This document shows positions 1-64,000 of a stretch of 64,000 nt of DNA, one piece after another. Source of the DNA: Pelagerythrobacter aerophilus (GTDB lineage Bacteria > Pseudomonadota > Alphaproteobacteria > Sphingomonadales > Sphingomonadaceae); contig NZ_QXFK01000019.1 in assembly GCF_003581645.1 (NCBI RefSeq), positions 248,001 through 312,000 of the forward strand, in the 5' to 3' direction. The notes beneath the pieces are model-generated. The model did not search any database, had not been told where the DNA came from, and worked only from the letters and a program-made list of their open reading frames with translations. The translations under genes and the position numbers were made by a program. The first letter of the stretch is position 1; each line of letters starts with the position of its first letter.

Positions 1-607
1 CGGGCGCATAGAGCAGGTCGGGGATGTAGCTCACCAGCGTGTGGCCCTGCGCGAGGTCGCGCGGACGCTGCGGCATGCCGTATGCGGCGAGATAGCGACG
101 GCTCGCATAGAGCATCAGACTGTAATCCGAAAGCTTGCGGCAGATGACCGGCCCGGCCTTGGGACGCGAAAGCATGACGGCGATGTCCGCTTCGCGCTTC
201 GAGGGACTCAGGAATCCGCTGTTCGCGACCAGCTCGATCGAAAGGTTCGGGTGGGCTCGGGCGAAATCGGGGAGATACAACGTCAAAAACTGACTGCCGA
301 AGCCTTCCGAGACACTGAGGCGCAGATTTCCGCCGAGGCCGGTCTGGCGGCTCTGAACCGCGTCGATCGTGCGGGCCGCCTGCGCCATGGCCTCGGCTTT
401 GGCCAGCAGGCTCTCGCCCGCTTCGGTCAACGTCTGGCCTTCGCGCGTGCGCTCGAACAGGGTAATCTCGAGCTGCCGCTCCAGCCTCCGCAATCGGCGG
501 CCCAGCGTGGTTGGATCGAGCCGGAGAGCACGCGCCGCCCGGCCGATCTGGCCTGCTTCCGCCACCGCCAGGAACACGCGGATGTCGTTCCAGTTGAGAT
601 CCTGCAT
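1..607 (-). CDS. LysR-family transcriptional regulator (partial, C-terminus off the window)
   Basis: About 202 residues are present; the frame is still open at base 1, so the end of the protein lies outside the window. The N-terminus (MQDLNWNDIRVFLAVAEAGQ) is a LysR-type winged-helix domain, including the helix-turn-helix stretch around residues 20-40 (GRAARALRLDPTTLGRRL). The start of the substrate-binding domain follows (around residue 90, NLRLSVSEGFGSQFL). The gene is divergent from mmsA across a 91-bp gap, so by LysR habit it probably controls the valine-degradation genes; that link is inferred. The ATG at 605-607 is the natural start because the HTH begins about ten residues later. Confidence 0.9.
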   Translation of the reverse strand, partial: MQDLNWNDIRVFLAVAEAGQIGRAARALRLDPTTLGRRLRRLERQLEITLFERTREGQTLTEAGESLLAKAEAMAQAARTIDAVQSRQTGLGGNLRLSVSEGFGSQFLTLYLPDFARAHPNLSIELVANSGFLSPSKREADIAVMLSRPKAGPVICRKLSDYSLMLYASRRYLAAYGMPQRPRDLAQGHTLVSYIPDLLYAP

Positions 608-642
608 ATTTGCAGCCTCTACCTGCGAAATTGAAGGTTGTC

Positions 643-654
643 TGCAAGCTTGCA
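643..654. promoter_or_regulatory. 12-bp palindrome in the lysR-mmsA divergent promoter region
   Basis: TGCAAGCTTGCA is a perfect palindrome 45 bp upstream of mmsA and 36 bp upstream of the divergent LysR gene. Its position suits a LysR-type operator, but the core is simply a HindIII site within a TGCA repeat, so this is a weak inference. Confidence 0.3.
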
Positions 655-698
655 ATCGGCACGATCCACGCCCAACGCGTTGGTAGAGGAGATATGTC

Positions 699-2195
699 AT
701 GCGCCAGGTCGACCATTTCATCGTCGGAGGAAGCGGCGGCGGGTCCGGGCGCACGCACAAGGTGTGGAACCCCTCCACCGGCGAGGTTCAGGCCGAAGTC
801 GCGCTGGGCGATGCCGCTCTGCTCGACCGCGCGATCGCGGCTGCGAAGAAGGTTCAGCCCGGCTGGGCGATGACCAACCCGCAGCGGCGCGCGCGGGTGA
901 TGTTCCGTTTCAAGGAACTGATCGAAGCCAACATGCAGGACCTCGCCGAGCTTCTCGCCAGCGAGCACGGCAAGGTGGTCGACGACGCCAAGGGCGACGT
1001 GCAGCGCGGACTGGAAGTGATCGAATACGCCTGCGGCATCCCACAGGTACTGAAAGGCGAATACACGCTCGGCGCCGGCCCGGGCATCGACGTCTATTCG
1101 ATGCGCCAGCCGATCGGTATCGGCGCGGGCATCACCCCGTTCAACTTCCCGGCCATGATCCCGATGTGGATGTTCGGCATGGCGATCGCGGCGGGCAACG
1201 CCTTCATCCTCAAGCCGAGCGAGCGCGATCCGAGCGTGCCGGTGCGGCTCGCCGAGCTGTTTCTGGAAGCCGGCGCGCCCGAGGGGCTGCTGCAGGTCGT
1301 TCACGGCGACAAGGAAATGGTCGATGCGATCCTCGACCACCCCGACATTGCTGGCGTCAGCTTCGTTGGCAGCAGCGACATTGCGCACTACGTCTACAAG
1401 CGCGGGGTGGAGAACGGAAAGCGCGTCCAAGCGATGGGCGGCGCGAAGAACCACGGCATCGTGATGCCCGACGCCGATCTCGATCAGGTGGTGAACGATC
1501 TGGCCGGCGCCGCCTTCGGTTCGGCCGGCGAGCGCTGCATGGCGCTGCCCGTGGTGGTGCCCGTGGGCGAGGACACTGCCGAGCGGCTTAAGGAGAAGCT
1601 GATCCCCGCGATCAACGCCCTGCGCGTCGGCGTTTCGAACGATCCGGACGCGCACTACGGCCCGGTGGTCACACCCGAGCACAAGGCGCGGATCGAGCAG
1701 TGGATCGACACCGCCGAGCAGGAAGGCGCCGAGATCGTGGTCGATGGGCGCGGGTTCAGCCTGCAAGGGCACGAGAAGGGCTTCTTCGTCGGCCCGACGC
1801 TGATCGACCGGGTGACGCCGAAGATGAAATCCTATCAGGAGGAGATCTTCGGCCCGGTGCTCCAGATCGTACGCGCGGCAGACTTCGAGGAAGCGGTGCG
1901 CCTGCCGAGCGAGCACCAGTACGGCAACGGGGTCGCCATCTTCACCCGCAACGGCCACGCCGCGCGGGAATTTGCCAGCCGGGTCAATGTCGGCATGGTC
2001 GGCGTGAACGTCCCCATCCCCGTACCGGTGAGCTATCACTCGTTCGGCGGCTGGAAGCGTTCCGGTTTCGGCGACACCAACCAGTACGGCACCGAAGGGC
2101 TCAAGTTCTGGACCAAGGTCAAAACCGTCACCCAGCGCTGGCCCGACGGCGGGGGCGACGGGTCGAACGCCTTCCTCATCCCGACGATGGGCTGA
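699..2195 (+). CDS. mmsA: CoA-acylating methylmalonate-semialdehyde dehydrogenase
   Basis: Protein of 498 residues, the usual length for this aldehyde dehydrogenase subgroup. It oxidises methylmalonate semialdehyde (and malonate semialdehyde) with NAD and CoA to propionyl-CoA (or acetyl-CoA), the last step of valine degradation. The catalytic cysteine is Cys280 in GSAGERCMALP; the Glu normally found in hydrolytic aldehyde dehydrogenases is replaced by the MMSDH-type AMGGAKNHG region just upstream. Cofactor-binding residues lie around ITPFNFPAMIPMWM near residue 145. The start ATG has a strong GAGGAGA ribosome-binding site. It heads a run of valine catabolic genes ending in mmsB. Confidence 0.95.
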   Translation: MRQVDHFIVGGSGGGSGRTHKVWNPSTGEVQAEVALGDAALLDRAIAAAKKVQPGWAMTNPQRRARVMFRFKELIEANMQDLAELLASEHGKVVDDAKGDVQRGLEVIEYACGIPQVLKGEYTLGAGPGIDVYSMRQPIGIGAGITPFNFPAMIPMWMFGMAIAAGNAFILKPSERDPSVPVRLAELFLEAGAPEGLLQVVHGDKEMVDAILDHPDIAGVSFVGSSDIAHYVYKRGVENGKRVQAMGGAKNHGIVMPDADLDQVVNDLAGAAFGSAGERCMALPVVVPVGEDTAERLKEKLIPAINALRVGVSNDPDAHYGPVVTPEHKARIEQWIDTAEQEGAEIVVDGRGFSLQGHEKGFFVGPTLIDRVTPKMKSYQEEIFGPVLQIVRAADFEEAVRLPSEHQYGNGVAIFTRNGHAAREFASRVNVGMVGVNVPIPVPVSYHSFGGWKRSGFGDTNQYGTEGLKFWTKVKTVTQRWPDGGGDGSNAFLIPTMG

Positions 2196-2254
2196 GCCGG
2201 GATAATCCGCGCGGTTCGCGAGTTTAGGCAGCGCAGCAAAGACTGGAGGACTCC

Positions 2255-2770
2255 ATGCGACTGATGATTGCTCTTGCCGCCGCCCCGGCGTTCGCGCTCG
2301 CGGCCTGCGGTGCGCCTGCCGACGATAGTGCCGATGGCGCGGATGCCGCGACCGAAACCCCGATGCCGGTCGAACCGGATGGGGGCATTGGCGACGGCGC
2401 AACGCCGCCCGCCGGCGAGACGTCCTCGCCCGATGGCGACATGGCTTCGATCCCGGTCGCGCTTCAGGGCCGCTGGGGTCTCGTCGCGGCCGACTGCACC
2501 TCCACGCGGGGCGACGCCAAGGGGTTGATCGAGGTCACCGGCAACACGATCACGTTCTACGAATCGCGTGCCACGCTGGACGACGTTGCCCAGCGCACCG
2601 ACGACAGCATCCGCGCCAAGTTCTCCTTCACCGGCGAGGGCATGACCTGGACCCGCGACATGGCGCTCGCCGCGCAGGATGGCGGCAAGACGCTGGTCCG
2701 CACCGAATACGGAGAGGACGCCATGGCCGATCCACTGCGCTATAGCCGGTGCTCCGAAGGAGACGCATGA
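2255..2770 (+). CDS. Predicted lipoprotein, acidic N-terminal linker
   Basis: 171 residues with an N-terminal signal ending in a lipobox-like ALAACG, so the mature N-terminus is probably Cys20. A low-complexity linker rich in Ala, Asp, Thr and Pro follows (about residues 20-65), then a small folded domain beginning VALQGRWGLVAADC. It overlaps the next gene by four bases (ATGA type) and is probably co-translated with it. The folded part looks like the small secreted lipoproteins common in sphingomonads; no specific function can be assigned. A GGAGG-type ribosome-binding site precedes the ATG. Confidence 0.75.
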   Translation: MRLMIALAAAPAFALAACGAPADDSADGADAATETPMPVEPDGGIGDGATPPAGETSSPDGDMASIPVALQGRWGLVAADCTSTRGDAKGLIEVTGNTITFYESRATLDDVAQRTDDSIRAKFSFTGEGMTWTRDMALAAQDGGKTLVRTEYGEDAMADPLRYSRCSEGDA

Positions 2771-3084
2771 TGAAGCACACTGGAAAGCTGATCGCCCTCT
2801 TGCCCGCCGCTGCGCTCGCGGCGTGCGCCACGACGTCCGCCAATGAGCCCGGCACGCCGGACGCCGAAAACGGGGAGACCGCCATGTGCGATCCCGCAGC
2901 AGCGCAGTCCTACGTCGGCCAGAAGGCCACCGCCCAGATCGGCGAGCAGATCCTCGACGCGACCGGTGCGCGCCAGCTTCGCTGGGGCCCGCCGCGCGCC
3001 GCCTTCACGATGGATTTCCGGCAGGACCGGGTCAACGTGATGTACGACGACGCGATGATCATCACCCAGATCACCTGCGGGTGA
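2767..3084 (+). CDS. I78-family peptidase inhibitor, predicted lipoprotein
   Basis: 105 residues. A signal peptide ends in a lipobox (LAACATTS). The mature part contains the I78 inhibitor pattern: CDPAAAQSYVGQKAT, then LRWGPPRAAFTMDFRQDRVN and a C-terminal ITQITCG with two conserved cysteines. I78 proteins inhibit serine proteases and sit in the periplasm or membrane. The start at 2767 overlaps the stop of the previous gene (ATGATG) and has GGAG upstream; an in-frame start at 2749 would lie inside the previous gene and lack the signal peptide at the N-terminus. Confidence 0.8.
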   Translation: MMKHTGKLIALLPAAALAACATTSANEPGTPDAENGETAMCDPAAAQSYVGQKATAQIGEQILDATGARQLRWGPPRAAFTMDFRQDRVNVMYDDAMIITQITCG

Positions 3085-3133
3085 AGATGCACCGGCGGAG
3101 GCTCAGACCAGGCGGCTCGGGACGCAGCAGCGC

Positions 3134-3589
3134 GTGAAATACGCGCTGCCCCTTTGTCTCGCGCCGCTTGCGCTTGGCGCATGCCAGAGCGTGCCCTACC
3201 CGTCGTCGGCGAGCTTCCGCGAAACGCTGGACCGCCACGTTGCCGCGATCCAGTCGCGCGATTATCAGGGGATCGTCGATACGATCACCACGGGCGACAC
3301 CCTCACGCTGATCTTCCCGAACGGCGAGCGCTACGACACGCGCGAGCAGTTCCTCGCCTTTCACCGCGAATGGTTCGCCGATCCCGCGTGGGTGATGGTG
3401 CTGGAGCCGGTGAGGGTGTGGGAGGGGCGCGACTACGGTTACGCGCTCTATCGCACCAGCTACGACCCCGATGGCGCGGGGCCGACACCCGGACGCCCCG
3501 CCTATCTCTCGCTTGGCTTCCAGCTCGAGGATGGCCAATGGCGGCTCGTGCACGACCAGAACACGCGGATCGAGACCGCGACAGACTGA
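3134..3589 (+). CDS. Lipoprotein with SnoaL/NTF2-like fold
   Basis: 151 residues starting at GTG. The signal peptide is MKYALPLCLAPLALGACQSV with a lipobox at Cys17. The remainder (SFRETLDRHVAAIQSRDYQG, then WEGRDYGYALYRTSYD and GQWRLVHDQNTRIE) has the helix-plus-curved-sheet layout of SnoaL/DUF4440 NTF2-like proteins, in which the last strand carries a WRLVHDQ-type motif. Such domains bind or isomerise small ligands, but the ligand cannot be predicted here. It sits ten bases ahead of the acyl-CoA dehydrogenase gene. Confidence 0.65.
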   Translation: MKYALPLCLAPLALGACQSVPYPSSASFRETLDRHVAAIQSRDYQGIVDTITTGDTLTLIFPNGERYDTREQFLAFHREWFADPAWVMVLEPVRVWEGRDYGYALYRTSYDPDGAGPTPGRPAYLSLGFQLEDGQWRLVHDQNTRIETATD

Positions 3590-3598
3590 ACAGGGCCA

Positions 3599-4744
3599 AT
3601 GACAGGACAATTCCAGCTCACCGACGATCAACTCGCGATCCAGGAAATGGCGCGGCGCTTTACCGCCGACCACATCACGCCGTTCGCCGCCGAATGGGAC
3701 GAGAAGCACCACTTCCCGCGCGACGTGATCCAGAAGACCGGCGAGCTCGGGTTCGGCGCGATCTACGTCTCTGAGGAAAGCGGCGGGATCGCGCTCGGCC
3801 GACTGGAAGCGGCGCTGATCATGGAAGCGATGGCCTATGGCTGCCCGGCGACGAGCGCCTATGTCTCGATCCACAATATGGCTGCATGGATGATCGACCG
3901 TTTCGGCGGCGAGGAGGTCAAGAAGAAGTTCCTCCCCCGGCTGGTGACGATGGAGCAGATCGCCAGCTACGCACTGACCGAGCCGGGCTCCGGCTCGGAC
4001 GCGGCCGATCTCAAGACCACCGCGCGGCTGGACGGCGACCATTACGTGCTCAACGGCACCAAGCAGTTCATCTCCGGCGGCGGGTTCAACGACGTCTACG
4101 TGTGCATGGTCCGCACCGGCGAGCACAAGAGCCGCGGGATCACTTGCCTCGTCGTGGAGAAGGACACGCCCGGCGTCAGCTTCGGCGCACCGGAGAAGAA
4201 GCTCGGCTGGAACGCCAGCCCGACCGCGCAGGTGATCTTCGAGGATGCCCGCATACCGGTCGAGAACCGCGTCGGCGCCGAAGGTGACGGTTTTCGCTTC
4301 GCCATGGCCGGGCTCGACGGCGGGCGGCTCAATATCGGCGCCTGCTCGCTCGGCGGCGCCCAGCGCTGTCTGGACGAGGCGATCGCCTATACCAAGGATC
4401 GCCAGCAGTTCGGTCAGCCGATCGCGGACTTCCAGAACACCCAGTTCATGCTCGCGGACATGGCGACCGAGCTCGAGGCGGCACGTGCGCTGCTCTATCT
4501 CGCGGCGGTCAAGGTGACCGACAATGCGCCGGACAAGACGCGCTTTTCCGCCATGGCCAAGCGCCTCGCGACCGATAGCGGCAGCAACGTGGTCAACAAC
4601 GCGCTCCAGCTCTTCGGCGGCTACGGCTATCTGAAGGACTACCCGATCGAGCGCTTCTGGCGCGACCTGCGGGTACATTCGATCCTCGAAGGCACCAACC
4701 AGGTCATGCGGATGATCGTGGGCCGGGACCTGTTGCGCCAGTGA
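3599..4744 (+). CDS. Acyl-CoA dehydrogenase, isobutyryl-CoA dehydrogenase type
   Basis: 381 residues, a full-length FAD acyl-CoA dehydrogenase. Signature stretches are ASYALTEPGSGSDAA (about residue 120), FISGGGFNDVYVCMVRT, and the C-terminal ILEGTNQVMRMIVGRDLL region. The catalytic Glu lies in the C-terminal YPIERFWRDLRVHSILEGTN stretch. Placement between mmsA and a 3-hydroxyisobutyryl-CoA hydrolase gene supports oxidation of isobutyryl-CoA to methacrylyl-CoA in valine degradation. Its stop overlaps the GTG start of the next gene. Substrate choice is inferred from context; other branched or short-chain acyl-CoAs are possible. Confidence 0.88.
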   Translation: MTGQFQLTDDQLAIQEMARRFTADHITPFAAEWDEKHHFPRDVIQKTGELGFGAIYVSEESGGIALGRLEAALIMEAMAYGCPATSAYVSIHNMAAWMIDRFGGEEVKKKFLPRLVTMEQIASYALTEPGSGSDAADLKTTARLDGDHYVLNGTKQFISGGGFNDVYVCMVRTGEHKSRGITCLVVEKDTPGVSFGAPEKKLGWNASPTAQVIFEDARIPVENRVGAEGDGFRFAMAGLDGGRLNIGACSLGGAQRCLDEAIAYTKDRQQFGQPIADFQNTQFMLADMATELEAARALLYLAAVKVTDNAPDKTRFSAMAKRLATDSGSNVVNNALQLFGGYGYLKDYPIERFWRDLRVHSILEGTNQVMRMIVGRDLLRQ

Positions 4745-5802
4745 GTAGCGAACCGATGACCGAAGACGTGAACATCCACACCCACGGGAAAGCCGGGCAC
4801 ATCTCGCTCAACCGGCCCAAGGCGCTCCATGCGCTGACGCTGGAGATGTGCCACGCGATGAGCCGCGCCCTGCAGGAGTGGGAGAGCGACGATGCCGTCG
4901 AGGCGGTGATCGTCGATCACGCCGAGGGGCGCGGCTTCTGCGCCGGCGGGGACATCGCCTTCCTGCGCAACTCCGCACTGAACGATAACGGCGTGAGCGG
5001 GCGGAAGTTCTTCCACGACGAATATCAGCTCAACCACCAGATGTTCGTCTATCCCAAGCCGATCGTCGCCTTCATGGACGGCATTACGATGGGCGGCGGC
5101 GTGGGCATCAGCCAGCCCGCGAAGTACCGCGTCGCGACCGAGAACACGCGTTTCGCCATGCCTGAAACGGGGATCGGCCTGTTCCCCGATGTCGGCGGCG
5201 GCTGGTATCTCGCGCGACTCGGCGGACGGATCGGCCAGTTCCTCGCCCTGACCGGCGCGCGGCTCGACGGCGCGGAGTGTCTGTGGGCAGGGCTTGCCAC
5301 GCACTACCTGCCCGCGGCGAAGCTGCCCGAGGCCAAGGTGCGGATTGCCGAGCATCCCGACCGGATCGGCGGAATCCTGGCCGAGCTTTCGGTCACCCCT
5401 CCCTCTGCGCGCATTGCGGGGAACGCCGACCGGATCGCCAAGCATTTCGCCTCCGACCGGTTCGAGGACATCCTGGCCAGCCTGGAGAAGGATGGCGGCG
5501 ATTGGGCCCAGAAGGAACTCGACGCACTGCACGCCAAGAGCCCGCAGACCTGCAAGGTCGCATTGCGCCAGCTCGCTGAGGCGAAGGGCTTCACCGATTT
5601 CGCCGACAACATGCGCAACGAATACCGGATCGCCAGCCGTGTCATCGTCCGACCAGACTTCGCCGAAGGCGTGCGCGCGGTAATCGTCGACAAGACCGGC
5701 GATCCCAAGTGGGATCCCGCTACGCCCGAAGGTGTGACCGAGGACCTGCTCGACAGCATCTTCGCACCGTTACCCGAAGCCGAAGAGTGGCGACCACTAT
5801 GA
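4741..5802 (+). CDS. 3-hydroxyisobutyryl-CoA hydrolase (crotonase family)
   Basis: 353 residues, about 90 longer than ordinary enoyl-CoA hydratases, as is usual for 3-hydroxyisobutyryl-CoA hydrolases. The oxyanion-hole stretch is GRGFCAGGDIAFLR (about residue 60) and the second is MDGITMGGGVGIS with the downstream ETGIGLFPDVGGGWYLARL motif typical of this hydrolase. It releases 3-hydroxyisobutyrate, which MmsB then oxidises. Start GTG at 4741 overlaps the preceding stop; an ATG at 4756 is an alternative start five codons later. Confidence 0.88.
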   Translation: MSSEPMTEDVNIHTHGKAGHISLNRPKALHALTLEMCHAMSRALQEWESDDAVEAVIVDHAEGRGFCAGGDIAFLRNSALNDNGVSGRKFFHDEYQLNHQMFVYPKPIVAFMDGITMGGGVGISQPAKYRVATENTRFAMPETGIGLFPDVGGGWYLARLGGRIGQFLALTGARLDGAECLWAGLATHYLPAAKLPEAKVRIAEHPDRIGGILAELSVTPPSARIAGNADRIAKHFASDRFEDILASLEKDGGDWAQKELDALHAKSPQTCKVALRQLAEAKGFTDFADNMRNEYRIASRVIVRPDFAEGVRAVIVDKTGDPKWDPATPEGVTEDLLDSIFAPLPEAEEWRPL

Positions 5803-5890
5803 GGTCTCGCGAATCGCAATTCTCCGACGTTCGCTATTTGTGCCAAATCATCGCCACGATGTCAAGTAAATTCACCAGATAGGTTATACT

Positions 5891-6673
5891 ATGGGCTATG
5901 AAACGATCACCGCCGAACAGCGCGGCGCCGTCACCCTGATCACGCTTAACCGCCCGCAGGCGCTGAATGCGCTCAACTCGCAGGTGCTCGAGGATCTGAT
6001 CGCCGCCTTCGCCGCGTTCGAGAGTGATGACGGTCAGCGCTGTGCGGTGCTGACCGGTGCAGGGGACAAGGCCTTCGCGGCGGGCGCCGACATCAAGGAA
6101 ATGGCCGACAAGGCCGCCGCCGACTTCTTCCTCGAGGACTTCTTCGCGCGCTGGACCAGCCATCTGGTCAAGGCAACCCGCAAGCCCTGGATCGCGGCGG
6201 TCAACGGCTTCGCGCTCGGCGGCGGGTGCGAGCTCGCCATGATGGCGGACTTCATCATCGCCAGCGAGAAGGCGAAGTTCGGCCAGCCCGAGATCAAGCT
6301 CGGCGTCGCGCCCGGCATGGGCGGCAGCCAGCGCCTGACCCGCGCGGTCGGCAAGGCGAAGGCGATGGAGATGTGCCTGACCGGCCGCATGATGGACGCG
6401 GAGGAAGCGGAGCGCAGCGGCCTCATCGCACGCGTCGTGCCGCACGATAGCTTGGTGGACGAGGCGCTGAAGACCGCCGCGACAATCGCCGCGATGCCGC
6501 CGATGGCTGCGATCGTGAACAAGGAGATGGTCAACGCCGCCTACGAGATGACGCTCGACCAAGGCCTGCTCCACGAACGGCGCCTGTTCCAGATCCTCAC
6601 CGCGACCGAGGACAAGGCCGAGGGCATGGCCGCCTTCATCGAGAAGCGTGAGGGGCAGTGGAAGGGGCGATGA
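5891..6673 (+). CDS. Enoyl-CoA hydratase
   Basis: 260 residues, canonical crotonase length. It contains [14 protein letters not shown] and [19 protein letters not shown] (oxyanion hole), and the paired catalytic glutamates of short-chain enoyl-CoA hydratases: one in the GGCELAM helix and one in [16 protein letters not shown]. It probably hydrates methacrylyl-CoA to 3-hydroxyisobutyryl-CoA in this cluster and may also serve general beta-oxidation. An 88-bp gap separates it from the hydrolase gene; a TATACT hexamer directly before the ATG and an AGG seven bases upstream suggest a separate promoter or weak ribosome-binding site. Confidence 0.88.
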
Positions 6674-6915
6674 GCTATATCTTCGCAACTTTGACCGCTG
6701 TTATGGCAGGTTGGTTAGCGATATCTTGGTGGCAGGATAGTCCAAAAAGAGAAGCACGCGGCATCATTCCGTACCGCAAGCTTATGATGTACCTCGATGA
6801 GCGCGGAAAGTTCTATCCACTTGGTGAACACTGGGAAGCTTACAAGGCAGCATGGAAGCTGACAGTTTCCCTTATCTTCTTACTCATCACATTAATCATA
6901 ATAGTCCTGGGGTAA
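6670..6915 (+). CDS. Small two-helix membrane protein, AT-rich, unknown function
   Basis: 81 residues starting at the ATG that overlaps the enoyl-CoA hydratase stop. There is an N-terminal hydrophobic helix (about residues 4-23) and a C-terminal one (about 62-80, [15 protein letters not shown]), with a charged middle ([20 protein letters not shown]). Codon use is unlike the neighbours: TTA, ATA, AAA and AGA codons are frequent, and GC is visibly lower than in the genes on either side, suggesting late acquisition. It sits four bases before mmsB, so it must be co-transcribed. No family is recognised. Confidence 0.7.
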
Positions 6916-6919
6916 TCAC

Positions 6920-7789
6920 ATGAAAATCGCTTTTATCGGCCTCGGCAACATGGGCGGCGGGATGGCTGCCAATCTCGTCAAGGCGGGACACGAGGTCCGC
7001 GCATTCGACCTCGCGGAGCCCGCGCTTGCGGCTGCGCGCGAGAACGGATGCGAGACCTTCACCGACCCCAAGGAAGCCGTGGCGGGGGTGGAGGCGGTCG
7101 TTTCGATGCTGCCCAACGGCGCGATCGTGAAGGCCGTGTTCGAGAACGACGTGATCGGCCATGCTCCGGAAGGCGCGATCCTGCTCGACTGCTCGACCAT
7201 CGACGTCGCCACCGCGCGCGAGGTGATCGCCGCAGCGGAGGCGGCCGGCTACGACATGGTCGACGCGCCGGTCTCCGGCGGTATCGCGGCGGCCGCCGGC
7301 GGGACGCTGACATTCATGGTCGGGGGCAGCGAGCAGGCCTTCCAGCGCGCGGAGCCAATCCTGCAGGCGATGGGCAAGGCGGTGATTCATGCGGGCGACG
7401 CGGGCAATGGCCAGGCCGCGAAAATCTGCAACAACATGCTGCTCGCGATCCAGATGATCGGCACGTGCGAGGCGTTTACGATGGCGCAGAAGCTCGGGCT
7501 CGATCCGCAAACCTTCTACGACATTTCGTCGGTCTCCTCTGGCCAGTGCTGGTCGATGACGAGCTACTGCCCGGTCCCCGGCGTCGGCCCGCAAAGCCCG
7601 TCCGACAACGGCTATCAGGGCGGGTTCGCCACTGCGCTGATGCTCAAGGATTTGCGGCTTGCGATGGAAGCGGCGGAAACGGCAGGCAGTCCCACTCCAC
7701 TGGGAGGCCATGCGAAGGAGCTCTACGAGGCGTTCGCGGCCGAGAACGGCGGGCTCGACTTCTCGGCGATCATCAAGACGCTTCGATAG
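6920..7789 (+). CDS. mmsB: 3-hydroxyisobutyrate dehydrogenase
   Basis: 289 residues. It has the N-terminal dinucleotide-binding motif FIGLGNMGGGMAANLVKAGH, the substrate motif DAPVSGGIAAAAGGTLTFMVG (about residue 115), and the catalytic lysine in GNGQAAKICNNMLL (about residue 165). It oxidises 3-hydroxyisobutyrate with NAD to methylmalonate semialdehyde, the substrate of MmsA. It closes the valine cluster. The last 17 bases overlap the end of the convergent Nmad3 gene. Confidence 0.94.
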   Translation: MKIAFIGLGNMGGGMAANLVKAGHEVRAFDLAEPALAAARENGCETFTDPKEAVAGVEAVVSMLPNGAIVKAVFENDVIGHAPEGAILLDCSTIDVATAREVIAAAEAAGYDMVDAPVSGGIAAAAGGTLTFMVGGSEQAFQRAEPILQAMGKAVIHAGDAGNGQAAKICNNMLLAIQMIGTCEAFTMAQKLGLDPQTFYDISSVSSGQCWSMTSYCPVPGVGPQSPSDNGYQGGFATALMLKDLRLAMEAAETAGSPTPLGGHAKELYEAFAAENGGLDFSAIIKTLR

Positions 7790-8507
7790 CTGCGATCACC
7801 CGCGCGAGCCATTCGCGCGGGGCCTTGCGCCGGCCGATCTCGGCGACGAACTCCTGACCTCGAGACACGGCGCGCAGCCTGCCGCCGGGAAGCCAGCGGT
7901 CGGTCCGATCGTGATAGGACAGGCCGCCGCACCGCAGCCACACAGGGCGGCGCCAGAGGCTTGGCGGACCGCCGGGGACGGTCAGCCGCAGCAGGTGGGG
8001 CGCGCCACCTACCTCTCTACCGCGACCGCTGTAGATCGCATCGTTGCGGCCATGCATGGCAATGGCGTGCGGATGCCCCTGATCGCGCAAGCCGGCGAGC
8101 GTGACGGCGTCGCAGCTCGCGAGGTCGATCCGCCGCTCAACTTCAAGATAGCCGAAGATCCGGTGATGCGGCTCGCCCGTGTCCTCATCGCGGAACAGGC
8201 CGAAGAACAGGAATACGTCTCCGCCTCCGACGCCGCGGTTGGCGAGATGCGTCTGCGCCGCGCCGCACTGGCCGAACAGGCAAGTGCCGTCCGCGAGGAA
8301 CATCGGATCGTGGTGGCAGTGATCACCCGCGCCGATCCGACCCCTGCTGGCGCGTGCGGCATGCTCGCCCAACCCCAACGCGCCATAAGTCGTGCGCGAA
8401 TGCTCGGCTGCCGGGATCGGCAGGCTGAGCGGCCGGCCACCGATGATCGGCGACGGCCCGCCGCCCGAAGTGCTGTCGAAGCCTTTCCTGCTCAGGATGA
8501 TCCGCAT
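7773..8507 (-). CDS. Nmad3-family protein (putative nucleotide modification associated domain 3)
   Basis: 244 residues. The N-terminus [20 protein letters not shown], followed by IIGGRPLSLPIP, matches my memory of the Nmad3 family, named for association with base-modification genes. Later conserved stretches include CHHDPMFLADGTCLFGQCGA (about residue 75), FFGLFRDEDTGEPHHRIFGYLEV and AIYSGRGREVGGAPHL. The ATG at 8505-8507 overlaps the stop of gcvPB by one base, so it is likely translated with the glycine-cleavage genes. An upstream in-frame start at 8531 would extend into gcvPB and is not preferred. Biochemical function is unknown; no modification enzyme is adjacent here. Confidence 0.7.
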   Translation of the reverse strand: MRIILSRKGFDSTSGGGPSPIIGGRPLSLPIPAAEHSRTTYGALGLGEHAARASRGRIGAGDHCHHDPMFLADGTCLFGQCGAAQTHLANRGVGGGDVFLFFGLFRDEDTGEPHHRIFGYLEVERRIDLASCDAVTLAGLRDQGHPHAIAMHGRNDAIYSGRGREVGGAPHLLRLTVPGGPPSLWRRPVWLRCGGLSYHDRTDRWLPGGRLRAVSRGQEFVAEIGRRKAPREWLARVIAAIEAS

Positions 8508-10078
8508 CAGGCGGAGTCGGGATCGCTCCAAGCCAGCACCGGCCTGCGCGCCGCGAGCGTTTCGTCGAGGCGGCGGCGCGGCGCATAATAGGGCGCCTGC
8601 TTCATCGACGCATCCCCGGCCCTTGCGCGCTCCGCCACGCTGCGCAGCGCGGCGATGAACTGATCGAGGCCGGCCTTGCTCTCGGTTTCGGTCGGCTCCA
8701 CCAGCATGGCGCCATGGACGACGAGCGGGAAATACATCGTCATCGGATGATAACCCTCATCGACCAGCGACTTGGCGAGGTCGAGCGTCGAAAGCCCCTC
8801 GGAGAAGCCCGCGTCGGAGAACAGCGCCTCATGCATGCACGGCCCGCTCTTGCCGAACGGCGCCTCCAGCAGGTCCTCGACACTGCGCAGGATGTAATTG
8901 GCGTTGAGCACCGCGTCCTCCGCCACCTGGCGAAGCCCATCCGCGCCGTGGCTGAGGATATAGGCGAGCGCGCGGGTGAACATGCCCATCTGCCCGTGGA
9001 ACGCAGTCATGCGGCCGAATGCCTGCGTATGGTCGAACTCGGCTGCGTTCTCCTCCTCGACCAGATGGACCACGCCGTCCGCGGTCCGCGCGGTGAACGG
9101 CAGCGGGCCATAGGGGCTGAGCGCTTCGGAGAGTACCACCGGCCCCGAGCCCGGCCCGCCGCCGCCGTGCGGGGTGGAGAAGGTCTTGTGCAGGTTGATG
9201 TGCATCGCGTCGACGCCGAGATCGCCGGGGCGGACCTTGCCGACGATGGCGTTGAAGTTCGCCCCGTCGCAATAGACGAAGCCGCCCGCGGCGTGGACCG
9301 CGTCGGAGATCGCCTTCATGTCTCGCTCGAACAGACCGCAGGTGTTCGGATTGGTGATCATCACCGCCGCGACATCAGGCCCGAGGCGGGCCTTGAGCGC
9401 CTCGAGATCGACCCGGCCATCGGCGTTGGCGGGAATGTTCTCGACCCGGTAGCCAGCGAAGGCCGCCGTCGCAGGATTGGTGCCGTGCGCGCTTTCGGGC
9501 ACGAGGATCACCTCGCGCGGATCGCCGCGGGCTTCAAGCGCGGCGCGGATGCACAGGATGCCGCACAGTTCGCCGTGCGCGCCCGCCTTGGGGCTCATCG
9601 CCACGCCGTGCATGCCGGTGAGATCGATCAGCCAGAACGCCAGTTCGTTGATCACCTCCAGCGCGCCGCGCACGGTCGAGACCGGCTGCAGCGGATGCAC
9701 GTCGGCGAAGCCCGGCATGCGCGCGACTTTCTCGTTCAGCCGCGGATTGTGCTTCATCGTGCACGAGCCGAGCGGGAAAAGGCCCAGATCGATCGCGTAA
9801 TTCTGGCGGCTGAGGCGGGTGTAATGGCGCACCGTTTCCGGCTCCGAGAGGCCGGGCAGCCCGATCGGTGCAGTGCGCTCCATCCCGCCGAGGCGGTTCG
9901 CGCCGCCTTCGATCTCCGGCAGGTCGACGCCGGTCGTGTCGGTGCCCGCCAGCTCGAAGATCAGCGGCTCTTCCAGCATCAGCGCGCGGTTGCCGGTGAC
10001 GGTCCGCGGGCCGCTGTGCATGCCGTCGGCGGCAGCGGTCATCTCGGGCTTCCAGCCGGATTTGTTGGGAGCATTCAT
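8507..10078 (-). CDS. gcvPB: Glycine dehydrogenase (decarboxylating) subunit 2, P-protein
   Basis: 523 residues, the C-terminal half of the split glycine-cleavage P-protein. The pyridoxal-phosphate lysine is Lys298 in [19 protein letters not shown]. With GcvPA it decarboxylates glycine and passes the aminomethyl group to lipoylated GcvH. Other conserved stretches are [14 protein letters not shown] and [12 protein letters not shown]. Its start overlaps the gcvPA stop (ATGA). It lies downstream of gcvT-gcvH-gcvPA and shares their glycine-controlled transcript unless an internal promoter exists. Confidence 0.95.
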
Positions 10079-11436
10079 GCCAGCGCCTCCTGCAGCGCGG
10101 AGGCGAGCGTTTCGATGTCCTCCTCCGTGGTGGTTTCGGTGACCGCGACGAGCAGGCCGCCCTTGAGCGCATCCTCGGCGGGATAGAGCCGGCCGAGTGA
10201 CACGCCAGCAAGGATCCCGTCGTCGGCCAGCTTGCGCACGATCTCGCGCGCGTCGCCATCGATCACGAGTGTGAACTCGTTAAAGAAGCTATCGTTGAGC
10301 ACTCGCACCCCGGGCACCTGCGCCAGACGATCGGCCGCCTTGCTCGCAAGCGCGTGGTTCCAGGAAGCGAGACGCCGCAGCCCCTCTTCGCCAAGCAGCG
10401 TCATATGGACCGAGAAGGCCAGCGCGCAGAGACCCGAATTGGTGCAGATGTTGCTGGTCGCCTTCTCGCGGCGGATGTGCTGCTCGCGGGTCGAAAGTGT
10501 GAGGACGAAGCCGCGCTTACCCTCGGCATCGACGGTCTCGCCGCAGAGCCGCCCCGGCATCTGGCGCACGTGCTTGGGATCGCGCACCGCGAACAGGCCG
10601 AGGTAGGGCCCGCCGAATTGCAGTCCGACGCCGATCGCCTGTCCTTCGCCGACGACGATGTCCGCGCCCAGCTCGCCTGGCGCCTTGATCGCGCCCAGTG
10701 CGACCGGCTCGGTGTTGACCGCGATCAGCAGCGCGCCCTTGTCGTGCGCCGCCTCGGCGATCACGGCAAGATCGGGAATGCGGCCGAGAATGTCGGGATA
10801 CTGCACGACGACGCAGCTCGTCTCCTCGTCGATCCGCGCGATAAGGCTCGCATTGTCGGGCGTCCCCTGCAGCGAGGGGAGCGCGTCGGCGATCTCGTCG
10901 TCGGTGAACTTGGCCATCGTCCGCACGACTTCGGCATAGTGCGGATGCAGCGCACCCGAGAGCACCACGCGCTTGCGCTTCGTCACCCGCGCCGCCATCG
11001 CGACCGCTTCCCAGCAGCCGGTCGAGCCATCGTACATCGAGGCGTTCGCCACCGCACAGCCGTAGAGCCGCGCGACCTGGCTCTGGAATTCGAACAGCAT
11101 CTGCAGCGTGCCCTGCGCGATTTCCGGCTGATAGGGCGTGTAGGCGGTCAGGAACTCGCCGCGCTGGATCACGTGGTCGACCGTGGCGGGCACGTGATGG
11201 CGATAGGCCCCCGCGCCGAGGAAGAACGGCGCGTCGGCCGCGGCGAGATTCTTCTTCGACAGGCGCCGCATGTGCGCTTCCACCGCCATCTCGCTGGCGT
11301 GGAGCGGCAGCCCCTCGATCGGGCCGGACAGCCGCGCCTCTTGCGGAACATCCACGAACAGGTCGTCGATCGATGAAGCGCCGATCTTCGTGAGCATCGC
11401 GCTGCGGTCGGCGTCGGTCAGGGGAAGGTATCGCAT
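10075..11436 (-). CDS. gcvPA: Glycine dehydrogenase (decarboxylating) subunit 1
   Basis: 453 residues, N-terminal half of the P-protein. Recognisable stretches are [60 protein letters not shown] and the later [16 protein letters not shown] and [13 protein letters not shown] motifs. It has no pyridoxal-phosphate lysine of its own and forms a heterodimer with GcvPB. A 135-bp gap filled by a palindromic repeat separates it from gcvH, so part of the transcript could be processed or attenuated there. Confidence 0.95.
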
Positions 11437-11449
11437 TCGAACTCCTAGC

Positions 11450-11565
11450 CCCCTCCCGCTTGCGGGAGGGGAGCGAGACTTGGGCCGCGTAGCGGTCTTA
11501 GTCGCAGCGGGGTGGGCCTAGCGGCCCATGCCCACCCCCTGCCCCTCCCGCAAGCGGGACGGGGG
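11450..11565. repeat. Palindromic intergenic repeat between gcvH and gcvPA
   Basis: Three nested inverted repeats fill the gap. The first is CCCCTCCCGC-TT-GCGGGAGGGG at 11450-11471 (perfect 10-bp stem), the second GGGGTGGGC/GCCCACCCC at 11509-11538, and the third an imperfect CCCCTCCCGC-AA-GCGGGACGGGG at 11542-11564. The first and third arms are near copies of each other. This resembles the REP-like elements scattered through sphingomonad genomes. It can fold in the gcv mRNA and may stabilise the upstream gcvT-gcvH part. Confidence 0.75.
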
Positions 11566-11571
11566 AGACGG

Positions 11572-11943
11572 TCACAGTCCGTCGACGAAGCTCTTGTAAG
11601 CCGCTTCGTCCATCAACCCTTCGAGCTGCGACTTGTCGGCGATGGTCAGCTTGAAGAACCAGCCATTTTCCTCGGCATTGGAATTGACCAGGGCCGGATC
11701 ATCCTCGAGCGCACCGTTGGCTTCGGTCACTTCCCCGCTGATCGGCGCGTAGACGTCGCTTGCGGCCTTGACGCTCTCGACCACCGCGGCATCCTTGCCC
11801 TTCTCGACCGTGCTGCCGACAGCCGGCAGTTCGACGAAAACGATGTCGCCGAGCTGTTCCTGCGCATAGTCGGTGATGCCGACGGTGGCGGTATCACCTT
11901 CGACGTCGATCCATTCGTGTTCTTCGGTGAAATAGCGGGCCAT
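11572..11943 (-). CDS. gcvH: Glycine cleavage system H protein
   Basis: 123 residues, normal length. The lipoyl-attachment lysine is Lys59 in [17 protein letters not shown]. The protein shuttles the aminomethyl group between the P- and T-proteins. The ATG at 11941-11943 follows gcvT by two bases. A much longer open frame continues upstream through gcvT in another frame and is spurious. Confidence 0.96.
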
Positions 11944-11945
11944 GT

Positions 11946-13079
11946 TCAGTTCCCTCGGTAGTAACGGTGGGGGACGAAGGGCATTTGCGCGACCCGGGCG
12001 GGAAGGCGCTTGCCCCTGACTTCGATTTCCAGTTCGGTGCCTTCGGCAGCATGCGCGCGGGCGACGTAAGCCATCGCGATCGGGTGGCCGAGCGTCGGCG
12101 CGAAGCCCCCGCTGGTGACGCGGCCGACTTCCTCGTGGCCGGCATAGACCAGCGCACCCTCGCGCGCGGGCAAGCGGCCCTCGAGCGTGAGGCCGACGCG
12201 CTTGGTTTCGGTTCCGCTCTCGATCAGGCCGAGGATACGTTCGGCGCCAGGAAAGCCGCCCTCGGTGCGGCGGCGCTTGCCGATGGCGAAGCCGAGGCCG
12301 GCGGAAACGGGATCGGTTTCGGGCGAAAGGTCGTGCCCATAGAGCGGCAGTCCCGCCTCCAGCCGCAGCGAGTCGCGCGCGCCGAGGCCGATGGGCTTGA
12401 TCTCGATCTCGGCACAGAGGCGGCCGGCGATGGTCTCGGCATGCTCGGCGGGGATCGAGAGCTCGAACCCGTCCTCCCCGGTGTAGCCCGAGCGGCCGAT
12501 GCCGAGCTTGATCTCGCCGAAATGGAACGAGGTGCCCTGCATGAACTTGAGATCGCCCATCGCGTCGCGGAACACCCGGCGCAGCGCGTTCGCGGCTTCG
12601 GGGCCCTGCACCGCGAGCAGGGCCTGGTCCTCGAGGTGAGTCAGCGTGATTTCGTCGGGTAGATGCTCGCGCAGATGGGCGATGTCGTCCCACTTGGTCG
12701 CGCCGTTAACCACGACATAATACGTGGGCGTGCCGCCTTCGGGCGTGACATTGGTGACCATCAGATCGTCGAGAATACCGCCGTTCTCGTCGAGCAGCAG
12801 CGAATAGCGGATGCGCCCCGGCTTCAGCGACAGGATGTCCCCGGGCAGCAGTGCTTCCAGCGCTTCGGCCGCGCCTTCGCCCGAGACGAGGAGCTGGCCC
12901 ATATGGCTGACGTCGAACAGCCCGGCATGGGTGCGCGTCCACTCGTGTTCGGCGACGATCCCCTCATATTGGATCGGCATCCAGTAACCGGCGAAAGGCA
13001 CCATGCGCGCGCCCTGGGCGCGATGCCAGGCATCGAGCGGGAGTGTCTGCGGTTCCGCGGAGTCTTGGTCGTCGCTCAT
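11946..13079 (-). CDS. gcvT: Glycine cleavage system T protein (aminomethyltransferase)
   Basis: 377 residues from the ATG at 13077-13079. Family stretches are [38 protein letters not shown] and [16 protein letters not shown]. It transfers the methylene group from the H-protein intermediate to tetrahydrofolate and releases ammonia. The open frame extends 35 codons further upstream into the riboswitch, but that part has no T-protein similarity. First gene of the glycine-controlled operon. Confidence 0.95.
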
Positions 13080-13124
13080 CAATCTTCCCGACTGGCCGGC
13101 AACGCTTCGCCGTGAAGCGCCGTT

Positions 13125-13330
13125 CCACCTGCCCCCTCTGTCGGGAAACCTGAGAGCTTGGCCCGCGCTCCGCTTTCGCGGCATCCGCGGCTTACCCCTT
13201 CGGTGGTCCCCGCCTGGGCGGAGACGCTTTCCAGAGTGTCTTCACCGCGCGGTCCGGTGGCCTGAGAGTTTCCGGGGCGGTTGCTCCTTCGGCGCCGCGA
13301 ACCCGAAGGCCCGCGATCTCTCCCGCGCGA
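13125..13330 (-). promoter_or_regulatory. Tandem glycine riboswitch upstream of gcvT
   Basis: On the minus strand the first aptamer shows GGGAGAGATCGCGGG, then GCCGAAGGAGCAAC and GGAAACTCTCAGGC, followed by the linker GACACTCTGGAAAG. A second aptamer follows with GGCGGGGACCACCGAAGGGG and AAGCTCTCAGGTTTCCCGA. These are the hallmark consensus elements of the two-domain glycine riboswitch. Position and orientation directly before gcvT fit glycine-induced expression of gcvT-H-PA-PB. Ends are approximate; about 45 bases of expression platform remain before the gcvT start. Confidence 0.93.
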
Positions 13331-13349
13331 TGCTTCCGAAGAATCGCTC

Positions 13350-13367
13350 CTCCGGATGACGCCGGAG
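13350..13367 (-). terminator. Hairpin between metH and the glycine riboswitch
   Basis: CTCCGG-N6-CCGGAG is a perfect 6-bp stem 26 bases past the metH stop on the minus strand. There is no real U-tract (GAGCGATTCTTC follows), so it is only a possible terminator of the methionine operon. Confidence 0.35.
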
Positions 13368-13392
13368 TCCCTGCGCGATTACGCGCCCTCGG

Positions 13393-16023
<2,631 letters not shown>

Positions 16024-16046
16024 CAACGGTCCGTTATGCCGGCAAC

Positions 16047-16571
16047 TCAGCGCAGGGCGCGCGCGAGTACGGCGTCGTCGTAGAGCTTGCCCCCGACGTC
16101 GAAACGGCGTTCGCCGATCGGTTCGAAGCCCTGTTTGCAGTAGAAGGCGATGGCGCGCGCGTTGCGGGCATAAACGCCGAGCAGGAGCCGTTCGTGGCCT
16201 GCCGCAGCCTCGACTGCCGCCGCCATCAGCGCTGCGCCGAGCCCGCTGCCGTGAAAGCGTGAGAGCGAATAGATACGCTTCAGCTCCCGGTCGCCATCGC
16301 GCGCGCCGGGCAGATCGGGCTCGGCCGAGAGCGCATAGCCGACCGGGGCCAATCCCGGTTCGACTTCCGCCAGCCAGGCCTGCGCGCCGGCGTCCAGGTA
16401 GGCTTCATAGGTCGCGCGGCTGTGTGCGTGTTCGCAGTGCGCGACGATCGCGGCGCCATCGAGCACGTCGGCAAAGGTCTCCAGAAAGGTCGCCGCGCCG
16501 ATCAGCGCGAGCGCTCCGGCATCCTCGCGGGTCGCTTCACGGATGCGCCAGGGGACTCTATTCGCCGCCAT
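16047..16571 (-). CDS. GNAT-family N-acetyltransferase
   Basis: 174 residues starting [20 protein letters not shown], a typical GNAT N-terminus. The acetyl-CoA-binding motif region is [20 protein letters not shown] (about residues 105-125) and the C-terminal [20 protein letters not shown] is the standard GNAT ending. The gene sits between the two methionine synthase genes (1 bp after metH-N, 23 bp before metH-C), so it is co-transcribed with the methionine cycle. Substrate is unknown; the family includes small-molecule and protein acetyltransferases. Confidence 0.85.
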
Positions 16572-16572
16572 G

Positions 16573-17619
16573 TCAGGCCGCCATCGTGAAGGGTTCGAGC
16601 CCGGCGAGCCGTGTTCCCTCAGGCGCCTTGGGGATGCGACGCGGCGCCACGCCGTCCACCGCCTGCGCGATGGCGGTGATGTGCTCGGGCGTCGAGCCGC
16701 AGCAGCCACCGAGAATATTGGCACGGCCGCTTTCGGCCCAGCTCTTCACCAGCGCGGCGGTCTCTTCCGGCGCTTCGTCGTACTCGCCGAGCTCGTTGGG
16801 CAGGCCCGCGTTGGGGTAGACCATCAACAGAGTGTCTGCGATGCCGGAAAGCAGTTGCACGTGCGGGCGCAGTTGCTCGGCGCCGAAGCTGCAGTTGAGG
16901 CCGATGGTCGCCGGCCGCGCGTGGCGCACCGTGTACCAGAAGGCCTCGACCGTATGGCCCGAGAGGTTGCGGCCCGACAGGTCAGTGAGCGTGAGCGAAA
17001 GCATCAGCGGCAGCTCGCGGCCTAGCTCGCGTTCAAGCTCCTTCACCGCCATGATCGCGGCCTTGCAGTTGAGCGTATCGAACACCGTCTCGACCAGGAT
17101 GAAGTCGACCCCGCCTTCGATCAGTGCCGCGGCCTGTTCGCGGTAGACTTCCTTCACTTCGTCGAAGGTAACCTCGCGAAAGCCGGGGTCCTCGACGTCG
17201 GGGCTCAGCGAAAGCGTCTTGTTGGTCGGCCCCACCGCGCCCGCGACGAAGCGCGCCACGCCGTCCCGCGCGGTGGCCGCATCGACCGCTTCGCGGATCA
17301 CCCGCGCGGCGGAGACGTTGATCTCGCGCACCAGCGCTTCGGCGCCGTAGTCGGCCTGGCTGATGCGATTGGCGTTGAAGGTGTTGGTCGCCAGCACATG
17401 CGCGCCTGCGTCGATATAGCTGTCGCAGACCTGACGGATCAGCGCCGGTTGCGTCAGGTTGACGAGATCGTTGTTGCCCTTCTGGTCGTGCGACAGGCCG
17501 GTGTCGCCGGCATAATCCTCAGCCGACAGCTTCGCACGCTGGATCGCCGTGCCGTAGGGCCCGTCCTTGATCAGGATGCGCTTGGCCGCTTCGGCAAGCA
17601 GGCACTCTCTAGCAGTCAT
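16573..17619 (-). CDS. metH: Methionine synthase, homocysteine-binding N-terminal part
   Basis: 348 residues equivalent to the first domain of MetH. The zinc ligands are a Cys in IGLNCSFGAEQLRP and the pair in ILGGCCGSTPEHI near the C-terminus. N-terminal DGPYGTAIQ and GNNDLVNLTQPALI are also typical. It binds and activates homocysteine and must act with the separately encoded B12/folate part. It overlaps metF by 11 bases. Betaine-homocysteine methyltransferases are relatives, but the neighbouring genes make MetH-N the better call. Confidence 0.93.
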   Translation of the reverse strand: MTARECLLAEAAKRILIKDGPYGTAIQRAKLSAEDYAGDTGLSHDQKGNNDLVNLTQPALIRQVCDSYIDAGAHVLATNTFNANRISQADYGAEALVREINVSAARVIREAVDAATARDGVARFVAGAVGPTNKTLSLSPDVEDPGFREVTFDEVKEVYREQAAALIEGGVDFILVETVFDTLNCKAAIMAVKELERELGRELPLMLSLTLTDLSGRNLSGHTVEAFWYTVRHARPATIGLNCSFGAEQLRPHVQLLSGIADTLLMVYPNAGLPNELGEYDEAPEETAALVKSWAESGRANILGGCCGSTPEHITAIAQAVDGVAPRRIPKAPEGTRLAGLEPFTMAA

Positions 17620-18544
17620 CGGGGATCCCTTTCGGCCGCAGCCCGAGCATGTGGCAGATCGCGTAGCTCAGCTCGGCACGGTTCAGCGTGTAGAAGTGGA
17701 ACTGCCGCACGCCCCCGGCATAGAGCCGGCGGCAGAGCTCGGCGGCGATCGTGGCGGAGACGAGCTGGCGCGCGGCCGGCCGCTCGTCGAGCCCCTCGAA
17801 CAGGCCCTCCATCCATGCAGGAATAGCGGTGCCGCACAGGCCCGCCATGCGCTGGACGCTGGCAAAGCTCATCACCGGCATGACGCCGGGCACGATCTCG
17901 CTGTCTATGCCCGCCGCCACGGCCTTGTCGCGGAAGCGGAAGAAGCACTCGGGCTCGAAGAAGAACTGCGTGATCGCGCGGGTCGCCCCTGCATCGAGCT
18001 TGCGCTTCAGGTTGTCGAGGTCGGCCTCGGCATCGCGGGCGTCCGGGTGGACTTCCGGATAGGCGGCGACCGAGATCTCGAACGGCGCGACCGCCGTCAG
18101 CCCGGCGATCAGCTCGGCCGCATTGGCATAGCCGCCGGGATGCGGCGTGTAGCGCGACTGGCCGTCCGGCGGATCGCCGCGCAGCGCGACCACGTGGCGA
18201 ATGCCGCTTTCCCAATAATGGCGCGCGATCTCGTCGATCTCCTCGCGCGTCGCCTGGACGCAGGTGAGGTGCGCGGCAGCCGGGATGTTCGTCTCGCGGT
18301 TGATCCGGACGACCTGCTCGTGCGTGCGCTCGCGGGTCGAGCCGCCCGCACCGTAGGTCACCGAAACGAAGCGCGGACCCAGCGGTTCGAGCGTCTTGAC
18401 GCTTTCCCACAGCGTCTGCGCCATCTTCTCGGTCCGCGGCGGGAAGAACTCGAACGATACGTCGATGTCCCCCGGCAGGCCGGAGAACAGCGGCGCGTCG
18501 AGCGCCATGCGCGCTTCCTGCATCTGATTGAACGTCGGGCTCAT
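17609..18544 (-). CDS. metF: 5,10-methylenetetrahydrofolate reductase
   Basis: 311 residues with the MTHFR motifs VSFEFFPPRTEKMAQ (about residue 30), SVTYGAGGSTRERTHE and HVVALRGDPPDG, plus ITQFFFEPECFFRF. This FAD enzyme makes the 5-methyl-THF used by methionine synthase. Its ATG overlaps the stop of the ArsR-methyltransferase gene (ATGA) and its end overlaps metH-N, giving a tight operon. Confidence 0.95.
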   Translation of the reverse strand: MSPTFNQMQEARMALDAPLFSGLPGDIDVSFEFFPPRTEKMAQTLWESVKTLEPLGPRFVSVTYGAGGSTRERTHEQVVRINRETNIPAAAHLTCVQATREEIDEIARHYWESGIRHVVALRGDPPDGQSRYTPHPGGYANAAELIAGLTAVAPFEISVAAYPEVHPDARDAEADLDNLKRKLDAGATRAITQFFFEPECFFRFRDKAVAAGIDSEIVPGVMPVMSFASVQRMAGLCGTAIPAWMEGLFEGLDERPAARQLVSATIAAELCRRLYAGGVRQFHFYTLNRAELSYAICHMLGLRPKGIPDDC

Positions 18545-19524
18545 CTCGCTGCTTTCCTTCCCGCACTGGCGGGAGCGCCTTGCCGCGTGCCGAGCCAGAT
18601 CTTGACCACCAGCTCGCCGCCCTCGAGCGCGATCGGCGGGGCGGGGGCGAACCCCGCCTCGGTCAGCAGGCCGGCGATGGCCGCGTCAGTGAAGCCGAGC
18701 CGCGCATGGGCATGGCGGTCGCGCAGCTCCTCGCGCTGATGCGCGTCGAAATCGACGATCGCGATCCGCCCGCCCGGGCGAGTGACCCGCGCCGCCTCGG
18801 CGAGCGGCGCGGCCGGGTCCTGTGCGAAATGGAGCACCTGATGCAGCAGCACCGTGTCGAACCCGCGTGCCGGGAAAGGGAGCGCGGCGAAATCGCCCTG
18901 GACGAGTTCTACTGCGCCGGAGGGCAAGTTTTGCAACTTTGCGCGTGCGAAGCGTAGCATGTCCAGGCTTTTGTCGAGCGCGACGACCCGCTCCGCCCGG
19001 CTGGCGAAGAGTTCGGCCATGCGGCCGGTCCCGGTGCCGATGTCGAGCACGTGGCCGAGCGGCTCGTCGCCCAGCGCCTCGACCAGCTTCGCCTCGACCA
19101 GTTCGTCCGGGCTGTGGAGCTGGCGCAGCTCGTCCCAGACTTCGGCGTGGCGCGCGAAATAGGTCTCCGCGCTGCTTTCGCGCGCGGCGCGGATCGCGGC
19201 GAGCTGGCGGCGGTCCTCGGCGCAGGCGGCGGCGAAGTCCGCGTCCTCGCGCTCGGCGGTGGCGAGCAGCCGCGCGACCGCCTCGCCCACCGGCGTGCCG
19301 CGTTCCTTGCCGACGCTCGCGCGCAGGAAGACCCAGCTCCCCTCGCGGTGCCGCTCGGCCAGGCCGGCATCGCACAGGATGCCCACGTGGCGCGAGACGC
19401 GCGGCTGGCTCTGGCCGAGCACCTGCGCCAGCTCCCCCACCGCCAGTTCCATGGCAGCGAGCAGCCGCATGATCCGCAGCCTGGTGGGGTCGGCAAGCGC
19501 CCGCATGATCGTCTCGATCCGCAT
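18541..19524 (-). CDS. ArsR-type regulator fused to a SAM-dependent methyltransferase
   Basis: 327 residues. Residues 1-75 are a winged-helix ArsR domain (MRALADPTRLRIMRLLAAME, then LGQSQPRVSRHVGILCDAGL). From about 135 on there is a class I methyltransferase fold with the SAM motif VLDIGTGTGRMAELFA. No metal-binding ELCVC motif is seen. It heads the metF-metH operon and lies just below a perfect inverted repeat, so it very likely senses SAM or SAH and autoregulates methionine-cycle genes, as described for SahR/SamR-type regulators; that specific assignment is inferred. Confidence 0.85.
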   Translation of the reverse strand: MRIETIMRALADPTRLRIMRLLAAMELAVGELAQVLGQSQPRVSRHVGILCDAGLAERHREGSWVFLRASVGKERGTPVGEAVARLLATAEREDADFAAACAEDRRQLAAIRAARESSAETYFARHAEVWDELRQLHSPDELVEAKLVEALGDEPLGHVLDIGTGTGRMAELFASRAERVVALDKSLDMLRFARAKLQNLPSGAVELVQGDFAALPFPARGFDTVLLHQVLHFAQDPAAPLAEAARVTRPGGRIAIVDFDAHQREELRDRHAHARLGFTDAAIAGLLTEAGFAPAPPIALEGGELVVKIWLGTRQGAPASAGRKAAR

Positions 19525-19531
19525 GCGAGTT

Positions 19532-19555
19532 ACATATAAAGATATTGTTATATGT
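19532..19555. promoter_or_regulatory. Inverted-repeat operator upstream of the ArsR-methyltransferase gene
   Basis: ACATATAA-N8-TTATATGT is a perfect 8-bp inverted repeat starting eight bases before the ATG of the ArsR-type gene. It is an AT-rich island in GC-rich DNA and includes ATATAAAGATAT. Its size and position are right for an ArsR-family dimer controlling the metF-metH operon. Confidence 0.75.
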
Positions 19556-19588
19556 GCAAGCGCGCAGAATCCTGCGGCTGCGGCGCCT

Positions 19589-20209
19589 TCAGCCGGGGCT
19601 GTCGCGCGCGATCCGCTGCAGCAGCGCGAGCTGCGCTTCGCCCTGCCCGGTCAGGATCCATTTCCCGCCGCTCTCGCGCAGCAGGCCGGAGGCGACGAGC
19701 TGCGCGTGGTCCTGCGGATCGAGCTCCTCCCGCGCCGGGGGCATGACCCGGCCATATCGCCCGCCGTGGTAGATCAGCGGATCGGCCTCGCTGCGGCCGA
19801 AATCGACCACTTCGCCGAGGAAGATCGCGTGATCGCCGCCCTCGTACTCGAAGCGGGCGCAGCAGCCGAAGCGCGCCGCGCAGCCTTCGATCAGCGGCGC
19901 GCCCTCGGGCCCGTCGGTCACCTCGAGCCCGGCGAACTTGTCGGCCCCGCGCCGCGCGAACCGGTCGGACATGGCCTGCTGCCCCGAGGCGAGGACATGA
20001 ACGGCCCAGCTCTGCGCGTCGCGAAAGGCCGCGAGATTGCCGCTGTCGAGCGACAGGCTCCACAGCACCATCGGCGGGTCGAGCGAGACCGAGTTGAAGC
20101 TGTTGGCGGTCAGGCCCACCGGGTGGCCCGACGCGTCGCGGGTGGTGACGATCGTCACGCCGGTCACGAAGCTGCCGAGCGCGTTGCGGAAAGCGGCCTT
20201 GTCGAACAC
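19589..20209 (-). CDS. Flavin reductase-like FMN-binding protein
   Basis: About 206 residues from GTG at 20207-20209. Starting FDKAAFRNALGSFVTGVTIV, it shows the flavin reductase (HpaC/RutF type) motifs GLTANSFNSVSLDPPMVLWS and the later GGDHAIFLGEVVDF. Such proteins supply reduced flavin to a partner monooxygenase; no monooxygenase gene is adjacent. Another in-frame GTG at 20275 would add 22 residues but would overlap the start of the divergent thiolase-like gene; family members usually begin close to the FDKAAFR segment. A C-terminal extension of about 45 residues (HAQLVASGLLRE...) looks like a small winged-helix or helical tail. Confidence 0.8.
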   Translation of the reverse strand: MFDKAAFRNALGSFVTGVTIVTTRDASGHPVGLTANSFNSVSLDPPMVLWSLSLDSGNLAAFRDAQSWAVHVLASGQQAMSDRFARRGADKFAGLEVTDGPEGAPLIEGCAARFGCCARFEYEGGDHAIFLGEVVDFGRSEADPLIYHGGRYGRVMPPAREELDPQDHAQLVASGLLRESGGKWILTGQGEAQLALLQRIARDSPG

Positions 20210-20250
20210 GCATCCGTCGCTAATCTCGCCGGGGAGGAAGAGCAACCGCG

Positions 20251-21792
20251 ATGTCCGAAATCCATGAGCTGACACCCGTTATCGTCGGGGTCGGGCAAGC
20301 CTCGGAGCGTCCCCAGGACCCGGGCTATCGCGCACTGTCGCACATGGATCTGGCGGGCGAAGCGCTGAAAGCCGCGCTTGCCGACACTCGCGCTGCCGGC
20401 GACGCCGCGCGCGCGATCGACACGATCGGCGCCATTCGCCAGTTCGAAATCTCGCGTCCCGACGCAAAGGCGCCGTTCGGCCGGGCGGACAATCCGCCGC
20501 GCGCGATCGGGCGTCGGGTCGGTGCCGAGCCGCGGCGCGCGATTCTGGAGACGACCGGCGGGCAGACCAACCAGAAGCTGGTCGGCGAGTTCGCCGCCGC
20601 CATCGCCCGCGGCGAGAGCGAAATGGCCGCGATCGTCGGCGCCGAGGCGATCTCGACCGTGCGCGCGCTGCTCGGCGCCGGCGAAACGCGCGACTGGTCG
20701 GAAGAGGTCGGCGGCGAGCTGGAGGACCGCGGCTTCGGGCTGGAGGGCATGTTCGACGCCGAGTTGCTTCGCCACGGCGCGGTCAGCGCGATCGCGCACT
20801 ACGCGCTGTTCGAGAATGCCCGGCGTGCGCGGCTGGGATGTTCGCTCGGGGAATATCGCGCGGCGATCGGCGAGCTCTTCGCCCCGTTCACCGAAGTGGC
20901 GGCGGCCAATCCGCACGCCGCCGCGCGCGAGGTGCGCAGCGCGGCAGAGCTGGCGCGCGTGACCCCGCGCAACCGGATCGTGGCCGAGCCCTACCCCCGG
21001 ATGACGGTCGCGCGCGACCAGGTGAACCAGGCGGCCGCAATCGTGATCGCATCGGCCGGCAAGGCGCGCGCGCTGGGGATCTCAGAGGACCGGTGGGTCC
21101 ATATCCACGCGGTCGCCGACGCGAAGGAGCTGCCGGTGATGGAACGGCCCGATCTTGCGCGCAGCCCTGCCTCGATCGCCTCGATCGAGACCGCACTGGA
21201 GCGCAGCGGCCGTACGCTCGGCGATATGGCCTTGCTCGACCTCTACAGTTGCTTCGCGATTCCGGTATTCAATGTGACCGACCATTTCGGACTGGCGATC
21301 GATGATCCGCGCGGGCTGACCCTGACCGGCGGGCTGCCGTTCTTCGGAGGCGCGGGCAACAACTATTCCGCCCATGCCATCGCGGAAGCGGTGCAGCGCC
21401 TGCGGGAACGGCGCGGCAGCTATGCGCTGGTCGGCGCGAACGGCGGGTTCATGAGCAAGTACTCGGCCGGCATCTACTCGGCCGAACCCGCCGACTGGTC
21501 GGGCGCCGACCGCTGGATCGCGGTTCCGACCCCCACCGAGGCCGTGCGCAAGGCGCAGGAGCCGGCCGCATGGCTAACCGTCGAAACCTATACCGTGCTG
21601 GAGAGCCGCTCAGGCCCGGTCGCCGTGGTGCTTGGGCGCAATGAGGCGGGCGAGCGCGTGGCCGCGAACGCCGATCTCGCCCACACGCCGACACGCGCGT
21701 TGTTCGAGGCGGGCGAACCCTTCGGCGTGCGGCTCGCACTGTCGGTGGCGCCGGACGGACGGTCCATGGCCCGTCACAATGCGGACGAGTAG
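20251..21792 (+). CDS. Thiolase-superfamily acetyl-CoA acetyltransferase-like protein
   Basis: 513 residues. The N-terminus TPVIVGVGQASERPQDPG and the middle GAEAISTVRALLGAG place it in the divergent acetyl-CoA acetyltransferase group of the thiolase superfamily. TGGLPFFGGAGNNYSAHAIA and VGANGGFMSKYSAGIYS occur near residue 360-410. A typical degradative thiolase active-site Cys context is not obvious, so substrate and even catalytic activity are open. A good GGGGAGGAAGAG ribosome-binding site precedes the ATG. It is the last chromosomal gene before the mobile element. Confidence 0.8.
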   Translation: MSEIHELTPVIVGVGQASERPQDPGYRALSHMDLAGEALKAALADTRAAGDAARAIDTIGAIRQFEISRPDAKAPFGRADNPPRAIGRRVGAEPRRAILETTGGQTNQKLVGEFAAAIARGESEMAAIVGAEAISTVRALLGAGETRDWSEEVGGELEDRGFGLEGMFDAELLRHGAVSAIAHYALFENARRARLGCSLGEYRAAIGELFAPFTEVAAANPHAAAREVRSAAELARVTPRNRIVAEPYPRMTVARDQVNQAAAIVIASAGKARALGISEDRWVHIHAVADAKELPVMERPDLARSPASIASIETALERSGRTLGDMALLDLYSCFAIPVFNVTDHFGLAIDDPRGLTLTGGLPFFGGAGNNYSAHAIAEAVQRLRERRGSYALVGANGGFMSKYSAGIYSAEPADWSGADRWIAVPTPTEAVRKAQEPAAWLTVETYTVLESRSGPVAVVLGRNEAGERVAANADLAHTPTRALFEAGEPFGVRLALSVAPDGRSMARHNADE

Positions 21793-22143
21793 GAACACAG
21801 GGCGTATAAACCCAGCCGAGCGTCACCGCACCGATCGCTCCGGCGCGGCGCGGGGCCCAAGGCGCGTCTGCAGATTCCCTCTCTCCATTTTCTCGCGGAT
21901 CTTGATGACCCGTTGCTAAAATCTGGTATCGTTTCTATCACAACTGACATTGATATCAATGTTAAGAAACGCTCAGACCCGCAACTTGATCCGTTTCGGC
22001 GGCATCTGCGCCAGCGGCCGGCGCGCGGATGTGCGGTTTGCCGGCGATTCTCCCGCCGACGGAGCGCCACAGCGAGCACGTCCTTGCGAAGCCTGTGACG
22101 GACTTACGCGCGGCCAGATGCCATGTCAGGAAAAGTGGGTCGG
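21793..22143. other. Gene-free stretch left of the mobile element
   Basis: About 350 bases with no convincing coding sequence. The only clear structure is the 16-bp palindrome at 21947-21962. Short open frames on both strands here have arginine-rich, unstructured translations. Before insertion of the element this stretch would have lain directly downstream of tRNA-Thr. Confidence 0.5.
21947..21962. promoter_or_regulatory. 16-bp perfect palindrome, candidate operator
   Basis: ACATTGATATCAATGT is a perfect palindrome in a GC-rich surround, embedded in TGACATTGATATCAATGTTA. Its length and symmetry are typical of TetR-like or similar dimeric repressors. No gene starts right beside it now; the nearest are the end of the thiolase-like gene (155 bp away) and the element boundary. 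Confidence 0.45.
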
Positions 22144-22192
22144 AAATGGTGCCGCTTACGTGACTCGAACACGTGACCCCATCATTACGAAT
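22144..22192. repeat. Left attachment site (49-bp direct repeat, tRNA-Thr 3' part)
   Basis: Identical over 49 bases to 42814-42862, covering the tRNA-Thr CCA end, acceptor 3' strand, T arm, variable loop and the anticodon loop. The match ends just past the anticodon, consistent with crossover in the anticodon stem-loop. The left copy lacks the 5' half of the tRNA and cannot make a tRNA. Confidence 0.95.
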
Positions 22193-22253
22193 TAGGTGGT
22201 CGCTATTTCATCGAGTTTCCCCAGCTTTCCGCTATCCGCAGAAAACAGCCCTT

Positions 22254-22268
22254 GTTCCACTCGCGTTC
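22254..22268 (+). promoter_or_regulatory. LexA-type box upstream of the integrase
   Basis: GTTCCACTCGCGTTC fits the alphaproteobacterial LexA consensus GTTC-N7-GTTC exactly. It lies 74 bp upstream of the integrase start, inside the element, in the only place an integrase promoter could be. Chance matches are expected about twice in 64 kb on both strands, so position is the main support. Confidence 0.55.
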
Positions 22269-22314
22269 TTGCCGCTATGTTCCCATAAGGTTCTTTGGGT
22301 TTCCCCTGAACCGA

Positions 22315-22332
22315 TTACGTGGCGATTACGTG
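22315..22332 (+). repeat. Left arm-type repeat (18 bp)
   Basis: TTACGTGGCGATTACGTG occurs here and, identically and in the same orientation, at 42741-42758 inside the right end. It consists of two TTACGTG heptamers 11 bp apart, and the same heptamer occurs in the T arm of the att core. Probable arm-type binding site of the integrase or excisionase. Confidence 0.75.
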
Positions 22333-22342
22333 AGGGCAAGCA

Positions 22343-23632
22343 GTGCCATCGATGCGGATCACAAAGCGGGAAGTGGATGCCGCCGGAGCGCGAGCCTCAG
22401 GCGACATCTACTACTGGGACGACAAACTGAGTGGCTTCGGCCTCCGCGTCACCCCGCGAGGGGTCAAGAGCTACGTTGTGCAGTATCGCCTTAAGGGACG
22501 CCCAGCGCGGCGAATGACGCTTGGCATCCACGGCTCGCCCTGGACCCCCGACAAGGCGCGAGCACGTGCCGAGCAGATCCTGATCGAGGTGAAGAGCGGG
22601 ATCGATCCCGTCGCCATGGCAAAGAAGAAGGCGCAGGATGCGCGCACTTTAGGGTTCGAGGCGTACGCCAAGCGCTTTTCCGACGAGTGCCTGAAGGTGG
22701 AGTGGGAGGGATCGTGGGAAGACGCAGAGCGCTGCCTCACTTTGCACGTGGTCCCTCGGCTGAAATCTCGCGCTCTTCCCGAGATCGATGCGGCTGATAT
22801 CAGGGCGGTGATTGATCCGATCCGTTCGCAGAGGGCGTTGGCCAGGAAGGTCTGGGCAGTGCTCAACCGCCTATTCACATGGGCCATCGAACAGCACGAC
22901 CTCCCCGCCAACAGCAATCCTATGGCGGGAATGAAGCCCCCACCTAAGCCCGCAGATCGCAAGCGCGTTCTTTCGCCTGACGAAATCATCGCCGCCTGGC
23001 GTGCCAGCTTTGAAGTTGGCGAGCCGTGGGGTCCGTTTATTCGCCTGCTCTTCGCGACCCTTCAGCGACGTAACGAGGTTGCAGGGTTGCCGTGGAAGGA
23101 ACTCGATCAGAATAGGCGACTTTGGCACATTCACGGCGAGCGCGCGAAAAACGGTGAGGATCACCTAGTCCCATTGAATGAACTTGCCCTGCGAGAGCTT
23201 TCAGAAAGAGGCTGGAAGCGGCGAGGACTCGTCCTCACCACAACCGGGAAAACGCCAGTCAGTGGTTTCAGTCGTATGAAAAGGCGGCTGGATAAGCTGA
23301 TGCTCGCGAAACTGCAGGAGCTTGCCGACAGTCGCGCTGAGGCGCTGGGCGAAGAGGCTCAGTCGGTTCAACTCGAGCCATGGCGGTTGCACGATATCCG
23401 GCGGACAGGGACCACCGCGATGCAAAGTCTGGGCATCCCAGTCGAGCATTCCGATGCCTGCCTGAACCACAAGTCCGGCGAGGCCGGTACGGGTGCTGCA
23501 AAGGTCTATCACCTCTGGAAGTACGAACCGGAGAAGCGCACCGCCTTCGAAAAGTGGGGCGCACACCTGGAGCAACTGGTCAGAGGCGCAGAGGAGTCAA
23601 ACGTGGTCCCGCTTGCCAATCGGCGAGCGTGA
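22343..23632 (+). CDS. int: Tyrosine site-specific integrase (DUF4102 / P4-like)
   Basis: 429 residues. The N-terminal arm-binding domain (DUF4102 type) has DDKLSGFGLRVTPRGVKSYV. The catalytic domain has Arg242 in ATLQRRNEVAGLPW, LHDIRRTGTTAMQSLG (His-x-x-Arg), LNHKSG, and the likely nucleophile Tyr389 in AKVYHLWKYEP. It integrates the element into tRNA-Thr, whose fragment lies 150 bp upstream. GTG at 22343 is chosen because GAGGG is six bases before it; an ATG three codons later is possible. A LexA-type box and an arm-type repeat lie in its leader. Confidence 0.94.
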   Translation: MPSMRITKREVDAAGARASGDIYYWDDKLSGFGLRVTPRGVKSYVVQYRLKGRPARRMTLGIHGSPWTPDKARARAEQILIEVKSGIDPVAMAKKKAQDARTLGFEAYAKRFSDECLKVEWEGSWEDAERCLTLHVVPRLKSRALPEIDAADIRAVIDPIRSQRALARKVWAVLNRLFTWAIEQHDLPANSNPMAGMKPPPKPADRKRVLSPDEIIAAWRASFEVGEPWGPFIRLLFATLQRRNEVAGLPWKELDQNRRLWHIHGERAKNGEDHLVPLNELALRELSERGWKRRGLVLTTTGKTPVSGFSRMKRRLDKLMLAKLQELADSRAEALGEEAQSVQLEPWRLHDIRRTGTTAMQSLGIPVEHSDACLNHKSGEAGTGAAKVYHLWKYEPEKRTAFEKWGAHLEQLVRGAEESNVVPLANRRA

Positions 23633-23634
23633 TC

Positions 23635-23691
23635 GTGGCGCGGCTAGGGTAGCGCCCGAACAGCCGGTTTCCGCCCGGCCTGCCGCGCCAC
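23635..23691. terminator. Long hairpin after the integrase
   Basis: GTGGCGCGG at 23635-23643 pairs perfectly with CCGCGCCAC at 23683-23691, and the loop is itself GC-rich and foldable. It begins right after the integrase stop. There is no U-tract, so termination is not certain; it may separate integrase transcription from the next gene. Confidence 0.45.
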
Positions 23692-23724
23692 TTCCGACAA
23701 TGCGGATCGCCAGCGGAGGCGAGC

Positions 23725-24999
23725 GTGAATGATATGGAGAGTGTGGTAAGGGCCGCGGCGGCGAGCCGGATGGACGGAACGCCGATACCCGATCCGGCCA
23801 GGTGGCCCGAAGGGTGGGTTCACTTATCGGCGGCTGTGGCAGCCGTAGCCGAGGCGCTGCTAAATGAAGGCAGTGGTCTCGAAGCGGCCTATTCCTTCGT
23901 GCATGCGCTGGAATCGCCTGGCCCAACGGAGAATCCGGGCTTCGCAAAGTACCGCAGTAAGCTGGCGACGCAGATTGCGGAGCAATTTACTGAGCTTTGC
24001 CGCTGCGAGTTTCTAGTGACAGGGCATCGTCGCATCGGTGGCGCAGGTCCCGTCGAGCCCATCCCCTCAGAATGGTGGGACACGGAAGACATTTTTCTTC
24101 GCTTCCGCACCTGGAGCATCGACCCCGACGACGAGCTGAGCAGCCGGCCCGATCTCCCTCACTGGATTTGGGTGGAGGAAATTGGGCTGAAACGCATGTG
24201 CGATAAGATTTGGCGCTACAACAATAACGTGAATAAGGTGACGTTCGTCGACGAAGAAACGTTGCTCAGCGTCTCGGATGCACTTGAGGTACTGGCCCCG
24301 TTTGTCCCTCACATTTCAGGGCCGCCAATGCGACTGGGCGCGCCGGACGGCGCGAAGGAACTTCGAGATGCCTGCGCTTCAGGCGCCGTTCGCGCCATCG
24401 CTACTCGGATGGAGCGAAGCTTTGATGCAGCCGGCCTAGGAGGCAATGGAAAGCTAGTTGAAGCAGAGAACGATTGGCCCATTCCGGCGGAGCTATGGAC
24501 GTCCATTGAGCTCTCGCCAGCTCAGAATTGGGCCGCTGGTACCTTTGTCGCCATTCCTAACGAACGCAACAGGGTCAAGCTGAGCGGCGTGATGATCGAC
24601 TGGCGGGATCTCACATCCTACCTTGAGGGGCAGAAGCTCCTCTTGCGCATTCAGCTTCGCGAACCGGATGAGGAGGAGCCGTTCGCGGAAGCCTTCATGC
24701 CGGCCGTCCCGGTCGAGTTCCCCGACCCAATAAACCCGGACGGTGAAATCATTCGCATTTCCTCAGGTCCTGAGGAACCGGAGGCGAAAGGCGACTGCGA
24801 GGCTCCCTCCAAAGCCGACGAAGCGAAATGCAAAGAACTGGCGGCGCGGCTGGATTCCGAGGGGGTAGCCATACGCGACGTAAAAGCCCCCCTGATTGCG
24901 AGGCTTTGGGACACCACGGACGGCCCCGTCCCGAAGAAGGAGACGATTACAGGACTTATGACCGGCCAACGCAAAGGACGGCGGCCCACGGCTTCCTAG
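23725..24999 (+). CDS. Large protein of unknown function, element cargo
   Basis: 424 residues from a GTG start with GGAGG upstream. No domain is recognised. The N-terminal third is helical (WVHLSAAVAAVAEALLNEGS). The centre has WWDTEDIFLRFRTWSIDPDD and WIWVEEIGLKRMCDKIWRYN, rich in tryptophan. The C-terminus has an acidic, proline-containing linker followed by a small basic helical domain (ELAARLDSEGVAIRDVKAPL, then KKETITGLMTGQRKGRRP) that could bind DNA. No signal peptide or membrane segment. It lies between integrase and excisionase genes, a usual place for cargo such as defence or regulatory genes. Confidence 0.75.
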   Translation: MNDMESVVRAAAASRMDGTPIPDPARWPEGWVHLSAAVAAVAEALLNEGSGLEAAYSFVHALESPGPTENPGFAKYRSKLATQIAEQFTELCRCEFLVTGHRRIGGAGPVEPIPSEWWDTEDIFLRFRTWSIDPDDELSSRPDLPHWIWVEEIGLKRMCDKIWRYNNNVNKVTFVDEETLLSVSDALEVLAPFVPHISGPPMRLGAPDGAKELRDACASGAVRAIATRMERSFDAAGLGGNGKLVEAENDWPIPAELWTSIELSPAQNWAAGTFVAIPNERNRVKLSGVMIDWRDLTSYLEGQKLLLRIQLREPDEEEPFAEAFMPAVPVEFPDPINPDGEIIRISSGPEEPEAKGDCEAPSKADEAKCKELAARLDSEGVAIRDVKAPLIARLWDTTDGPVPKKETITGLMTGQRKGRRPTAS

Positions 25000-25141
25000 C
25001 CGTCATTCCAAACGTCGTGCGAAAGAATTGTCGCGTCATTTGGGTGGCTGTGGCCAGAACATTTCTTATGCCTTCTATGGGTTTCCGCGACGCGCAGTTG
25101 CGCCGCCCCGCAGCAGCGGGAAGACGTAGCGGAGACTACAC

Positions 25142-25351
25142 ATGGCAGATGATGATACACTGCTTACGACGGAACAGCTTGCGGCTCTCCGGAATGTACC
25201 ACCCAACCGGATAGAGAAGGAGCGCCTCAAGGGCGATGGACCGCCGTTCCTGAAAGACGGGCGTCTCGTCCGATATCGTCTTGGCGATTACCGCAGGTGG
25301 GTGTCCGAGCGGCAGAGGTTCCAGTCGACCTCAGGAACCGAGGCCGCATGA
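25142..25351 (+). CDS. AlpA-like excisionase / MerR-type HTH protein
   Basis: 69 residues with one helix-turn-helix: LLTTEQLAALRNVPPNRIEK, then GPPFLKDGRLVRYRLGDYRR, the usual HTH_17 layout of AlpA-type excisionases and regulators. It likely directs excision or activates the integrase. GGAG lies upstream of the ATG. It is followed by a run of overlapping plus-strand genes up to the DUF3987 gene. Confidence 0.85.
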   Translation: MADDDTLLTTEQLAALRNVPPNRIEKERLKGDGPPFLKDGRLVRYRLGDYRRWVSERQRFQSTSGTEAA

Positions 25352-25354
25352 GCC

Positions 25355-25741
25355 GTGGTTTCCATCAGGGATGGTGTTTCGGCCAGCCGTAAAGGCCGAA
25401 GCCGCCCGATCCTGACCTTGGGGAAAGGATCGAACGGCTCCAGAAAGAGTGCTCAGCTTGGCGGCGTCGAGCACGAACAATCTAGCGAAACCCGGTCGGA
25501 AACGCAACGCTTCGAGGACGCATTGTGGGCCGCACGCAATAGCTGGGACATAGCGCGGCGGTCTCTGCCGAACGACGCGGAAGGCTGGTTGCACGGGGGC
25601 GGCTTTGCAGGGCGAGGTAAACTCTCTCGCCGCGATGCCGAGCGCCTGCTGCGGGAAGCGTTTGCCGCTCTGAACAGGAGTGCGGAGCGCAAGCGCAATG
25701 CACTCGCTGCGATCGACGGAGGCGCACATGATGGCGCCTAA
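25355..25741 (+). CDS. Hypothetical element protein
   Basis: 128 residues from GTG, three bases after the AlpA-like gene. The first 45 residues are basic and low in structure, so the true start may be later. The rest (TQRFEDALWAARNSWDIARR, then LSRRDAERLLREAFAALNRS) is helical. It overlaps the next gene by 14 bases. No family recognised. Confidence 0.5.
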   Translation: MVSIRDGVSASRKGRSRPILTLGKGSNGSRKSAQLGGVEHEQSSETRSETQRFEDALWAARNSWDIARRSLPNDAEGWLHGGGFAGRGKLSRRDAERLLREAFAALNRSAERKRNALAAIDGGAHDGA

Positions 25742-25994
25742 CAGTCAACCCGTCGAAGGGCTCCAGCCGTGGAACGGGCTATGGAGGCTGCCGTGCACGA
25801 GAGAGTTGCGCGATGGCTTTTATTCCATCGACCAATTCACGGCCAAGCAACTGCTCCAGGCCCGCGCTCCGGAAAGCCAGTGGGAGGGAGACTTCCTGCA
25901 AACCATACTCCTGCAAGCCGCGCCACTGACACCGGGGCAACGCTACTGGCTCGACCGGCTGGCGGAGCGTTTCGGGGAAAGGCTGGCGGCATGA
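25728..25994 (+). CDS. Hypothetical element protein
   Basis: 88 residues starting at the first of two adjacent ATGs. Composition is mixed: LRDGFYSIDQFTAKQLLQAR, then a C-terminal LTPGQRYWLDRLAERFGERL helix. The start overlaps the previous gene by 14 bases and its stop overlaps the next start (ATGA). It belongs to the replication operon but has no recognised function. Confidence 0.6.
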   Translation: MMAPNSQPVEGLQPWNGLWRLPCTRELRDGFYSIDQFTAKQLLQARAPESQWEGDFLQTILLQAAPLTPGQRYWLDRLAERFGERLAA

Positions 25995-26233
25995 TCCTCG
26001 CTATTCGAACCAATGCGGGGCGCTACCTCCTGCGGCGCGGCGAGCACTGCCTCGATCCATACTATCAACGAGAGGCGGCTACGCTGCTGTCGGTCGTGCC
26101 GTTCTGGAGCGATGGTGAGCGGTCGTTGCTCCGATACATCGCGGACGGGGGCCACCTTACCCGGCGCGAGGCGAAGGGGTTCTGGGACTGCAACGCATAC
26201 TTCGCGAGCTTGCGGCGTGGAGGTGCGGCATGA
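25991..26233 (+). CDS. Hypothetical element protein
   Basis: 80 residues, ATG overlapping the previous stop and stop overlapping the primase start. It begins MILAIRTNAGRYLLRRGEHC and contains WSDGERSLLRYIADGGHLTR, a probable helical pair. The tight overlaps on both sides support that it is translated. Function unknown. Confidence 0.6.
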   Translation: MILAIRTNAGRYLLRRGEHCLDPYYQREAATLLSVVPFWSDGERSLLRYIADGGHLTRREAKGFWDCNAYFASLRRGGAA

Positions 26234-27132
26234 TCGACCTCGAAGCAATCAAGCGATCCTACGCCCTGCCCGAAGTTGTGGGGGCTGTCGTAAAGCTCCA
26301 ACGCGCCGGGCAGGAGTGGAAGGCTTGCTGTCCGTTGCATCAGGATCGCAGTCCCTCGTTCACGATCTTTGACGATGGCAAGCGCTTTCAGTGCTTCGGC
26401 TGCGGTGCCTCGGGCGATGTCTTGGACTTCATCCAGCGGCTCCACGGTGTCGGCCTGCGCGAGGCAGCGGACATGCTGACAGGAGGATATGCGCCGACCA
26501 TCGAGGTCGAGCCCCTGCCAGCAAACGATCAAGGCGACCGGCTGGATGAGGCGCGGGCCATCTGGCGAAATGCAGAACCGCCCCAGGGCACCCCGGTTGA
26601 AACATATCTGCGATGGCGCGGTCTGGACTTAGCTATTCCGCCGACAATTCGGTTCGCACAGCTCCGGTACGGCAGGAAGGGGCGCGACTATCCATGTTTG
26701 GTTGCCGCCGTCGCTGGAGCTGACAACAGGCTGTCGGGGATCCAGCGCACCTATCTGGCGGATGATGGCCGAGGCAAGGCTGCGGTCGCAAAACCGAAGC
26801 TGTCGCTTGGTCGCGTTTCGGGCGGCGCAATAAGGCTGGCGCCCGCTGCTGCCAACCTGATCGTTTGCGAGGGTCTGGAGGACGGGCTGACGCTTCAGCA
26901 AGAGCTCGGAGCGGCAGTCTGGGTCGCCGCCGGCGCCTCGATGCTGCCGGCGATGCGACTGCCCGAATTGGTTCGGTCGATCGCCATCGGCGGAGATGCA
27001 GACGAAGCGGGGCGCGAGGCAGCCGACAAAGCGGCCAAGGCCTTCACCAGACGCGGCATCGAGACGCGGGTGTTCTTCCCGGTCGGCGCCAAGGATTTCA
27101 ATTCTGAACTTATGGAAGGGGCGCGCGCATGA
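26230..27132 (+). CDS. DnaG-type primase with CHC2 zinc finger and Toprim domain
   Basis: 300 residues. The N-terminal CHC2 zinc finger has CCPLHQDRSPSFTI (Cys and His near residues 33-37) and RFQCFGCGASGDVLDFIQ (two Cys near 56-59). The C-terminal Toprim domain has LIVCEGLEDGLTLQ (acidic residue) and AIGGDADEAGREAA (DxD-like). It should prime replication of the element after excision. It overlaps the DUF3987 gene by four bases. It is short compared with host DnaG (about 600), as usual for mobile-element primases. Confidence 0.9.
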   Translation: MIDLEAIKRSYALPEVVGAVVKLQRAGQEWKACCPLHQDRSPSFTIFDDGKRFQCFGCGASGDVLDFIQRLHGVGLREAADMLTGGYAPTIEVEPLPANDQGDRLDEARAIWRNAEPPQGTPVETYLRWRGLDLAIPPTIRFAQLRYGRKGRDYPCLVAAVAGADNRLSGIQRTYLADDGRGKAAVAKPKLSLGRVSGGAIRLAPAAANLIVCEGLEDGLTLQQELGAAVWVAAGASMLPAMRLPELVRSIAIGGDADEAGREAADKAAKAFTRRGIETRVFFPVGAKDFNSELMEGARA

Positions 27133-28667
27133 CTGCCGCCACAATCAAGGAGGCGTTCGCGAGCGCCGAAATCATCAACGCATGGCCGGAGCCGAGAGAG
27201 CTTCCCGGTGGCCTTCATCCAGTGGAGAGCTTTAGTTGCGAGTTGCTGCCGGTCACGCTTCGCCCGTGGGTGGAGGACATTGCCGAGCGGATGCAGACCC
27301 CGCCGGAGTACGTGGCAATCCCCGCCATGGTGGCGGCGGCAACCGTGGTCGGACGCAAGGTCGCGATTCGGCCCAAGCAGCATGACGACTGGAGAGAGGT
27401 ACCAAACCTGTGGGGCTGCATTATCGGCCGCCCCGGCGTGCTGAAGTCGCCCGCAATCGGGCAAGCGCTCAAGCCCCTGGGGCGGCTGGCGGCCCTTGCA
27501 GACGAGCAGTTCCAGTTTGAGAAGGCTGAATTCGACGCTGCGAACATGGAGCGTGAACTGCGGCGAGACGCGGCAAAGGCTGCGATGAAGAAGGCGCTCA
27601 GCGCCGATCCTCGGGCAGACGTGTCGCATTTGCGGGCAGAGGAAGAAGATCGCCCTTCCCTGCGCAGGTTCAGCACGAACGATTCGAGCTATCAGATGCT
27701 CGGAGAGCTGCTGCGGCACAACACGAACGGACTGCTCGTCTCGAAAGACGAACTGATGGGATTGCTGAAGCCTCTTGATCGCGAAGAGAACAGCGAGGCG
27801 CGGGCCTTCTATCTCCAGGGCTGGAACGGCGATGGCAGCTACACTTTCGACCGCATCGGCCGCGGAGAGAATTTGCATGTCCCCGCCCTCACCCTTTCGG
27901 TTTTAGGCTCTACCCAGCCCGCCAAGATCCAGGGCTACGTCGATAGGATTGTAGGCGGCGATGGGGACGACGGTCTTCTTCAGCGCTTCTCAATGATGGT
28001 CTGGCCGGACACACCGCCCTCGTGGGAATACATCGACCGACAGCCGCGCTCCGAATATCGGCAGGCTGCGTTCGATGTCTTCGATCACCTGAACGGGCTG
28101 ACTGCAGAGAGCGTCGATGCGGAGACGGACCAATACGATCAACGCTTCCCTTACCTGCGCTTCGACGCTGAGGCAGGCGAGCGTTTCAAGGTCTGGCTAA
28201 CCGAACTCATGGAGCGGCTCCGCTCCGACGAGTTGCATCCTGCGATCGAAAGCCACTTTTCCAAGTATCGCTCGCTCATCCCTTCCCTGGCGCTCCTCCA
28301 TCACCTGATGAGCGGAAAGCGGGGGCCGGTCGGGCTTTTGTCGCTTTTGTCGGCCATAGCGTGGGGCGATTTTCTGGAAGGCCATGCATTCAGGGTCTAC
28401 CAATCGGCCGTCAACGAGCCGGCGCAGGCAGCGAAGGCAATCCTACGCCACTTGAAGGCGGGCGATCTGCCGGACGGCTTCAATCGCCGTGAGATCGAAC
28501 GACGCGGCTGGGCAGGCCTGCAATCGAACAGCGAGCGCATACAGGCGGGTCTCTCGATACTGATCGACTACGGCTGGATTCGCGAGGTCGCCGGGGATCG
28601 TCCAGGCGAGCGTGGCGGCCGACCCTCGCTACCCACCTACATCATCAATCCCGCAGTGAGGCCCTGA
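27129..28667 (+). CDS. DUF3987 family ATPase/helicase-like replication protein
   Basis: 512 residues. A P-loop lies at GRPGVLKSPAIGQ (Lys about 106), preceded by YVAIPAMVAAATVVGRKVAI, the common DUF3987 lead-in. A later region is NTNGLLVSKDELMGLLKPLD (probable Walker-B-like), then TLSVLGSTQPAKIQGYVDRI. Such proteins pair with CHC2 primases in phages, satellites and islands and are thought to act in replication initiation. The C-terminal part has a winged-helix-like end (REVAGDRPGERGGRPSLPTY). Confidence 0.88.
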   Translation: MTAATIKEAFASAEIINAWPEPRELPGGLHPVESFSCELLPVTLRPWVEDIAERMQTPPEYVAIPAMVAAATVVGRKVAIRPKQHDDWREVPNLWGCIIGRPGVLKSPAIGQALKPLGRLAALADEQFQFEKAEFDAANMERELRRDAAKAAMKKALSADPRADVSHLRAEEEDRPSLRRFSTNDSSYQMLGELLRHNTNGLLVSKDELMGLLKPLDREENSEARAFYLQGWNGDGSYTFDRIGRGENLHVPALTLSVLGSTQPAKIQGYVDRIVGGDGDDGLLQRFSMMVWPDTPPSWEYIDRQPRSEYRQAAFDVFDHLNGLTAESVDAETDQYDQRFPYLRFDAEAGERFKVWLTELMERLRSDELHPAIESHFSKYRSLIPSLALLHHLMSGKRGPVGLLSLLSAIAWGDFLEGHAFRVYQSAVNEPAQAAKAILRHLKAGDLPDGFNRREIERRGWAGLQSNSERIQAGLSILIDYGWIREVAGDRPGERGGRPSLPTYIINPAVRP

Positions 28668-29176
28668 TGGGTTATCTCGACGAGCTGCGCGCGTTCGTTT
28701 CGCAGAAAGGGCCTGACGAGGCACTGACAAAACCGACAAAAGGAGGTTCTGTCAGTTTCGTCAGTGCCTCCCCCGCGCGTCTTCGTGAGAATCGAGCGCC
28801 AGCCGAGCAATTGCGGTTTTGGTGGAAAAGCCTCTGCGCAGTCGATCCCTGCGCGCCCCTGCCGGGCTTCGAACGCAATCGCTGGGCCGATCTCTACGAC
28901 TGCTCTATCTGGTGGCTCGATGCCTTCGGGCGGACAGCCGCCCACGACGGATGGGGAACCGGGGATGTCTTTGGGGTGCTTCCCGGCATGCCGGGCCTCG
29001 GCGGGATCATCGACCGCTTCAGCAAGGGCCTGTGTCATCTGCGCGATCGGCCGGGCCTAGTGATGACGGCGAACACGGCGAGCTGGCGGGTGCACGGAGA
29101 GACGAAAACCTTCAACCAAACGGGCAGCCGAGAGATTCAACCGTTTTGGGGTGTGGGCAGCACGACCATACCCTGA
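28667..29176 (+). CDS. Hypothetical protein downstream of the replication pair
   Basis: 169 residues, start overlapping the DUF3987 stop (TGATG). Residues 20-40 (DEALTKPTKGGSVSFVSASP) are encoded by a 53-bp imperfect inverted repeat, so this segment may be shaped by a DNA or RNA function. The rest contains LYDCSIWWLDAFGRTAAHDG, WGTGDVFGVLPGMPGLGGII and TANTASWRVHGETKTFNQTG. I recall similar TKPTK-VSFVS segments in genes following DUF3987 in other proteobacterial islands. Function unknown. Confidence 0.65.
   Translation: MGYLDELRAFVSQKGPDEALTKPTKGGSVSFVSASPARLRENRAPAEQLRFWWKSLCAVDPCAPLPGFERNRWADLYDCSIWWLDAFGRTAAHDGWGTGDVFGVLPGMPGLGGIIDRFSKGLCHLRDRPGLVMTANTASWRVHGETKTFNQTGSREIQPFWGVGSTTIP
28718..28770. 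repeat. Imperfect 21-bp inverted repeat inside a coding region, with a third copy 10.7 kb away
   Basis: Left arm 28718-28738 and right arm 28750-28770 are reverse complements at 19 of 21 positions, separated by 11 bases. A 20-bp exact match to the reverse complement of the left arm is at 39509-39528. The motif core is TGTCGGTTTTGTCAGTGCC. It could be a binding site for an element-encoded protein or a structured mRNA element. Confidence 0.75.
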
Positions 29177-29246
29177 GTGCCCGCAGAGCGATTGCAGACC
29201 AAGCTCAACACCTCCGTCCGATCCTCAGCGACGCGGGCTTGCGATG

Positions 29247-29555
29247 CTACGGGATAGCTCGCGCAATCCAGCTTAAGCCTTGGAGTACCACCACTGTCGA
29301 TGCGATGTGCCCCCAGACCTTCCCTCGATAGCGCTTGGAATAAGCATCCGCGCTCCGCCAGACACCGACTGCCGCCCAGAGCCAAATGGCGAAGGCTAAA
29401 AAGAAAACGAGCAACGCTACGATAGGCCACGGCTCGCTCAGCAAGAAGACAATGGCAGACAGTACGTTGGTGCCCGCCAAGTTCACCCAAAACGACCGGA
29501 ATAGAGGCATTTCGCCTCGCCAGTGCTTCACGAAATATTCGCCACCCTCCGCCAT
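29247..29555 (-). CDS. Small membrane protein, unknown function
   Basis: 102 residues with two transmembrane segments around residues 28-60 (LSAIVFLLSEPWPIVALLVF, then FLAFAIWLWAAVGVW) and a weaker third at the C-terminus (VVVLQGLSWIARAI). The ATG overlaps the stop of the upstream gene by one base (TGATG). Last gene of a minus-strand block reading away from the XRE regulator. Confidence 0.65.
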   Translation of the reverse strand: MAEGGEYFVKHWRGEMPLFRSFWVNLAGTNVLSAIVFLLSEPWPIVALLVFFLAFAIWLWAAVGVWRSADAYSKRYRGKVWGHIASTVVVLQGLSWIARAIP

Positions 29556-29863
29556 CAGGTAAACACGTCAGCGTCCGTGTCCTCCACATAAGCCCGCTCA
29601 AGGCGACGGCGATAGAGCAGGTAATAGAGGAAGCACCCTGGGACATAGTAGAGAGCTGCTGGCCAGTAGAGGTCCACGCCCCTGCCAAATCCCCATGCGG
29701 CCAGAGTCCCCGTCAGCAACCACGCCACGCCAATCGTCAACGCGGCCCTCGTGGCAGGGGGTTTGTCACGGAACGCGAAGCGCTCGACGATCCACCCGAA
29801 AAGCGCAGCCCCGACCATGCCGCCCAAAAGGCAGCCAATACTGAAACCTATCAAACCAGCCAT
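29555..29863 (-). CDS. Small membrane protein, unknown function
   Basis: 102 residues from ATG at 29861-29863 with GGGGAGGGG upstream. Three hydrophobic segments are visible: GLIGFSIGCLLGGMVGAALF, ALTIGVAWLLTGTLAAW, and LYWPAALYYVPGCFLYYLLY, with an acidic C-terminal tail (YVEDTDADVFT). A longer in-frame opening upstream reads through hairpins and is not coding-like. Paired by overlap with the downstream membrane gene. Confidence 0.65.
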   Translation of the reverse strand: MAGLIGFSIGCLLGGMVGAALFGWIVERFAFRDKPPATRAALTIGVAWLLTGTLAAWGFGRGVDLYWPAALYYVPGCFLYYLLYRRRLERAYVEDTDADVFT

Positions 29864-29928
29864 ATTACCCCTCCCCCTCACGGCAGAATGACGCGAGAAG
29901 CGGCTGGCCGTCAAGAACGCATAAAGAA

Positions 29929-29981
29929 CCCCGCCGAAGCGGGGTCGAGGAAGCCAGCCAAGGGGTCGGGGGCGGCTGGCT
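29929..29981 (-). terminator. Two consecutive hairpins between the 30088 and 29555 genes
   Basis: CCCCGC-CGAA-GCGGGG (29929-29944) and AGCCAGCC-N14-GGCTGGCT (29952-29981) are perfect stems. Reading the minus strand, the first one met is AGCCAGCC/GGCTGGCT, followed by the tetraloop hairpin and then GTTCTTTATGCG, a short U-containing stretch. They probably terminate or attenuate transcription coming from the 30088-31402 genes. Confidence 0.6.
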
Positions 29982-30087
29982 GACGTGCTCTGATGGCATT
30001 TGGGTATGGGGGTGCAGCACGGCGATCCCCCTTTGCTCGCCGTTGACGGATGAAACCGGCCAAATTCATGGTGGTTCCCGTTATCTA

Positions 30088-30657
30088 TTAGAGCACCATC
30101 GCCGCCGAGATCGCATCCATCAACGTCGAGATCGGTACTGGCACGCTCGTTGAGCGATACCCCGGATTGAATGCCTGACGCTGGCCGTACTGCTCGATCC
30201 AATGCCGCCCATTTATGCGCCAGGCGCGCTGTAGCGGCGCAACCGGCAATAAATAACACCGGCGGCTGGGAGCAAAGGCGTAGGCAATGAAGTCGCACGC
30301 CAGCGGCTTCTGTATCCAGCCGGCCTTGCGTCGTTCCTCATCGCTCCACCGTTCCAACAGGATATCGGGCCAGTCGTTGGTGCGGACCTTCTCGTCGACG
30401 GTGAACACACGACCACAGGCGAGCGTCAGGATGCGATCGATGCCGCCGCGTTGCGCCCATCCATCATCGCGAACTGAAACCGCGCTGACGAGCGTCGGGA
30501 AGGCGCGGCGGTAGATATCCATCCACCACGGCGCTTCAGAGTACTGATTGGAAAGCGCGAGGCTAGCATGGAAGTCGTGCGTTCGCGGCTCCACAGGGAA
30601 ACGCCCCGGCGGAGGGGCCGGGGCGCAATCTGGGGGTAGTGACTCCTGAAAGGCCAA
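30088..30657 (-). CDS. Possible PD-(D/E)XK-type nuclease, element protein
   Basis: 189 residues from a TTG start two bases after the previous stop; a later start is possible. The centre reads GGIDRILTLACGRVFTVDEK, giving an Asp, a strand, and a Glu-x-Lys spaced as in PD-(D/E)XK nucleases, followed by the conserved-looking NDWPDILLERWSDEERRKAG and DFIAYAFAPSRRCYLLPVAP. In that fold an extra strand after E-x-K is expected, which fits. No signal or membrane segment. The nuclease call rests on motif reading only. Confidence 0.5.
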   Translation of the reverse strand: MAFQESLPPDCAPAPPPGRFPVEPRTHDFHASLALSNQYSEAPWWMDIYRRAFPTLVSAVSVRDDGWAQRGGIDRILTLACGRVFTVDEKVRTNDWPDILLERWSDEERRKAGWIQKPLACDFIAYAFAPSRRCYLLPVAPLQRAWRINGRHWIEQYGQRQAFNPGYRSTSVPVPISTLMDAISAAMVL

Positions 30658-30659
30658 TG

Positions 30660-31112
30660 TCAGCTTCGGCTAGTTCGCGCTAACTTAGCGCTCGCCGGGA
30701 AAAGGTGATCGTCTTGCTCGCATCCAGCGCGCAACCTTGCATACCATTCGTCACGATGGGGCCGAAGCCAGAGGCTCCCGATCGTATTGCGCTTCATCTG
30801 CGCCTGCTGGCGAGTCTGGGCAGGCAATGCGGCGATGTGCTGCATCAGCGCACGGTACCGTTCCCACTCGCGATTATTGGCGTGCACCCGATCCTGCACA
30901 TCTGAAGGCGCCTCCCACCAGGCACTGATGCCGTCCCGATGTTTTTCAAATCGGAGTCTCGCCGTTTCGGCGTCGTGCTCTGCCTTCAGCATCTGCGCAT
31001 AAAGGCAGCAATGCTGGATGTCGTGCGCCCATTCGGGTGCGTCGCTCTCCTGCCGTTGCCGCTCGTGGCGGCGCCGGCGGGCTTCGGCAAGGTCAACTAC
31101 CGCCCCCATCAT
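30660..31112 (-). CDS. Hypothetical element protein, basic and helical
   Basis: 150 residues, beginning MMGAVVDLAEARRRRHERQR and overlapping the upstream gene by four bases. Mostly helical with many charged residues (YAQMLKAEHDAETARLRFEK, then WERYRALMQHIAALPAQTRQ). The C-terminal part has GSLWLRPHRDEWYARLRAGC. No domain recognised. Confidence 0.6.
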   Translation of the reverse strand: MMGAVVDLAEARRRRHERQRQESDAPEWAHDIQHCCLYAQMLKAEHDAETARLRFEKHRDGISAWWEAPSDVQDRVHANNREWERYRALMQHIAALPAQTRQQAQMKRNTIGSLWLRPHRDEWYARLRAGCEQDDHLFPASAKLARTSRS

Positions 31113-31402
31113 TGCTCCTCCTCGGCGACCGGCTTGATTGCCCTCGACAGAATTTCAATACGTTCCGCCTTTGCGATCGCGTCCTCGGCCTCACGTTCGA
31201 TCATGGAGGCGAAATCTACGATCAAGCTGAGTGCCCTTCGCCGAAGTTCCGGACTTTCCTCTCCGAGCGCTTCATCCGCAGCCGTATCGATCGCGCGGGC
31301 TAGGCTTCGAGCGCGAGTGCAGAGGATCTGCACGTCAGTGGAGTGTCTGTAGATTTCTGGCGCGGCTTTCCCCGCCACGGGTGTGGTGATAGGTGCATTC
31401 AT
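31109..31402 (-). CDS. Hypothetical helical element protein
   Basis: 97 residues from ATG at 31400-31402 (MNAPITTPVAGKAAPEIYRH). The rest forms amphipathic helices: VQILCTRARSLARAIDTAAD, then LRRRALSLIVDFASMIEREA. First gene of the minus-strand block, divergent from the XRE regulator across a 155-bp region with repeated TTGCTATCAC boxes, so likely repressed by it. Function unknown. Confidence 0.65.
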   Translation of the reverse strand: MNAPITTPVAGKAAPEIYRHSTDVQILCTRARSLARAIDTAADEALGEESPELRRRALSLIVDFASMIEREAEDAIAKAERIEILSRAIKPVAEEEQ

Positions 31403-31493
31403 AGTCGTATCCCTTCGTGAACAAGGGTTTCGATCAGACCGGGCTTTTGGGGTGGCCGCCCCATTGCTCGGTCGCCTTGGCTTATGCCTTGGC

Positions 31494-31557
31494 GATAGCA
31501 TTGCTATCACCTGTTCGATAGTTGCGTCAATCCCTCTCGTGCGGTATTTGCTATCAC
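31494..31557. promoter_or_regulatory. Operator region of the XRE regulator
   Basis: GATAGC-ATT-GCTATC at 31494-31508 is a perfect inverted repeat. TTGCTATCAC occurs exactly at 31501-31510 and again at 31548-31557, abutting the regulator's ATG, and a further GATAG half-site is at 31517-31521. The arrangement between divergent genes is that of a phage-type repressor switch. Confidence 0.65.
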
Positions 31558-31776
31558 ATGGATGCGAAGCAGTGCCGTATGGCGAGAAGCGGGCTCAACA
31601 TCTCGGGTCGTGAACTCGCGGATTTGTCGGGTGTGGGATACGCCACGATCGCGCGCTTTGAAGCGGGGTCGAACATCACCGATGAGAACAGATTGAAACT
31701 TGCGAAAGCCTTGGAAGAGGCGGGAGCGAACTTCTCTCGCCGCTCAGGCCGAGCGAGTGTCAGCGTTCCCGAATAG
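31558..31776 (+). CDS. XRE-family (Cro/CI-type) transcriptional regulator
   Basis: 72 residues. Helix-turn-helix region: LNISGRELADLSGVGYATIA, then RFEAGSNITDENRLKLAKAL, a classic small XRE domain filling the protein. The ATG immediately follows a TTGCTATCAC operator half-site and has no Shine-Dalgarno, so it may be translated from a leaderless or autorepressed mRNA. It probably controls the divergent minus-strand block and itself. Confidence 0.85.
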   Translation: MDAKQCRMARSGLNISGRELADLSGVGYATIARFEAGSNITDENRLKLAKALEEAGANFSRRSGRASVSVPE

Positions 31777-31907
31777 CCTGAGACCAGCCTGGCTTCTCTC
31801 CGCCCTCCGCTTGCAGCAAAATAAATTTGACTGGAACTCTGCTCGATTTCTTTGCATCCTCCCGGCGAGGAGCGCTTGGGGAAGCGCTCCCTCAAATGGG
31901 GGGAAGT

Positions 31908-32570
31908 ATGAAATTCACGCTTTTGGCGGCGTCTGCCGCATTCGTTGCCGTGCCGCTTGCTGCGCAGGACACTCAATCGCCGCTGCCGGTTCAAGCCGTT
32001 CCTCTCGCTCCGCAGCCTGCGACCCGATTGCCGGCCGGCACCGAGATCGCGCTCAAGATGGCCCAGGAAGTCACCACGAAAGGGCGTGGCTGGGAAGAGG
32101 GCGATCAATTCAATCTCAACGTCGCCTCGCCTGTCATGCTTGGCGACTTCGTGGTCATCCCAGAAGGCACCAAGGCCGTCGGACGGATAACCTGGCTGAC
32201 CAGCCGGGGCGCTTTCGGCAAGTCGGGGAAGATGGACATTGAGCTCGAATATCTCGAACTCGCCGGTCGTCGTATCAACATCGACGGGACATACCGGCAA
32301 GAAGGGAACGGTGCCACTCTCGCCACTGTGGGCGGCGTTATTGCGGCGGGGATTTTTGCGGGGTTCATTACCGGGCGCAGCGGTGTGATCCCACAGGGAC
32401 GGGAACTCATGGCGACGTTGGAGTCCGATCTACCCGTTGCACTACCGGAGGGCGCCACCCTCGCACCTGTGCCGGTTCAGGCCGTAGCGGTGACTCCCGT
32501 AATAGCTAGCGAACCCGTGGTAACCCAAGCATCAACGTCTGTCGTTGATCCTACTGCCGGTGAAAACTAA
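31908..32570 (+). CDS. Secreted protein of unknown function
   Basis: 220 residues with a signal peptide (MKFTLLAASAAFVAVPLAAQ). The mature part is strand-rich: RLPAGTEIALKMAQEVTTKG, FVVIPEGTKAVGRITWLTSR, then GKMDIELEYLELAGRRINID, and a glycine-rich hydrophobic segment (VGGVIAAGIFAGFITG). The IPEGTKAVGRI segment recalls the periplasmic beta-domain of VirB10-like proteins, but no full domain match can be claimed. ATG has GGGGGAAG upstream. An earlier in-frame start would bury the signal peptide. Confidence 0.65.
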   Translation: MKFTLLAASAAFVAVPLAAQDTQSPLPVQAVPLAPQPATRLPAGTEIALKMAQEVTTKGRGWEEGDQFNLNVASPVMLGDFVVIPEGTKAVGRITWLTSRGAFGKSGKMDIELEYLELAGRRINIDGTYRQEGNGATLATVGGVIAAGIFAGFITGRSGVIPQGRELMATLESDLPVALPEGATLAPVPVQAVAVTPVIASEPVVTQASTSVVDPTAGEN

Positions 32571-32579
32571 CGGGATTGG

Positions 32580-32930
32580 ATGATTCTAGCCGCGATCGCC
32601 CTAACCCTCTGCGCTCCGGGTCCTCGCGACAACTGCGTGGTCGATGGCGACACCTTCTGGCTTGCCGGCGAGAAGGTGCGCATCGCCGATATCGATGCGC
32701 CTGAGCTCAGCGGCGAATGTCCGAGCGAAAAGGCCCGCGCGCGCCAGGCACGGGATCGACTGCTCGCGATCCTCAACGCCGCGCCGTTCGAGATCCATCG
32801 GCAGGGAGAGGACCGCTACGGCCGCACGCTCGCGATCGTCGTGAACGCACGCGGTTCGGTCGGCGACCAGCTCGTCGCGGAAGGACTCGCTCGAACGTGG
32901 AGCGGGCGCAGAGAAGTCTGGTGCGAATGA
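32580..32930 (+). CDS. Thermonuclease-family (SNase-like) protein
   Basis: 116 residues. A hydrophobic N-terminus (MILAAIALTLCAPGP) is followed by the SNase core: CVVDGDTFWLAGEKVRIADI, then DAPEL with the calcium-ligand Asp pair and catalytic Arg, and the second motif GEDRYGRTLAIVVNARG with Glu and Arg. It is shorter than typical nucleases (about 150). It probably acts outside the cytoplasm, degrading DNA or RNA. Its stop overlaps the next small gene. Confidence 0.85.
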   Translation: MILAAIALTLCAPGPRDNCVVDGDTFWLAGEKVRIADIDAPELSGECPSEKARARQARDRLLAILNAAPFEIHRQGEDRYGRTLAIVVNARGSVGDQLVAEGLARTWSGRREVWCE

Positions 32931-33049
32931 AACCCTGGGGCGACGAAGAGCGGCCGAGCATCCTTCACCGCATCGAACAAGGCGTGTTCGGCGCGCTGGT
33001 GGCGGTTTCCTTCGCCGTCGTGCTCGTATCGCTGTTCCGCATAGCCTGA
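32927..33049 (+). CDS. Tiny membrane protein
   Basis: 40 residues, ATG overlapping the nuclease stop (ATGA). Polar N-terminus MKPWGDEERPSILHRIEQGV, then one hydrophobic helix (FGALVAVSFAVVLVSLF). Translation is supported mainly by the overlap; function unknown. Confidence 0.5.
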   Translation: MKPWGDEERPSILHRIEQGVFGALVAVSFAVVLVSLFRIA

Positions 33050-33105
33050 TCATCTGCCAATTGACCGGCCGGCGAGAGCAGGGGCTGGAGCTGAAGGACT
33101 GCCCG

Positions 33106-33366
33106 TCAGGACTTCCGGAGTAAGTCCGGCAGCTTAGCGATGTTGCGGACGATCATCAGCGCTTCGCGCCGAGTCAGCCGCCTCTCATAATCGGGCCCGA
33201 TGGGAAGATCGCGATCTACGAAATACGTGTGCGCGAATCTTTTCCCGTTTGCGTCCTCGATCCAGTAGCATTCCTCGCTGCTACGCACCGTCCACGGCAG
33301 CGGGAAGCGCCGTGGAGGCGCACCTGTCTTTCGCTGCAATCGCTCTTGCTTCGGGGGCGGCCACAT
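33106..33366 (-). CDS. Small conserved-type hypothetical protein
   Basis: 86 residues. The core (PLPWTVRSSEECYWIEDANG, FAHTYFVDRD, then LTRREALMIVRNIAKLPDLL) resembles a short protein found widely in alphaproteobacteria that ends in an IAKLPELL-type helix. Function unknown. It is convergent to the preceding plus-strand genes. Confidence 0.65.
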   Translation of the reverse strand: MWPPPKQERLQRKTGAPPRRFPLPWTVRSSEECYWIEDANGKRFAHTYFVDRDLPIGPDYERRLTRREALMIVRNIAKLPDLLRKS

Positions 33367-33409
33367 GCCTCACTGGAACACCGGCCGTCCGATTCGACGC
33401 AAGCGGTTT

Positions 33410-33424
33410 GTTCTATATTCGTTC
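33410..33424 (+). promoter_or_regulatory. LexA-type box upstream of the SRAP gene
   Basis: GTTCTATATTCGTTC fits GTTC-N7-GTTC exactly and lies 18 bases before the SRAP start codon, overlapping any possible -10 region. SRAP proteins are named for co-occurrence with SOS genes, so the site makes biological sense. Confidence 0.75.
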
Positions 33425-33442
33425 CGATAGGGGAGGCCCGCC

Positions 33443-34042
33443 ATCTGCAACTTGTACCGCATGACGAAGGCGAACGACGAGATCGCCCGCCTTTTCCGTG
33501 TCGAGAACACAATCGGCAACGCGGCCGAGGAGGTCTACCCCGGCTATCCCGGCCTGGTCGTGGCCGAAGGCGCGCTGCGGACGATGGTCTGGGGCTTCCC
33601 GCTGGCGCAGAAGAGCGCGAGGACCGGACTGCCGCTCAAGCCCCGCCCGGTGAACAACGCGCGCACTGACAATCTCGACAGCTTCATGTGGCGCTACAGC
33701 TTTCAGGAACGGCGCTGCCTCATCCCGCTCACGGCGTGGGCGGAAGCCGAGGGGCCCAAGGGCGCCATGACCCGCACCTGGCTAAGCCTGCCCGATCAGC
33801 CGATCTTCGCCTGCGCGGGGATCTGGCGCGGCAGCGACGAGTGGGGCGACTGCTATTCGATGGTCATGACCGATGCGGGCGGCGCTGCGGCTGAAGTGCA
33901 CGACCGCATGCCGGTGATCCTGCGTCCGGATGATTACGAGCGGTGGCAGTCAGCGCCGGCAGAGGACGCAAGGGCGCTCTGTGTACCCTATGCCGGTGCG
34001 GTTGCGATCGAGCGAACAGTGGACTCTTGGAGGCGCGCGTAG
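33443..34042 (+). CDS. SRAP-family protein (YedK/HMCES type), probable ATC start codon
   Basis: 199 residues if read from ATC at 33443, giving MCNLYRMTKANDEI. SRAP proteins need Cys2, which forms a thiazolidine link to abasic sites in single-stranded DNA. Other active-site candidates are present: Asn72 and Arg74 (PVNNARTDN), Glu101 (LTAWAEAEG) and His153 (AEVHDRMPVIL). GGGGAGG lies six bases before the ATC, ideal for initiation there. No ATG or GTG supplies Cys2: the first conventional start is TTG at 33452, which would remove it. Either ATC is used, or the gene is inactivated by ATG to ATC. A LexA-type box sits just upstream. Confidence 0.85.
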   Translation: MCNLYRMTKANDEIARLFRVENTIGNAAEEVYPGYPGLVVAEGALRTMVWGFPLAQKSARTGLPLKPRPVNNARTDNLDSFMWRYSFQERRCLIPLTAWAEAEGPKGAMTRTWLSLPDQPIFACAGIWRGSDEWGDCYSMVMTDAGGAAAEVHDRMPVILRPDDYERWQSAPAEDARALCVPYAGAVAIERTVDSWRRA

Positions 34043-34058
34043 CCGCGCCGTCCTCACA

Positions 34059-34223
34059 CTATCCGTCGTCCAAGCGCCAGCGCCTGCCCTCGGCATCCTT
34101 GATTCTGACAATCGCACGGCCACAGCGTTTGCAATGACCGCGGAGCAGCCCGTTCGGGCCAGCTTTGACCCGGCGCCTATGGGGTCGGTGGCCGCGGAGA
34201 AGGCAGGAAAGCCATTCGAGCAT
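34059..34223 (-). CDS. Small CxxC protein (DUF1660-like)
   Basis: 54 residues from ATG at 34221-34223: MLEWLSCLLRGHRPHRRRVK, then GLLRGHCKRCGRAIVRIKDA. The Cys...His and Cys-x2-Cys pattern suggests one small zinc-binding unit, like short prophage proteins of the DUF1660 kind. Convergent with the SRAP gene, 16 bp apart. Confidence 0.55.
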   Translation of the reverse strand: MLEWLSCLLRGHRPHRRRVKAGPNGLLRGHCKRCGRAIVRIKDAEGRRWRLDDG

Positions 34224-34430
34224 GATCGCGATCTCCAATGATGCGACACATGCGCCAACGGGTCGAAAATGCAATTACCCTAAAATGTTTCGGGTTCTCG
34301 GGGATACGTTAGCGCCTAACGCCTACTCAGTTTTCACCGCCGCCCGTGCCTCCGCGTCATGCTTGCCGATCGCATTGACCTTCGCCGCCCTAACGCGCGT
34401 CGCATTCGGAACGTCTTTGCAGCCCCTCCG

Positions 34431-34805
34431 TCAATCCTCTGACGTTCCCAAATCCCTGTAGGCGTCAAACGTAGCCCGCGTCAGCCGAAACGTAAGCGCG
34501 ACAACATCCGCCTGCTCGAACACCGCGAACAGTTGATCGGCTTTGAACAGGCTGTCCCGACGCGGGGTCTCAAAATCAGGCGTCCTGCTCTCTCCGCGTC
34601 GCATGGCACCCAGGGCCTCGACGCGACCCTCTTCGCTGTCCAACTCGGTAAACTCGCCGATCAATCGTTGCTCATACCAGTCTGCACCAACGGTCTCGCC
34701 CTTGATGCAGACTGCGCCGAACTCTCCAGCATGTGCGTCCGTGACTTTCGCGTAGACCGTGCCGGCAGGCAGCAAGAGAAATGTCTGTCGATCGACGATG
34801 TTCAC
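34431..34805 (-). CDS. Hypothetical element protein
   Basis: 124 residues. It starts MNIVDRQTFLLLPAGTVYAK and is probably a small beta-rich domain (GEFGAVCIKGETVGADWYEQ) followed by a helical C-terminus (FAVFEQADVVALTFRLTRAT). No family recognised. The 207 bases between it and the 34059-34223 gene contain no other feature I can see. Confidence 0.65.
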   Translation of the reverse strand: MNIVDRQTFLLLPAGTVYAKVTDAHAGEFGAVCIKGETVGADWYEQRLIGEFTELDSEEGRVEALGAMRRGESRTPDFETPRRDSLFKADQLFAVFEQADVVALTFRLTRATFDAYRDLGTSED

Positions 34806-34890
34806 AGTCCCGCTCCCGAATCCTCTTCCTCAAGTTGGTAACGCGCGGCCATCTCTGAGGGATATCGAGGTCGCTCCTTCTCCGGAGCGG

Positions 34891-35199
34891 CTACCTGCTC
34901 GTACGGAGCAAGCCGCCTATCTGTCGCCCAATCACGGGCTGACCCAGCCCCCAAGGTCCCACAGTAGCAAACGCAAGAACTCCAGCGAACACTCCTGCCG
35001 TTTCACTCAGCAAGATCTCACCAAGTAGCATCGCCACTGCTCCCGCGACCGCGCCAGGCAGCAACCCGATTGCAACCAACGCAGCGACCGCCGCACCGCG
35101 CTTCCACTGCTCGAAGGGGCGATTGACCATCTTCTGGCTGCCGATCCGTCCTGAGGTTTGCATGGCAGCAGTATGTCCCAGGGCCGCACCCGCGTCCAT
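34891..35199 (-). CDS. Small membrane protein, uncertain start
   Basis: 102 residues from ATG at 35197-35199; an ATG at 35161-35163 would give 90. Two hydrophobic stretches: GAAVAALVAIGLLPGAVAGA, then ETAGVFAGVLAFATVGPWGL. A basic N-terminus suggests the cytoplasmic side. No strong ribosome-binding site at either start. Function unknown. Confidence 0.5.
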   Translation of the reverse strand: MDAGAALGHTAAMQTSGRIGSQKMVNRPFEQWKRGAAVAALVAIGLLPGAVAGAVAMLLGEILLSETAGVFAGVLAFATVGPWGLGQPVIGRQIGGLLRTSR

Positions 35200-35259
35200 A
35201 TCCCGCGTGGGCCAAGAGAACAAAAAGCGCCTAAACCGGGTGATATCCGCGAACATACA

Positions 35260-35288
35260 TTGACTTTTGAGAGGGGATGTGCTACGGA
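35260..35288 (+). promoter_or_regulatory. Candidate promoter of the ejection-cassette operon
   Basis: TTGACT at 35260-35265 and TACGGA at 35283-35288, spaced 17 bases, lie about 40 bases before the ribbon-helix-helix gene. The -35 is good and the -10 poor, so it may need activation. Confidence 0.35.
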
Positions 35289-35326
35289 CGCACCACACAT
35301 CGTCGGGATGACAGAGGTGTAAAGCG

Positions 35327-35461
35327 ATGCAGGACGTTCATGTAAGTTTTCGGGCCAACTCCGCTGTAGTGGCGGAGTTGGCCCGGCGCGCCGAGAGGGC
35401 GGGCTGCTCTGTTTCGGAATATCTCCGCTCCGTGGTCCGCGAGAAGGTCGGGCTCCAGTGA
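35327..35461 (+). CDS. Ribbon-helix-helix (Arc/CopG-like) DNA-binding protein
   Basis: 44 residues, too short for many gene finders. Sequence MQDVHVSFRANSAVVAELAR, then RAERAGCSVSEYLRSVVREK, gives a strand followed by two helices, the standard ribbon-helix-helix layout. GAGGTG lies upstream of the ATG, and its stop overlaps the GTG of the next gene (GTGA), so it heads the ejection-cassette operon and may regulate it. It could also be an antitoxin, but no toxin-like partner follows. Confidence 0.75.
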   Translation: MQDVHVSFRANSAVVAELARRAERAGCSVSEYLRSVVREKVGLQ

Positions 35462-35907
35462 GCGGCGAGCGAAGCCTTGGCGACATTCTTGGGGAAGCTC
35501 TCAAATCGCGCTCCTCGCGCTCTCCGATCCATGACGCTGGTCGGGGAGACAGCGATTCTCTGCGTTCACTTGCTAGCGAGCATCACAATTCCGGCCTCGA
35601 TTTAACTGGCCTGGGCCGGATCGCGGAGCTGGGGCAGGCCTTGAGCTTCGCCCGGCTTGCGGCGGTAGATGGCACTCCCGACGACTTGCGCGCGATCGTG
35701 TATCTGTACGGTCAGCTTGCGGGAGAATGCCGCGCCCTCGGGGATGCCGCTGCTGCCGACACCTACGAAGGGCAAGGCTATCTGCTGGCCGAGATCATGG
35801 CCGAAGAGGGCGACGAGGACATGGCCTCCATGGTTGTGGCCTCGGCCGCTGCCGTGTCCCCCGGCGCCCACAAGACCGCCAAAAAACTGCGCGAGGCTAT
35901 CGTATGA
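35458..35907 (+). CDS. Hypothetical protein at the start of the ejection cassette
   Basis: 149 residues from GTG. The first 45 are polar and Ser/Arg-rich; the rest is helical (GRIAELGQALSFARLAAVDG, AIVYLYGQLAGECRALGDAA, GYLLAEIMAEEGDEDMASMV). It overlaps both neighbours by four bases. Not recognised; by position it may be a virion or packaging accessory protein. Confidence 0.65.
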   Translation: MSGERSLGDILGEALKSRSSRSPIHDAGRGDSDSLRSLASEHHNSGLDLTGLGRIAELGQALSFARLAAVDGTPDDLRAIVYLYGQLAGECRALGDAAAADTYEGQGYLLAEIMAEEGDEDMASMVVASAAAVSPGAHKTAKKLREAIV

Positions 35908-36635
35908 TCGTCCGCCGCACCCTCGACGCGACCTTTCTCAACGAGGTTGCCAATGACCCTGCTGTGCGTCCCGCGCTTGGCGGCGAAGGCGAGCTAGATC
36001 TCTCTGAGGCCGTCGCGGACCCAGCCAACCTTGCGCTGGTATGCTCAAGCGGCGGGTTTGTTCTCACCCCATTATCGTCGGGCGCATACGAAGTGCACTC
36101 GCTGTTCAAGCCTGGACAGGGGACAGCGCCCGTTCGCGCGATGCGAGCTGCTCAGGAATGGGTGTTCACGCGGACGGACTGCGTGTCGATCTGGTCGAAG
36201 GTTCCCAAGTCGAACCGGGCCGCGAAGGGACTCGCTTTGGCGGGTGGGCTGCGCCCGATGTTCGAGGGCGATTTGTTGGGCTTCGGCCCCACTGAGATGG
36301 TCGAACTGCCGATCATGCGCTGGGCGATGCAGTCTGAAAGTCTGGAGAAGCACGGCGAGCGCTTCCACGCGCTACTGGAGAAGGCAAAGCGCAAGGCGGG
36401 ATCGAGCCTGCCGACGCACGCGCACGACCCGGCGCACGAGCGGGCCGTAGGTGCCGCGCTGCTGATGTTTGAACACGGCCAGCCGCAGAAGGGCGCGGCT
36501 TTCTACAACACGTGGGCTGGAGTGGGCGGATACTCCCCCCTGAGCCTTTTGAGCATGTCCCCGGTCGTCGTGGATGCGGGAGATGCGATTGTCGGCCTGG
36601 GGGTCGCGGGAGTGGAGGTGTTACTATGCCGCTAG
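35904..36635 (+). CDS. GNAT-like phage protein upstream of the ejection genes
   Basis: 243 residues. The N-terminal two-thirds read as an acetyltransferase-like fold: GGFVLTPLSSGAYEVHSLFK, PGQGTAPVRAMRAAQEWVFT, VSIWSKVPKSNRAAKGLALA, then GGLRPMFEGDLLGFG. Proteins of this kind precede internal-virion or ejection genes in many podoviruses. The C-terminal part (HAHDPAHERAVGAALLMFEH, then KGAAFYNTWAGVGGYSPLSL) is the usual tail of that phage family. It overlaps the next gene by ten bases. Confidence 0.7.
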   Translation: MIVRRTLDATFLNEVANDPAVRPALGGEGELDLSEAVADPANLALVCSSGGFVLTPLSSGAYEVHSLFKPGQGTAPVRAMRAAQEWVFTRTDCVSIWSKVPKSNRAAKGLALAGGLRPMFEGDLLGFGPTEMVELPIMRWAMQSESLEKHGERFHALLEKAKRKAGSSLPTHAHDPAHERAVGAALLMFEHGQPQKGAAFYNTWAGVGGYSPLSLLSMSPVVVDAGDAIVGLGVAGVEVLLCR

Positions 36636-37513
36636 GAGCAGTTGTCGGCGCGGGCGTCATCGGCGCCGGCGCCAGCGTCATTGGCGCGAACAAGAACAGC
36701 AAGGCGATCAACAAGGCGACCGACGCCCAGACAGCGGCCAACGACAAGGCAATTGCTGCTCAGGAGAAGGCGCGCTCTGAGAATTTGGCGCTCCAGCGGC
36801 CCATCTACGATGCCGGCTTGCCTGCGATGGGCGCACGGAATGCGCTTCTGGGGCTTGGTGGGACTGCCCCGCAGGCCGCAAACACGAACACCACGAACGC
36901 GCTTGCGCAGTATCAGGGGGCCAATCCCGACACGTCGGGCACACGAACGATGCGCGGGCCTACGGGTTGGAACGCGCTCGACAACGCGCTTGAGCGACAG
37001 GGCTACTTTCGCCCGCAAACCCCGGGGCCGATAAGCGGCTATGGCGGCGGCACATGGAACGCCGATGGCACACAGGCCACGCCCGCCGGGCAGACCCCGC
37101 AGGAGGCGGCAGAGGACGCGTTTGACGTGTTCCGCAACTCGACCGGGTATCAGTTCCGCATCGACCAAGGACAGGATGCGCTCAACAGCGGCTTCGCGGG
37201 CTCGGGTCTCTTGCGTTCAGGGGCGGCATTGAAGGCGCTTGACGACTACCGCCAGGGCATGGCGACCGCCGAGTTCGGCAATTACTGGAACATGCTCGGT
37301 GAGCAACAGAACCTCACGGCGGGCGCTGCCAACGCGATGTCGGGGGTCAACACCAACTACGCGAACAACGCAGGCAACCTGGCGATGTCTCAGGGCAACG
37401 CGCTTGCGAACGCGGCTGTGGCGCAGGCGAACAACTCGAACGCCATGTGGGGCAACATTGCCAACAGCGTCGGCAGCGGCGTGGGGATTCTGGCCGGCAT
37501 GGGCAAGCTCTGA
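36626..37513 (+). CDS. Podovirus-like DNA transfer / ejection protein
   Basis: 295 residues. Starts with a glycine/alanine-rich hydrophobic segment (GAVVGAGVIGAGASVIGANK) and a helical stretch. The diagnostic part is about residues 170-240: FRNSTGYQFRIDQGQDALNS, GFAGSGLLRSGAALKALDDY, GMATAEFGNYWNMLGEQQNL. This pattern is shared by podoviral virion proteins annotated as DNA transfer proteins. It should be part of the apparatus that carries DNA into the host. No complete virion gene set surrounds it. Confidence 0.8.
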   Translation: MPLGAVVGAGVIGAGASVIGANKNSKAINKATDAQTAANDKAIAAQEKARSENLALQRPIYDAGLPAMGARNALLGLGGTAPQAANTNTTNALAQYQGANPDTSGTRTMRGPTGWNALDNALERQGYFRPQTPGPISGYGGGTWNADGTQATPAGQTPQEAAEDAFDVFRNSTGYQFRIDQGQDALNSGFAGSGLLRSGAALKALDDYRQGMATAEFGNYWNMLGEQQNLTAGAANAMSGVNTNYANNAGNLAMSQGNALANAAVAQANNSNAMWGNIANSVGSGVGILAGMGKL

Positions 37514-37525
37514 GGGGACTGAACG

Positions 37526-38128
37526 ATGAACGCACTAGCAGGACTGCAAAGTCCCAACATTGGAGCTGGGGTCATGGAGTCGTTTGCCGGCGGGCAGGCG
37601 ATGGGGGAACGTCAGCGGCTCAAGAAGGCGCTGGCGACATACTCGACAAACCCCGATGATCCCGAGGCGATGAGCACGATAGCCGAGCTCGAGCCTCGGC
37701 TGGCGGCACAGCTTCACGAGGAACGGCTAGCGCAGCAGTTCAACGACGCGGCGGCACGCTATTATGGCGGCGGCAATGCTCTTGCGAACATTGCTGGCAG
37801 CACGCCTCCCGCGCGTTCGGGGGGTGCACCGATGAACGCACTCCTAGGTGTAGCAGGGACTGAGCCTGCGAAGGCGACGCCGAGCGCCTTCGAGCAGGCT
37901 TTCGCCCCGGTGGCGAATCCGAACGGCCAAGAGGTTCAGCCTGTCCAGCCGCGAGAAGCACAGACTGCTGAATCCGACTTTTCGGCGCTGGGCGAGCCGC
38001 GCGACGAGCGGGATGCGGCCTTCCTTGATATGCTGCGGCTCGACGCGAAGCGGGCGTTCGAGATCGACAGCGAAATGCGCGATCGCGCGGCGGACAAACT
38101 GAAGCTGCAAATGGACGGCTGGGGATAG
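37526..38128 (+). CDS. Ejection-type protein, N-terminal part (frameshifted)
   Basis: 200 residues, N-terminus MNALAGLQSPNIGAGVMESF, typical of long podovirus internal virion proteins. Helical repeats follow (GERQRLKKALATYSTNPDDP, then QLHEERLAQQFNDAAARYYG). It stops at TAG 38126-38128 right after a GGGG run. Removing one G lets the frame continue through DSSETDDEADAWPGAP into the M15 peptidase domain, giving one protein of about 334 residues. So this is probably one half of a broken or recoded gene. Confidence 0.7.
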   Translation: MNALAGLQSPNIGAGVMESFAGGQAMGERQRLKKALATYSTNPDDPEAMSTIAELEPRLAAQLHEERLAQQFNDAAARYYGGGNALANIAGSTPPARSGGAPMNALLGVAGTEPAKATPSAFEQAFAPVANPNGQEVQPVQPREAQTAESDFSALGEPRDERDAAFLDMLRLDAKRAFEIDSEMRDRAADKLKLQMDGWG

Positions 38129-38225
38129 CAGCGAGACCGACGATGAGGCCGACGCTTGGCCGGGTGCGCCTGTACAATCCGGCGATGGGGAGCAATGGCC
38201 GGGTAAGCCTGTTGCCGGGCGGGAT

Positions 38226-38528
38226 GTGAAGGCGGATCTTGAGCGCGCGATCCCCGGCATTCGCTTCACCTCGGGCTTTCGCACGCCTGAGTACAACGAG
38301 AGCCTGCGGGCGCGCGGCTACAATCCCGCGAAGAACAGCGAGCACCTGGACGGGGCAGCGCTCGATATGTTGCCGCCGCCGGGGAAGTCACTGGGTTGGT
38401 TGCGGGCACAGGTGAAAAGATACGATCCGAAGGCGCGGACACTCATCCACGATGGTCACCTGCACGCCGGCTTCGATGACTACTATGGCGCCCCGGCTCT
38501 GGGTGGCATGGCGGAGGCTGGTCGATGA
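38226..38528 (+). CDS. M15-type D-Ala-D-Ala peptidase domain (second half of the frameshifted ejection gene)
   Basis: 100 residues from GTG; the open frame actually begins at 38103, without an ATG. Motifs are RFTSGFRTPEYNESLRARGY, NSEHLDGAALDMLPPP (zinc ligands His and Asp in SEHLDGAALD) and TLIHDGHLHAGF (third ligand His). Such domains cut peptidoglycan cross-links, as endolysins or as virion-borne enzymes. The frame leads in from the end of the 37526 gene through acidic WPG-containing linkers, which supports an original fusion. No clear ribosome-binding site precedes the GTG. Confidence 0.75.
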   Translation: MKADLERAIPGIRFTSGFRTPEYNESLRARGYNPAKNSEHLDGAALDMLPPPGKSLGWLRAQVKRYDPKARTLIHDGHLHAGFDDYYGAPALGGMAEAGR

Positions 38529-38962
38529 GCAAGCCGAAAGATAGCGGCCGGAAATCGGATGGGACGTTCGCCCCCGGCAACAAGATGGGCGGTCGCACGC
38601 CGGGTTCGCGAAACAAGACCACACTCGCGATCGAGGCGCTGCTTGATGGCGAACACGAGGCGTTGACCCGTGCGGCTATTTCCAAGGCACTCGACGGCGA
38701 TACCACAGCGCTACGGCTGTGCCTGGATCGTCTGGCACCTCCCCGCAAGGACTCGCCCGTATCATTCGAACTGCCGCCAATTCGCTCCATCGAGGACGCC
38801 GTGGAGGCATCGTCCGCGTTGCTTGCCGCCGTCGCAGCAGGCGAGGTGACACCCCACGAGGCTGGACGAGTCATGGCGCTGCTGTCCTCGCATAAGACAC
38901 TCGTCGAGTCCGGCGAGTTGGAGGCCCGTCTCACCGCATTGGAGAAAGCAAATGGCAAATAG
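38525..38962 (+). CDS. DUF5681-domain phage protein
   Basis: 145 residues. The N-terminus (GRKSDGTFAPGNKMGGRTPG, then SRNKTTLAIEALLDGEHEAL) is the DUF5681 signature, common near small-terminase genes of phages and islands. The middle LDRLAPPRKDSPVSFELPPI and the C-terminal helix LEARLTALEKANGK are also usual for the family. The ATG overlaps the previous stop. Possible role in DNA recognition for packaging, by association only. Confidence 0.82.
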   Translation: MSKPKDSGRKSDGTFAPGNKMGGRTPGSRNKTTLAIEALLDGEHEALTRAAISKALDGDTTALRLCLDRLAPPRKDSPVSFELPPIRSIEDAVEASSALLAAVAAGEVTPHEAGRVMALLSSHKTLVESGELEARLTALEKANGK

Positions 38963-39113
38963 GCTGTCCCGCCGACTGGAAGCTCTCGAAGGCGACCGGG
39001 CCTACTATACGATCGGAGAACTGCTCGACGCTCTCGACGGTGTGTCTCTGCCTTCCGGCCGCTCGGTGCACCCGGCCCTGCGCAAGGCTTTCAAGGAGAT
39101 GCCTTGTGCGTAG
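38952..39113 (+). CDS. Small protein, first of three related genes
   Basis: 53 residues: MANRLSRRLEALEGDRAYYT, then a helical region and FKEMPCA. It overlaps the DUF5681 end by 11 bases and the next gene by eight. The first 13 residues resemble the starts of the two following proteins (RxLxxRLDALE). Function unknown. Confidence 0.55.
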   Translation: MANRLSRRLEALEGDRAYYTIGELLDALDGVSLPSGRSVHPALRKAFKEMPCA

Positions 39114-39306
39114 TCTGAAGCGCCGCCTGGACGCGCTGGACCGCGCCGCCAACCCGCCAGCTTTCAAACCGTGGCACCGGATAATCCTCGACGAGGGTCA
39201 GAGCGAAGAGGACGGTATTGCCGCCTACGAGGCTGAGCACGGGCCGCTTGGCGAAGATAGCTGCTTCTTCATTCGATTCATCTCACCGGAGCCCCGACAT
39301 GCGTAA
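39106..39306 (+). CDS. Small protein, second of three related genes
   Basis: 66 residues from GTG inside the end of the previous gene: MRSLKRRLDALDRAANPPAF, then WHRIILDEGQSEEDGIAAYE and AEHGPLGEDSC. Clear paralogue of the following gene. A helix followed by a small strand-helix unit. Function unknown. Confidence 0.6.
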   Translation: MRSLKRRLDALDRAANPPAFKPWHRIILDEGQSEEDGIAAYEAEHGPLGEDSCFFIRFISPEPRHA

Positions 39307-39502
39307 TCTACACAAGCGCCTCGATGCGCTCGAAGTGAAAGCAAAGCCCTTCGTTCCCGTGCGTTGTCACCTGATCGGCATGCAGGATGGCACATCGGAA
39401 GCCGACGCAATCGCTGACTACGAAGCCGAGAGCGGGCCGGTGGGTCCGGACGATCTTCGGATCTTCCTTGTCGGCATTAAGCCGCATGAAGGAGCGCGCT
39501 GA
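39299..39502 (+). CDS. Small protein, third of three related genes
   Basis: 67 residues: MRNLHKRLDALEVKAKPFVP, then HLIGMQDGTSEADAIADYEA and ESGPVGPDDL. It aligns along its whole length with the preceding protein, indicating tandem duplication. Overlaps it by eight bases. Confidence 0.62.
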   Translation: MRNLHKRLDALEVKAKPFVPVRCHLIGMQDGTSEADAIADYEAESGPVGPDDLRIFLVGIKPHEGAR

Positions 39503-39508
39503 CTGTTC

Positions 39509-39528
39509 TGTCGGTTTTGTCAGTGCCT
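39509..39528 (+). repeat. Third copy of the dispersed TGTCGGTTTTGTCAGTGCC repeat
   Basis: Twenty bases identical to the reverse complement of 28719-28738 and, with flanking bases, nearly identical to 28746-28769. It lies just past the last plus-strand small gene and 42 bases before the relaxase end. Confidence 0.7.
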
Positions 39529-39570
39529 GTGCGGGGCGTGTTTGCCAACATGGGCGCTTCGAACGCCATC

Positions 39571-40740
39571 CTACCGCGATGCTCCCTGCCCGTCACGATG
39601 CGCAAGCATGGCCGCAAGCCAGGCGTCGTCTTGCGATGCGATGCGGGAAGCCGCCGCAACCCGCTCCGATACTACGTGCGTCTCTTCCATGGCGAGCGAC
39701 CGTCGTTCAGCAGGCAGCGCCTTCACCTTTGCGCGGAATCTCTCTCCTTCTTCGAGGATGCCGCGTAGAGCCAGCGCCCGCTTGACGGCGCGCCTCTTCA
39801 GCGCCTCGGCTTCTTTTGCTTTCGCGATGACCGCTGCACGCTCCGTTGCGAGCCGATCTAGTTGTTCGCGCAGCTTGCCCTGCTCCGCCCGAAGCGCAGC
39901 CCGCTCGCGCTCGACAGCAGCCCGCTCGGCGTCCAGCCTCTCCCGGTCTGACTTGATTCGCTCCAAGCCGTAGGCGAACCGCTGACGCTCAGCCGCAAGC
40001 GCGCCGCGCTCACTGTCCAGTTGGATGGCGAGCTCAGAAACCCGCTGCCGGTCCTTCGACAACGCGGTCCCTTCCGCCAGCGCAGCCTGCCTGGCTTCTT
40101 CCAGCCGAACCTCATGCTCACGATTGCTAATGTTGCGGGCACCCGAGCGCTCCCTCCCTCGCTCAAGTCCCATCTCCTCGAAGAACGATGCGAACCGTGT
40201 TTGCTCCCGGCTCATATCGCCCCGTCCGCCCACAACGCGCTTGGCGGAAAGGCGGTAGACGGGCGCCTTGTCCTTCCTGCGGTTATCGGGCTCATGAATC
40301 AGCGGAACGACAACTAGGTGCAGATGCGGAGTGCGCTCATCTTCGTGCAGCGCCATCGAGACCACCTGGCCCGGAATCTTGAAGCGATCGCTGAACGCAC
40401 GGAGCGTCTGCACAATGAACTTCTGGAGCCTGCGCTCGTACGCCGGCTGGTCGAGTCCCTCGAACACCTCGCGAGAGGTCGAGACGACGAACTCCAGCGC
40501 GAGGACTCCGCCGGGCCGGTGCTTCACGCCGTACCGATCGAGCAACTTCCGGATCTCTCCGCTCACATCTGCCGTGCCAACCATCAATGTAGGCGGTGGC
40601 GCATCCTTCTCCAGATGCCGGCATTCCATCTCGCGAGTGTTGTGGCGGCGGACATGGTAGACATGGCCCCACGTCTTGATGCGCTTGAACCGCATCGTCA
40701 CGAACCGCCGCTCTCCGCTCGACCCCGTCGCTGCCGACAT
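39571..40740 (-). CDS. MOBV-type relaxase (Pre/Mob family)
   Basis: 389 residues. Motif I region: RIKTWGHVYHVRRHNTREME with His33, Asn34 and Arg36. Motif III: SMALHEDERTPHLHLVVVPL with the His132...Pro138-His139-x-His141 cluster that binds the metal. From about residue 205 the protein is a long charged coiled coil, as in Pre/Mob proteins. It should nick at an oriT and pilot a strand during transfer driven by another conjugative system; no type IV secretion genes are present here. An ATG at residue 16 is an alternative start. Confidence 0.85.
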   Translation of the reverse strand: MSAATGSSGERRFVTMRFKRIKTWGHVYHVRRHNTREMECRHLEKDAPPPTLMVGTADVSGEIRKLLDRYGVKHRPGGVLALEFVVSTSREVFEGLDQPAYERRLQKFIVQTLRAFSDRFKIPGQVVSMALHEDERTPHLHLVVVPLIHEPDNRRKDKAPVYRLSAKRVVGGRGDMSREQTRFASFFEEMGLERGRERSGARNISNREHEVRLEEARQAALAEGTALSKDRQRVSELAIQLDSERGALAAERQRFAYGLERIKSDRERLDAERAAVERERAALRAEQGKLREQLDRLATERAAVIAKAKEAEALKRRAVKRALALRGILEEGERFRAKVKALPAERRSLAMEETHVVSERVAAASRIASQDDAWLAAMLAHRDGQGASR

Positions 40741-40763
40741 GACTAACTCCCTGCTGCGGGCAA

Positions 40764-40770
40764 TAGTGTG
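40764..40770 (+). other. Candidate oriT nick-site heptamer upstream of the relaxase
   Basis: TAGTGTG lies 24 bases upstream of the relaxase gene. As I remember it, the MOBV nick region of pMV158 is TAGTGTG/TTA. A seven-base match in a 150-bp target is only mildly unusual (about 2 percent), no strong hairpin adjoins it, and another TAGTGTG is on the opposite strand at 41184-41190. Confidence 0.3.
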
Positions 40771-40827
40771 ACGGAGCGGGACTCAGGGACGCAAGAGGGC
40801 GAAAGGAAATATTTCAGCGGCTTGGAT

Positions 40828-40851
40828 ATCGGTCTCACATACTAGACCGAT
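40828..40851. repeat. Inverted repeat, copy 1 of 2
   Basis: ATCGGTCT-CACATACT-AGACCGAT, a perfect 8-bp stem with an 8-base loop, ten bases past the end of the lipoprotein gene at 40861. A close copy is at 41175-41194. It could terminate the minus-strand gene, but no U-tract follows. Confidence 0.65.
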
Positions 40852-40860
40852 GTACCAGGC

Positions 40861-41106
40861 TCATTGCGGCTGATCGGATTGGCTGGCCCGAAAGAACTCC
40901 CATTCCTCCACAACCGTACCATCCGGCAGGTGGCAATATCCTACCTGGCCATCGGCGCCATCGCGTATCTCGACCTCGCCGCCTTGGGCGACGCAATACT
41001 CCGACGCTGGATTTGCGATGCCAACCTTCTGCGCGGGTTCCTCGTCGATGGGTTGCGCTGCGCATCCGCACAACAGGATCGATCCGAGCGCTAGCATCAT
41101 CCGCAT
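40861..41106 (-). CDS. DUF333-family lipoprotein
   Basis: 81 residues with a lipobox signal (MLALGSILLCGCAAQ). The mature part is the DUF333 pattern: ANPASEYCVAQGGEVEIRDG, then GQVGYCHLPDGTVVEEWEFF, with two conserved cysteines. It is anchored in the envelope; DUF333 proteins are small putative hemolysin- or inhibitor-like lipoproteins of uncertain function. The gene is bracketed by two copies of a GGTCTCACA/AGACC inverted repeat. Confidence 0.8.
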   Translation of the reverse strand: MRMMLALGSILLCGCAAQPIDEEPAQKVGIANPASEYCVAQGGEVEIRDGADGQVGYCHLPDGTVVEEWEFFRASQSDQPQ

Positions 41107-41174
41107 TTGCGAGCCTCCCGTCGCTAAGACGTGATCGGGGTGGCACTGGCCGCTGGCCGCGTCAAATTCTCATC

Positions 41175-41194
41175 GGTCTCACACACACTAGACC
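41175..41194. repeat. Inverted repeat, copy 2 of 2
   Basis: GGTCT-CACACACACT-AGACC, with the same ATCGGTCTCACA left side as copy 1, placed 20 bases past the end of the 41214 gene. Its minus strand contains TAGTGTG, the MOBV-like heptamer. Confidence 0.6.
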
Positions 41195-41213
41195 AACGCA
41201 TCGAGCGCGGTAA

Positions 41214-41753
41214 TCAGCCCTCGATTTTGTGCGCGATGACAACCTCCGACGGCGTCTCACGCGCTGCCTTCCTCATGTGGCGCTCGTCAGCGAGACGCGC
41301 CAACCATACACTCAGGAGGCGAGTGCCCACGAACAACGCGAGTAGGAAGGCTACATTGCCCAGAACCACCCACATCCCCGAGAAAATCGCGGCCAATGTG
41401 CCAGTGACCACTACGCCGACACCAAAAATCAAAACGCCGATGACGACGCCAAGCATGCCCCATTCGAGGTAGGTGAAAGCTAACGCGTACAGCCATAGGC
41501 AAGCACCGAACACGAGAGAAGCGAGACCAAATAAACTTGCCGCGAGCCCTCTGGTCGCCGGAATGATCGCCAAGGGTATCAGGAGCATGCATCCGAGCGT
41601 GGCAATGCCAATCGCTTGAGGAATCCAATCGAGCGCCCAAACACTGATCTCAGCGGCACCCAACAGAAGCATCAACGGAAGGGCGAGCAAGACAAGCATC
41701 AATAGCAAGCCTGCCGCCATGCCGCCGGCACTTTTCAGCTTTTCAATCGACAT
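41214..41753 (-). CDS. Integral membrane protein, unknown function
   Basis: 179 residues from ATG at 41751-41753 with GGGGGGAT upstream. About five hydrophobic segments, for example GGMAAGLLLMLVLLALPLML, IGIATLGCMLLIPLAIIPA and WGMLGVVIGVLIFGVGVVVT. The C-terminus is cytoplasm-type (RLADERHMRKAARETPSEVV). GC content is lower than in the chromosome. No family recognised. Confidence 0.65.
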   Translation of the reverse strand: MSIEKLKSAGGMAAGLLLMLVLLALPLMLLLGAAEISVWALDWIPQAIGIATLGCMLLIPLAIIPATRGLAASLFGLASLVFGACLWLYALAFTYLEWGMLGVVIGVLIFGVGVVVTGTLAAIFSGMWVVLGNVAFLLALFVGTRLLSVWLARLADERHMRKAARETPSEVVIAHKIEG

Positions 41754-41890
41754 AATATCCCCCCTCGGCATCTAAGTATGCCCGAAGCTGACTACAGGGC
41801 AAGAGCTTTGCCCGGGGAAAGGGGTGGTTGACCAGACTACTGGGGGGGCAATACCCCTCTCTCCTGCGGGAGAATCAACAGGGGGTTCTT

Positions 41891-42262
41891 ATGAAATGGG
41901 TGTTCTTCCTGGCCGTCGCCATCCTGCTCACGTCGGCCTGCACCGAGAAGCCGATCCCGACCCAGCTTGAGAAATACTGTGTGAGCGACAGCGGCCTGTC
42001 AAAATATTGGCTCGCACTGAACACCGCTGAGCGTGAGGGAGATATCAGGTATCAATACCTGGGGCAGGACATACGGTACGTCGTCACGGCTATGCGGGTT
42101 GAAGGGAGGGAGGTCAGCGGCAAGGCTGATTTTGAGTCCAGCACAACAGGCGAAACGCGCGGTACTCCGATAATGTTCAGCTATGACGCTACCGCCAATA
42201 CCTTCACGGATGGTCCGACCTCGGCGTCCTGCCAGAACACCCAAGCCTACCAACCTGGCTAA
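41891..42262 (+). CDS. Predicted lipoprotein, unknown function
   Basis: 123 residues; signal MKWVFFLAVAILLTSACTEK with a lipobox Cys. The mature domain has two more cysteines (KYCVSDSGLSKYWLALNTAE and GPTSASCQNTQAYQPG) that may pair. Divergent from the 41214 membrane gene. Function unknown. Confidence 0.65.
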   Translation: MKWVFFLAVAILLTSACTEKPIPTQLEKYCVSDSGLSKYWLALNTAEREGDIRYQYLGQDIRYVVTAMRVEGREVSGKADFESSTTGETRGTPIMFSYDATANTFTDGPTSASCQNTQAYQPG

Positions 42263-42274
42263 GGAGACGGGGGA

Positions 42275-42565
42275 ATGACCTTTGCTCGCGGGTATCGCCG
42301 CCTCTCGATCGCTATTGTCGGATCGTGGATAGCAGTTTGGACAGCCATCGGTGGCTTCGCGGCGTGGCGGCAGAGGACATGGTCAGACATCTTCCTTGAG
42401 GCATCCGCAGACGAAAACATGCGAGAGATGGTTTTAGCCAACCAGAGGGCGAGCGAAAATGCGGCGATCGTCGAGATGGCTCTTCTGTGGGGCCTGCTGG
42501 CCCTACCCTTAGCGCTGGGGCTTGCCATAATCTGGTGGGTAGTACGAGGATTTCAGGCGCAATAG
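42275..42565 (+). CDS. Small membrane protein
   Basis: 96 residues with two transmembrane helices: LSIAIVGSWIAVWTAIGGFA and LLWGLLALPLALGLAIIWWV, joined by a polar loop. GGAGACGGGGGA precedes the ATG. Twelve bases after the lipoprotein gene, so likely co-transcribed. Last gene before the right end. Confidence 0.65.
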   Translation: MTFARGYRRLSIAIVGSWIAVWTAIGGFAAWRQRTWSDIFLEASADENMREMVLANQRASENAAIVEMALLWGLLALPLALGLAIIWWVVRGFQAQ

Positions 42566-42663
42566 AGAGCGGCCGGGGAAGCCCGGCACTACTTCCTCTT
42601 CGCTGCCGTCATCGAGATCAAGTGGTGCGTGGCTAAGATAAGGCAGCCCCATGACGCCGAGTC

Positions 42664-42697
42664 GGGTCGGCGCCTAGCGTAAGCTCCGGCGCGACCC
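42664..42697. terminator. Hairpin after the last element gene
   Basis: GGGTCGGCGCC at 42664-42674 pairs with GGCGCGACCC at 42688-42697 apart from one bulged base. It lies about 100 bases past the last gene. No U-tract. The rest of 42566-42813 holds only the arm-type repeat. Confidence 0.4.
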
Positions 42698-42740
42698 ACT
42701 AAACCCGGACGCTGACCATCGGGCTATTTGTGTGGCATGC

Positions 42741-42758
42741 TTACGTGGCGATTACGTG
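42741..42758 (+). repeat. Right arm-type repeat (18 bp)
   Basis: TTACGTGGCGATTACGTG, identical to 22315-22332 and 56 bases inside the right att core. Same orientation at both ends, made of two TTACGTG heptamers. Confidence 0.75.
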
Positions 42759-42813
42759 GAGGGATCTGAGATCGCCTGCAGGCATATCGAACCTGTCGTA
42801 AGTATCTGAAACA

Positions 42814-42862
42814 AAATGGTGCCGCTTACGTGACTCGAACACGTGACCCCATCATTACGAAT
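42814..42862. repeat. Right attachment site (49-bp direct repeat)
   Basis: Second copy of the 49-bp repeat, forming the 3' part of the intact tRNA-Thr. Integration has therefore preserved the tRNA gene on the right side. Confidence 0.95.
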
Positions 42863-42892
42863 GATGTGCTCTACCAACTGAGCTAAAGCGGC
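42817..42892 (-). tRNA. tRNA-Thr (anticodon CGT)
   Basis: 76 bases including an encoded CCA. Acceptor stem GCCGCTT/AAGCGGC, D arm GCTCAGTTGGTAGAGC, anticodon stem CATCA/TGATG with loop TTCGTAA (anticodon CGT, reads ACG), and T arm with TTCGAGT. It is the integration target of the element. Confidence 0.97.
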
Positions 42893-42952
42893 ACTGATCG
42901 CGGGCCTTTATCGGCACGGCGGGCGGGCCGCAATGCCTTGCTTCGCGAAGAG

Positions 42953-43026
42953 TGGAGGCCCGAGCCGGAATCGAACCGGCGTGCAAGGATTTGCAGTCCT
43001 CTGCGTAACCACTCCGCCATCGGGCC
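42953..43026 (-). tRNA. tRNA-Cys (anticodon GCA)
   Basis: 74 bases including CCA. Acceptor stem GGCCCGA/TCGGGCC, anticodon loop CTGCAAA, T loop TTCGATT. It lies 60 bases upstream of tRNA-Thr in the direction of transcription and is probably co-transcribed with it. Confidence 0.97.
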
Positions 43027-43162
43027 TCGCCCTTCCGCATCGCCGATGCGGACGGAAGCGGCCCCCTAGCGAGTCGGCCGCGCCAAGGCAATCGGTTAGG
43101 TGACTCGCCTTCCGTAACGTCAGTCTGGACCCCGCCCGGCGAAGCCGTAAATGCTTGCCGGC

Positions 43163-43939
43163 ATGAGCATTGCCAGCCTGATCGATCCCGTCACCGCCGC
43201 CGGCGGCCCCGCCAACCTCTCGCAGGCGGACGCCTGGATGCAGGGGCGTACGCTCTACGGCGGGGCCTCGGCGCTGGTCGCCTATACCGCCGCCGTCCGC
43301 GCCTTTCCCGACCTGCCGCCGCTGCGCGCCGGGCAGATCGCTTTCGTCGCCCCGGTCGGGGGAGAGATCGAGCTGCGGCGCGAGATCGTGCGCCAGGGGC
43401 GCAACGTCGCGCAAGTGCGCAGCGAGATCTGGTGCGAGGGGGCCTGCGCACTCACGGCGTTCTGGCTGTTCGGCACCGCGCGCGAGCCCAACGCCGTTCA
43501 CCCCGCGGCCGAGCCCAGCGACTGGCCCGGCGCACCCGAGGACTCTGAGCCGGTGATGACCGACAAGGGCCCGGCCTTCATCCGCAACTTCGATCTCCGC
43601 CGCGCGCAGGACGAGCGCGGCCCCGGCGCGCCGGTCGTACGGCGCTGGGCGCGGCTGACCGGGCAGGGAGTGCTCGATCCCGTATCTGAGCTGATCCTGA
43701 TGGGCGACGTGCTGCCGCCCGGCGCCATGCGCGCGATGCAGCGGCAGGGGCCGGTCAGCTCGATCAACTGGTCATTCAACGTGCTGGATGCCGCGCCCGC
43801 GACCCGCGACGGCTGGTGGCTGTCGGAGAACGCCAGCCAGCATGCGGACCACGGCTATTCGTCGGAGCGACTGCGGCTCTGGAATGCCGGCGGGCAGCAG
43901 ATGCTCGAAGGGATGCAGGCAGCGGCGATTTTTGGCTGA
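43163..43939 (+). CDS. Acyl-CoA thioesterase-like (double hot-dog) protein
   Basis: 258 residues from ATG at 43163 (MSIASLIDPVTAAGG); another ATG at 43151 adds four residues. First hot-dog half: WMQGRTLYGGASALVAYTAA, then QGRNVAQVRSEIW. Second half: LTGQGVLDPVSELILMGDVL and SINWSFNVLDAAPATRDGWW, then ASQHADHGYSSERLRLWNAG. This is the layout of TesB-like acyl-CoA thioesterases (4HBT_3 type). Substrate unknown. Confidence 0.8.
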   Translation: MSIASLIDPVTAAGGPANLSQADAWMQGRTLYGGASALVAYTAAVRAFPDLPPLRAGQIAFVAPVGGEIELRREIVRQGRNVAQVRSEIWCEGACALTAFWLFGTAREPNAVHPAAEPSDWPGAPEDSEPVMTDKGPAFIRNFDLRRAQDERGPGAPVVRRWARLTGQGVLDPVSELILMGDVLPPGAMRAMQRQGPVSSINWSFNVLDAAPATRDGWWLSENASQHADHGYSSERLRLWNAGGQQMLEGMQAAAIFG

Positions 43940-43945
43940 TCGATC

Positions 43946-44752
43946 TCAGACGTCGGTGAATTTCGGCAGGCGTCTTTCCATCCCCGCCATCACAGCCTCG
44001 ACCTGGTTGGGCGTGCGCATGATCTTGTGCTGCTCCATGCTTTCCTCGAGCAGGATCTCGTCGGTCGTGCGTTCGACCATCGCAGCGGCGAGCCGCTTGG
44101 CGGCGCGGATCGCGTGCGGATTGCGGCCGGCGATTTCCGCGGCGATCGCAGTGGCGCGGGCGAGCGGGTCGGAATCGACATGGGTGGCGAAGCCGAGAGT
44201 CAGTGCGTCCTCCCCGGTGAACTCGCGATTGGTGTAGATGAGTTCGCGCAGCACGTCGTCGCGCACCAGGCCGCGCCAGAGCGCGTAACCGCCCATGTCG
44301 GGGACGAGGCCCCACTTCATCTCCATCACCGCCATGCGGGTATCGGGCGCGGCAACGCGGATGTCGGCGCCGCTGGCGATCTGCAGGCCGCCGCCGAAGC
44401 AGACGCCGTGAACCGCCGCGATCACCGGCACCGGCAGCTTGCGCCACTGCATGGCGACCTGCTGGAACATGTTGGCGTTGCCGTGCGTGCGGTCGGTGAT
44501 TCGCGGTCCGTCCGGATCGGGCGCCTTCGCGAAGTTCGACAGGTCGAGCCCGGCGCAGAACGCTCGCCCCTCACCCGAAAGAACGACCACCCGCAGCCCT
44601 TTCATCTCGTGCAGTGCGCGGCCCGCTTCGATCAGACGGGCGAACATCTCCGGATCGAGCGCGTTCATCTTGTCGGGCCGCGTCAGGCGCACTTGCGCCA
44701 CGCCGTCGCTACCCAGATCGATCGAAATCCGATCGTTTTCCCGAAACCCCAT
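43946..44752 (-). CDS. Crotonase/enoyl-CoA hydratase family protein
   Basis: 268 residues from ATG at 44750-44752. The oxyanion segments are GRAFCAGLDLSNFAKAPDPD and VHGVCFGGGLQIASGADIRV; then MEMKWGLVPDMGGYALWRGL. In the second catalytic Glu region the motif is MEMKWGLVPD, as in several non-hydratase crotonases, so the exact reaction is open. It is convergent with the thioesterase (6-bp gap) and its start lies inside the end of the upstream winged-helix gene. Confidence 0.85.
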   Translation of the reverse strand: MGFRENDRISIDLGSDGVAQVRLTRPDKMNALDPEMFARLIEAGRALHEMKGLRVVVLSGEGRAFCAGLDLSNFAKAPDPDGPRITDRTHGNANMFQQVAMQWRKLPVPVIAAVHGVCFGGGLQIASGADIRVAAPDTRMAVMEMKWGLVPDMGGYALWRGLVRDDVLRELIYTNREFTGEDALTLGFATHVDSDPLARATAIAAEIAGRNPHAIRAAKRLAAAMVERTTDEILLEESMEQHKIMRTPNQVEAVMAGMERRLPKFTDV

Positions 44753-45161
44753 TGATCTCACCTGCCGCCGATTGGAACGCACCATCGTCGCCCAAGCGCG
44801 AGAGGCTGTCCAGCGCTTCCGCGCCCGCGCGCAGGAGATAGCCACGCTCGGGGATCGTCGCGATCAGCCCGCGAAGGCCCACGGCGCGCATCTTGGCGCG
44901 TATCCGGCAGATCGCCACCGCGACGCGATTCGTTTCCGGGTCGAAGTCCAGCCGCCAGACGTCGCGCAGCAGGCGGTCCTGCGACACTGGTTCGGGCGCG
45001 CATTCCGCCAGATGCCAGAGCACCTCGAACTCGCGCGGATGAAGCTGCAGCCAGCGATCGCGCACGAGCCCGTCACGGTGAAACAGGTCGAGCATGACCG
45101 GTCCGGCGGAAAAGCGGCGCGGCAGAACCGGCCGCTCCATATCCTGCGCGCACCACATCAC
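44709..45161 (-). CDS. Winged-helix transcriptional regulator (OmpR/PhoB-type DNA-binding domain only)
   Basis: 150 residues. The DNA-binding domain is LQLHPREFEVLWHLAECAPE, PVSQDRLLRDVWRLDFDPET, NRVAVAICRIRAKMRAVGLR and ATIPERGYLLRAG, a complete Trans_reg_C unit without a receiver domain. The C-terminal 35 residues are unstructured and overlap the crotonase start by 44 bases in another frame. It probably regulates the adjacent crotonase gene; its signal is unknown. A TCCCCC/GGGGGA hairpin (45191-45218) lies in the gap to its right. Confidence 0.75.
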   Translation of the reverse strand: MMWCAQDMERPVLPRRFSAGPVMLDLFHRDGLVRDRWLQLHPREFEVLWHLAECAPEPVSQDRLLRDVWRLDFDPETNRVAVAICRIRAKMRAVGLRGLIATIPERGYLLRAGAEALDSLSRLGDDGAFQSAAGEINGVSGKRSDFDRSG

Positions 45162-45287
45162 GAACCCGCCGCCCCAAAATTATCCATGCGTCCCCCGACC
45201 CGTTGTTTTTCCGGGGGATGCTAGGAACGGGCGGATCGAACCGTCAATGCACAGTCGATCCGATCCGGCGGCATTGCCGAGCGAACG

Positions 45288-46493
45288 TCAGCCGGTGCGA
45301 GCGACCGTGTTGAGGCCGAGCGAGGCGAAGTAGCGCTTCACGTTGCGCGCGGCCTGGCGCAGGCGCTGCTCGTTCTCGACCATCGCGATACGGACGTAGC
45401 CTTCGCCCTCCTCGCCGTAGCCGACACCCGGCGCGACCGCGACGTCGGCGTGGATCAGCAATTGCTTGGAGAATTCGAGGCTGCCCATCTCCTTGAGCGC
45501 CGACGGCAGCGGCGCCCAGGCGAACATCGAGGCGGGCGGCGGCGGAATGTCCCAGCCCGCGCGGCCGAACGCCTCGACCATCACGTCACGCCGCTTGTGG
45601 TAGAGCTGCCGGTTGGTCTCGACGATGTCCTGCGGACCATTGAGCGCCGCGCAGGCGGCCGCCTGGATCGGCGTGAATGCGCCGTAGTCGAGGTACGATT
45701 TCACCCGCGACATCGCCGCGATGAGATGCCGGTTGCCGACCGCGAAACCCATCCGCCAACCGGCCATCGAATAAGTCTTCGACATCGAGGTGAACTCGAC
45801 CGCGACGTCCTTCGCGCCCTTGACCTGCATGATCGAGGGCGTCGGGTTGCCATCGAAGTAGAGCTCCGAATAGGCGAGGTCCGACAGGATCCAGACCTTG
45901 TTCTCCTTCGCCCAGGCGACCAGCCGCTCGTAGAACGCGTGGTCGACCACTTCGGCGGTCGGGTTGGAGGGATAGTTGACCACCAGCACGCTCGGGCGCG
46001 GCACGGTGAAGTGCATCGCTTTCTCGAGGCTGCGGAAATAGTTTTCGTCCGGCGTGGTCGGCACGCTGCGGATCGTCGCGCCGGCGATGATGAAGCCGAA
46101 GGTATGGATCGGATAGCTCGGGTTGGGCGCGAGCACCACGTCGCCCGGCGCGGTGATCGCGGTGGCGAGGCTGGCCAACCCCTCCTTCGATCCCATCGTC
46201 ACCACGACTTCGGTTTCGGGATCGAGATCGACCCCGAACCGGCGTCCGTAGTAATTCGCCTGCGCGCGGCGCAACCCGGGGATGCCCTTCGACTGCGAAT
46301 AGCCGTGCGCATCGGGCTTGGCCGCGACTTCGCACAGCTTGTCGATCACATGCTGTGGCGGCGGCTGGTCGGGATTGCCCATGCCGAGATCGATGATGTC
46401 GCGTCCCGCTCGTCGCGCCTCGTGCCGCATCGCGTTCACTTCGGCGATCACATAGGGCGGCAGGCGCTTCATGCGGTAGAAATCGGTGTGCAT
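45288..46493 (-). CDS. alaC: PLP-dependent aminotransferase, AlaC type
   Basis: 401 residues from ATG at 46491-46493 with GAGG upstream. Class I aminotransferase motifs: IIDLGMGNPDQPPPQHVIDK, VVTMGSKEGLASLATAITAP, LVVNYPSNPTAEVVD, ILSDLAYSELYFDG, and the PLP lysine in SMSKTYSMAGWRMGF (about residue 240). The sequence style fits the glutamate-pyruvate (AlaC) branch; aspartate or LL-diaminopimelate aminotransferase are relatives. The open frame runs on through phaC on the other strand, which is spurious. Divergent from phaC. Confidence 0.9.
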   Translation of the reverse strand: MHTDFYRMKRLPPYVIAEVNAMRHEARRAGRDIIDLGMGNPDQPPPQHVIDKLCEVAAKPDAHGYSQSKGIPGLRRAQANYYGRRFGVDLDPETEVVVTMGSKEGLASLATAITAPGDVVLAPNPSYPIHTFGFIIAGATIRSVPTTPDENYFRSLEKAMHFTVPRPSVLVVNYPSNPTAEVVDHAFYERLVAWAKENKVWILSDLAYSELYFDGNPTPSIMQVKGAKDVAVEFTSMSKTYSMAGWRMGFAVGNRHLIAAMSRVKSYLDYGAFTPIQAAACAALNGPQDIVETNRQLYHKRRDVMVEAFGRAGWDIPPPPASMFAWAPLPSALKEMGSLEFSKQLLIHADVAVAPGVGYGEEGEGYVRIAMVENEQRLRQAARNVKRYFASLGLNTVARTG

Positions 46494-46616
46494 CGACCTC
46501 GTCTCTGTTGGCGGAACGCGAGACCCCTCGCGCAGCGCAAACCTAACGGAATAGCGGTCGCAGTGGAAAGCGCTTTTCGCTATCACCGCCCGAGGCCGAC
46601 CTTCAGGAGCGTATCG

Positions 46617-48461
46617 ATGGCCGATCGGCAGGACCCTTTCGCCGCCTTCTTCGACATGCAGGGCGAGCTGATGCGCGAGATGTTGGGCCGGTTCGCGCCG
46701 GACGCTCCGCCGGAGAGCCCGACCGGGCAATGGTCGGGGGCGGCCGAGCAGTTGCGCGCGATGTGGCTCGATTTTACCGAGGAGCGGCTCGCGAAGGGGC
46801 CGGACCCGGCCAACCCGTTCGACCCCGCCCAGTGGGCACTGCTGGCACAGAGCTGGACGAATGCCGCGCCGTCGCCCGATCCAGCGGCCGCGCAGCGGTT
46901 CATGAGCGAGGGGTTTCAGCTCTGGCAGGGCATGACCCGTGCGATGCTCGGGCCCGGGCCGGACGGCGAAGGCGAGGCGCCCGAACTGCCGCGGCAGGAC
47001 CGGCGCTTCACCGATCCGGCATGGCGCGAACACCCGGCCTATCTGCTGCTCCACCAGACCTACCTCATGCTCGCCGATTACGTCGTCCACGCGGCGAGGA
47101 GCGTGCAGGGCGTGCCCGACGAGCAACGCGCGCAGCTCGAATTCGCGACCCGTACGCTGCTCGAGGCGATGAGCCCCGACAACTTCCTGGCGACCAACCC
47201 CGTGGTCCTCCGGCGCACGATCGAGACCGGCGGGCAGAACCTCGTCAAGGGCATGCGCCACCTGATCGACGACCTCAGGCGCGGGCAGCTCACCCATACC
47301 GATTCCAGCGCCTTTGCGCTGGGGGAGAACATCGCCACCACGCCGGGCAAGGTCGTGTACGAGACGCCGCTCTACCAGCTCATCCAGTACAGCCCGGCGA
47401 CCGACCAGGTCCTCGCCGTGCCGCTGGTGATCTTCCCGCCGTGGATCAACCGCTTCTACATCCTCGATCTCACGTCGAAGAAGAGCTTCATCAAGTGGGC
47501 GGTCGACCAGGGCCTCAGCGTGTTCGTGGTGAGCTGGAAATCGGCCGACGCGAGCATGAAGGACGTCGTGTGGGACGATTATATCCGCGCGCAGATCGAC
47601 GCGATCGATCAGGTGCGCAGCCGGCTCGACGTACCGGCGGTGCACACGATCGGCTACTGCGTCGCCGGCACCACGCTTGCCGCGACGCTGGCAGTGCTCG
47701 CCCGGCGCGGAGAGGCGAAGAAAGTCAAGAGCGCGACCTTCTTCACCGCGCAGGTCGACTTCGAGAACGCAGGCGAGCTGCTCAATTTCGTGGGTGACCA
47801 GCAGATCGAGATGATCGGCAAGCTCGCGCCGGAGGGCTATCTCGACGGGCGCTATCTCGCCGCGACTTTCAATGCGCTGCGCAGCCGCGACCTGATCTGG
47901 AACTACGTCGTCAGCAACTACCTGCTGGGGGAGGACTACCCGGCATTCGACCTGCTCCACTGGAACGGCGACGTCACCAACCTGCCCGCCGCCTGGCACG
48001 GCGCCTACTTGCGCGACCTCTACCGCGACAACAAGCTGGTCGTGCCCGACGCCCTCTCCGCCGACGGCACGCCGATCGATCTCACCCGGATCGAGACTCC
48101 GGCCTATATCCAGGCCGGGCGAGAAGATCACATCGCCCCCGCCGAAAGCGTCTGGCGCGCGACCCGTCACTTCCGCGGCGACACCACGTTCGTCCTCGCG
48201 GGGTCGGGCCATATCGCAGGCGTGGTCAACCCGCCCGCTGCAAACAAGTACCAGCACTGGACCGGCGACAGCGCGGCCGGCTCGCTGGAGGAATTCATCG
48301 AAGGCGCGAGCGAGCATGCGGGAAGCTGGTGGCCCCACTGGCTGGCCTGGCTCGAGGCGCACGATCCGGCACGCGTGCCGGCGAAAGGCAAGCGCAAGCC
48401 GGGCGGCAAAGGCGACCGGGTGATCGAGGATGCGCCGGGGCGTTACGTCAAGACGCGGTGA
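46617..48461 (+). CDS. phaC: Class I poly(3-hydroxyalkanoate) synthase
   Basis: 614 residues. The lipase-like box is TIGYCVAGTTLAATL with catalytic Cys348; the other triad members are Asp504 (AGREDHIAPAESVW) and His532 (GSGHIAGVVNPP). Conserved lead-ins are PLVIFPPWINRFYILDLTSK and FVVSWKSADASMKDVVWDDY. It polymerises 3-hydroxyacyl-CoA to PHA granules. GGAG lies six to nine bases before the ATG. The phasin gene follows with its own promoter. Confidence 0.95.
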   Translation: MADRQDPFAAFFDMQGELMREMLGRFAPDAPPESPTGQWSGAAEQLRAMWLDFTEERLAKGPDPANPFDPAQWALLAQSWTNAAPSPDPAAAQRFMSEGFQLWQGMTRAMLGPGPDGEGEAPELPRQDRRFTDPAWREHPAYLLLHQTYLMLADYVVHAARSVQGVPDEQRAQLEFATRTLLEAMSPDNFLATNPVVLRRTIETGGQNLVKGMRHLIDDLRRGQLTHTDSSAFALGENIATTPGKVVYETPLYQLIQYSPATDQVLAVPLVIFPPWINRFYILDLTSKKSFIKWAVDQGLSVFVVSWKSADASMKDVVWDDYIRAQIDAIDQVRSRLDVPAVHTIGYCVAGTTLAATLAVLARRGEAKKVKSATFFTAQVDFENAGELLNFVGDQQIEMIGKLAPEGYLDGRYLAATFNALRSRDLIWNYVVSNYLLGEDYPAFDLLHWNGDVTNLPAAWHGAYLRDLYRDNKLVVPDALSADGTPIDLTRIETPAYIQAGREDHIAPAESVWRATRHFRGDTTFVLAGSGHIAGVVNPPAANKYQHWTGDSAAGSLEEFIEGASEHAGSWWPHWLAWLEAHDPARVPAKGKRKPGGKGDRVIEDAPGRYVKTR

Positions 48462-48494
48462 GGGCTGTCCGCGGAGGCGAGGCCAGGCCGATTG

Positions 48495-48551
48495 TGCGCT
48501 GCACAAAATTGTCTTGACTTCGCGCTTGCGGTAACTATTTTGTGCACTGCA
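48495..48551 (+). promoter_or_regulatory. Phasin promoter flanked by two TGCRCTGCA sites
   Basis: TTGACT (48514-48519) and TATTTT (48536-48541), 16 bases apart, form a likely sigma-70 promoter. TGCGCTGCA (48495-48503) and TGCACTGCA (48543-48551) lie on either side, within a larger TGCACAAAAT/ATTTTGTGCA inverted repeat. PhaR in other alphaproteobacteria binds TGC-rich palindromes of this kind to repress phasin genes, so this is a probable PhaR operator. Confidence 0.65.
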
Positions 48552-48591
48552 ACATGAAGGGCATTGCGCCCGCAGGCACAGGACGACCGCA

Positions 48592-49284
48592 ATGGCTACC
48601 CAGCCCCAAGCGAAGACCGATGCAGTGGCCGAGAAGGCCTATGCCGAAGCCTCCGCCGCGAAGGCCGAGGTGAAGACCGATGACACGGCTCCCGCCGCGG
48701 CTGCTCCGGCAGCCAAGGCGGCGCCGAAATCGAAGAAGACCGTGACCCCCAGGAAGACCGTGACCAAAGCCGCCGCAAAAAAGAAGGCTGCGCCCGCCCG
48801 CAAGCCCGCGGCGAAAACCGCCAGCAAACCTATTTCCAAGGAACCCGCCATGACCAAGACCACCGACTACACCGCGCAGATGACCGAAGGCCTTGCCGAG
48901 CTTCAGGCCCGTGCCAAGAGCGCCTACGAGCAGGGCGCCGAATATGCCGCCGAGATGCGCGAGCTGAGCAAGGGCAACTTCGACGCGTTCGTCGAATCCG
49001 GCCGGATCTTCTCCGCCGCCCTGCAGGACCTGACGAAGACCGCCACCGAAGAGAGCAAGGCCGCAGTCGAGACCCTGACCGCCGACGCTCGCGAGATCGC
49101 CGCGGTCAAGTCGCCGACCGAACTCGTCCAGCTCCAGGGCAAGATCGCCAGCCGCAACTTCGATGCCGCCATCGCGCAGTTCTCGAAGGCGACCGAAACC
49201 TGGGTCAAGCTCGCCAACGACGTCGCCGCGCCGCTTTCGAGCCGCGTGAGCCTGGCGATGGACAAGGTCCGCAAGGCCGCCTGA
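48592..49284 (+). CDS. Phasin with lysine-rich N-terminal region
   Basis: 230 residues. Residues 40-85 are Ala/Lys/Pro-rich (KAAPKSKKTVTPRKTVTKAA, then KKKAAPARKPAAK), like histone-type tails of PhaF-like phasins that can bind DNA. The phasin_2 domain follows (YTAQMTEGLAELQARAKSAY through FIESGRIF-like FDAFVESGRIFSAALQDLTK, and SPTELVQLQGKIASRNFDAA). It coats PHA granules. An internal ATG at 48850 would give the phasin domain alone. It follows phaC by 130 bases. Confidence 0.9.
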   Translation: MATQPQAKTDAVAEKAYAEASAAKAEVKTDDTAPAAAAPAAKAAPKSKKTVTPRKTVTKAAAKKKAAPARKPAAKTASKPISKEPAMTKTTDYTAQMTEGLAELQARAKSAYEQGAEYAAEMRELSKGNFDAFVESGRIFSAALQDLTKTATEESKAAVETLTADAREIAAVKSPTELVQLQGKIASRNFDAAIAQFSKATETWVKLANDVAAPLSSRVSLAMDKVRKAA

Positions 49285-49344
49285 TCCGGCACGTTTCACG
49301 AGGCCCGGCACCTCCTCTCCCTAACAGCCGGGGCCTTGATATGG

Positions 49345-49379
49345 GAGCCGGTCAGCCATGCGCTGGCCGGCTCCTTTTT
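49345..49379 (+). terminator. Rho-independent terminator after the phasin gene
   Basis: GAGCCGG/CCGGCTC outer stem with an inner CAGC/GCTG stem, followed by CTTTTT. Strong terminator 60 bases past the phasin stop. Confidence 0.88.
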
Positions 49380-49461
49380 CGTTTCGCCGCACCGTCAACC
49401 CGTGTGCAATCGCCGCGCGCCATCTTGCGAATGCCGCCCTGCCATACGATATTGCCGACGC

Positions 49462-49842
49462 ATGACGATCCCCCGCTCCATCGCCCCCATTCCCGACCTG
49501 TGCCCCCGCGGCGCGGGCGACGATGATGATTCGGACCGCACGGGCGATGGTCAGCTCGGCATCGCCACCAAGACCAAGGCCAAGCCCAAGAAGCCGAGCC
49601 AGTACAAGGTTCTGTTGCTGAACGACGACTACACGCCGATGGAGTTCGTCGTCATGGTGCTCAAGCGCTTCTTTCGCATGGATCTGGAGCAGGCGACGCG
49701 GGTGATGCTGCACGTCCACCAGCGCGGCGTCGGCGTGTGCGGCATCTTCCCCTACGAGGTCGCCGAGACCAAAGTGAACCAGGTGATGGACTTCGCCCGC
49801 CAGAACCAGCATCCGCTGCAATGCACGCTGGAGAAGGCCTGA
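49462..49842 (+). CDS. clpS: ATP-dependent Clp protease adaptor ClpS
   Basis: 126 residues. A variable acidic then basic N-terminus (to about residue 45) precedes the ClpS core: [20 protein letters not shown], then [20 protein letters not shown] and [20 protein letters not shown]. The Asn-Asp pair and HxH-type groove residues bind N-degron residues and hand substrates to ClpA. The start at 49462 is preferred; earlier in-frame ATGs lie in the phasin terminator. Confidence 0.93.
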
Positions 49843-49926
49843 CCGTCGCGTTCGGCGCATCGGAGGCATGACCGGGCGGCAAAATCGCGCTAGAGGCGCT
49901 TGAAACCTAGCTGCCGTTCGGGACCC

Positions 49927-51150
49927 GTGTTCAACTTCATCCCCTCTCTCGATCGCTATATCTTCCGGCTGGTGACCCTGCCGATGCTGGGGGTGTTCGC
50001 GATCGCGGCTTCGCTGCTGCTGCTCGACAAGATGCTGCGGCTGTTCGATTTCGTCGCCGTGGAAGGCGGTCCGATCGGCGTCGTGTTCAAGATGCTCGGC
50101 GCGCTGATGCCCGAATACGCCAGCCTCGCCATTCCGCTCGGCCTGCTGCTCGGGATCCTGCTCGCCTTCCGCAAGCTCGCGATCTCGAGCGAGCTCGACG
50201 TCATGCGTGCGGTCGGCCTCAGCTACGGCCGGCTGCTGCGCGTCCCCTACATCATTACCGGGGTGCTGATGGCGGTCAACCTGGCGCTGGTGTTCTACGT
50301 CCAGCCGGTCAGCCGCTATTACTACGAACAGCTTGATTACGAGCTGCGATCGGGCGCTCTCGGCGCTTCGATCAAGGTCGGCGAGTTCACCACGCTCGCC
50401 GATCGCATGGCACTCAGGATCGAGGAGAGCGAGGACCAGGGCCGGCGGCTGCAGGGCATCTTCGCGCGTGTCGCCAACGACAAGGGACAGGTGCTCTCCA
50501 TTTCCGCGCGCGAGGGCGCCTTCCTCGCCACCACCGACAGCCCCGACACGATCATCCTGCGGCTGACCGACGGCACGATCGTGCAGGACACCGGCAGCAA
50601 CACTCCGCGCGTGCTCAGCTTCACCCGCCACGACCTGCCGATCGATCTGCCGCAGATCGAATCGTTCCGCGACCGCGGCGATGCCGAGCGCGAGTACATC
50701 CTGCCCGAGCTCCTCAAGATCGGCTGGAGCGACACGACGACGCAGGCCAAGCGCGACGCGAGCCAGGCGAGCTTCAACTTCCGTATGGTCGAGGTGGTGA
50801 TGATGGCGCTGATGCCGCTGCTGGCGGTCGCCCTCGCGATCCCGCCCAAGCGATCCACCAGCGCGCTCGGGGTGTTCCTCTCGGTCGTGATGGTCGTCGC
50901 CTATCACAAGGTGAATCAGTACGGGGAGGACTTCGCCGCGCTCGGGCGCTTCGAACCGGTGCTCGCGCTGTGGGTCCCCTTCCTGCTGTTCGCCGCGCTG
51001 ATCCTGTGGATGTACCACAAGGTCGCGGTCGTGCCCGGCGGGCAGCCGATCGGTGCGCTCGAAACGGCGTTCGACAAGCTGGCCAAGCGCATTCGCAAGC
51101 TGTTCGGCTGGCGGCGGCAGCGGGTTCCCGAACTGGCTCCTGCCGAGTAG
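49927..51150 (+). CDS. lptF: LPS export ABC transporter permease LptF
   Basis: 407 residues from GTG at 49927 (FNFIPSLDRYIFRLVTLPML follows); an in-frame TTG nine codons earlier is less likely. It has the YjgP/YjgQ layout: three N-terminal membrane helices (about residues 10-130, including YASLAIPLGLLLGILLAFRK and ISSELDVMRAVGLSYGRLLR), a periplasmic beta-jellyroll domain, and three C-terminal helices. It moves lipopolysaccharide from the inner membrane with LptB, LptC and LptG. The LptG gene follows after 12 bases. Confidence 0.92.
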   Translation: MFNFIPSLDRYIFRLVTLPMLGVFAIAASLLLLDKMLRLFDFVAVEGGPIGVVFKMLGALMPEYASLAIPLGLLLGILLAFRKLAISSELDVMRAVGLSYGRLLRVPYIITGVLMAVNLALVFYVQPVSRYYYEQLDYELRSGALGASIKVGEFTTLADRMALRIEESEDQGRRLQGIFARVANDKGQVLSISAREGAFLATTDSPDTIILRLTDGTIVQDTGSNTPRVLSFTRHDLPIDLPQIESFRDRGDAEREYILPELLKIGWSDTTTQAKRDASQASFNFRMVEVVMMALMPLLAVALAIPPKRSTSALGVFLSVVMVVAYHKVNQYGEDFAALGRFEPVLALWVPFLLFAALILWMYHKVAVVPGGQPIGALETAFDKLAKRIRKLFGWRRQRVPELAPAE

Positions 51151-51162
51151 CGCGCCCGACCG

Positions 51163-52260
51163 ATGCAGTTCGACTTCTTCCCCTCGCGCACGCTCACGCT
51201 CTACCTCGCCAAGCTGTTCGCGGTGCGGATCGTGGCGATGCTCGCAGTCCTCGTGCTCGTGCTGATGATGCTCGACCTTCTCAGCACCAGCGGCGACATC
51301 CTGGCCGCGCCGGGCAACGGGCAGGGAGAGCTGTGGACGTATGTCACGCTCCGCGTGCCGCAGCTCGTGGCGCGGTTCCTGCCCTATTCGGTGCTGCTGG
51401 CGACGATCATCGCGCTCGTGACTCTCAACCAGAACAGCGAAGTGATCGCGATGAAGGCCGCCGGCCTCTCCGCGCATCAGGTGCTCGCGCCGCTGCTGCT
51501 CACCGCCGCCGTGGTCTCGGCGATCAGCTTCACGTTCAACGAAGTGGTCGTCACCCGCACGACCGAAACGCTCAAGGCGTGGGAAGCCAACGATTTCGGC
51601 CCCATACCGCAGGAATCGGGCGTCCGCTCCAATGTCTATCTTACCGACGGCAACGACATCCTCACCGCGAGCTCGCTCGCCGGCCAGGGCGGTGACATGA
51701 CCATGCGCGGCGTCACTTGGTACCGCCGGGGTGACGGCGGAATGCTGGTGGAGCAGGTCCGCGCTGAGTCTGCTTCCTATGCCGCCCCCGGCTGGCGGCT
51801 CGAGAACGCGGCGCGTTTCGACGTTGCGAGCGCCGACACCACCCGCCTGCCCGAGCTGGTGGTGGCAGAGGGGCTGACCCCGGCACAGATCGCGCTCGAG
51901 AGCGTCGATCCGGACACGCAGAATTTCGTCGAGCTGTTCCAGTCGATCGGCGCCTACGAGGATGCCGGCCGGCGAACCGCGGAGCTGCGCGCCACCTGGT
52001 GGCACAAGCTGTCCGGCCCCCTATCGACCTTCCTCATGCCGCTGCTCGGCGCGATCGCCGCCTTCGGGCTCGCCCGCTCGGGGCAGCTCTTCCTGCGCGC
52101 GATCATCGCGATGGCGCTCGGCTTCGCCTACTTCGTGATCGACAACGCCGCGCTCGCGATGGGCAGCTTCGGCGGCTATCCGCCGTTCCTGGCGGCCTGG
52201 GCGCCGTTCTTCCTGTTCCTGCTGATCGGCGAAACGGTGCTGGTCCGTACCGAGGAATAG
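51163..52260 (+). CDS. lptG: LPS export ABC transporter permease LptG
   Basis: 365 residues. Same architecture as LptF: N-terminal helices with RFLPYSVLLATIIALVTLNQ and NSEVIAMKAAGLSAHQVLAP, a periplasmic domain, and C-terminal helices (SGPLSTFLMPLLGAIAAFGL, then IIAMALGFAYFVIDNAALAM). Forms the heterodimeric permease with LptF. Confidence 0.92.
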   Translation: MQFDFFPSRTLTLYLAKLFAVRIVAMLAVLVLVLMMLDLLSTSGDILAAPGNGQGELWTYVTLRVPQLVARFLPYSVLLATIIALVTLNQNSEVIAMKAAGLSAHQVLAPLLLTAAVVSAISFTFNEVVVTRTTETLKAWEANDFGPIPQESGVRSNVYLTDGNDILTASSLAGQGGDMTMRGVTWYRRGDGGMLVEQVRAESASYAAPGWRLENAARFDVASADTTRLPELVVAEGLTPAQIALESVDPDTQNFVELFQSIGAYEDAGRRTAELRATWWHKLSGPLSTFLMPLLGAIAAFGLARSGQLFLRAIIAMALGFAYFVIDNAALAMGSFGGYPPFLAAWAPFFLFLLIGETVLVRTEE

Positions 52261-52326
52261 CACCCCGGGGAACCTCCCGCCGAGCTGCGAGTCTATGCCA
52301 CAATGTCGTCACAAAGGAGACCTGGC

Positions 52327-52608
52327 ATGAAGATCCTCGCCATTCCCGCGCTCGCTGCCGCACTTGCGCTCGGCGCCTGCAGCGAAGCGAATGCTCCCGA
52401 GCCGACGGAGACCGAGACCGTGGTCGAGGAAACCGTGGTGCCGGTTCCGGAGACCACCACTGTCGTGACCGAGGACGATGCCACTGCCGACGACGGCGAC
52501 CGCGTCACGGTCAGCGAAGACGGTATCGAGGCCGATGTGGGCGATGCCGACACGCGCGTACGCGCCGATGTCGATCGCGATCCTTCGCTGACGGTCGAGG
52601 GCGAATAA
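52327..52608 (+). CDS. Small acidic lipoprotein
   Basis: 93 residues; signal MKILAIPALAAALALGACSE with lipobox Cys18. The rest is low-complexity: Glu/Thr/Val-rich (PEPTETETVVEETVVPVPET), then Asp/Ala-rich (DADTRVRADVDRDPSLTVEG). AAAGGAG precedes the ATG. Function unknown. Confidence 0.72.
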   Translation: MKILAIPALAAALALGACSEANAPEPTETETVVEETVVPVPETTTVVTEDDATADDGDRVTVSEDGIEADVGDADTRVRADVDRDPSLTVEGE

Positions 52609-52631
52609 GCCCGCACCCGAACCACAAGATA

Positions 52632-52664
52632 AGGGCCGCTTCCTCACCGGAAGCGGCCCTTTTT
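52632..52664 (+). terminator. Rho-independent terminator
   Basis: AGGGCCGCTTCC-TCACC-GGAAGCGGCCCT, a perfect 12-bp stem, followed by TTTTC. Ends the small lipoprotein transcript; it also lies past the stop of the convergent desaturase gene and may act both ways. Confidence 0.93.
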
Positions 52665-52695
52665 CTTTGCCGATAACGGAACCTGGGCTCAGGAC

Positions 52696-53790
52696 CTAGC
52701 GCGGGCGCATCGTGCTGCGGGCTATACGTAGGACCAGCGGGACCATGCCCGGGTGATTGGCCCCGTCGTAAGTCGAACCCGTGCCGAGATGCGCCGCGAG
52801 CCGCCGGTGCGCCTCGCCCAGCGAGTGGTAGGGCATGCTCGGCAACAAGTGGTGCAGCGCGTGATAGCGCAGCCCCACCGGGGCCCAGATCTCGGCAATC
52901 CGCCCCGGCGGCGGCACGTTCACCGAATCGAGGAACTGCGCGGTCACCGTCATAGGTTCGCCGTCGTTCTCCCACAGGTGCGCCACCAGCGTGCGCAACT
53001 GGTTGAGCACCGCGGCGGCCGAGAACACGGCAAGCGCGATCAGCAGCGGCTGCCAGCCGACCGCGAAAGTGCTGGCGAGCAGGGCGAGAGCCCACACACT
53101 CCCCCCCAGTTCCTGCCAGAACACTCTGGGCCGAAGCTCGCCTTCGGGCGGGCGGCGGCGGAACTGCGGATTGATCGAGAGCGAGGAGAACCGCTGCCAC
53201 ACGATCGTGCGGATGGGCGGGATCACCGCACCCAGCGGCACCAGCACCGCGAAACGGAACAGGAGCGCGAAAGGCAGCAGCAGCGCGATGAGCACGAACA
53301 GCGGCAGCGACCAAGGCTTCATCAGCGCCAGCGGCAGATACTCGGGGTCCTCCACGGTGCCGTAGCGGGTGCGCGCGTGGTGCAGCGTATGCACGCCTTC
53401 GTACATGAACGAGGGGGTGAGCATCGGAATGCCGACGAGCAGGTTCCAGGCCAGCCGGAAACCCGGCAGCGCGTCGCGATGGATATGCGAGAGTTCGTGG
53501 ATGAACAGCAGCGCGCGGTAGAGCGAGAGCGCGGCGATGGTCCCCAGCACGATGGCCAGCGGCACGCTGCCGATCAGGATCGTTCCGGCCAGCGCGGCGT
53601 ACCCGAGCCCCGCCGAAAGCAGCATGTCGGTCCAGTAGATCGCCGGTTTCGCGGCGATCAGATCCTTGGTCAGATCGCGGGCGGCGCGCAGCATGTCCTT
53701 GTCGTCCGCGATCGCCTGCTTCGGCGGCACTGTCGCTGCCGCACGTGCGAGGGCAGCGGAATCTATGCTCTGATGCATGTTCATGGCCAT
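52696..53790 (-). CDS. Membrane fatty-acid desaturase
   Basis: 364 residues from ATG at 53788-53790. Three histidine boxes are present: FIHELSHIHRDALPG, GVHTLHHARTRYGTVEDP and YHALHHLLPSMPYHSLGE, the di-iron ligands of acyl-lipid desaturases. Several membrane helices lie between (for example PLFVLIALLLPFALLFRFAV). It is likely to introduce a double bond into membrane acyl chains; regiochemistry cannot be read from the sequence. Confidence 0.87.
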   Translation of the reverse strand: MAMNMHQSIDSAALARAAATVPPKQAIADDKDMLRAARDLTKDLIAAKPAIYWTDMLLSAGLGYAALAGTILIGSVPLAIVLGTIAALSLYRALLFIHELSHIHRDALPGFRLAWNLLVGIPMLTPSFMYEGVHTLHHARTRYGTVEDPEYLPLALMKPWSLPLFVLIALLLPFALLFRFAVLVPLGAVIPPIRTIVWQRFSSLSINPQFRRRPPEGELRPRVFWQELGGSVWALALLASTFAVGWQPLLIALAVFSAAAVLNQLRTLVAHLWENDGEPMTVTAQFLDSVNVPPPGRIAEIWAPVGLRYHALHHLLPSMPYHSLGEAHRRLAAHLGTGSTYDGANHPGMVPLVLRIARSTMRPR

Positions 53791-53927
53791 GTTTCCCGGA
53801 AACCGCGCCCTACAGCAAAAAACCGCCTTGCGGAACAATCCCGTCCCGGTGGCGGCCATTTGGCGCTGTCGCTTGACAATCTGCAACAAGCAAACACAGG
53901 GCTAACCCAAGCTGAACAGGATGCCCC

Positions 53928-55091
53928 GTGATCGACGCCCAAGTAGTAATCGAACCCCTGGACGGCAAGACCAAGGCGGGGCGCGCGGCCTTCGTCGACG
54001 TCGGCCGGCGGTTCGCAGACGAGACGCCACATTCGGTGCCGCAACTGCGCTCCGAACAGCTCGAACTGCTCGATCCCGAGCGCAATCCGCTGTTCGAGCA
54101 TGCCGACGTCCAGCTCTTCATCGCCCGGCGCGGCGGCAAGCCCGTCGGCCGGATCGCGGCCTGCGTCGACCGCCTGATGCTGGAGATGCGGCCGGAGCAG
54201 GGGTTCGGCCCCGGCACCGGCATCTTCGGCTATTTCGATGCGGAGGATCAGCCGGCCGCGGAGGCGCTGCTGGCGGCAGCGGAGGACTGGCTGCGCGCGC
54301 GCGGCATGACCCGCGTGCTCGGGCCCATCTCGCTGTCGATGTGGGAGGAACCGGGCCTGCTCGTCGCCGGGCACGACCATTCCCCGACAGTGCTGATGGG
54401 CCACCACCCGGCGCGCTACCAGAGCTATATCGAGAGCGCCGGCTACGAAGTCGCCAAGCGGCTGTTCACCTATGAGCTCGACGTGAGCGAGGATTTCCCG
54501 CCGCTGGTGCGGCGCATCGTCCAGTCGGGCCGGCGCAACCCGCGCATCTGCATTCGTCCGGTCGACCATGCCAACTACACGCAGGACGTGCGCACCGTGC
54601 TGCATATTCTCAACGATGCCTGGTCGAACAATTGGGGCTTCGTGCCCTTCACCGAGCGCGAGATCGAATACGGCGCCAAGAAGCTGAAGCCGCTGGTGCG
54701 CGAGGAGCTGACCCGCATCGCCGAGCTCGACGGCAAGCCGGTCGCCTTCATGCTCGCCCTGCCCGACATCAACGAACCGCTGGCGCGGATCGGCGGCAAG
54801 CTGTTTCCCTTCGGCTGGATCACCATGCTGCGCTGGCTGCGCAAGCCGCGCGCGCGGACCGCGCGCGTGCCGCTGATGGGCGTTCTCAAGGAGTTCCACA
54901 ATTCGCGGCTCGCCAGCCAGCTCGCCTTCATGATGATCAGCGAGATCCGCGAGGACACGACGCGCGTCAACGGGACCACCCGCGGCGAGATCGGCTGGAT
55001 CCTCGACGACAATCAGGGAATGATCGCGATCGCGGACACTATCGAGAGCCGGATCAACCGCGAATACGCGATCTACCGCAAGACACTGTAA
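53928..55091 (+). CDS. GNAT-like family protein of unknown substrate
   Basis: 387 residues from GTG. The N-terminal half has QLFIARRGGKPVGRIAACVD and FGPGTGIFGYFDAEDQPAAE, then AAEDWLRARGMTRVLGPISL, an acetyltransferase-like beta-alpha pattern; the C-terminal half has WSNNWGFVPFTEREIEYGAK and AELDGKPVAFMLALPDINEP, a second such unit. This two-domain layout matches a widespread bacterial family annotated as N-acetyltransferase-like. Substrate unknown. Confidence 0.75.
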   Translation: MIDAQVVIEPLDGKTKAGRAAFVDVGRRFADETPHSVPQLRSEQLELLDPERNPLFEHADVQLFIARRGGKPVGRIAACVDRLMLEMRPEQGFGPGTGIFGYFDAEDQPAAEALLAAAEDWLRARGMTRVLGPISLSMWEEPGLLVAGHDHSPTVLMGHHPARYQSYIESAGYEVAKRLFTYELDVSEDFPPLVRRIVQSGRRNPRICIRPVDHANYTQDVRTVLHILNDAWSNNWGFVPFTEREIEYGAKKLKPLVREELTRIAELDGKPVAFMLALPDINEPLARIGGKLFPFGWITMLRWLRKPRARTARVPLMGVLKEFHNSRLASQLAFMMISEIREDTTRVNGTTRGEIGWILDDNQGMIAIADTIESRINREYAIYRKTL

Positions 55092-55128
55092 ACGGCAGCT
55101 GAATCACGCGGGCAAGTGGGTCGTTGCG

Positions 55129-55154
55129 GGAACCCCGCCGTCTCGCCTGCCGTT
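55129..55154 (+). promoter_or_regulatory. EcfG-type promoter of the single-domain response regulator
   Basis: GGAAC at 55129-55133, 17 bases, then CGTT at 55151-55154, within the usual 16-17 spacing for general-stress sigma factor promoters, 49 bases before the ATG. Confidence 0.7.
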
Positions 55155-55203
55155 GAACAGCCAGCGCACGGCAACGGGCCGGGCCCAACGGATTGCGAGC
55201 ATC

Positions 55204-55614
55204 ATGGAGTCGACGGACAAGCTCGGGCACATTCTGATCGTCGAGGACGATGCGATGCTGGCGCTGAGCATGGAAGGTGCGCTGATCGATGCCGGCGCCG
55301 CGCAGGTCGAAATCTGCCATACGACCGATGCCGCGCTTGCGGCGCTGCGCCGCGCCCCGCCCGACGTGATCGTGCTCGACGTTCATCTGGCCGACCGGGA
55401 CGATGGCTGGGCGGTCGCCGAACTGGTCGGCGGCATCGGCCCCAAGCCGCCGGGAATCATCTTTTCCACCGGCGCGCCCGAACGGATTCCGCCGGAGATC
55501 GCCGCGCTCGGCCCGATCCTGGTGAAGCCGTACGAACCCGCCGCACTCGTCCGTGCCGTCCGCGAGCAGCACCCGCGCGGCCTCCTCTCCCGCTTCCGGC
55601 TTATCGCCCGCTGA
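55204..55614 (+). CDS. Single-domain response regulator in the general stress locus
   Basis: 136 residues, receiver domain only. Acidic pocket IVEDDAM, phospho-acceptor Asp59 in VIVLDVHLADRDDG, Ser/Thr in IIFSTGAPERIPPE, and Lys-Pro in PILVKPYEPAAL. The FSTGAP segment resembles, but does not match exactly, the FATGY motif of the FAT GUY receivers that act in sphingomonad stress signalling (for example SdrG). An EcfG-type promoter precedes it and phyR follows, so it likely modulates the PhyR phosphorelay. Confidence 0.85.
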   Translation: MESTDKLGHILIVEDDAMLALSMEGALIDAGAAQVEICHTTDAALAALRRAPPDVIVLDVHLADRDDGWAVAELVGGIGPKPPGIIFSTGAPERIPPEIAALGPILVKPYEPAALVRAVREQHPRGLLSRFRLIAR

Positions 55615-55665
55615 CTCCGCGCGAGACTGCGCCGATCCGATCAGCCGGCACGCGCGGAGGGCAAG

Positions 55666-55700
55666 AAAAAAGGCCTCCGCTCGAAATTCGAACGGAGGCC
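55666..55700 (-). terminator. Terminator pointing to the minus strand
   Basis: GGCCTCCG/CGGAGGCC with an inner TCGAAATTCGA. On the minus strand it ends in six Us (A6 at 55666-55671 on the plus strand). It could also serve the response regulator on the plus strand, where no U-tract follows. No minus-strand gene ends here. The rest of 55701-55930 holds a TGTTGCGCAACA palindrome (55834-55845) and the phyR promoter. Confidence 0.7.
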
Positions 55701-55875
55701 CTTCGGGATCGTATCACCAGCCGCTTGGACGGGAGGGGGGTCTCGGCGGTGACACTGGGATAATGTTCGGCCTGAAATCCGGTTCCCCGCGCTCTCAAAA
55801 AATTTTCGCACGGCCGCCGGAACCCCCTTAAGCTGTTGCGCAACAAGTGCTTATCGTCCACCAGACGGGCTCATT

Positions 55876-55900
55876 GGAACCATGCCTGCCGGCGCGCGTT
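55876..55900 (+). promoter_or_regulatory. EcfG-type promoter of phyR
   Basis: GGAAC at 55876-55880, 16 bases, CGTT at 55897-55900, a perfect general-stress sigma factor promoter 30 bases before the phyR ATG. Confidence 0.85.
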
Positions 55901-55930
55901 CTAGCGACGCCTATCTAGGGAAGGGAATTC

Positions 55931-56725
55931 ATGCCGCTTGGAGAGCAAGTTGCCAACAATCTGCCTTACCTGCGCCGTTACGCTCGTGCGCTGACGGGGT
56001 CGCAGTCGACGGGAGACGCCTTCGTGCGCCAGACGCTCGAAGCCGCGCTTGCCGACGAGGATCTCAAGGCGTCGCTGGCCGATGGCCGGGTGCCGCTGTA
56101 CCGGGCGTTCAACAAGATCTGGGCCAGCGCCCACATGGAGGTCGCGGGTGCAGGAAACGGTGTCGACGGTCACGAGGCTGCCGCGCACGACCGCCTGAGC
56201 ACGATCACGCCGCTCAACCGGCAGGCGCTGCTGCTGACGACGCTGGAGGATTTCAGCATCGACCAGGCCGCCGAGATTATGGATCTCGACAGCGACTCCG
56301 TACAGAAGCTGGTGCAGGAAGCGGTCGAGGAGATCGACCGTGAATCGGCCACCAGCGTGCTGATCATCGAGGACGAGCCGCTCATCTCGATGCAACTCGA
56401 AGATCTCGTCACCTCGCTCGGTCACGAGATCTGCGGGACCGCGGCGACGCGCACGCAGGCGCAGGAAGTCGTCGCTCAGCGTACCCCCGGGCTCGTGCTC
56501 GCGGATATCCAGCTCGCCGACGGTTCATCGGGGCTCGACGCTGTCGACGACATTCTCGCGATCGACAGCGTGCCGGTGATCTTCATCACCGCCTACCCCG
56601 AACGGCTGCTGACGGGCGATCGCCCGGAGCCGACCTATCTGGTCACCAAGCCGTTCAAGGAAGCCACCGTCCGCACGGCCATCAGCCAGGCGCTGTTCTT
56701 CAACTCGAGCCGCCCGATCGCCTGA
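55931..56725 (+). CDS. phyR: General stress response regulator PhyR
   Basis: 264 residues. The N-terminal half is sigma-factor-like (GEQVANNLPYLRRYARALTG, then NRQALLLTTLEDFSIDQAAE), and the C-terminal half is a receiver with VLIIEDEPLISMQLEDLV, phospho-acceptor Asp192 (VLADIQLADGSSG) and LVTKPFKEATVRTAISQALF. When phosphorylated it binds NepR and frees the EcfG sigma factor. It sits beside the kinase, nepR and ecfG genes. Confidence 0.96.
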   Translation: MPLGEQVANNLPYLRRYARALTGSQSTGDAFVRQTLEAALADEDLKASLADGRVPLYRAFNKIWASAHMEVAGAGNGVDGHEAAAHDRLSTITPLNRQALLLTTLEDFSIDQAAEIMDLDSDSVQKLVQEAVEEIDRESATSVLIIEDEPLISMQLEDLVTSLGHEICGTAATRTQAQEVVAQRTPGLVLADIQLADGSSGLDAVDDILAIDSVPVIFITAYPERLLTGDRPEPTYLVTKPFKEATVRTAISQALFFNSSRPIA

Positions 56726-56737
56726 TCGGCTCCGGTT

Positions 56738-56765
56738 GCGGGCGGTCGGCAAGCCGGCCGCCCGC
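56738..56765. terminator. Hairpin between convergent phyR and sensor kinase genes
   Basis: GCGGGCGG/CCGCCCGC, 8-bp stem with an inner GGC/GCC, in the 47-bp gap between the two stops. Probably a bidirectional terminator, although U-tracts are weak. Confidence 0.6.
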
Positions 56766-56772
56766 TGCCCGT

Positions 56773-58446
56773 TCAACCTTCCATCACGCTCCGCCGCCGC
56801 GCTGCGCGGATCGCGAATTCGCTCGGCCGGCGCACGGGAATGCGCAGGGTGCAGCGTACCCCTTCGGGCGGGAAATCGAGTTCGACCTTCTCGTTCAGCT
56901 CATGGGCGACGATCTTCTCGATCAGATCCAGACCGAAGCCGCGCCCCTCGGGGCGGCCCGCCAGCCGGGGACCGCCGGTTTCGACCCAGTCCATCCGCAC
57001 GATATCCTTGCCCTCGAGCTCCCAGGTGACCGAAACGCACCCTTGCGGTTCGCTCAGCGCGCCGAACTTCGAGGCGTTTGTCGCGAGTTCGTGGATCGCC
57101 AGTCCGAGTGTCAGCGCGTCGTTCGGCGCGAGTTCGACCTCGGGCCCGGCGATGACGAAATCCTGGCCGCTATCGTTGACGTGCGGCGCGAGCTCGGCCG
57201 CGACGACCGCGCGCACCGGGGTGGTGCCCCATTCGGACTGCGTAAGCAGGTCGTGGGTCGCCGAGATCGCGCGGATGCGCCCGTCCAGCCCGTCGGCAAA
57301 CTCGTCCAGCGTTTCCGAGCGCCGGCGAGTGAGCGCAACGATCGACAATACGTTGGCGAGCGTGTTCTTGACCCGGTGATTGAGCTCGCGGGTCAGCGAA
57401 TTGCGGATCGAATCCTGCTCCTCGAGCCATTCGAGCTTGAGCTGATCCTCCCGCGCCTGCTGGGTCACCAGCCGCGCGACGACAAGCAGCAGGCTCGCCA
57501 CCAGCAGCCCGAACAGCAGGGTCAGCATCGACAGGGTGGAAAGCGAATAGGAGCTGGCGGATTCCACTTCGACCACCATCGGCCGGTCGGCGATGATGAC
57601 CTGCTTCTGCGCGAGGATTCCGGATCCGGCCGCCGGTTCGATCTGCGCGAGCAGCCGGTCGGGCGTCGCTTCGCCGTCATAGAGGCGCACGCCGCGGTCC
57701 CCCGCGTCGGCCAGTTCGAGCGCCGAGGTAAGATAATCCTCGGCATCGAAGGGGCTGAAAACGAAGCCGCGCAAGCGCCGCCCTACACCACTGTCGCGGA
57801 AGACTGGCATATAGATGACGAAACCGGGCCTGTCCGCGCCTCCGCGGGGCAGGACGACCTTGCCGCTGGCGACGGGCCGGGCCAATGCTTCCGCTTCGTC
57901 CATCGCAGCCCTGCGCACCGGCTCCGAATACATGTCGTAGCCGAGCATCCGGTGGTTGCGCTCGGTGAGCGGGCGCAGGAAGGTGACCGGCACGATCCGC
58001 CCCGTCACGCTCGTCGGCGCGGGCTTGATCCTGATCGACTCCGAGACGCCCTCGTTGGCGCCGAGCCGGAACTGGTCGAGTTCGAAGGGGCGGAGGCTTT
58101 GCGCCCAGCCGATTCCTTCCGCGCCGCGATAATCGAAATCGAGCTGCAGTTCGGAGACGAACCGGTCGAACAGATTCTCGTCCACCCGGTCGACCGCTGC
58201 GAACATCGCCGATCCCGCGCGCAAATAGGCGGCGCTCGCGTTGCCCCGCCGCTCGAGCGCGGAAGCGACCGCCCGCGCGCGCTCGTTGAGGGTCGCAGCC
58301 TCGCGCTCGGCTTCCCCGCGCTCGATCGCAAAGACGCTGAGCGCGGTGATCGCCGCGATGAGGAGAAATATTCCGACCGGAGCTGCGCGAGGATATTCAA
58401 CCAGCCATCGGCGCCTTCTGGTTCTTCGAGGCCCTTGTATTCGCAT
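56773..58446 (-). CDS. CHASE-domain HWE/HisKA_2 sensor histidine kinase (PhyK type)
   Basis: 557 residues from ATG at 58444-58446. An N-terminal membrane helix (APVGIFLLIAAITALSVFAI) is followed by an extracytoplasmic CHASE-type domain (GAEGIGWAQSLRPFELDQFR, then PVFRDSGVGRRLRGFVFSPF), a second helix (STLSMLTLLFGLLVASLLLV) and a HisKA_2 kinase with His357 in LTRELNHRVKNTLANVLSIV. ATP-binding boxes are LAIHELATNASKFGALS and GRGFGLDLIEKIVAHEL. It is convergent with phyR and divergent from nepR-ecfG, and probably phosphorylates PhyR. Confidence 0.9.
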   Translation of the reverse strand: MRIQGPRRTRRRRWLVEYPRAAPVGIFLLIAAITALSVFAIERGEAEREAATLNERARAVASALERRGNASAAYLRAGSAMFAAVDRVDENLFDRFVSELQLDFDYRGAEGIGWAQSLRPFELDQFRLGANEGVSESIRIKPAPTSVTGRIVPVTFLRPLTERNHRMLGYDMYSEPVRRAAMDEAEALARPVASGKVVLPRGGADRPGFVIYMPVFRDSGVGRRLRGFVFSPFDAEDYLTSALELADAGDRGVRLYDGEATPDRLLAQIEPAAGSGILAQKQVIIADRPMVVEVESASSYSLSTLSMLTLLFGLLVASLLLVVARLVTQQAREDQLKLEWLEEQDSIRNSLTRELNHRVKNTLANVLSIVALTRRRSETLDEFADGLDGRIRAISATHDLLTQSEWGTTPVRAVVAAELAPHVNDSGQDFVIAGPEVELAPNDALTLGLAIHELATNASKFGALSEPQGCVSVTWELEGKDIVRMDWVETGGPRLAGRPEGRGFGLDLIEKIVAHELNEKVELDFPPEGVRCTLRIPVRRPSEFAIRAARRRSVMEG

Positions 58447-58513
58447 CAACCCGCGCCGTGACCCCCGATCCGATGTCTTTGTATCATGGTGCCTGGACCC
58501 CCATTGCCTTGCG

Positions 58514-58538
58514 GGAACCAAGGAAAGCTGCCTTCGTT
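58514..58538 (+). promoter_or_regulatory. EcfG-type promoter of nepR-ecfG
   Basis: GGAAC at 58514-58518, 16 bases, CGTT at 58535-58538, a perfect match 88 bases before the nepR ATG. It implies positive autoregulation of the sigma factor. Confidence 0.82.
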
Positions 58539-58626
58539 CCCCAGACATCGAAACTGGAAAATTCCGGCAGCGCCGACTACGGTTAAGTGCGTTGTATGAC
58601 TTTCATTAAAGGATTTGTGAACCTGC

Positions 58627-58803
58627 ATGCACACTGACAGGGATCGAGGCACGGGGGCAGCCCGGGGGGGCGACGGGAAATCGAAGAGCGGCGAGAATCC
58701 AGGGTGGGCCCAGGGGCTACGCCAGCTCTACGATTCAGTGGTCGACGAGCCCCTTCCGGATAATTTCAAGGATCTTCTGGCCAAGCTGGACGACAAATCC
58801 TGA
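58627..58803 (+). CDS. nepR: Anti-sigma factor NepR
   Basis: 58 residues, below many gene-finder limits. After a polar N-terminus (MHTDRDRGTGAARGGDGKSK) comes the NepR core: WAQGLRQLYDSVVDEPLPDN, then FKDLLAKLDDKS. This helix pair binds either EcfG or phosphorylated PhyR. The stop overlaps the ecfG start by one base (TGATG), as is usual for the pair. Confidence 0.93.
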   Translation: MHTDRDRGTGAARGGDGKSKSGENPGWAQGLRQLYDSVVDEPLPDNFKDLLAKLDDKS

Positions 58804-59414
58804 TGGCGCGACACGAGCGGACGGCCTCGCAAAAGGCCGATTTCAAACGTGAACTGACCGAGGTCGTACCGCATCTGCGGGCGTTTGCCCGCGGCTTGTG
58901 CGGTCGTCCCGACATGGCCGACGACCTTGTGCAGGAAACGCTGCTGAAGGCCTGGGCCGCGCAGGAACGGTTCGAACCCGGCACCAGCATGCGCGCCTGG
59001 ACATTCGTCATTCTGCGCAACGCCTATCTCACCGACATGCGGCGCAACCGCTTCCGCGGCGAGTACGACGAAAACGTCGCGGAGCGGCTGCTGACCCAGC
59101 CGGCCGGGCAGGAGGAGCCGATCCATCTGTCCGACATGCACCGCGCGCTGCTGACCCTGCCGCCCGAACGGCGGGAGGCACTGCTGCTCGTCGGCGCGGG
59201 CGGGTTCTCCTACGAAGAGGCGGCGACGATCTGCGGCTGCGCGGTCGGCACGATCAAGAGCCGTGTGGGCCGTGCGCGTGCGGCGCTCAACGCCATGCTC
59301 GAGGACGGCTCGATCCCGCAGCGTTCGGTCGAGGACGAGGTTGCCCACCGCGCCATCCTCGAAGAGCTCGACGACGTCGCGGCCGGCCGCGGCGAGACTT
59401 CGCCGACGCGGTGA
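58803..59414 (+). CDS. ecfG: General stress ECF sigma factor EcfG
   Basis: 203 residues. Region 2: VVPHLRAFARGLCGRPDMAD, DLVQETLLKAWAAQERFEPG, WTFVILRNAYLTDMRRNRFR. Region 4: ALLTLPPERREALLLVGAGG, FSYEEAATICGCAVGTIKSR. It directs RNA polymerase to GGAAC/CGTT promoters such as the three found in this cluster. Translationally coupled to nepR. Confidence 0.95.
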   Translation: MARHERTASQKADFKRELTEVVPHLRAFARGLCGRPDMADDLVQETLLKAWAAQERFEPGTSMRAWTFVILRNAYLTDMRRNRFRGEYDENVAERLLTQPAGQEEPIHLSDMHRALLTLPPERREALLLVGAGGFSYEEAATICGCAVGTIKSRVGRARAALNAMLEDGSIPQRSVEDEVAHRAILEELDDVAAGRGETSPTR

Positions 59415-59480
59415 GCGCTTGATTGCGCAGCCCCGCGGCGGCAAGCTCCACCGTAGCCACAGACGGGATCCGACCACCGC

Positions 59481-60653
59481 ATGACCGAGGTGCCACCTGA
59501 CACTCGCGCCGGGAGCGACCTGCAGCCGATACGGCGGCTGCGGCGCACAGCTTTCGCCGAGCAGGAATTGCGGCTGATCTCCGCGCTGGTGCTGCTGATC
59601 GGCCTGGGATTGTTCCTCGCCCTGCCGTTCGTCCTCTCGATCGGATCGGTCGTGTTCCTGCCGCTGGTGACGGCGCTGGTGCTGACGATCATCCTCGCCC
59701 CGCTGGCCGACAAGCTCGCCGCCTGGGGTCTGCCCAACGTGCTCGCATCGCTAATCGCCCTGGCGGCGTTCTTCGGCGTTCTGCTGCTCGCGCTCGCGCT
59801 GATCCTGCAACCCGCCATTGCCCTGTTCGATTCGCTGCCGCGCATGGCCGACCAGGTAGGCGCTCGCTTTTCCGAGCTGCGCGACCAGTTCGCCTGGATC
59901 GCGCTGGCGAACGAGCGGCTGGCCGGACTCATGGGCCGCTCGGGCCGCGAAGTCGTGCTCGCCAGCCCTTCGGTCATCGAACAGCTTGCCTTCGCCACGC
60001 CCAGCGTCGTGCTGGAAGTCCTGCTGACCTTCCTGATGACCTTCTTCATGATCGAGGCGCGGGTCCGGCTGCGCCGTCACTTGCTGTTCGACCGGGCCAG
60101 CTTCGGCACCAGCATCAAGGCCGCGCGCGTGATGCGCGAGGTGCAGGACCGGGTCGCCGCCTACATTCTCACCGTCGCCTGGATCAACGCCGGCGTCGGG
60201 GTGATCGTCGCGCTCGGCGCCTGGGCGCTGGACGTGGAGGCGCCGGTCATGTGGGGCGGCCTGGCCGCGATCCTCAACTTCCTGCCCTATATCGGGCCGC
60301 TGGCGATGACCGCGCTACTCGCGCTGTTCGGTATCGGCACGGCGGAGACGGTGCTGCTCGGGATCGTTCCTGCCGCGGCCTATCTCGGCCTGCACACGAT
60401 CGAATCGAACATCGTCACCCCTTCGATCCTCGGCGCGCGGTTCACCATGAACCCGGTGCTGATCCTGATCGCGCTCAGCTATTTCTCGTGGGTCTGGGGC
60501 GTGTTCGGCGCGCTGCTATCCGTACCGATCCTGCTGATGCTGACCGCCTTCTTCGACCATGTCGGACGGCCCAATCTCGTCGGTTTCATCTTCGGCGAGC
60601 CGCTCTTCGCAGCCAATCTCATGGAGATGGGGCAGGAAGAAGAGCCGGTATAG
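59481..60653 (+). CDS. AI-2E family transporter
   Basis: 390 residues, polytopic. Hydrophobic helices include ISALVLLIGLGLFLALPFVL and LIALAAFFGVLLLALALILQ; the family signature region is AAILNFLPYIGPLAMTALLA, then SNIVTPSILGARFTMNPVLI. Members export autoinducer-2 or act as cation antiporters; the substrate here is unknown. Lies 66 bases after ecfG. Confidence 0.88.
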   Translation: MTEVPPDTRAGSDLQPIRRLRRTAFAEQELRLISALVLLIGLGLFLALPFVLSIGSVVFLPLVTALVLTIILAPLADKLAAWGLPNVLASLIALAAFFGVLLLALALILQPAIALFDSLPRMADQVGARFSELRDQFAWIALANERLAGLMGRSGREVVLASPSVIEQLAFATPSVVLEVLLTFLMTFFMIEARVRLRRHLLFDRASFGTSIKAARVMREVQDRVAAYILTVAWINAGVGVIVALGAWALDVEAPVMWGGLAAILNFLPYIGPLAMTALLALFGIGTAETVLLGIVPAAAYLGLHTIESNIVTPSILGARFTMNPVLILIALSYFSWVWGVFGALLSVPILLMLTAFFDHVGRPNLVGFIFGEPLFAANLMEMGQEEEPV

Positions 60654-60656
60654 AAA

Positions 60657-60687
60657 AGGCCCGCCCTGCACGACGCGGGACGGGCCT
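60657..60687. terminator. Bidirectional terminator
   Basis: AGGCCCG/CGGGCCT stem with AAAA on its left and CTCTTTC on its right, between the convergent permease and sodB genes. Confidence 0.85.
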
Positions 60688-60707
60688 CTTTCAATCCTTG
60701 CCGTGGA

Positions 60708-61319
60708 TCAGGCGGGATACTTCCAGGTCTCGCCGCGCGCCAGGTTCTCCGAAGCGAACTTCCAGTTCAGCTTCTCGTTGATCACCTTGTCGAGGTAGTC
60801 GGGGCGCCGGTTCTGGTGGTCGAGGTAGTAGGCGTGCTCCCACACGTCGACCGTCAGCAGCGGGTTGAAATCGAGGTCGGCCAGCGTGTCGCCGTCGTGG
60901 GTTTCCTCGATCGAGAGCTTGCCGCCCTTTTCCGCCAGCCAGACCCAGCCACTCGCGAAGTGGCCCGCGCCGCGCTCAGCCAGCTTGGTCTTGAGATCGT
61001 CGAGCGAACCGAAGGCCGCGTCGATGAGCTGCGCCAGCTCGGCGGAAGGCTCGCCGCCATCTGGCGCCATCGAGTGCCAGTAGAACCCGTGGTTCCAGCT
61101 CTGCGCAGCGTTGTTGAACAGCCCCTGGTTGCTGCCGCGCGCCGAGGCGACGACCGCTTCGAGCGGCTGCCCTTCCAGGTCGGTGCCCGCGACTGCCGCG
61201 TTGGTCTTGTCGATATAGGCCTGGTGATGCTTGCCGTGGTGATACGACAGGGTCTCCGCGGAAACCGCGGGCGCGAGGCCGTCGCTGGGATAAGGCAGGT
61301 CGATCAGTTTGAATGCCAT
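60708..61319 (-). CDS. sodB: Superoxide dismutase (Fe/Mn type)
   Basis: 203 residues. Metal ligands lie in ETLSYHHGKHHQAYIDKTNA (first His), AQSWNHGFYWHSMAP (second His) and LTVDVWEHAYYLDHQNRR (Asp and His). The pattern around FNNAAQSWNHGFYWHSM is that of cytoplasmic iron SODs. It converts superoxide to peroxide and oxygen. GAGGAG precedes the ATG. Confidence 0.94.
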   Translation of the reverse strand: MAFKLIDLPYPSDGLAPAVSAETLSYHHGKHHQAYIDKTNAAVAGTDLEGQPLEAVVASARGSNQGLFNNAAQSWNHGFYWHSMAPDGGEPSAELAQLIDAAFGSLDDLKTKLAERGAGHFASGWVWLAEKGGKLSIEETHDGDTLADLDFNPLLTVDVWEHAYYLDHQNRRPDYLDKVINEKLNWKFASENLARGETWKYPA

Positions 61320-61399
61320 GGGTTGGCTCCTCTAGGTTCAGTGGTGAAGGGTTCCCGGCTCGCCCGACCAACGCACGGGCGGCGGATGCGTTGCATGTT

Positions 61400-62680
61400 T
61401 CAGTCCGGCTCCTCGTCCGTGTGATCGGTTGAGGCGGTCACTGCCACATCCATCGTGACATTGGCGAGGGTGCGCATGAGATCGGGGAGCATCTCCACCG
61501 CCACCAGCAGCGCGAGCGGCTCGACCGGAACGCCCATCGCCAGCGCGATCGGGCCGATCGAGACGACGAAGCTGATCGATCCGGGCAGGCTCACCGATCC
61601 GACGCTGATCACCAGCGCCACGGCGATGCCGGCGGCGAGGACCGCGGGCGTCAGCTCGACGCCGGCCAGGGTGGCGACGTAGATCGCGACGCCCATGTTC
61701 ATCGCCGGGCTGGTGGCGCGAAAGATCGCCACCGCCAGCGGCAGTACGAAGTCGGCAGTGCTCTCGCGCAGCGACAGGCGCCGCGCGCTCGCAAGCATGG
61801 CGGGCAGACTCGCGAGCGAGCTCTGGGTCGAGACGGCAACCGCTTGCGCGGGGATCATCGCCTTGGCGAAACGCAGCGGACTGATCCCTCCTGCGAACCA
61901 CGCGAGCAGGTAGCCGGCGACGAGGACCACGCCGCCCATTGCGGAAACGACGAGGATATAGTGCACCAGCGTGGTGAAGGCGCCGCCGCCCGCCCGTGCC
62001 GCCACGCCCAGCGCGAGCGCGAAGACGCCGGCCGGGGCGATCCACAGCACCCAGCCGATGATCGTCAGCATCGCGTTGGCGAGCGCCTGGAACACACCGA
62101 GCAGCGTGGCGCGCTGCGTCTCCGGCAGGCGCGCCACCGCGACGGCGAACAACGCGAAGAAGATCGTCAGCGGCAGCATCGTCGTTTCCGCCGCCGCGGC
62201 GATCACGTTGGGCGCGATCAGCGAGGTGACGAACTCGCTGACGCCGGGCACTTCCTGCGGCGCGATGCCGGCCGTCTCCAGCAGCGTGTCGGCGGCTGCG
62301 GGGATCGGAAAGATATCGAGCAGCAGCGGCATGAATACGGCCGCGACCAGACCCGAGAAGACCAGCACCGCGAAGACCCAGCCAAGCATCCGCCGCGCCG
62401 CAGCGCCGGCGCGCGCCGCGCGGACCATCTGCGCGATCCCGATCACCAGCAGCGCGGCGACGAGCGGAATGATCGTCATCTGCAATGCACGCAGCCACAG
62501 GGTGCCGGCCGGCTCCGTTACCGCGAGCACCGGCGCTAGCGCATCGGTGCCGGCGAGGACGAGTCCCGCCAGCAGACCTGCGACAAGCCCGCCGAAGGTC
62601 CACCAGACCGGCAGGCGGATCGCCAGGAGTTCGTTCGATTCTGCCTTTTCGACGGCCATCCGATTGCGGGTCCCTTCCAT
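61400..62680 (-). CDS. Dicarboxylate/amino acid:cation symporter (DAACS family)
   Basis: 426 residues with about eight hydrophobic helices. Family features: ALQMTIIPLVAALLVIGIAQ, the serine-rich reentrant loop STQSSLASLPAMLASAR (AVSTQSSLASLP near residue 280), and ATSPAMNMGVAIYVATLAGV in place of the NMDG motif. It transports glutamate, aspartate or C4-dicarboxylates with protons or sodium. ATG at 62678-62680 is chosen; an ATG seven codons later is also possible. The C-terminus is acidic (TDHTDEEPD). Confidence 0.88.
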   Translation of the reverse strand: MEGTRNRMAVEKAESNELLAIRLPVWWTFGGLVAGLLAGLVLAGTDALAPVLAVTEPAGTLWLRALQMTIIPLVAALLVIGIAQMVRAARAGAAARRMLGWVFAVLVFSGLVAAVFMPLLLDIFPIPAAADTLLETAGIAPQEVPGVSEFVTSLIAPNVIAAAAETTMLPLTIFFALFAVAVARLPETQRATLLGVFQALANAMLTIIGWVLWIAPAGVFALALGVAARAGGGAFTTLVHYILVVSAMGGVVLVAGYLLAWFAGGISPLRFAKAMIPAQAVAVSTQSSLASLPAMLASARRLSLRESTADFVLPLAVAIFRATSPAMNMGVAIYVATLAGVELTPAVLAAGIAVALVISVGSVSLPGSISFVVSIGPIALAMGVPVEPLALLVAVEMLPDLMRTLANVTMDVAVTASTDHTDEEPD

Positions 62681-62737
62681 TCGTCGCCTAACCGCGCCAG
62701 AACTGCGTGGCAAATCGCATCGGGATAGATTTCGAAC

Positions 62738-64000
62738 ATGACACGCAAGTTTTTCGGCACCGACGGCATCCGCGGCCGCACCAACGAGGGCGTCATGACG
62801 GCCGCCACCGCCATGCGCGTGGGCCAGGCGGCCGGCCGTCACTTCTTGCGCGGCGACCATCGCCACCGCGTTGTGATCGGCAAGGACACGCGCCTCTCCG
62901 GCTACATGATGGAAAGCGCGCTGGTCGCAGGGTTCACCAGTGTCGGCATGGACGTGGTCACGACCGGTCCCTTGCCCACGCCGGCAATCGCGCTGCTCAC
63001 GCGCGAGATGCGCGCGGATCTCGGCGTGATGATCTCGGCCAGCCACAACAAGTTCGAGGACAACGGGATCAAGCTGTTCGGCCCCGACGGCTTCAAGCTT
63101 TCCGACGAGGACGAGCTGGCGATCGAGGCCTTGCTCGAGTGCGAGCCGCCGCTGGCGCAACCGGCGATGATCGGCCGCGCCCGGCGGATCGAGGATGCCC
63201 GCGGGCGCTATATCCACGCGGTCAAGCAATCGGTGTCGAGCGAAACGCGCTTCGACGGGCTCAAGGTCGTGGTCGACTGCGCAAACGGTGCCGCCTACCA
63301 GGTCGCGCCCTCTGCGATCTGGGAACTGGGCGCCGAGGTGATCACGCTCGGCGATGCGCCCAATGGCACCAACATCAACGACGGGGTCGGCTCGACCTCG
63401 CTCGAGGCGATCTGCGAAGCGGTCGTGCGCGAAGGCGCGGACATCGGCATTGCGCTGGACGGCGACGCCGACCGCCTGATCGTCGTCGACGAGAAAGGCC
63501 GCACGGTCGACGGCGATCAGATCATGGCGCTGATCGCCACCCGCATGGCCGAGAAAGGCGCGCTGCGCGGCGGCGGGGTCGTGGCGACGGTCATGTCCAA
63601 TCTCGGACTCGAGCGCTATCTTGCGGGCAAGGGCCTCTCGCTCGAGCGGACCAAGGTCGGCGATCGCCACGTGCTCGCGCGGATGCAGTCGGGCGGCTTC
63701 AACGTCGGCGGCGAGCAATCCGGACACATGATCCTGCTCGACCATGCGACCACCGGCGACGGCACCCTGGCGGCGCTGCGGGTGCTCGCCGGGCTCGTCC
63801 GGTCGGGCCAGCGCGCGAGCGAGTTGCTGCACGTGTTCGATCCGGTGCCGCAGCTCCTCAAGAACGTGCGCTACAACGGCGGCGCCCCGCTGGAGGCGGA
63901 GCGGGTGAAGGCCTGCATCGCCGCGGCGGAGGCGGAGCTTTCCGGCAAGGGGCGCCTTGTGATCCGCGCCTCTGGCACCGAGCCGCTGATCCGCGTCATG
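62738..64000 (+). CDS. glmM: Phosphoglucosamine mutase (partial, C-terminus off the window)
   Basis: 421 residues are present out of about 445. Features: [15 protein letters not shown] at the N-terminus, the phospho-serine loop [17 protein letters not shown], the metal-binding loop [33 protein letters not shown], and the C-terminal [13 protein letters not shown] phosphate-binding loop just before the window ends. It converts glucosamine-6-phosphate to glucosamine-1-phosphate for cell-wall and LPS synthesis. Confidence 0.96.

Follow-up and report, generated by a model that had tools for sequence, protein, structure and literature searches.

Recurrent ATC and ATT starts on mobile elements suggest a translational brake rather than a broken gene at an SRAP locus of Pelagerythrobacter aerophilus

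infC is the textbook example of a gene repressed by IF3. ATH start codons are repressed by this factor, TTG not being among the repressed ones described in PMC5472188, and the same source describes sigR of Streptomyces, which starts with GTC under IF3 repression and has a long Shine-Dalgarno (SD) sequence. According to PMC5472188, experimental characterisation exists for very few non-standard starts; in E. coli, AUC is among the seven strongest start codons, as quoted in PMC12350097. A second system of relevance here is the SRAP protein YedK, in which the amine and the thiol of Cys2 make the cross-link to abasic sites and Cys2 is required; YedK active-site mutants are reported to lack Met1 as well (PMC9436759). 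An SRAP gene has its start fixed by this catalytic second residue, and the sequence alone therefore shows where the true start is, which is rare. A third is the alphaproteobacterial LexA regulon, with GTTC-N7-GTTC as the published motif of Caulobacter (PMC12700426).

The gene described here lies in a window (the whole stretch of DNA that was analysed) of 64,000 nucleotides from P. aerophilus. A preliminary description had recognized an SRAP gene of the YedK/HMCES type in the frame ATC-TGC-AAC-TTG-TAC-CGC-ATG, with ATC preserving Cys2, GGGGAGG six bases upstream, Asn72, Arg74, Glu101 and His153 intact, and a first conventional start, TTG at 33452, that would drop Cys2. All these readings were borne out, and the start region comprises the following features.

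33443..34042, plus strand: SRAP gene, 199 codons and a TAG stop (34040-34042), with ATC start (PF02586, active-site residues, dN/dS 0.093 against a second genome, G005)
33443..33445, plus strand: proposed start codon ATC (in-frame TAG upstream, ATG, GTG and TTG absent between; same in G005)
33430..33436, plus strand: SD sequence GGGGAGG, 6 nt from ATC (sequence; anti-SD duplex -11.2 kcal/mol)
33428..33430, plus strand: in-frame TAG that shuts the frame upstream (translation)
33410..33424, plus strand: LexA-type SOS box GTTC-N7-GTTC (motif; also upstream of lexA and recA of the same genome)
33106..33366, minus strand: divergent ORF of 86 aa without family match, which shares the intergenic region and the box with the SRAP gene (98.8% identical in G005)

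The 33443-34042 protein matches the SRAP family PF02586 over residues 2-185 with 85.2 bits, the curated cut-off being 27.1; a match to NCBIfam was not found in the profile comparison. Cys2, Asn72, Arg74, Glu101 and His153 (Met counted as 1) are invariant in an alignment of the window protein with eight other SRAPs. Provided that ATC is the start, the protein has the Cys directly after the start and the active-site Asn, Glu and His that define SRAP proteins, and judged from its residues it would perform abasic-site cross-linking chemistry.

Upstream of the gene the order is GTTCTATATTCGTTC (33410-33424), CGA, TAG, GGGGAGG, CCCGCC and ATC, the first G of GGGGAGG being the G of the TAG. This stop sits 15 nt 5' of ATC and none of the intervening codons (GGG, AGG, CCC, GCC) is a start, so that ATC is the sole codon able to start a Cys2-bearing protein. 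Going by the letters, the gene has the marks of the IF3-repressed type, that is, a start other than ATG, GTG or TTG with no alternative upstream, and a strong SD sequence. RNA structure at the SRAP start did not go beyond chance in two stretches of the window (z 0.25 and 1.84). Past ATC, the first conventional in-frame starts are TTG 33452 (codon 4) and then ATG 33461 (codon 7), and that either could also serve weighs against ATC as the only start. Proteins started at codon 4 or 7 would be incapable of the Cys2 cross-link chemistry; if translation began only there, the product would bind DNA without cross-linking it, and YedK without the Cys2 thiol is indeed reported to have lyase activity in place of cross-linking (PMC9436759). 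We consider such a downstream start very unlikely, since the SD sequence is spaced for ATC, the Cys and Asn that would be lost are invariant in the nine SRAPs, and codons 2-6 differ only silently between the window gene and its homologue on contig 81 of genome G006 (L009). In two further ATC/ATT genes, L244 and L310, the next in-frame ATG, GTG or TTG is codon 44 and 43, respectively.

In G005 the ATC, the SD sequence and the upstream box are all the same, and the ATC base is therefore not the error of one assembly. The two SRAP genes differ with dS 0.49 and dN 0.046. Between 33320 and 33492 there is 1 difference in 173 nt, in a surrounding alignment that is about 12% divergent; this near-identity round the start could reflect either constraint or recent exchange. 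The preliminary description had offered two options, a genuine rare start that keeps expression low or a point mutation that has disabled an otherwise intact gene. ATC is non-standard, and two other ATH-headed SRAP copies are truly broken, either truncated after about 28 residues (L012/L081) or frame-shifted (L066/L142). However, the window frame is fully open, its active site is complete and the same ATC stands in G005 at dS 0.49 and dN/dS 0.093, so that a gene silenced by a point mutation is scarcely credible. Of the two options, the rare start is well supported, by the ATC and the dN/dS of G005 and by the recurrence of ATC and ATT documented below, and the dead gene is not supported; that the start keeps expression low is something we infer.

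The ATC gene on contig 81 of G006 is 74% identical to that of the window and has the same layout in a different upstream sequence: a box at -31, AAAGGAG, CTCCGCC and ATC. Its frame is open for 408 nt upstream and holds a TTG at -33, and for these reasons its ATC is called ambiguous. dN/dS is 0.09-0.19 in pairs of ATC/ATT genes with secure starts and 0.21 between the window gene and this ambiguous one. The host genome itself has four SRAP genes, which start with ATC (window), ATG, GTG (89% identical to the window gene) and GTG. Start codons vary among close relatives of the window gene, with GTG in the 89% paralogue and ATG in others, and ATC is therefore not needed for function. The GTG-start paralogue at L128 9491-10466 shares bases with the stop of the ORF that precedes it (GTGTGTAA), and the head of that ORF carries a similar box, GTTCCATATTCGTTC; the two are possibly a LexA-headed, translationally coupled pair.

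The window SRAP gene sits in a 20.7-kb integrative element in tRNA-Thr, whose other features are as follows.

22144..22192, no strand: left attachment repeat, matching the end of tRNA-Thr exactly over 49 nt (repeat comparison)
42814..42862, no strand: right attachment repeat at the tRNA-Thr end (tRNA-Thr at 42817-42892, minus strand)
22343..23632, plus strand: tyrosine integrase (phrog_1 179 bits; PF00589)
26230..27132, plus strand: CHC2/Toprim primase (profile matches)
27129..28667, plus strand: DUF3987 helicase-like protein (profile matches)

The repeat pair at 22144 and 42814 extends over 58 nt with 95% identity, the first 49 nt being exact, and the integrase adjoins one of these two direct repeats of the tRNA end, as is characteristic of integrative elements in tRNA genes. 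The element also encodes a relative of phage DNA-ejection proteins (36512-37513, phrog_598) and a Mob_Pre/MobV-like protein (39571-40740) that scores above the Pfam cut-off and below the NCBIfam one; defence genes were not found among the 10 ORFs scanned with PADLOC. Two GTTC-N7-GTTC boxes, at 22254-22268 and 22279-22293, occur in the stretch that separates the left attachment repeat from the integrase gene (22343) and suggest that the integrase, too, may be under SOS control. The codon at 33443-33445 can be compared in homologous elements, as the preliminary description had proposed. A related element in G005 has its SRAP gene in the same place and keeps ATC, another in G001 has an SRAP gene that starts with ATG, and a third, on contig 35 of G006, has a truncated SRAP copy headed by ATT.

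The LexA-type box lies 33 nt upstream of ATC in the window, at -33 in G005 and at -31 on contig 81 of G006, and conforms to the LexA-regulon motif. The lexA box of the host genome reads GTTCCGCATTCGTTC, letter for letter that before the G006 ATC gene. GTTC-N7-GTTC occurs 105 times in the host genome versus 58 times for the reversed pattern, and a box was found within 150 nt of 14 of 178 SRAP starts, versus a mean of 0.67 and a maximum of 3 in 200 shuffles. Only 3 of the 14 boxed SRAP genes have ATC; the box thus tracks SRAP genes and not the unusual start. Judging by the motif, SOS control of these SRAP genes is likely; a sigma-70-like promoter was not found by consensus scan at the SRAP gene.

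How often does ATC or ATT precede Cys2? Within 397 genomes of the host family, the pattern ATHTGYAAYYTNTAYMR occurs at 35 places in 28 genomes. Examination of 31 of these (30 fetched and G006 contig 81) showed SRAP starts at 9 (2 broken and 7 intact, the latter from 7 genomes) and no SRAP at the other 22; the same pattern with ATG, GTG or TTG gives matches, which are not confirmed SRAP counts, in at least 193 of the 397 genomes. Relatives of the window protein were fetched from 33 genome contigs; 31 were readable and 5 have ATC or ATT, two of which are the G005 and G006 genes again and two of which are mutually identical over the stretch shown. The 11 closest viral-contig relatives start with ATG (10) or GTG (1) and none with ATC or ATT. 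Among 80 relatives of L070, 79 could be aligned from Cys and have ATG (68), ATC (6) or GTG (5), four of the six ATC genes belonging to the fusion group treated below. Across the class, 30 SRAP genes were fetched, the best-scoring of a 142-genome sample, and the 28 readable ones start with ATG (26) or GTG (2). Finally, among 19 hand-picked plasmid and phage records, ATC or ATT heads three, of which one is frame-shifted; ATG is found in all five from phages.

Taken together these are 244 distinct SRAP genes with ATG (206), GTG (20), ATC (13) or ATT (5) and none with TTG, ATA or CTG; these numbers do not amount to a frequency, since ATH searches contributed part of the rows and the motif C-[NGKSD]-x-[YF] was required after the start codon. 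That every ATH before the Cys is a start had to be rejected. In L179, L183 and L184 and their near-copies the upstream frame is coding and without a stop (L179 around 1605-2606), and SRAP continues in frame from a conserved protein of roughly 115-130 residues that is encoded upstream. Identities at the three positions of the SRAP frame upstream of ATC are 0.85/0.86/0.58 for L179 and L183 and 0.90/0.96/0.73 for L179 and L184. ATC may be a plain Ile codon in these three, and they were therefore dropped from the counts. L179 has an AGGAGG within the coding sequence just 5' of ATC-TGC, and the group could be either a self-cleaving fusion or a case of internal initiation at ATC; L470 resembles it in layout only. 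Autocleavage has been proposed for SRAP (PMC3765255), and release from a longer in-frame protein by self-cleavage before Cys2, with ATC as an ordinary Ile codon, is a likely reading of the L179 group and a possible one in L009, L089, L373 and L470. For the window we give it next to no credence, since it would require read-through of the TAG at 33428; likewise it is impossible in G005, L070, L244, L310 and L372, whose frames are closed by a stop 12-45 nt 5' of the ATC or ATT, no ATG, GTG or TTG intervening.

With the fusions removed, 241 distinct SRAP genes remain; 15 of them have ATC or ATT before Cys2, and none has TTG, ATA or CTG there. Twelve of the 15 are classed as secure, i.e. without a credible other start, and they fall into five tree-separated groups; L009, L089 and L373 were retained as ambiguous. 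Four groups have a stop upstream and no ATG, GTG or TTG before the ATC or ATT, namely the window gene with G005 (-15), L070 (-45), L244 with L310 (-15) and L372 (-12). The fifth consists of L033 (stop at -12, one GTG inside the SD sequence) and L028/L138 (TTG at -30 without a GGAG-like site before it). Three secure rows, L242, L247 and L309, carry an upstream ATG at a distance of 12 nt and are counted only via their close relatives L244 and L310. On the tree, the 12 secure rows need at least five changes and all 15 need seven, and the well-supported branches force the same numbers; this is a quick tree with SH-aLRT support only, the rows are related and the changes may include losses. A class-wide search for the ATH pattern gave no SRAP-length open frame at any of 30 fetched places. 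Class-II glutamine amidotransferases also need Cys2. As a control they gave 54 ATH places in 51 of 298 genomes, and 0 of 20 fetched places passed a simple motif rule for an amidotransferase start. Annotation of such genes is uneven and exposes a gap: an SRAP gene headed by ATC on a plasmid of Croceicoccus marinus (L135 2441-3094) is annotated from an ATG 57 nt upstream, and a Sphingopyxis copy (L138) is annotated at ATT.

The SD sequences of the ATC/ATT genes are strong. Their duplex energies have a median of -10.55 kcal/mol (14 ATC/ATT rows), compared with -4.8 for 217 ATG/GTG rows (p 3e-8, uncorrected for relatedness of the rows). Each group was also set against its closest ATG/GTG neighbour in the first tree. 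The ATC/ATT member had the stronger SD sequence in 5 of 7 such comparisons; L089 was level with its neighbour (-6.6 vs -6.5), and L242 fell behind its nearest ATG relative (-9.3 vs -11.5). With the L179 group left out, the ATC/ATT member is stronger in 4 of 6. This bears on the view that ATC arose from ATG or GTG as a neutral or mildly deleterious change and still starts weakly, with no IF3 regulation selected. Low output would be tolerated, as the genome has other SRAP copies, four genes in all and one of them 89% identical with GTG, and start codons do vary among close relatives. We nevertheless regard it as unlikely, because ATC or ATT recurs in five tree-separated groups, and never TTG, ATA or CTG, because these genes have strong SD sites and because they are under purifying selection within their groups (dN/dS 0.09-0.19 in secure pairs).

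infC was fetched from 30 of 39 host-family genomes searched (L401, L435-L463), and all ATG, GTG, TTG, CTG and ATH codons that precede the conserved GPR motif were listed; 25 of the 30 loci could be read. In all 25 the codon preceded by an SD-like motif is ATA or ATC, and the conventional codons of the frame have no SD-like motif; L458 has an ATT beside the SD-preceded codon and L445 too shows further ATH codons there. A second rule gave 25 loci with AGGAG or GGAG before ATA (20) or ATC (5), four being unread and L450 dropped (wrong frame); this rule presupposes an Ile codon and is unable to show a conventional start. The host-genome infC reads AACAGGAGACCGCCCC-ATA. The host family thus appears to use ATH starts with strong SD sites at infC. 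ATA is common there and absent from SRAP starts; the absence of TTG from SRAP starts, in small numbers, hints at IF3 rather than mere weakness.

On balance we think it probable that ATC 33443 is the true start of an intact, element-borne SRAP gene that is probably controlled by LexA and held low by a start against which IF3 discriminates. LexA would act through the box at 33410-33424, so that SRAP mRNA is made mainly after DNA damage; should the TATATT inside the box be the -10 element, which is guesswork based on the letters, the leader would be about 17 nt long and begin just before the SD sequence. fMet-tRNA would then start at AUC, a codon IF3 discriminates against, with the strong SD sequence compensating in part, and Cys2, exposed by the removal of Met1, would act as the nucleophile in cross-linking to abasic sites of single-stranded DNA. 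The need for Cys2 right after the start codon prevents initiation from shifting to a weaker site; altering the start codon itself would be a simple way to keep translation low and retain Cys2, and output would depend on IF3. The use of ATC as a start in the cell, a low output, sensitivity to IF3 and control by LexA are predictions from the sequence.

It is tempting to speculate, and here we are more doubtful than confident, that SRAP genes on mobile elements have repeatedly evolved AUC or AUU starts discriminated by IF3 that form a two-key lock with LexA: SRAP would be made in quantity when damage lifts LexA and the ratio of IF3 to ribosomes or the stringency of initiation falls. If true, this would be, to our knowledge, the first SOS-type gene class gated by start-codon fidelity, convergent under the Cys2 constraint. 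In any case, recurrence on other mobile elements suggests that the odd ATC start is a translational brake and not the sign of a broken gene. SRAP genes offer a natural test of whether AUC and AUU starts can be an evolved translational brake, and of whether the DNA-damage response takes input from the level of IF3 or the fidelity of initiation.

How does the locus compare with the known systems? With the alphaproteobacterial LexA regulon (GTTCN7GTTC; PMC12700426) it shares a box near the start, as at lexA and recA, and a search of open-licence PMC papers yielded no SOS gene of this regulon that is reported to have a non-standard start. With the YedK/HMCES proteins (PF02586) it shares the family HMM match and the active-site Cys2, Asn, Glu and His; it differs in its ATC start, has 198 residues after Met and begins with CNLYR, versus CG[RL][YF] in the 28 readable chromosomal copies. 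With infC, which starts with ATT, ATC or ATA, it has in common an ATH start and a strong SD sequence, but infC is autoregulated, whereas the window SRAP gene would be a target and not a regulator. Like sigR of Streptomyces it is a stress-response gene with a non-standard start, a very strong SD sequence and, to judge from L135, a start that is prone to mis-annotation (PMC5472188). sigR, however, is an actinobacterial sigma factor gene with GTC, whereas the SRAP gene has ATC, resides on a mobile element and is bound by the Cys2 constraint.
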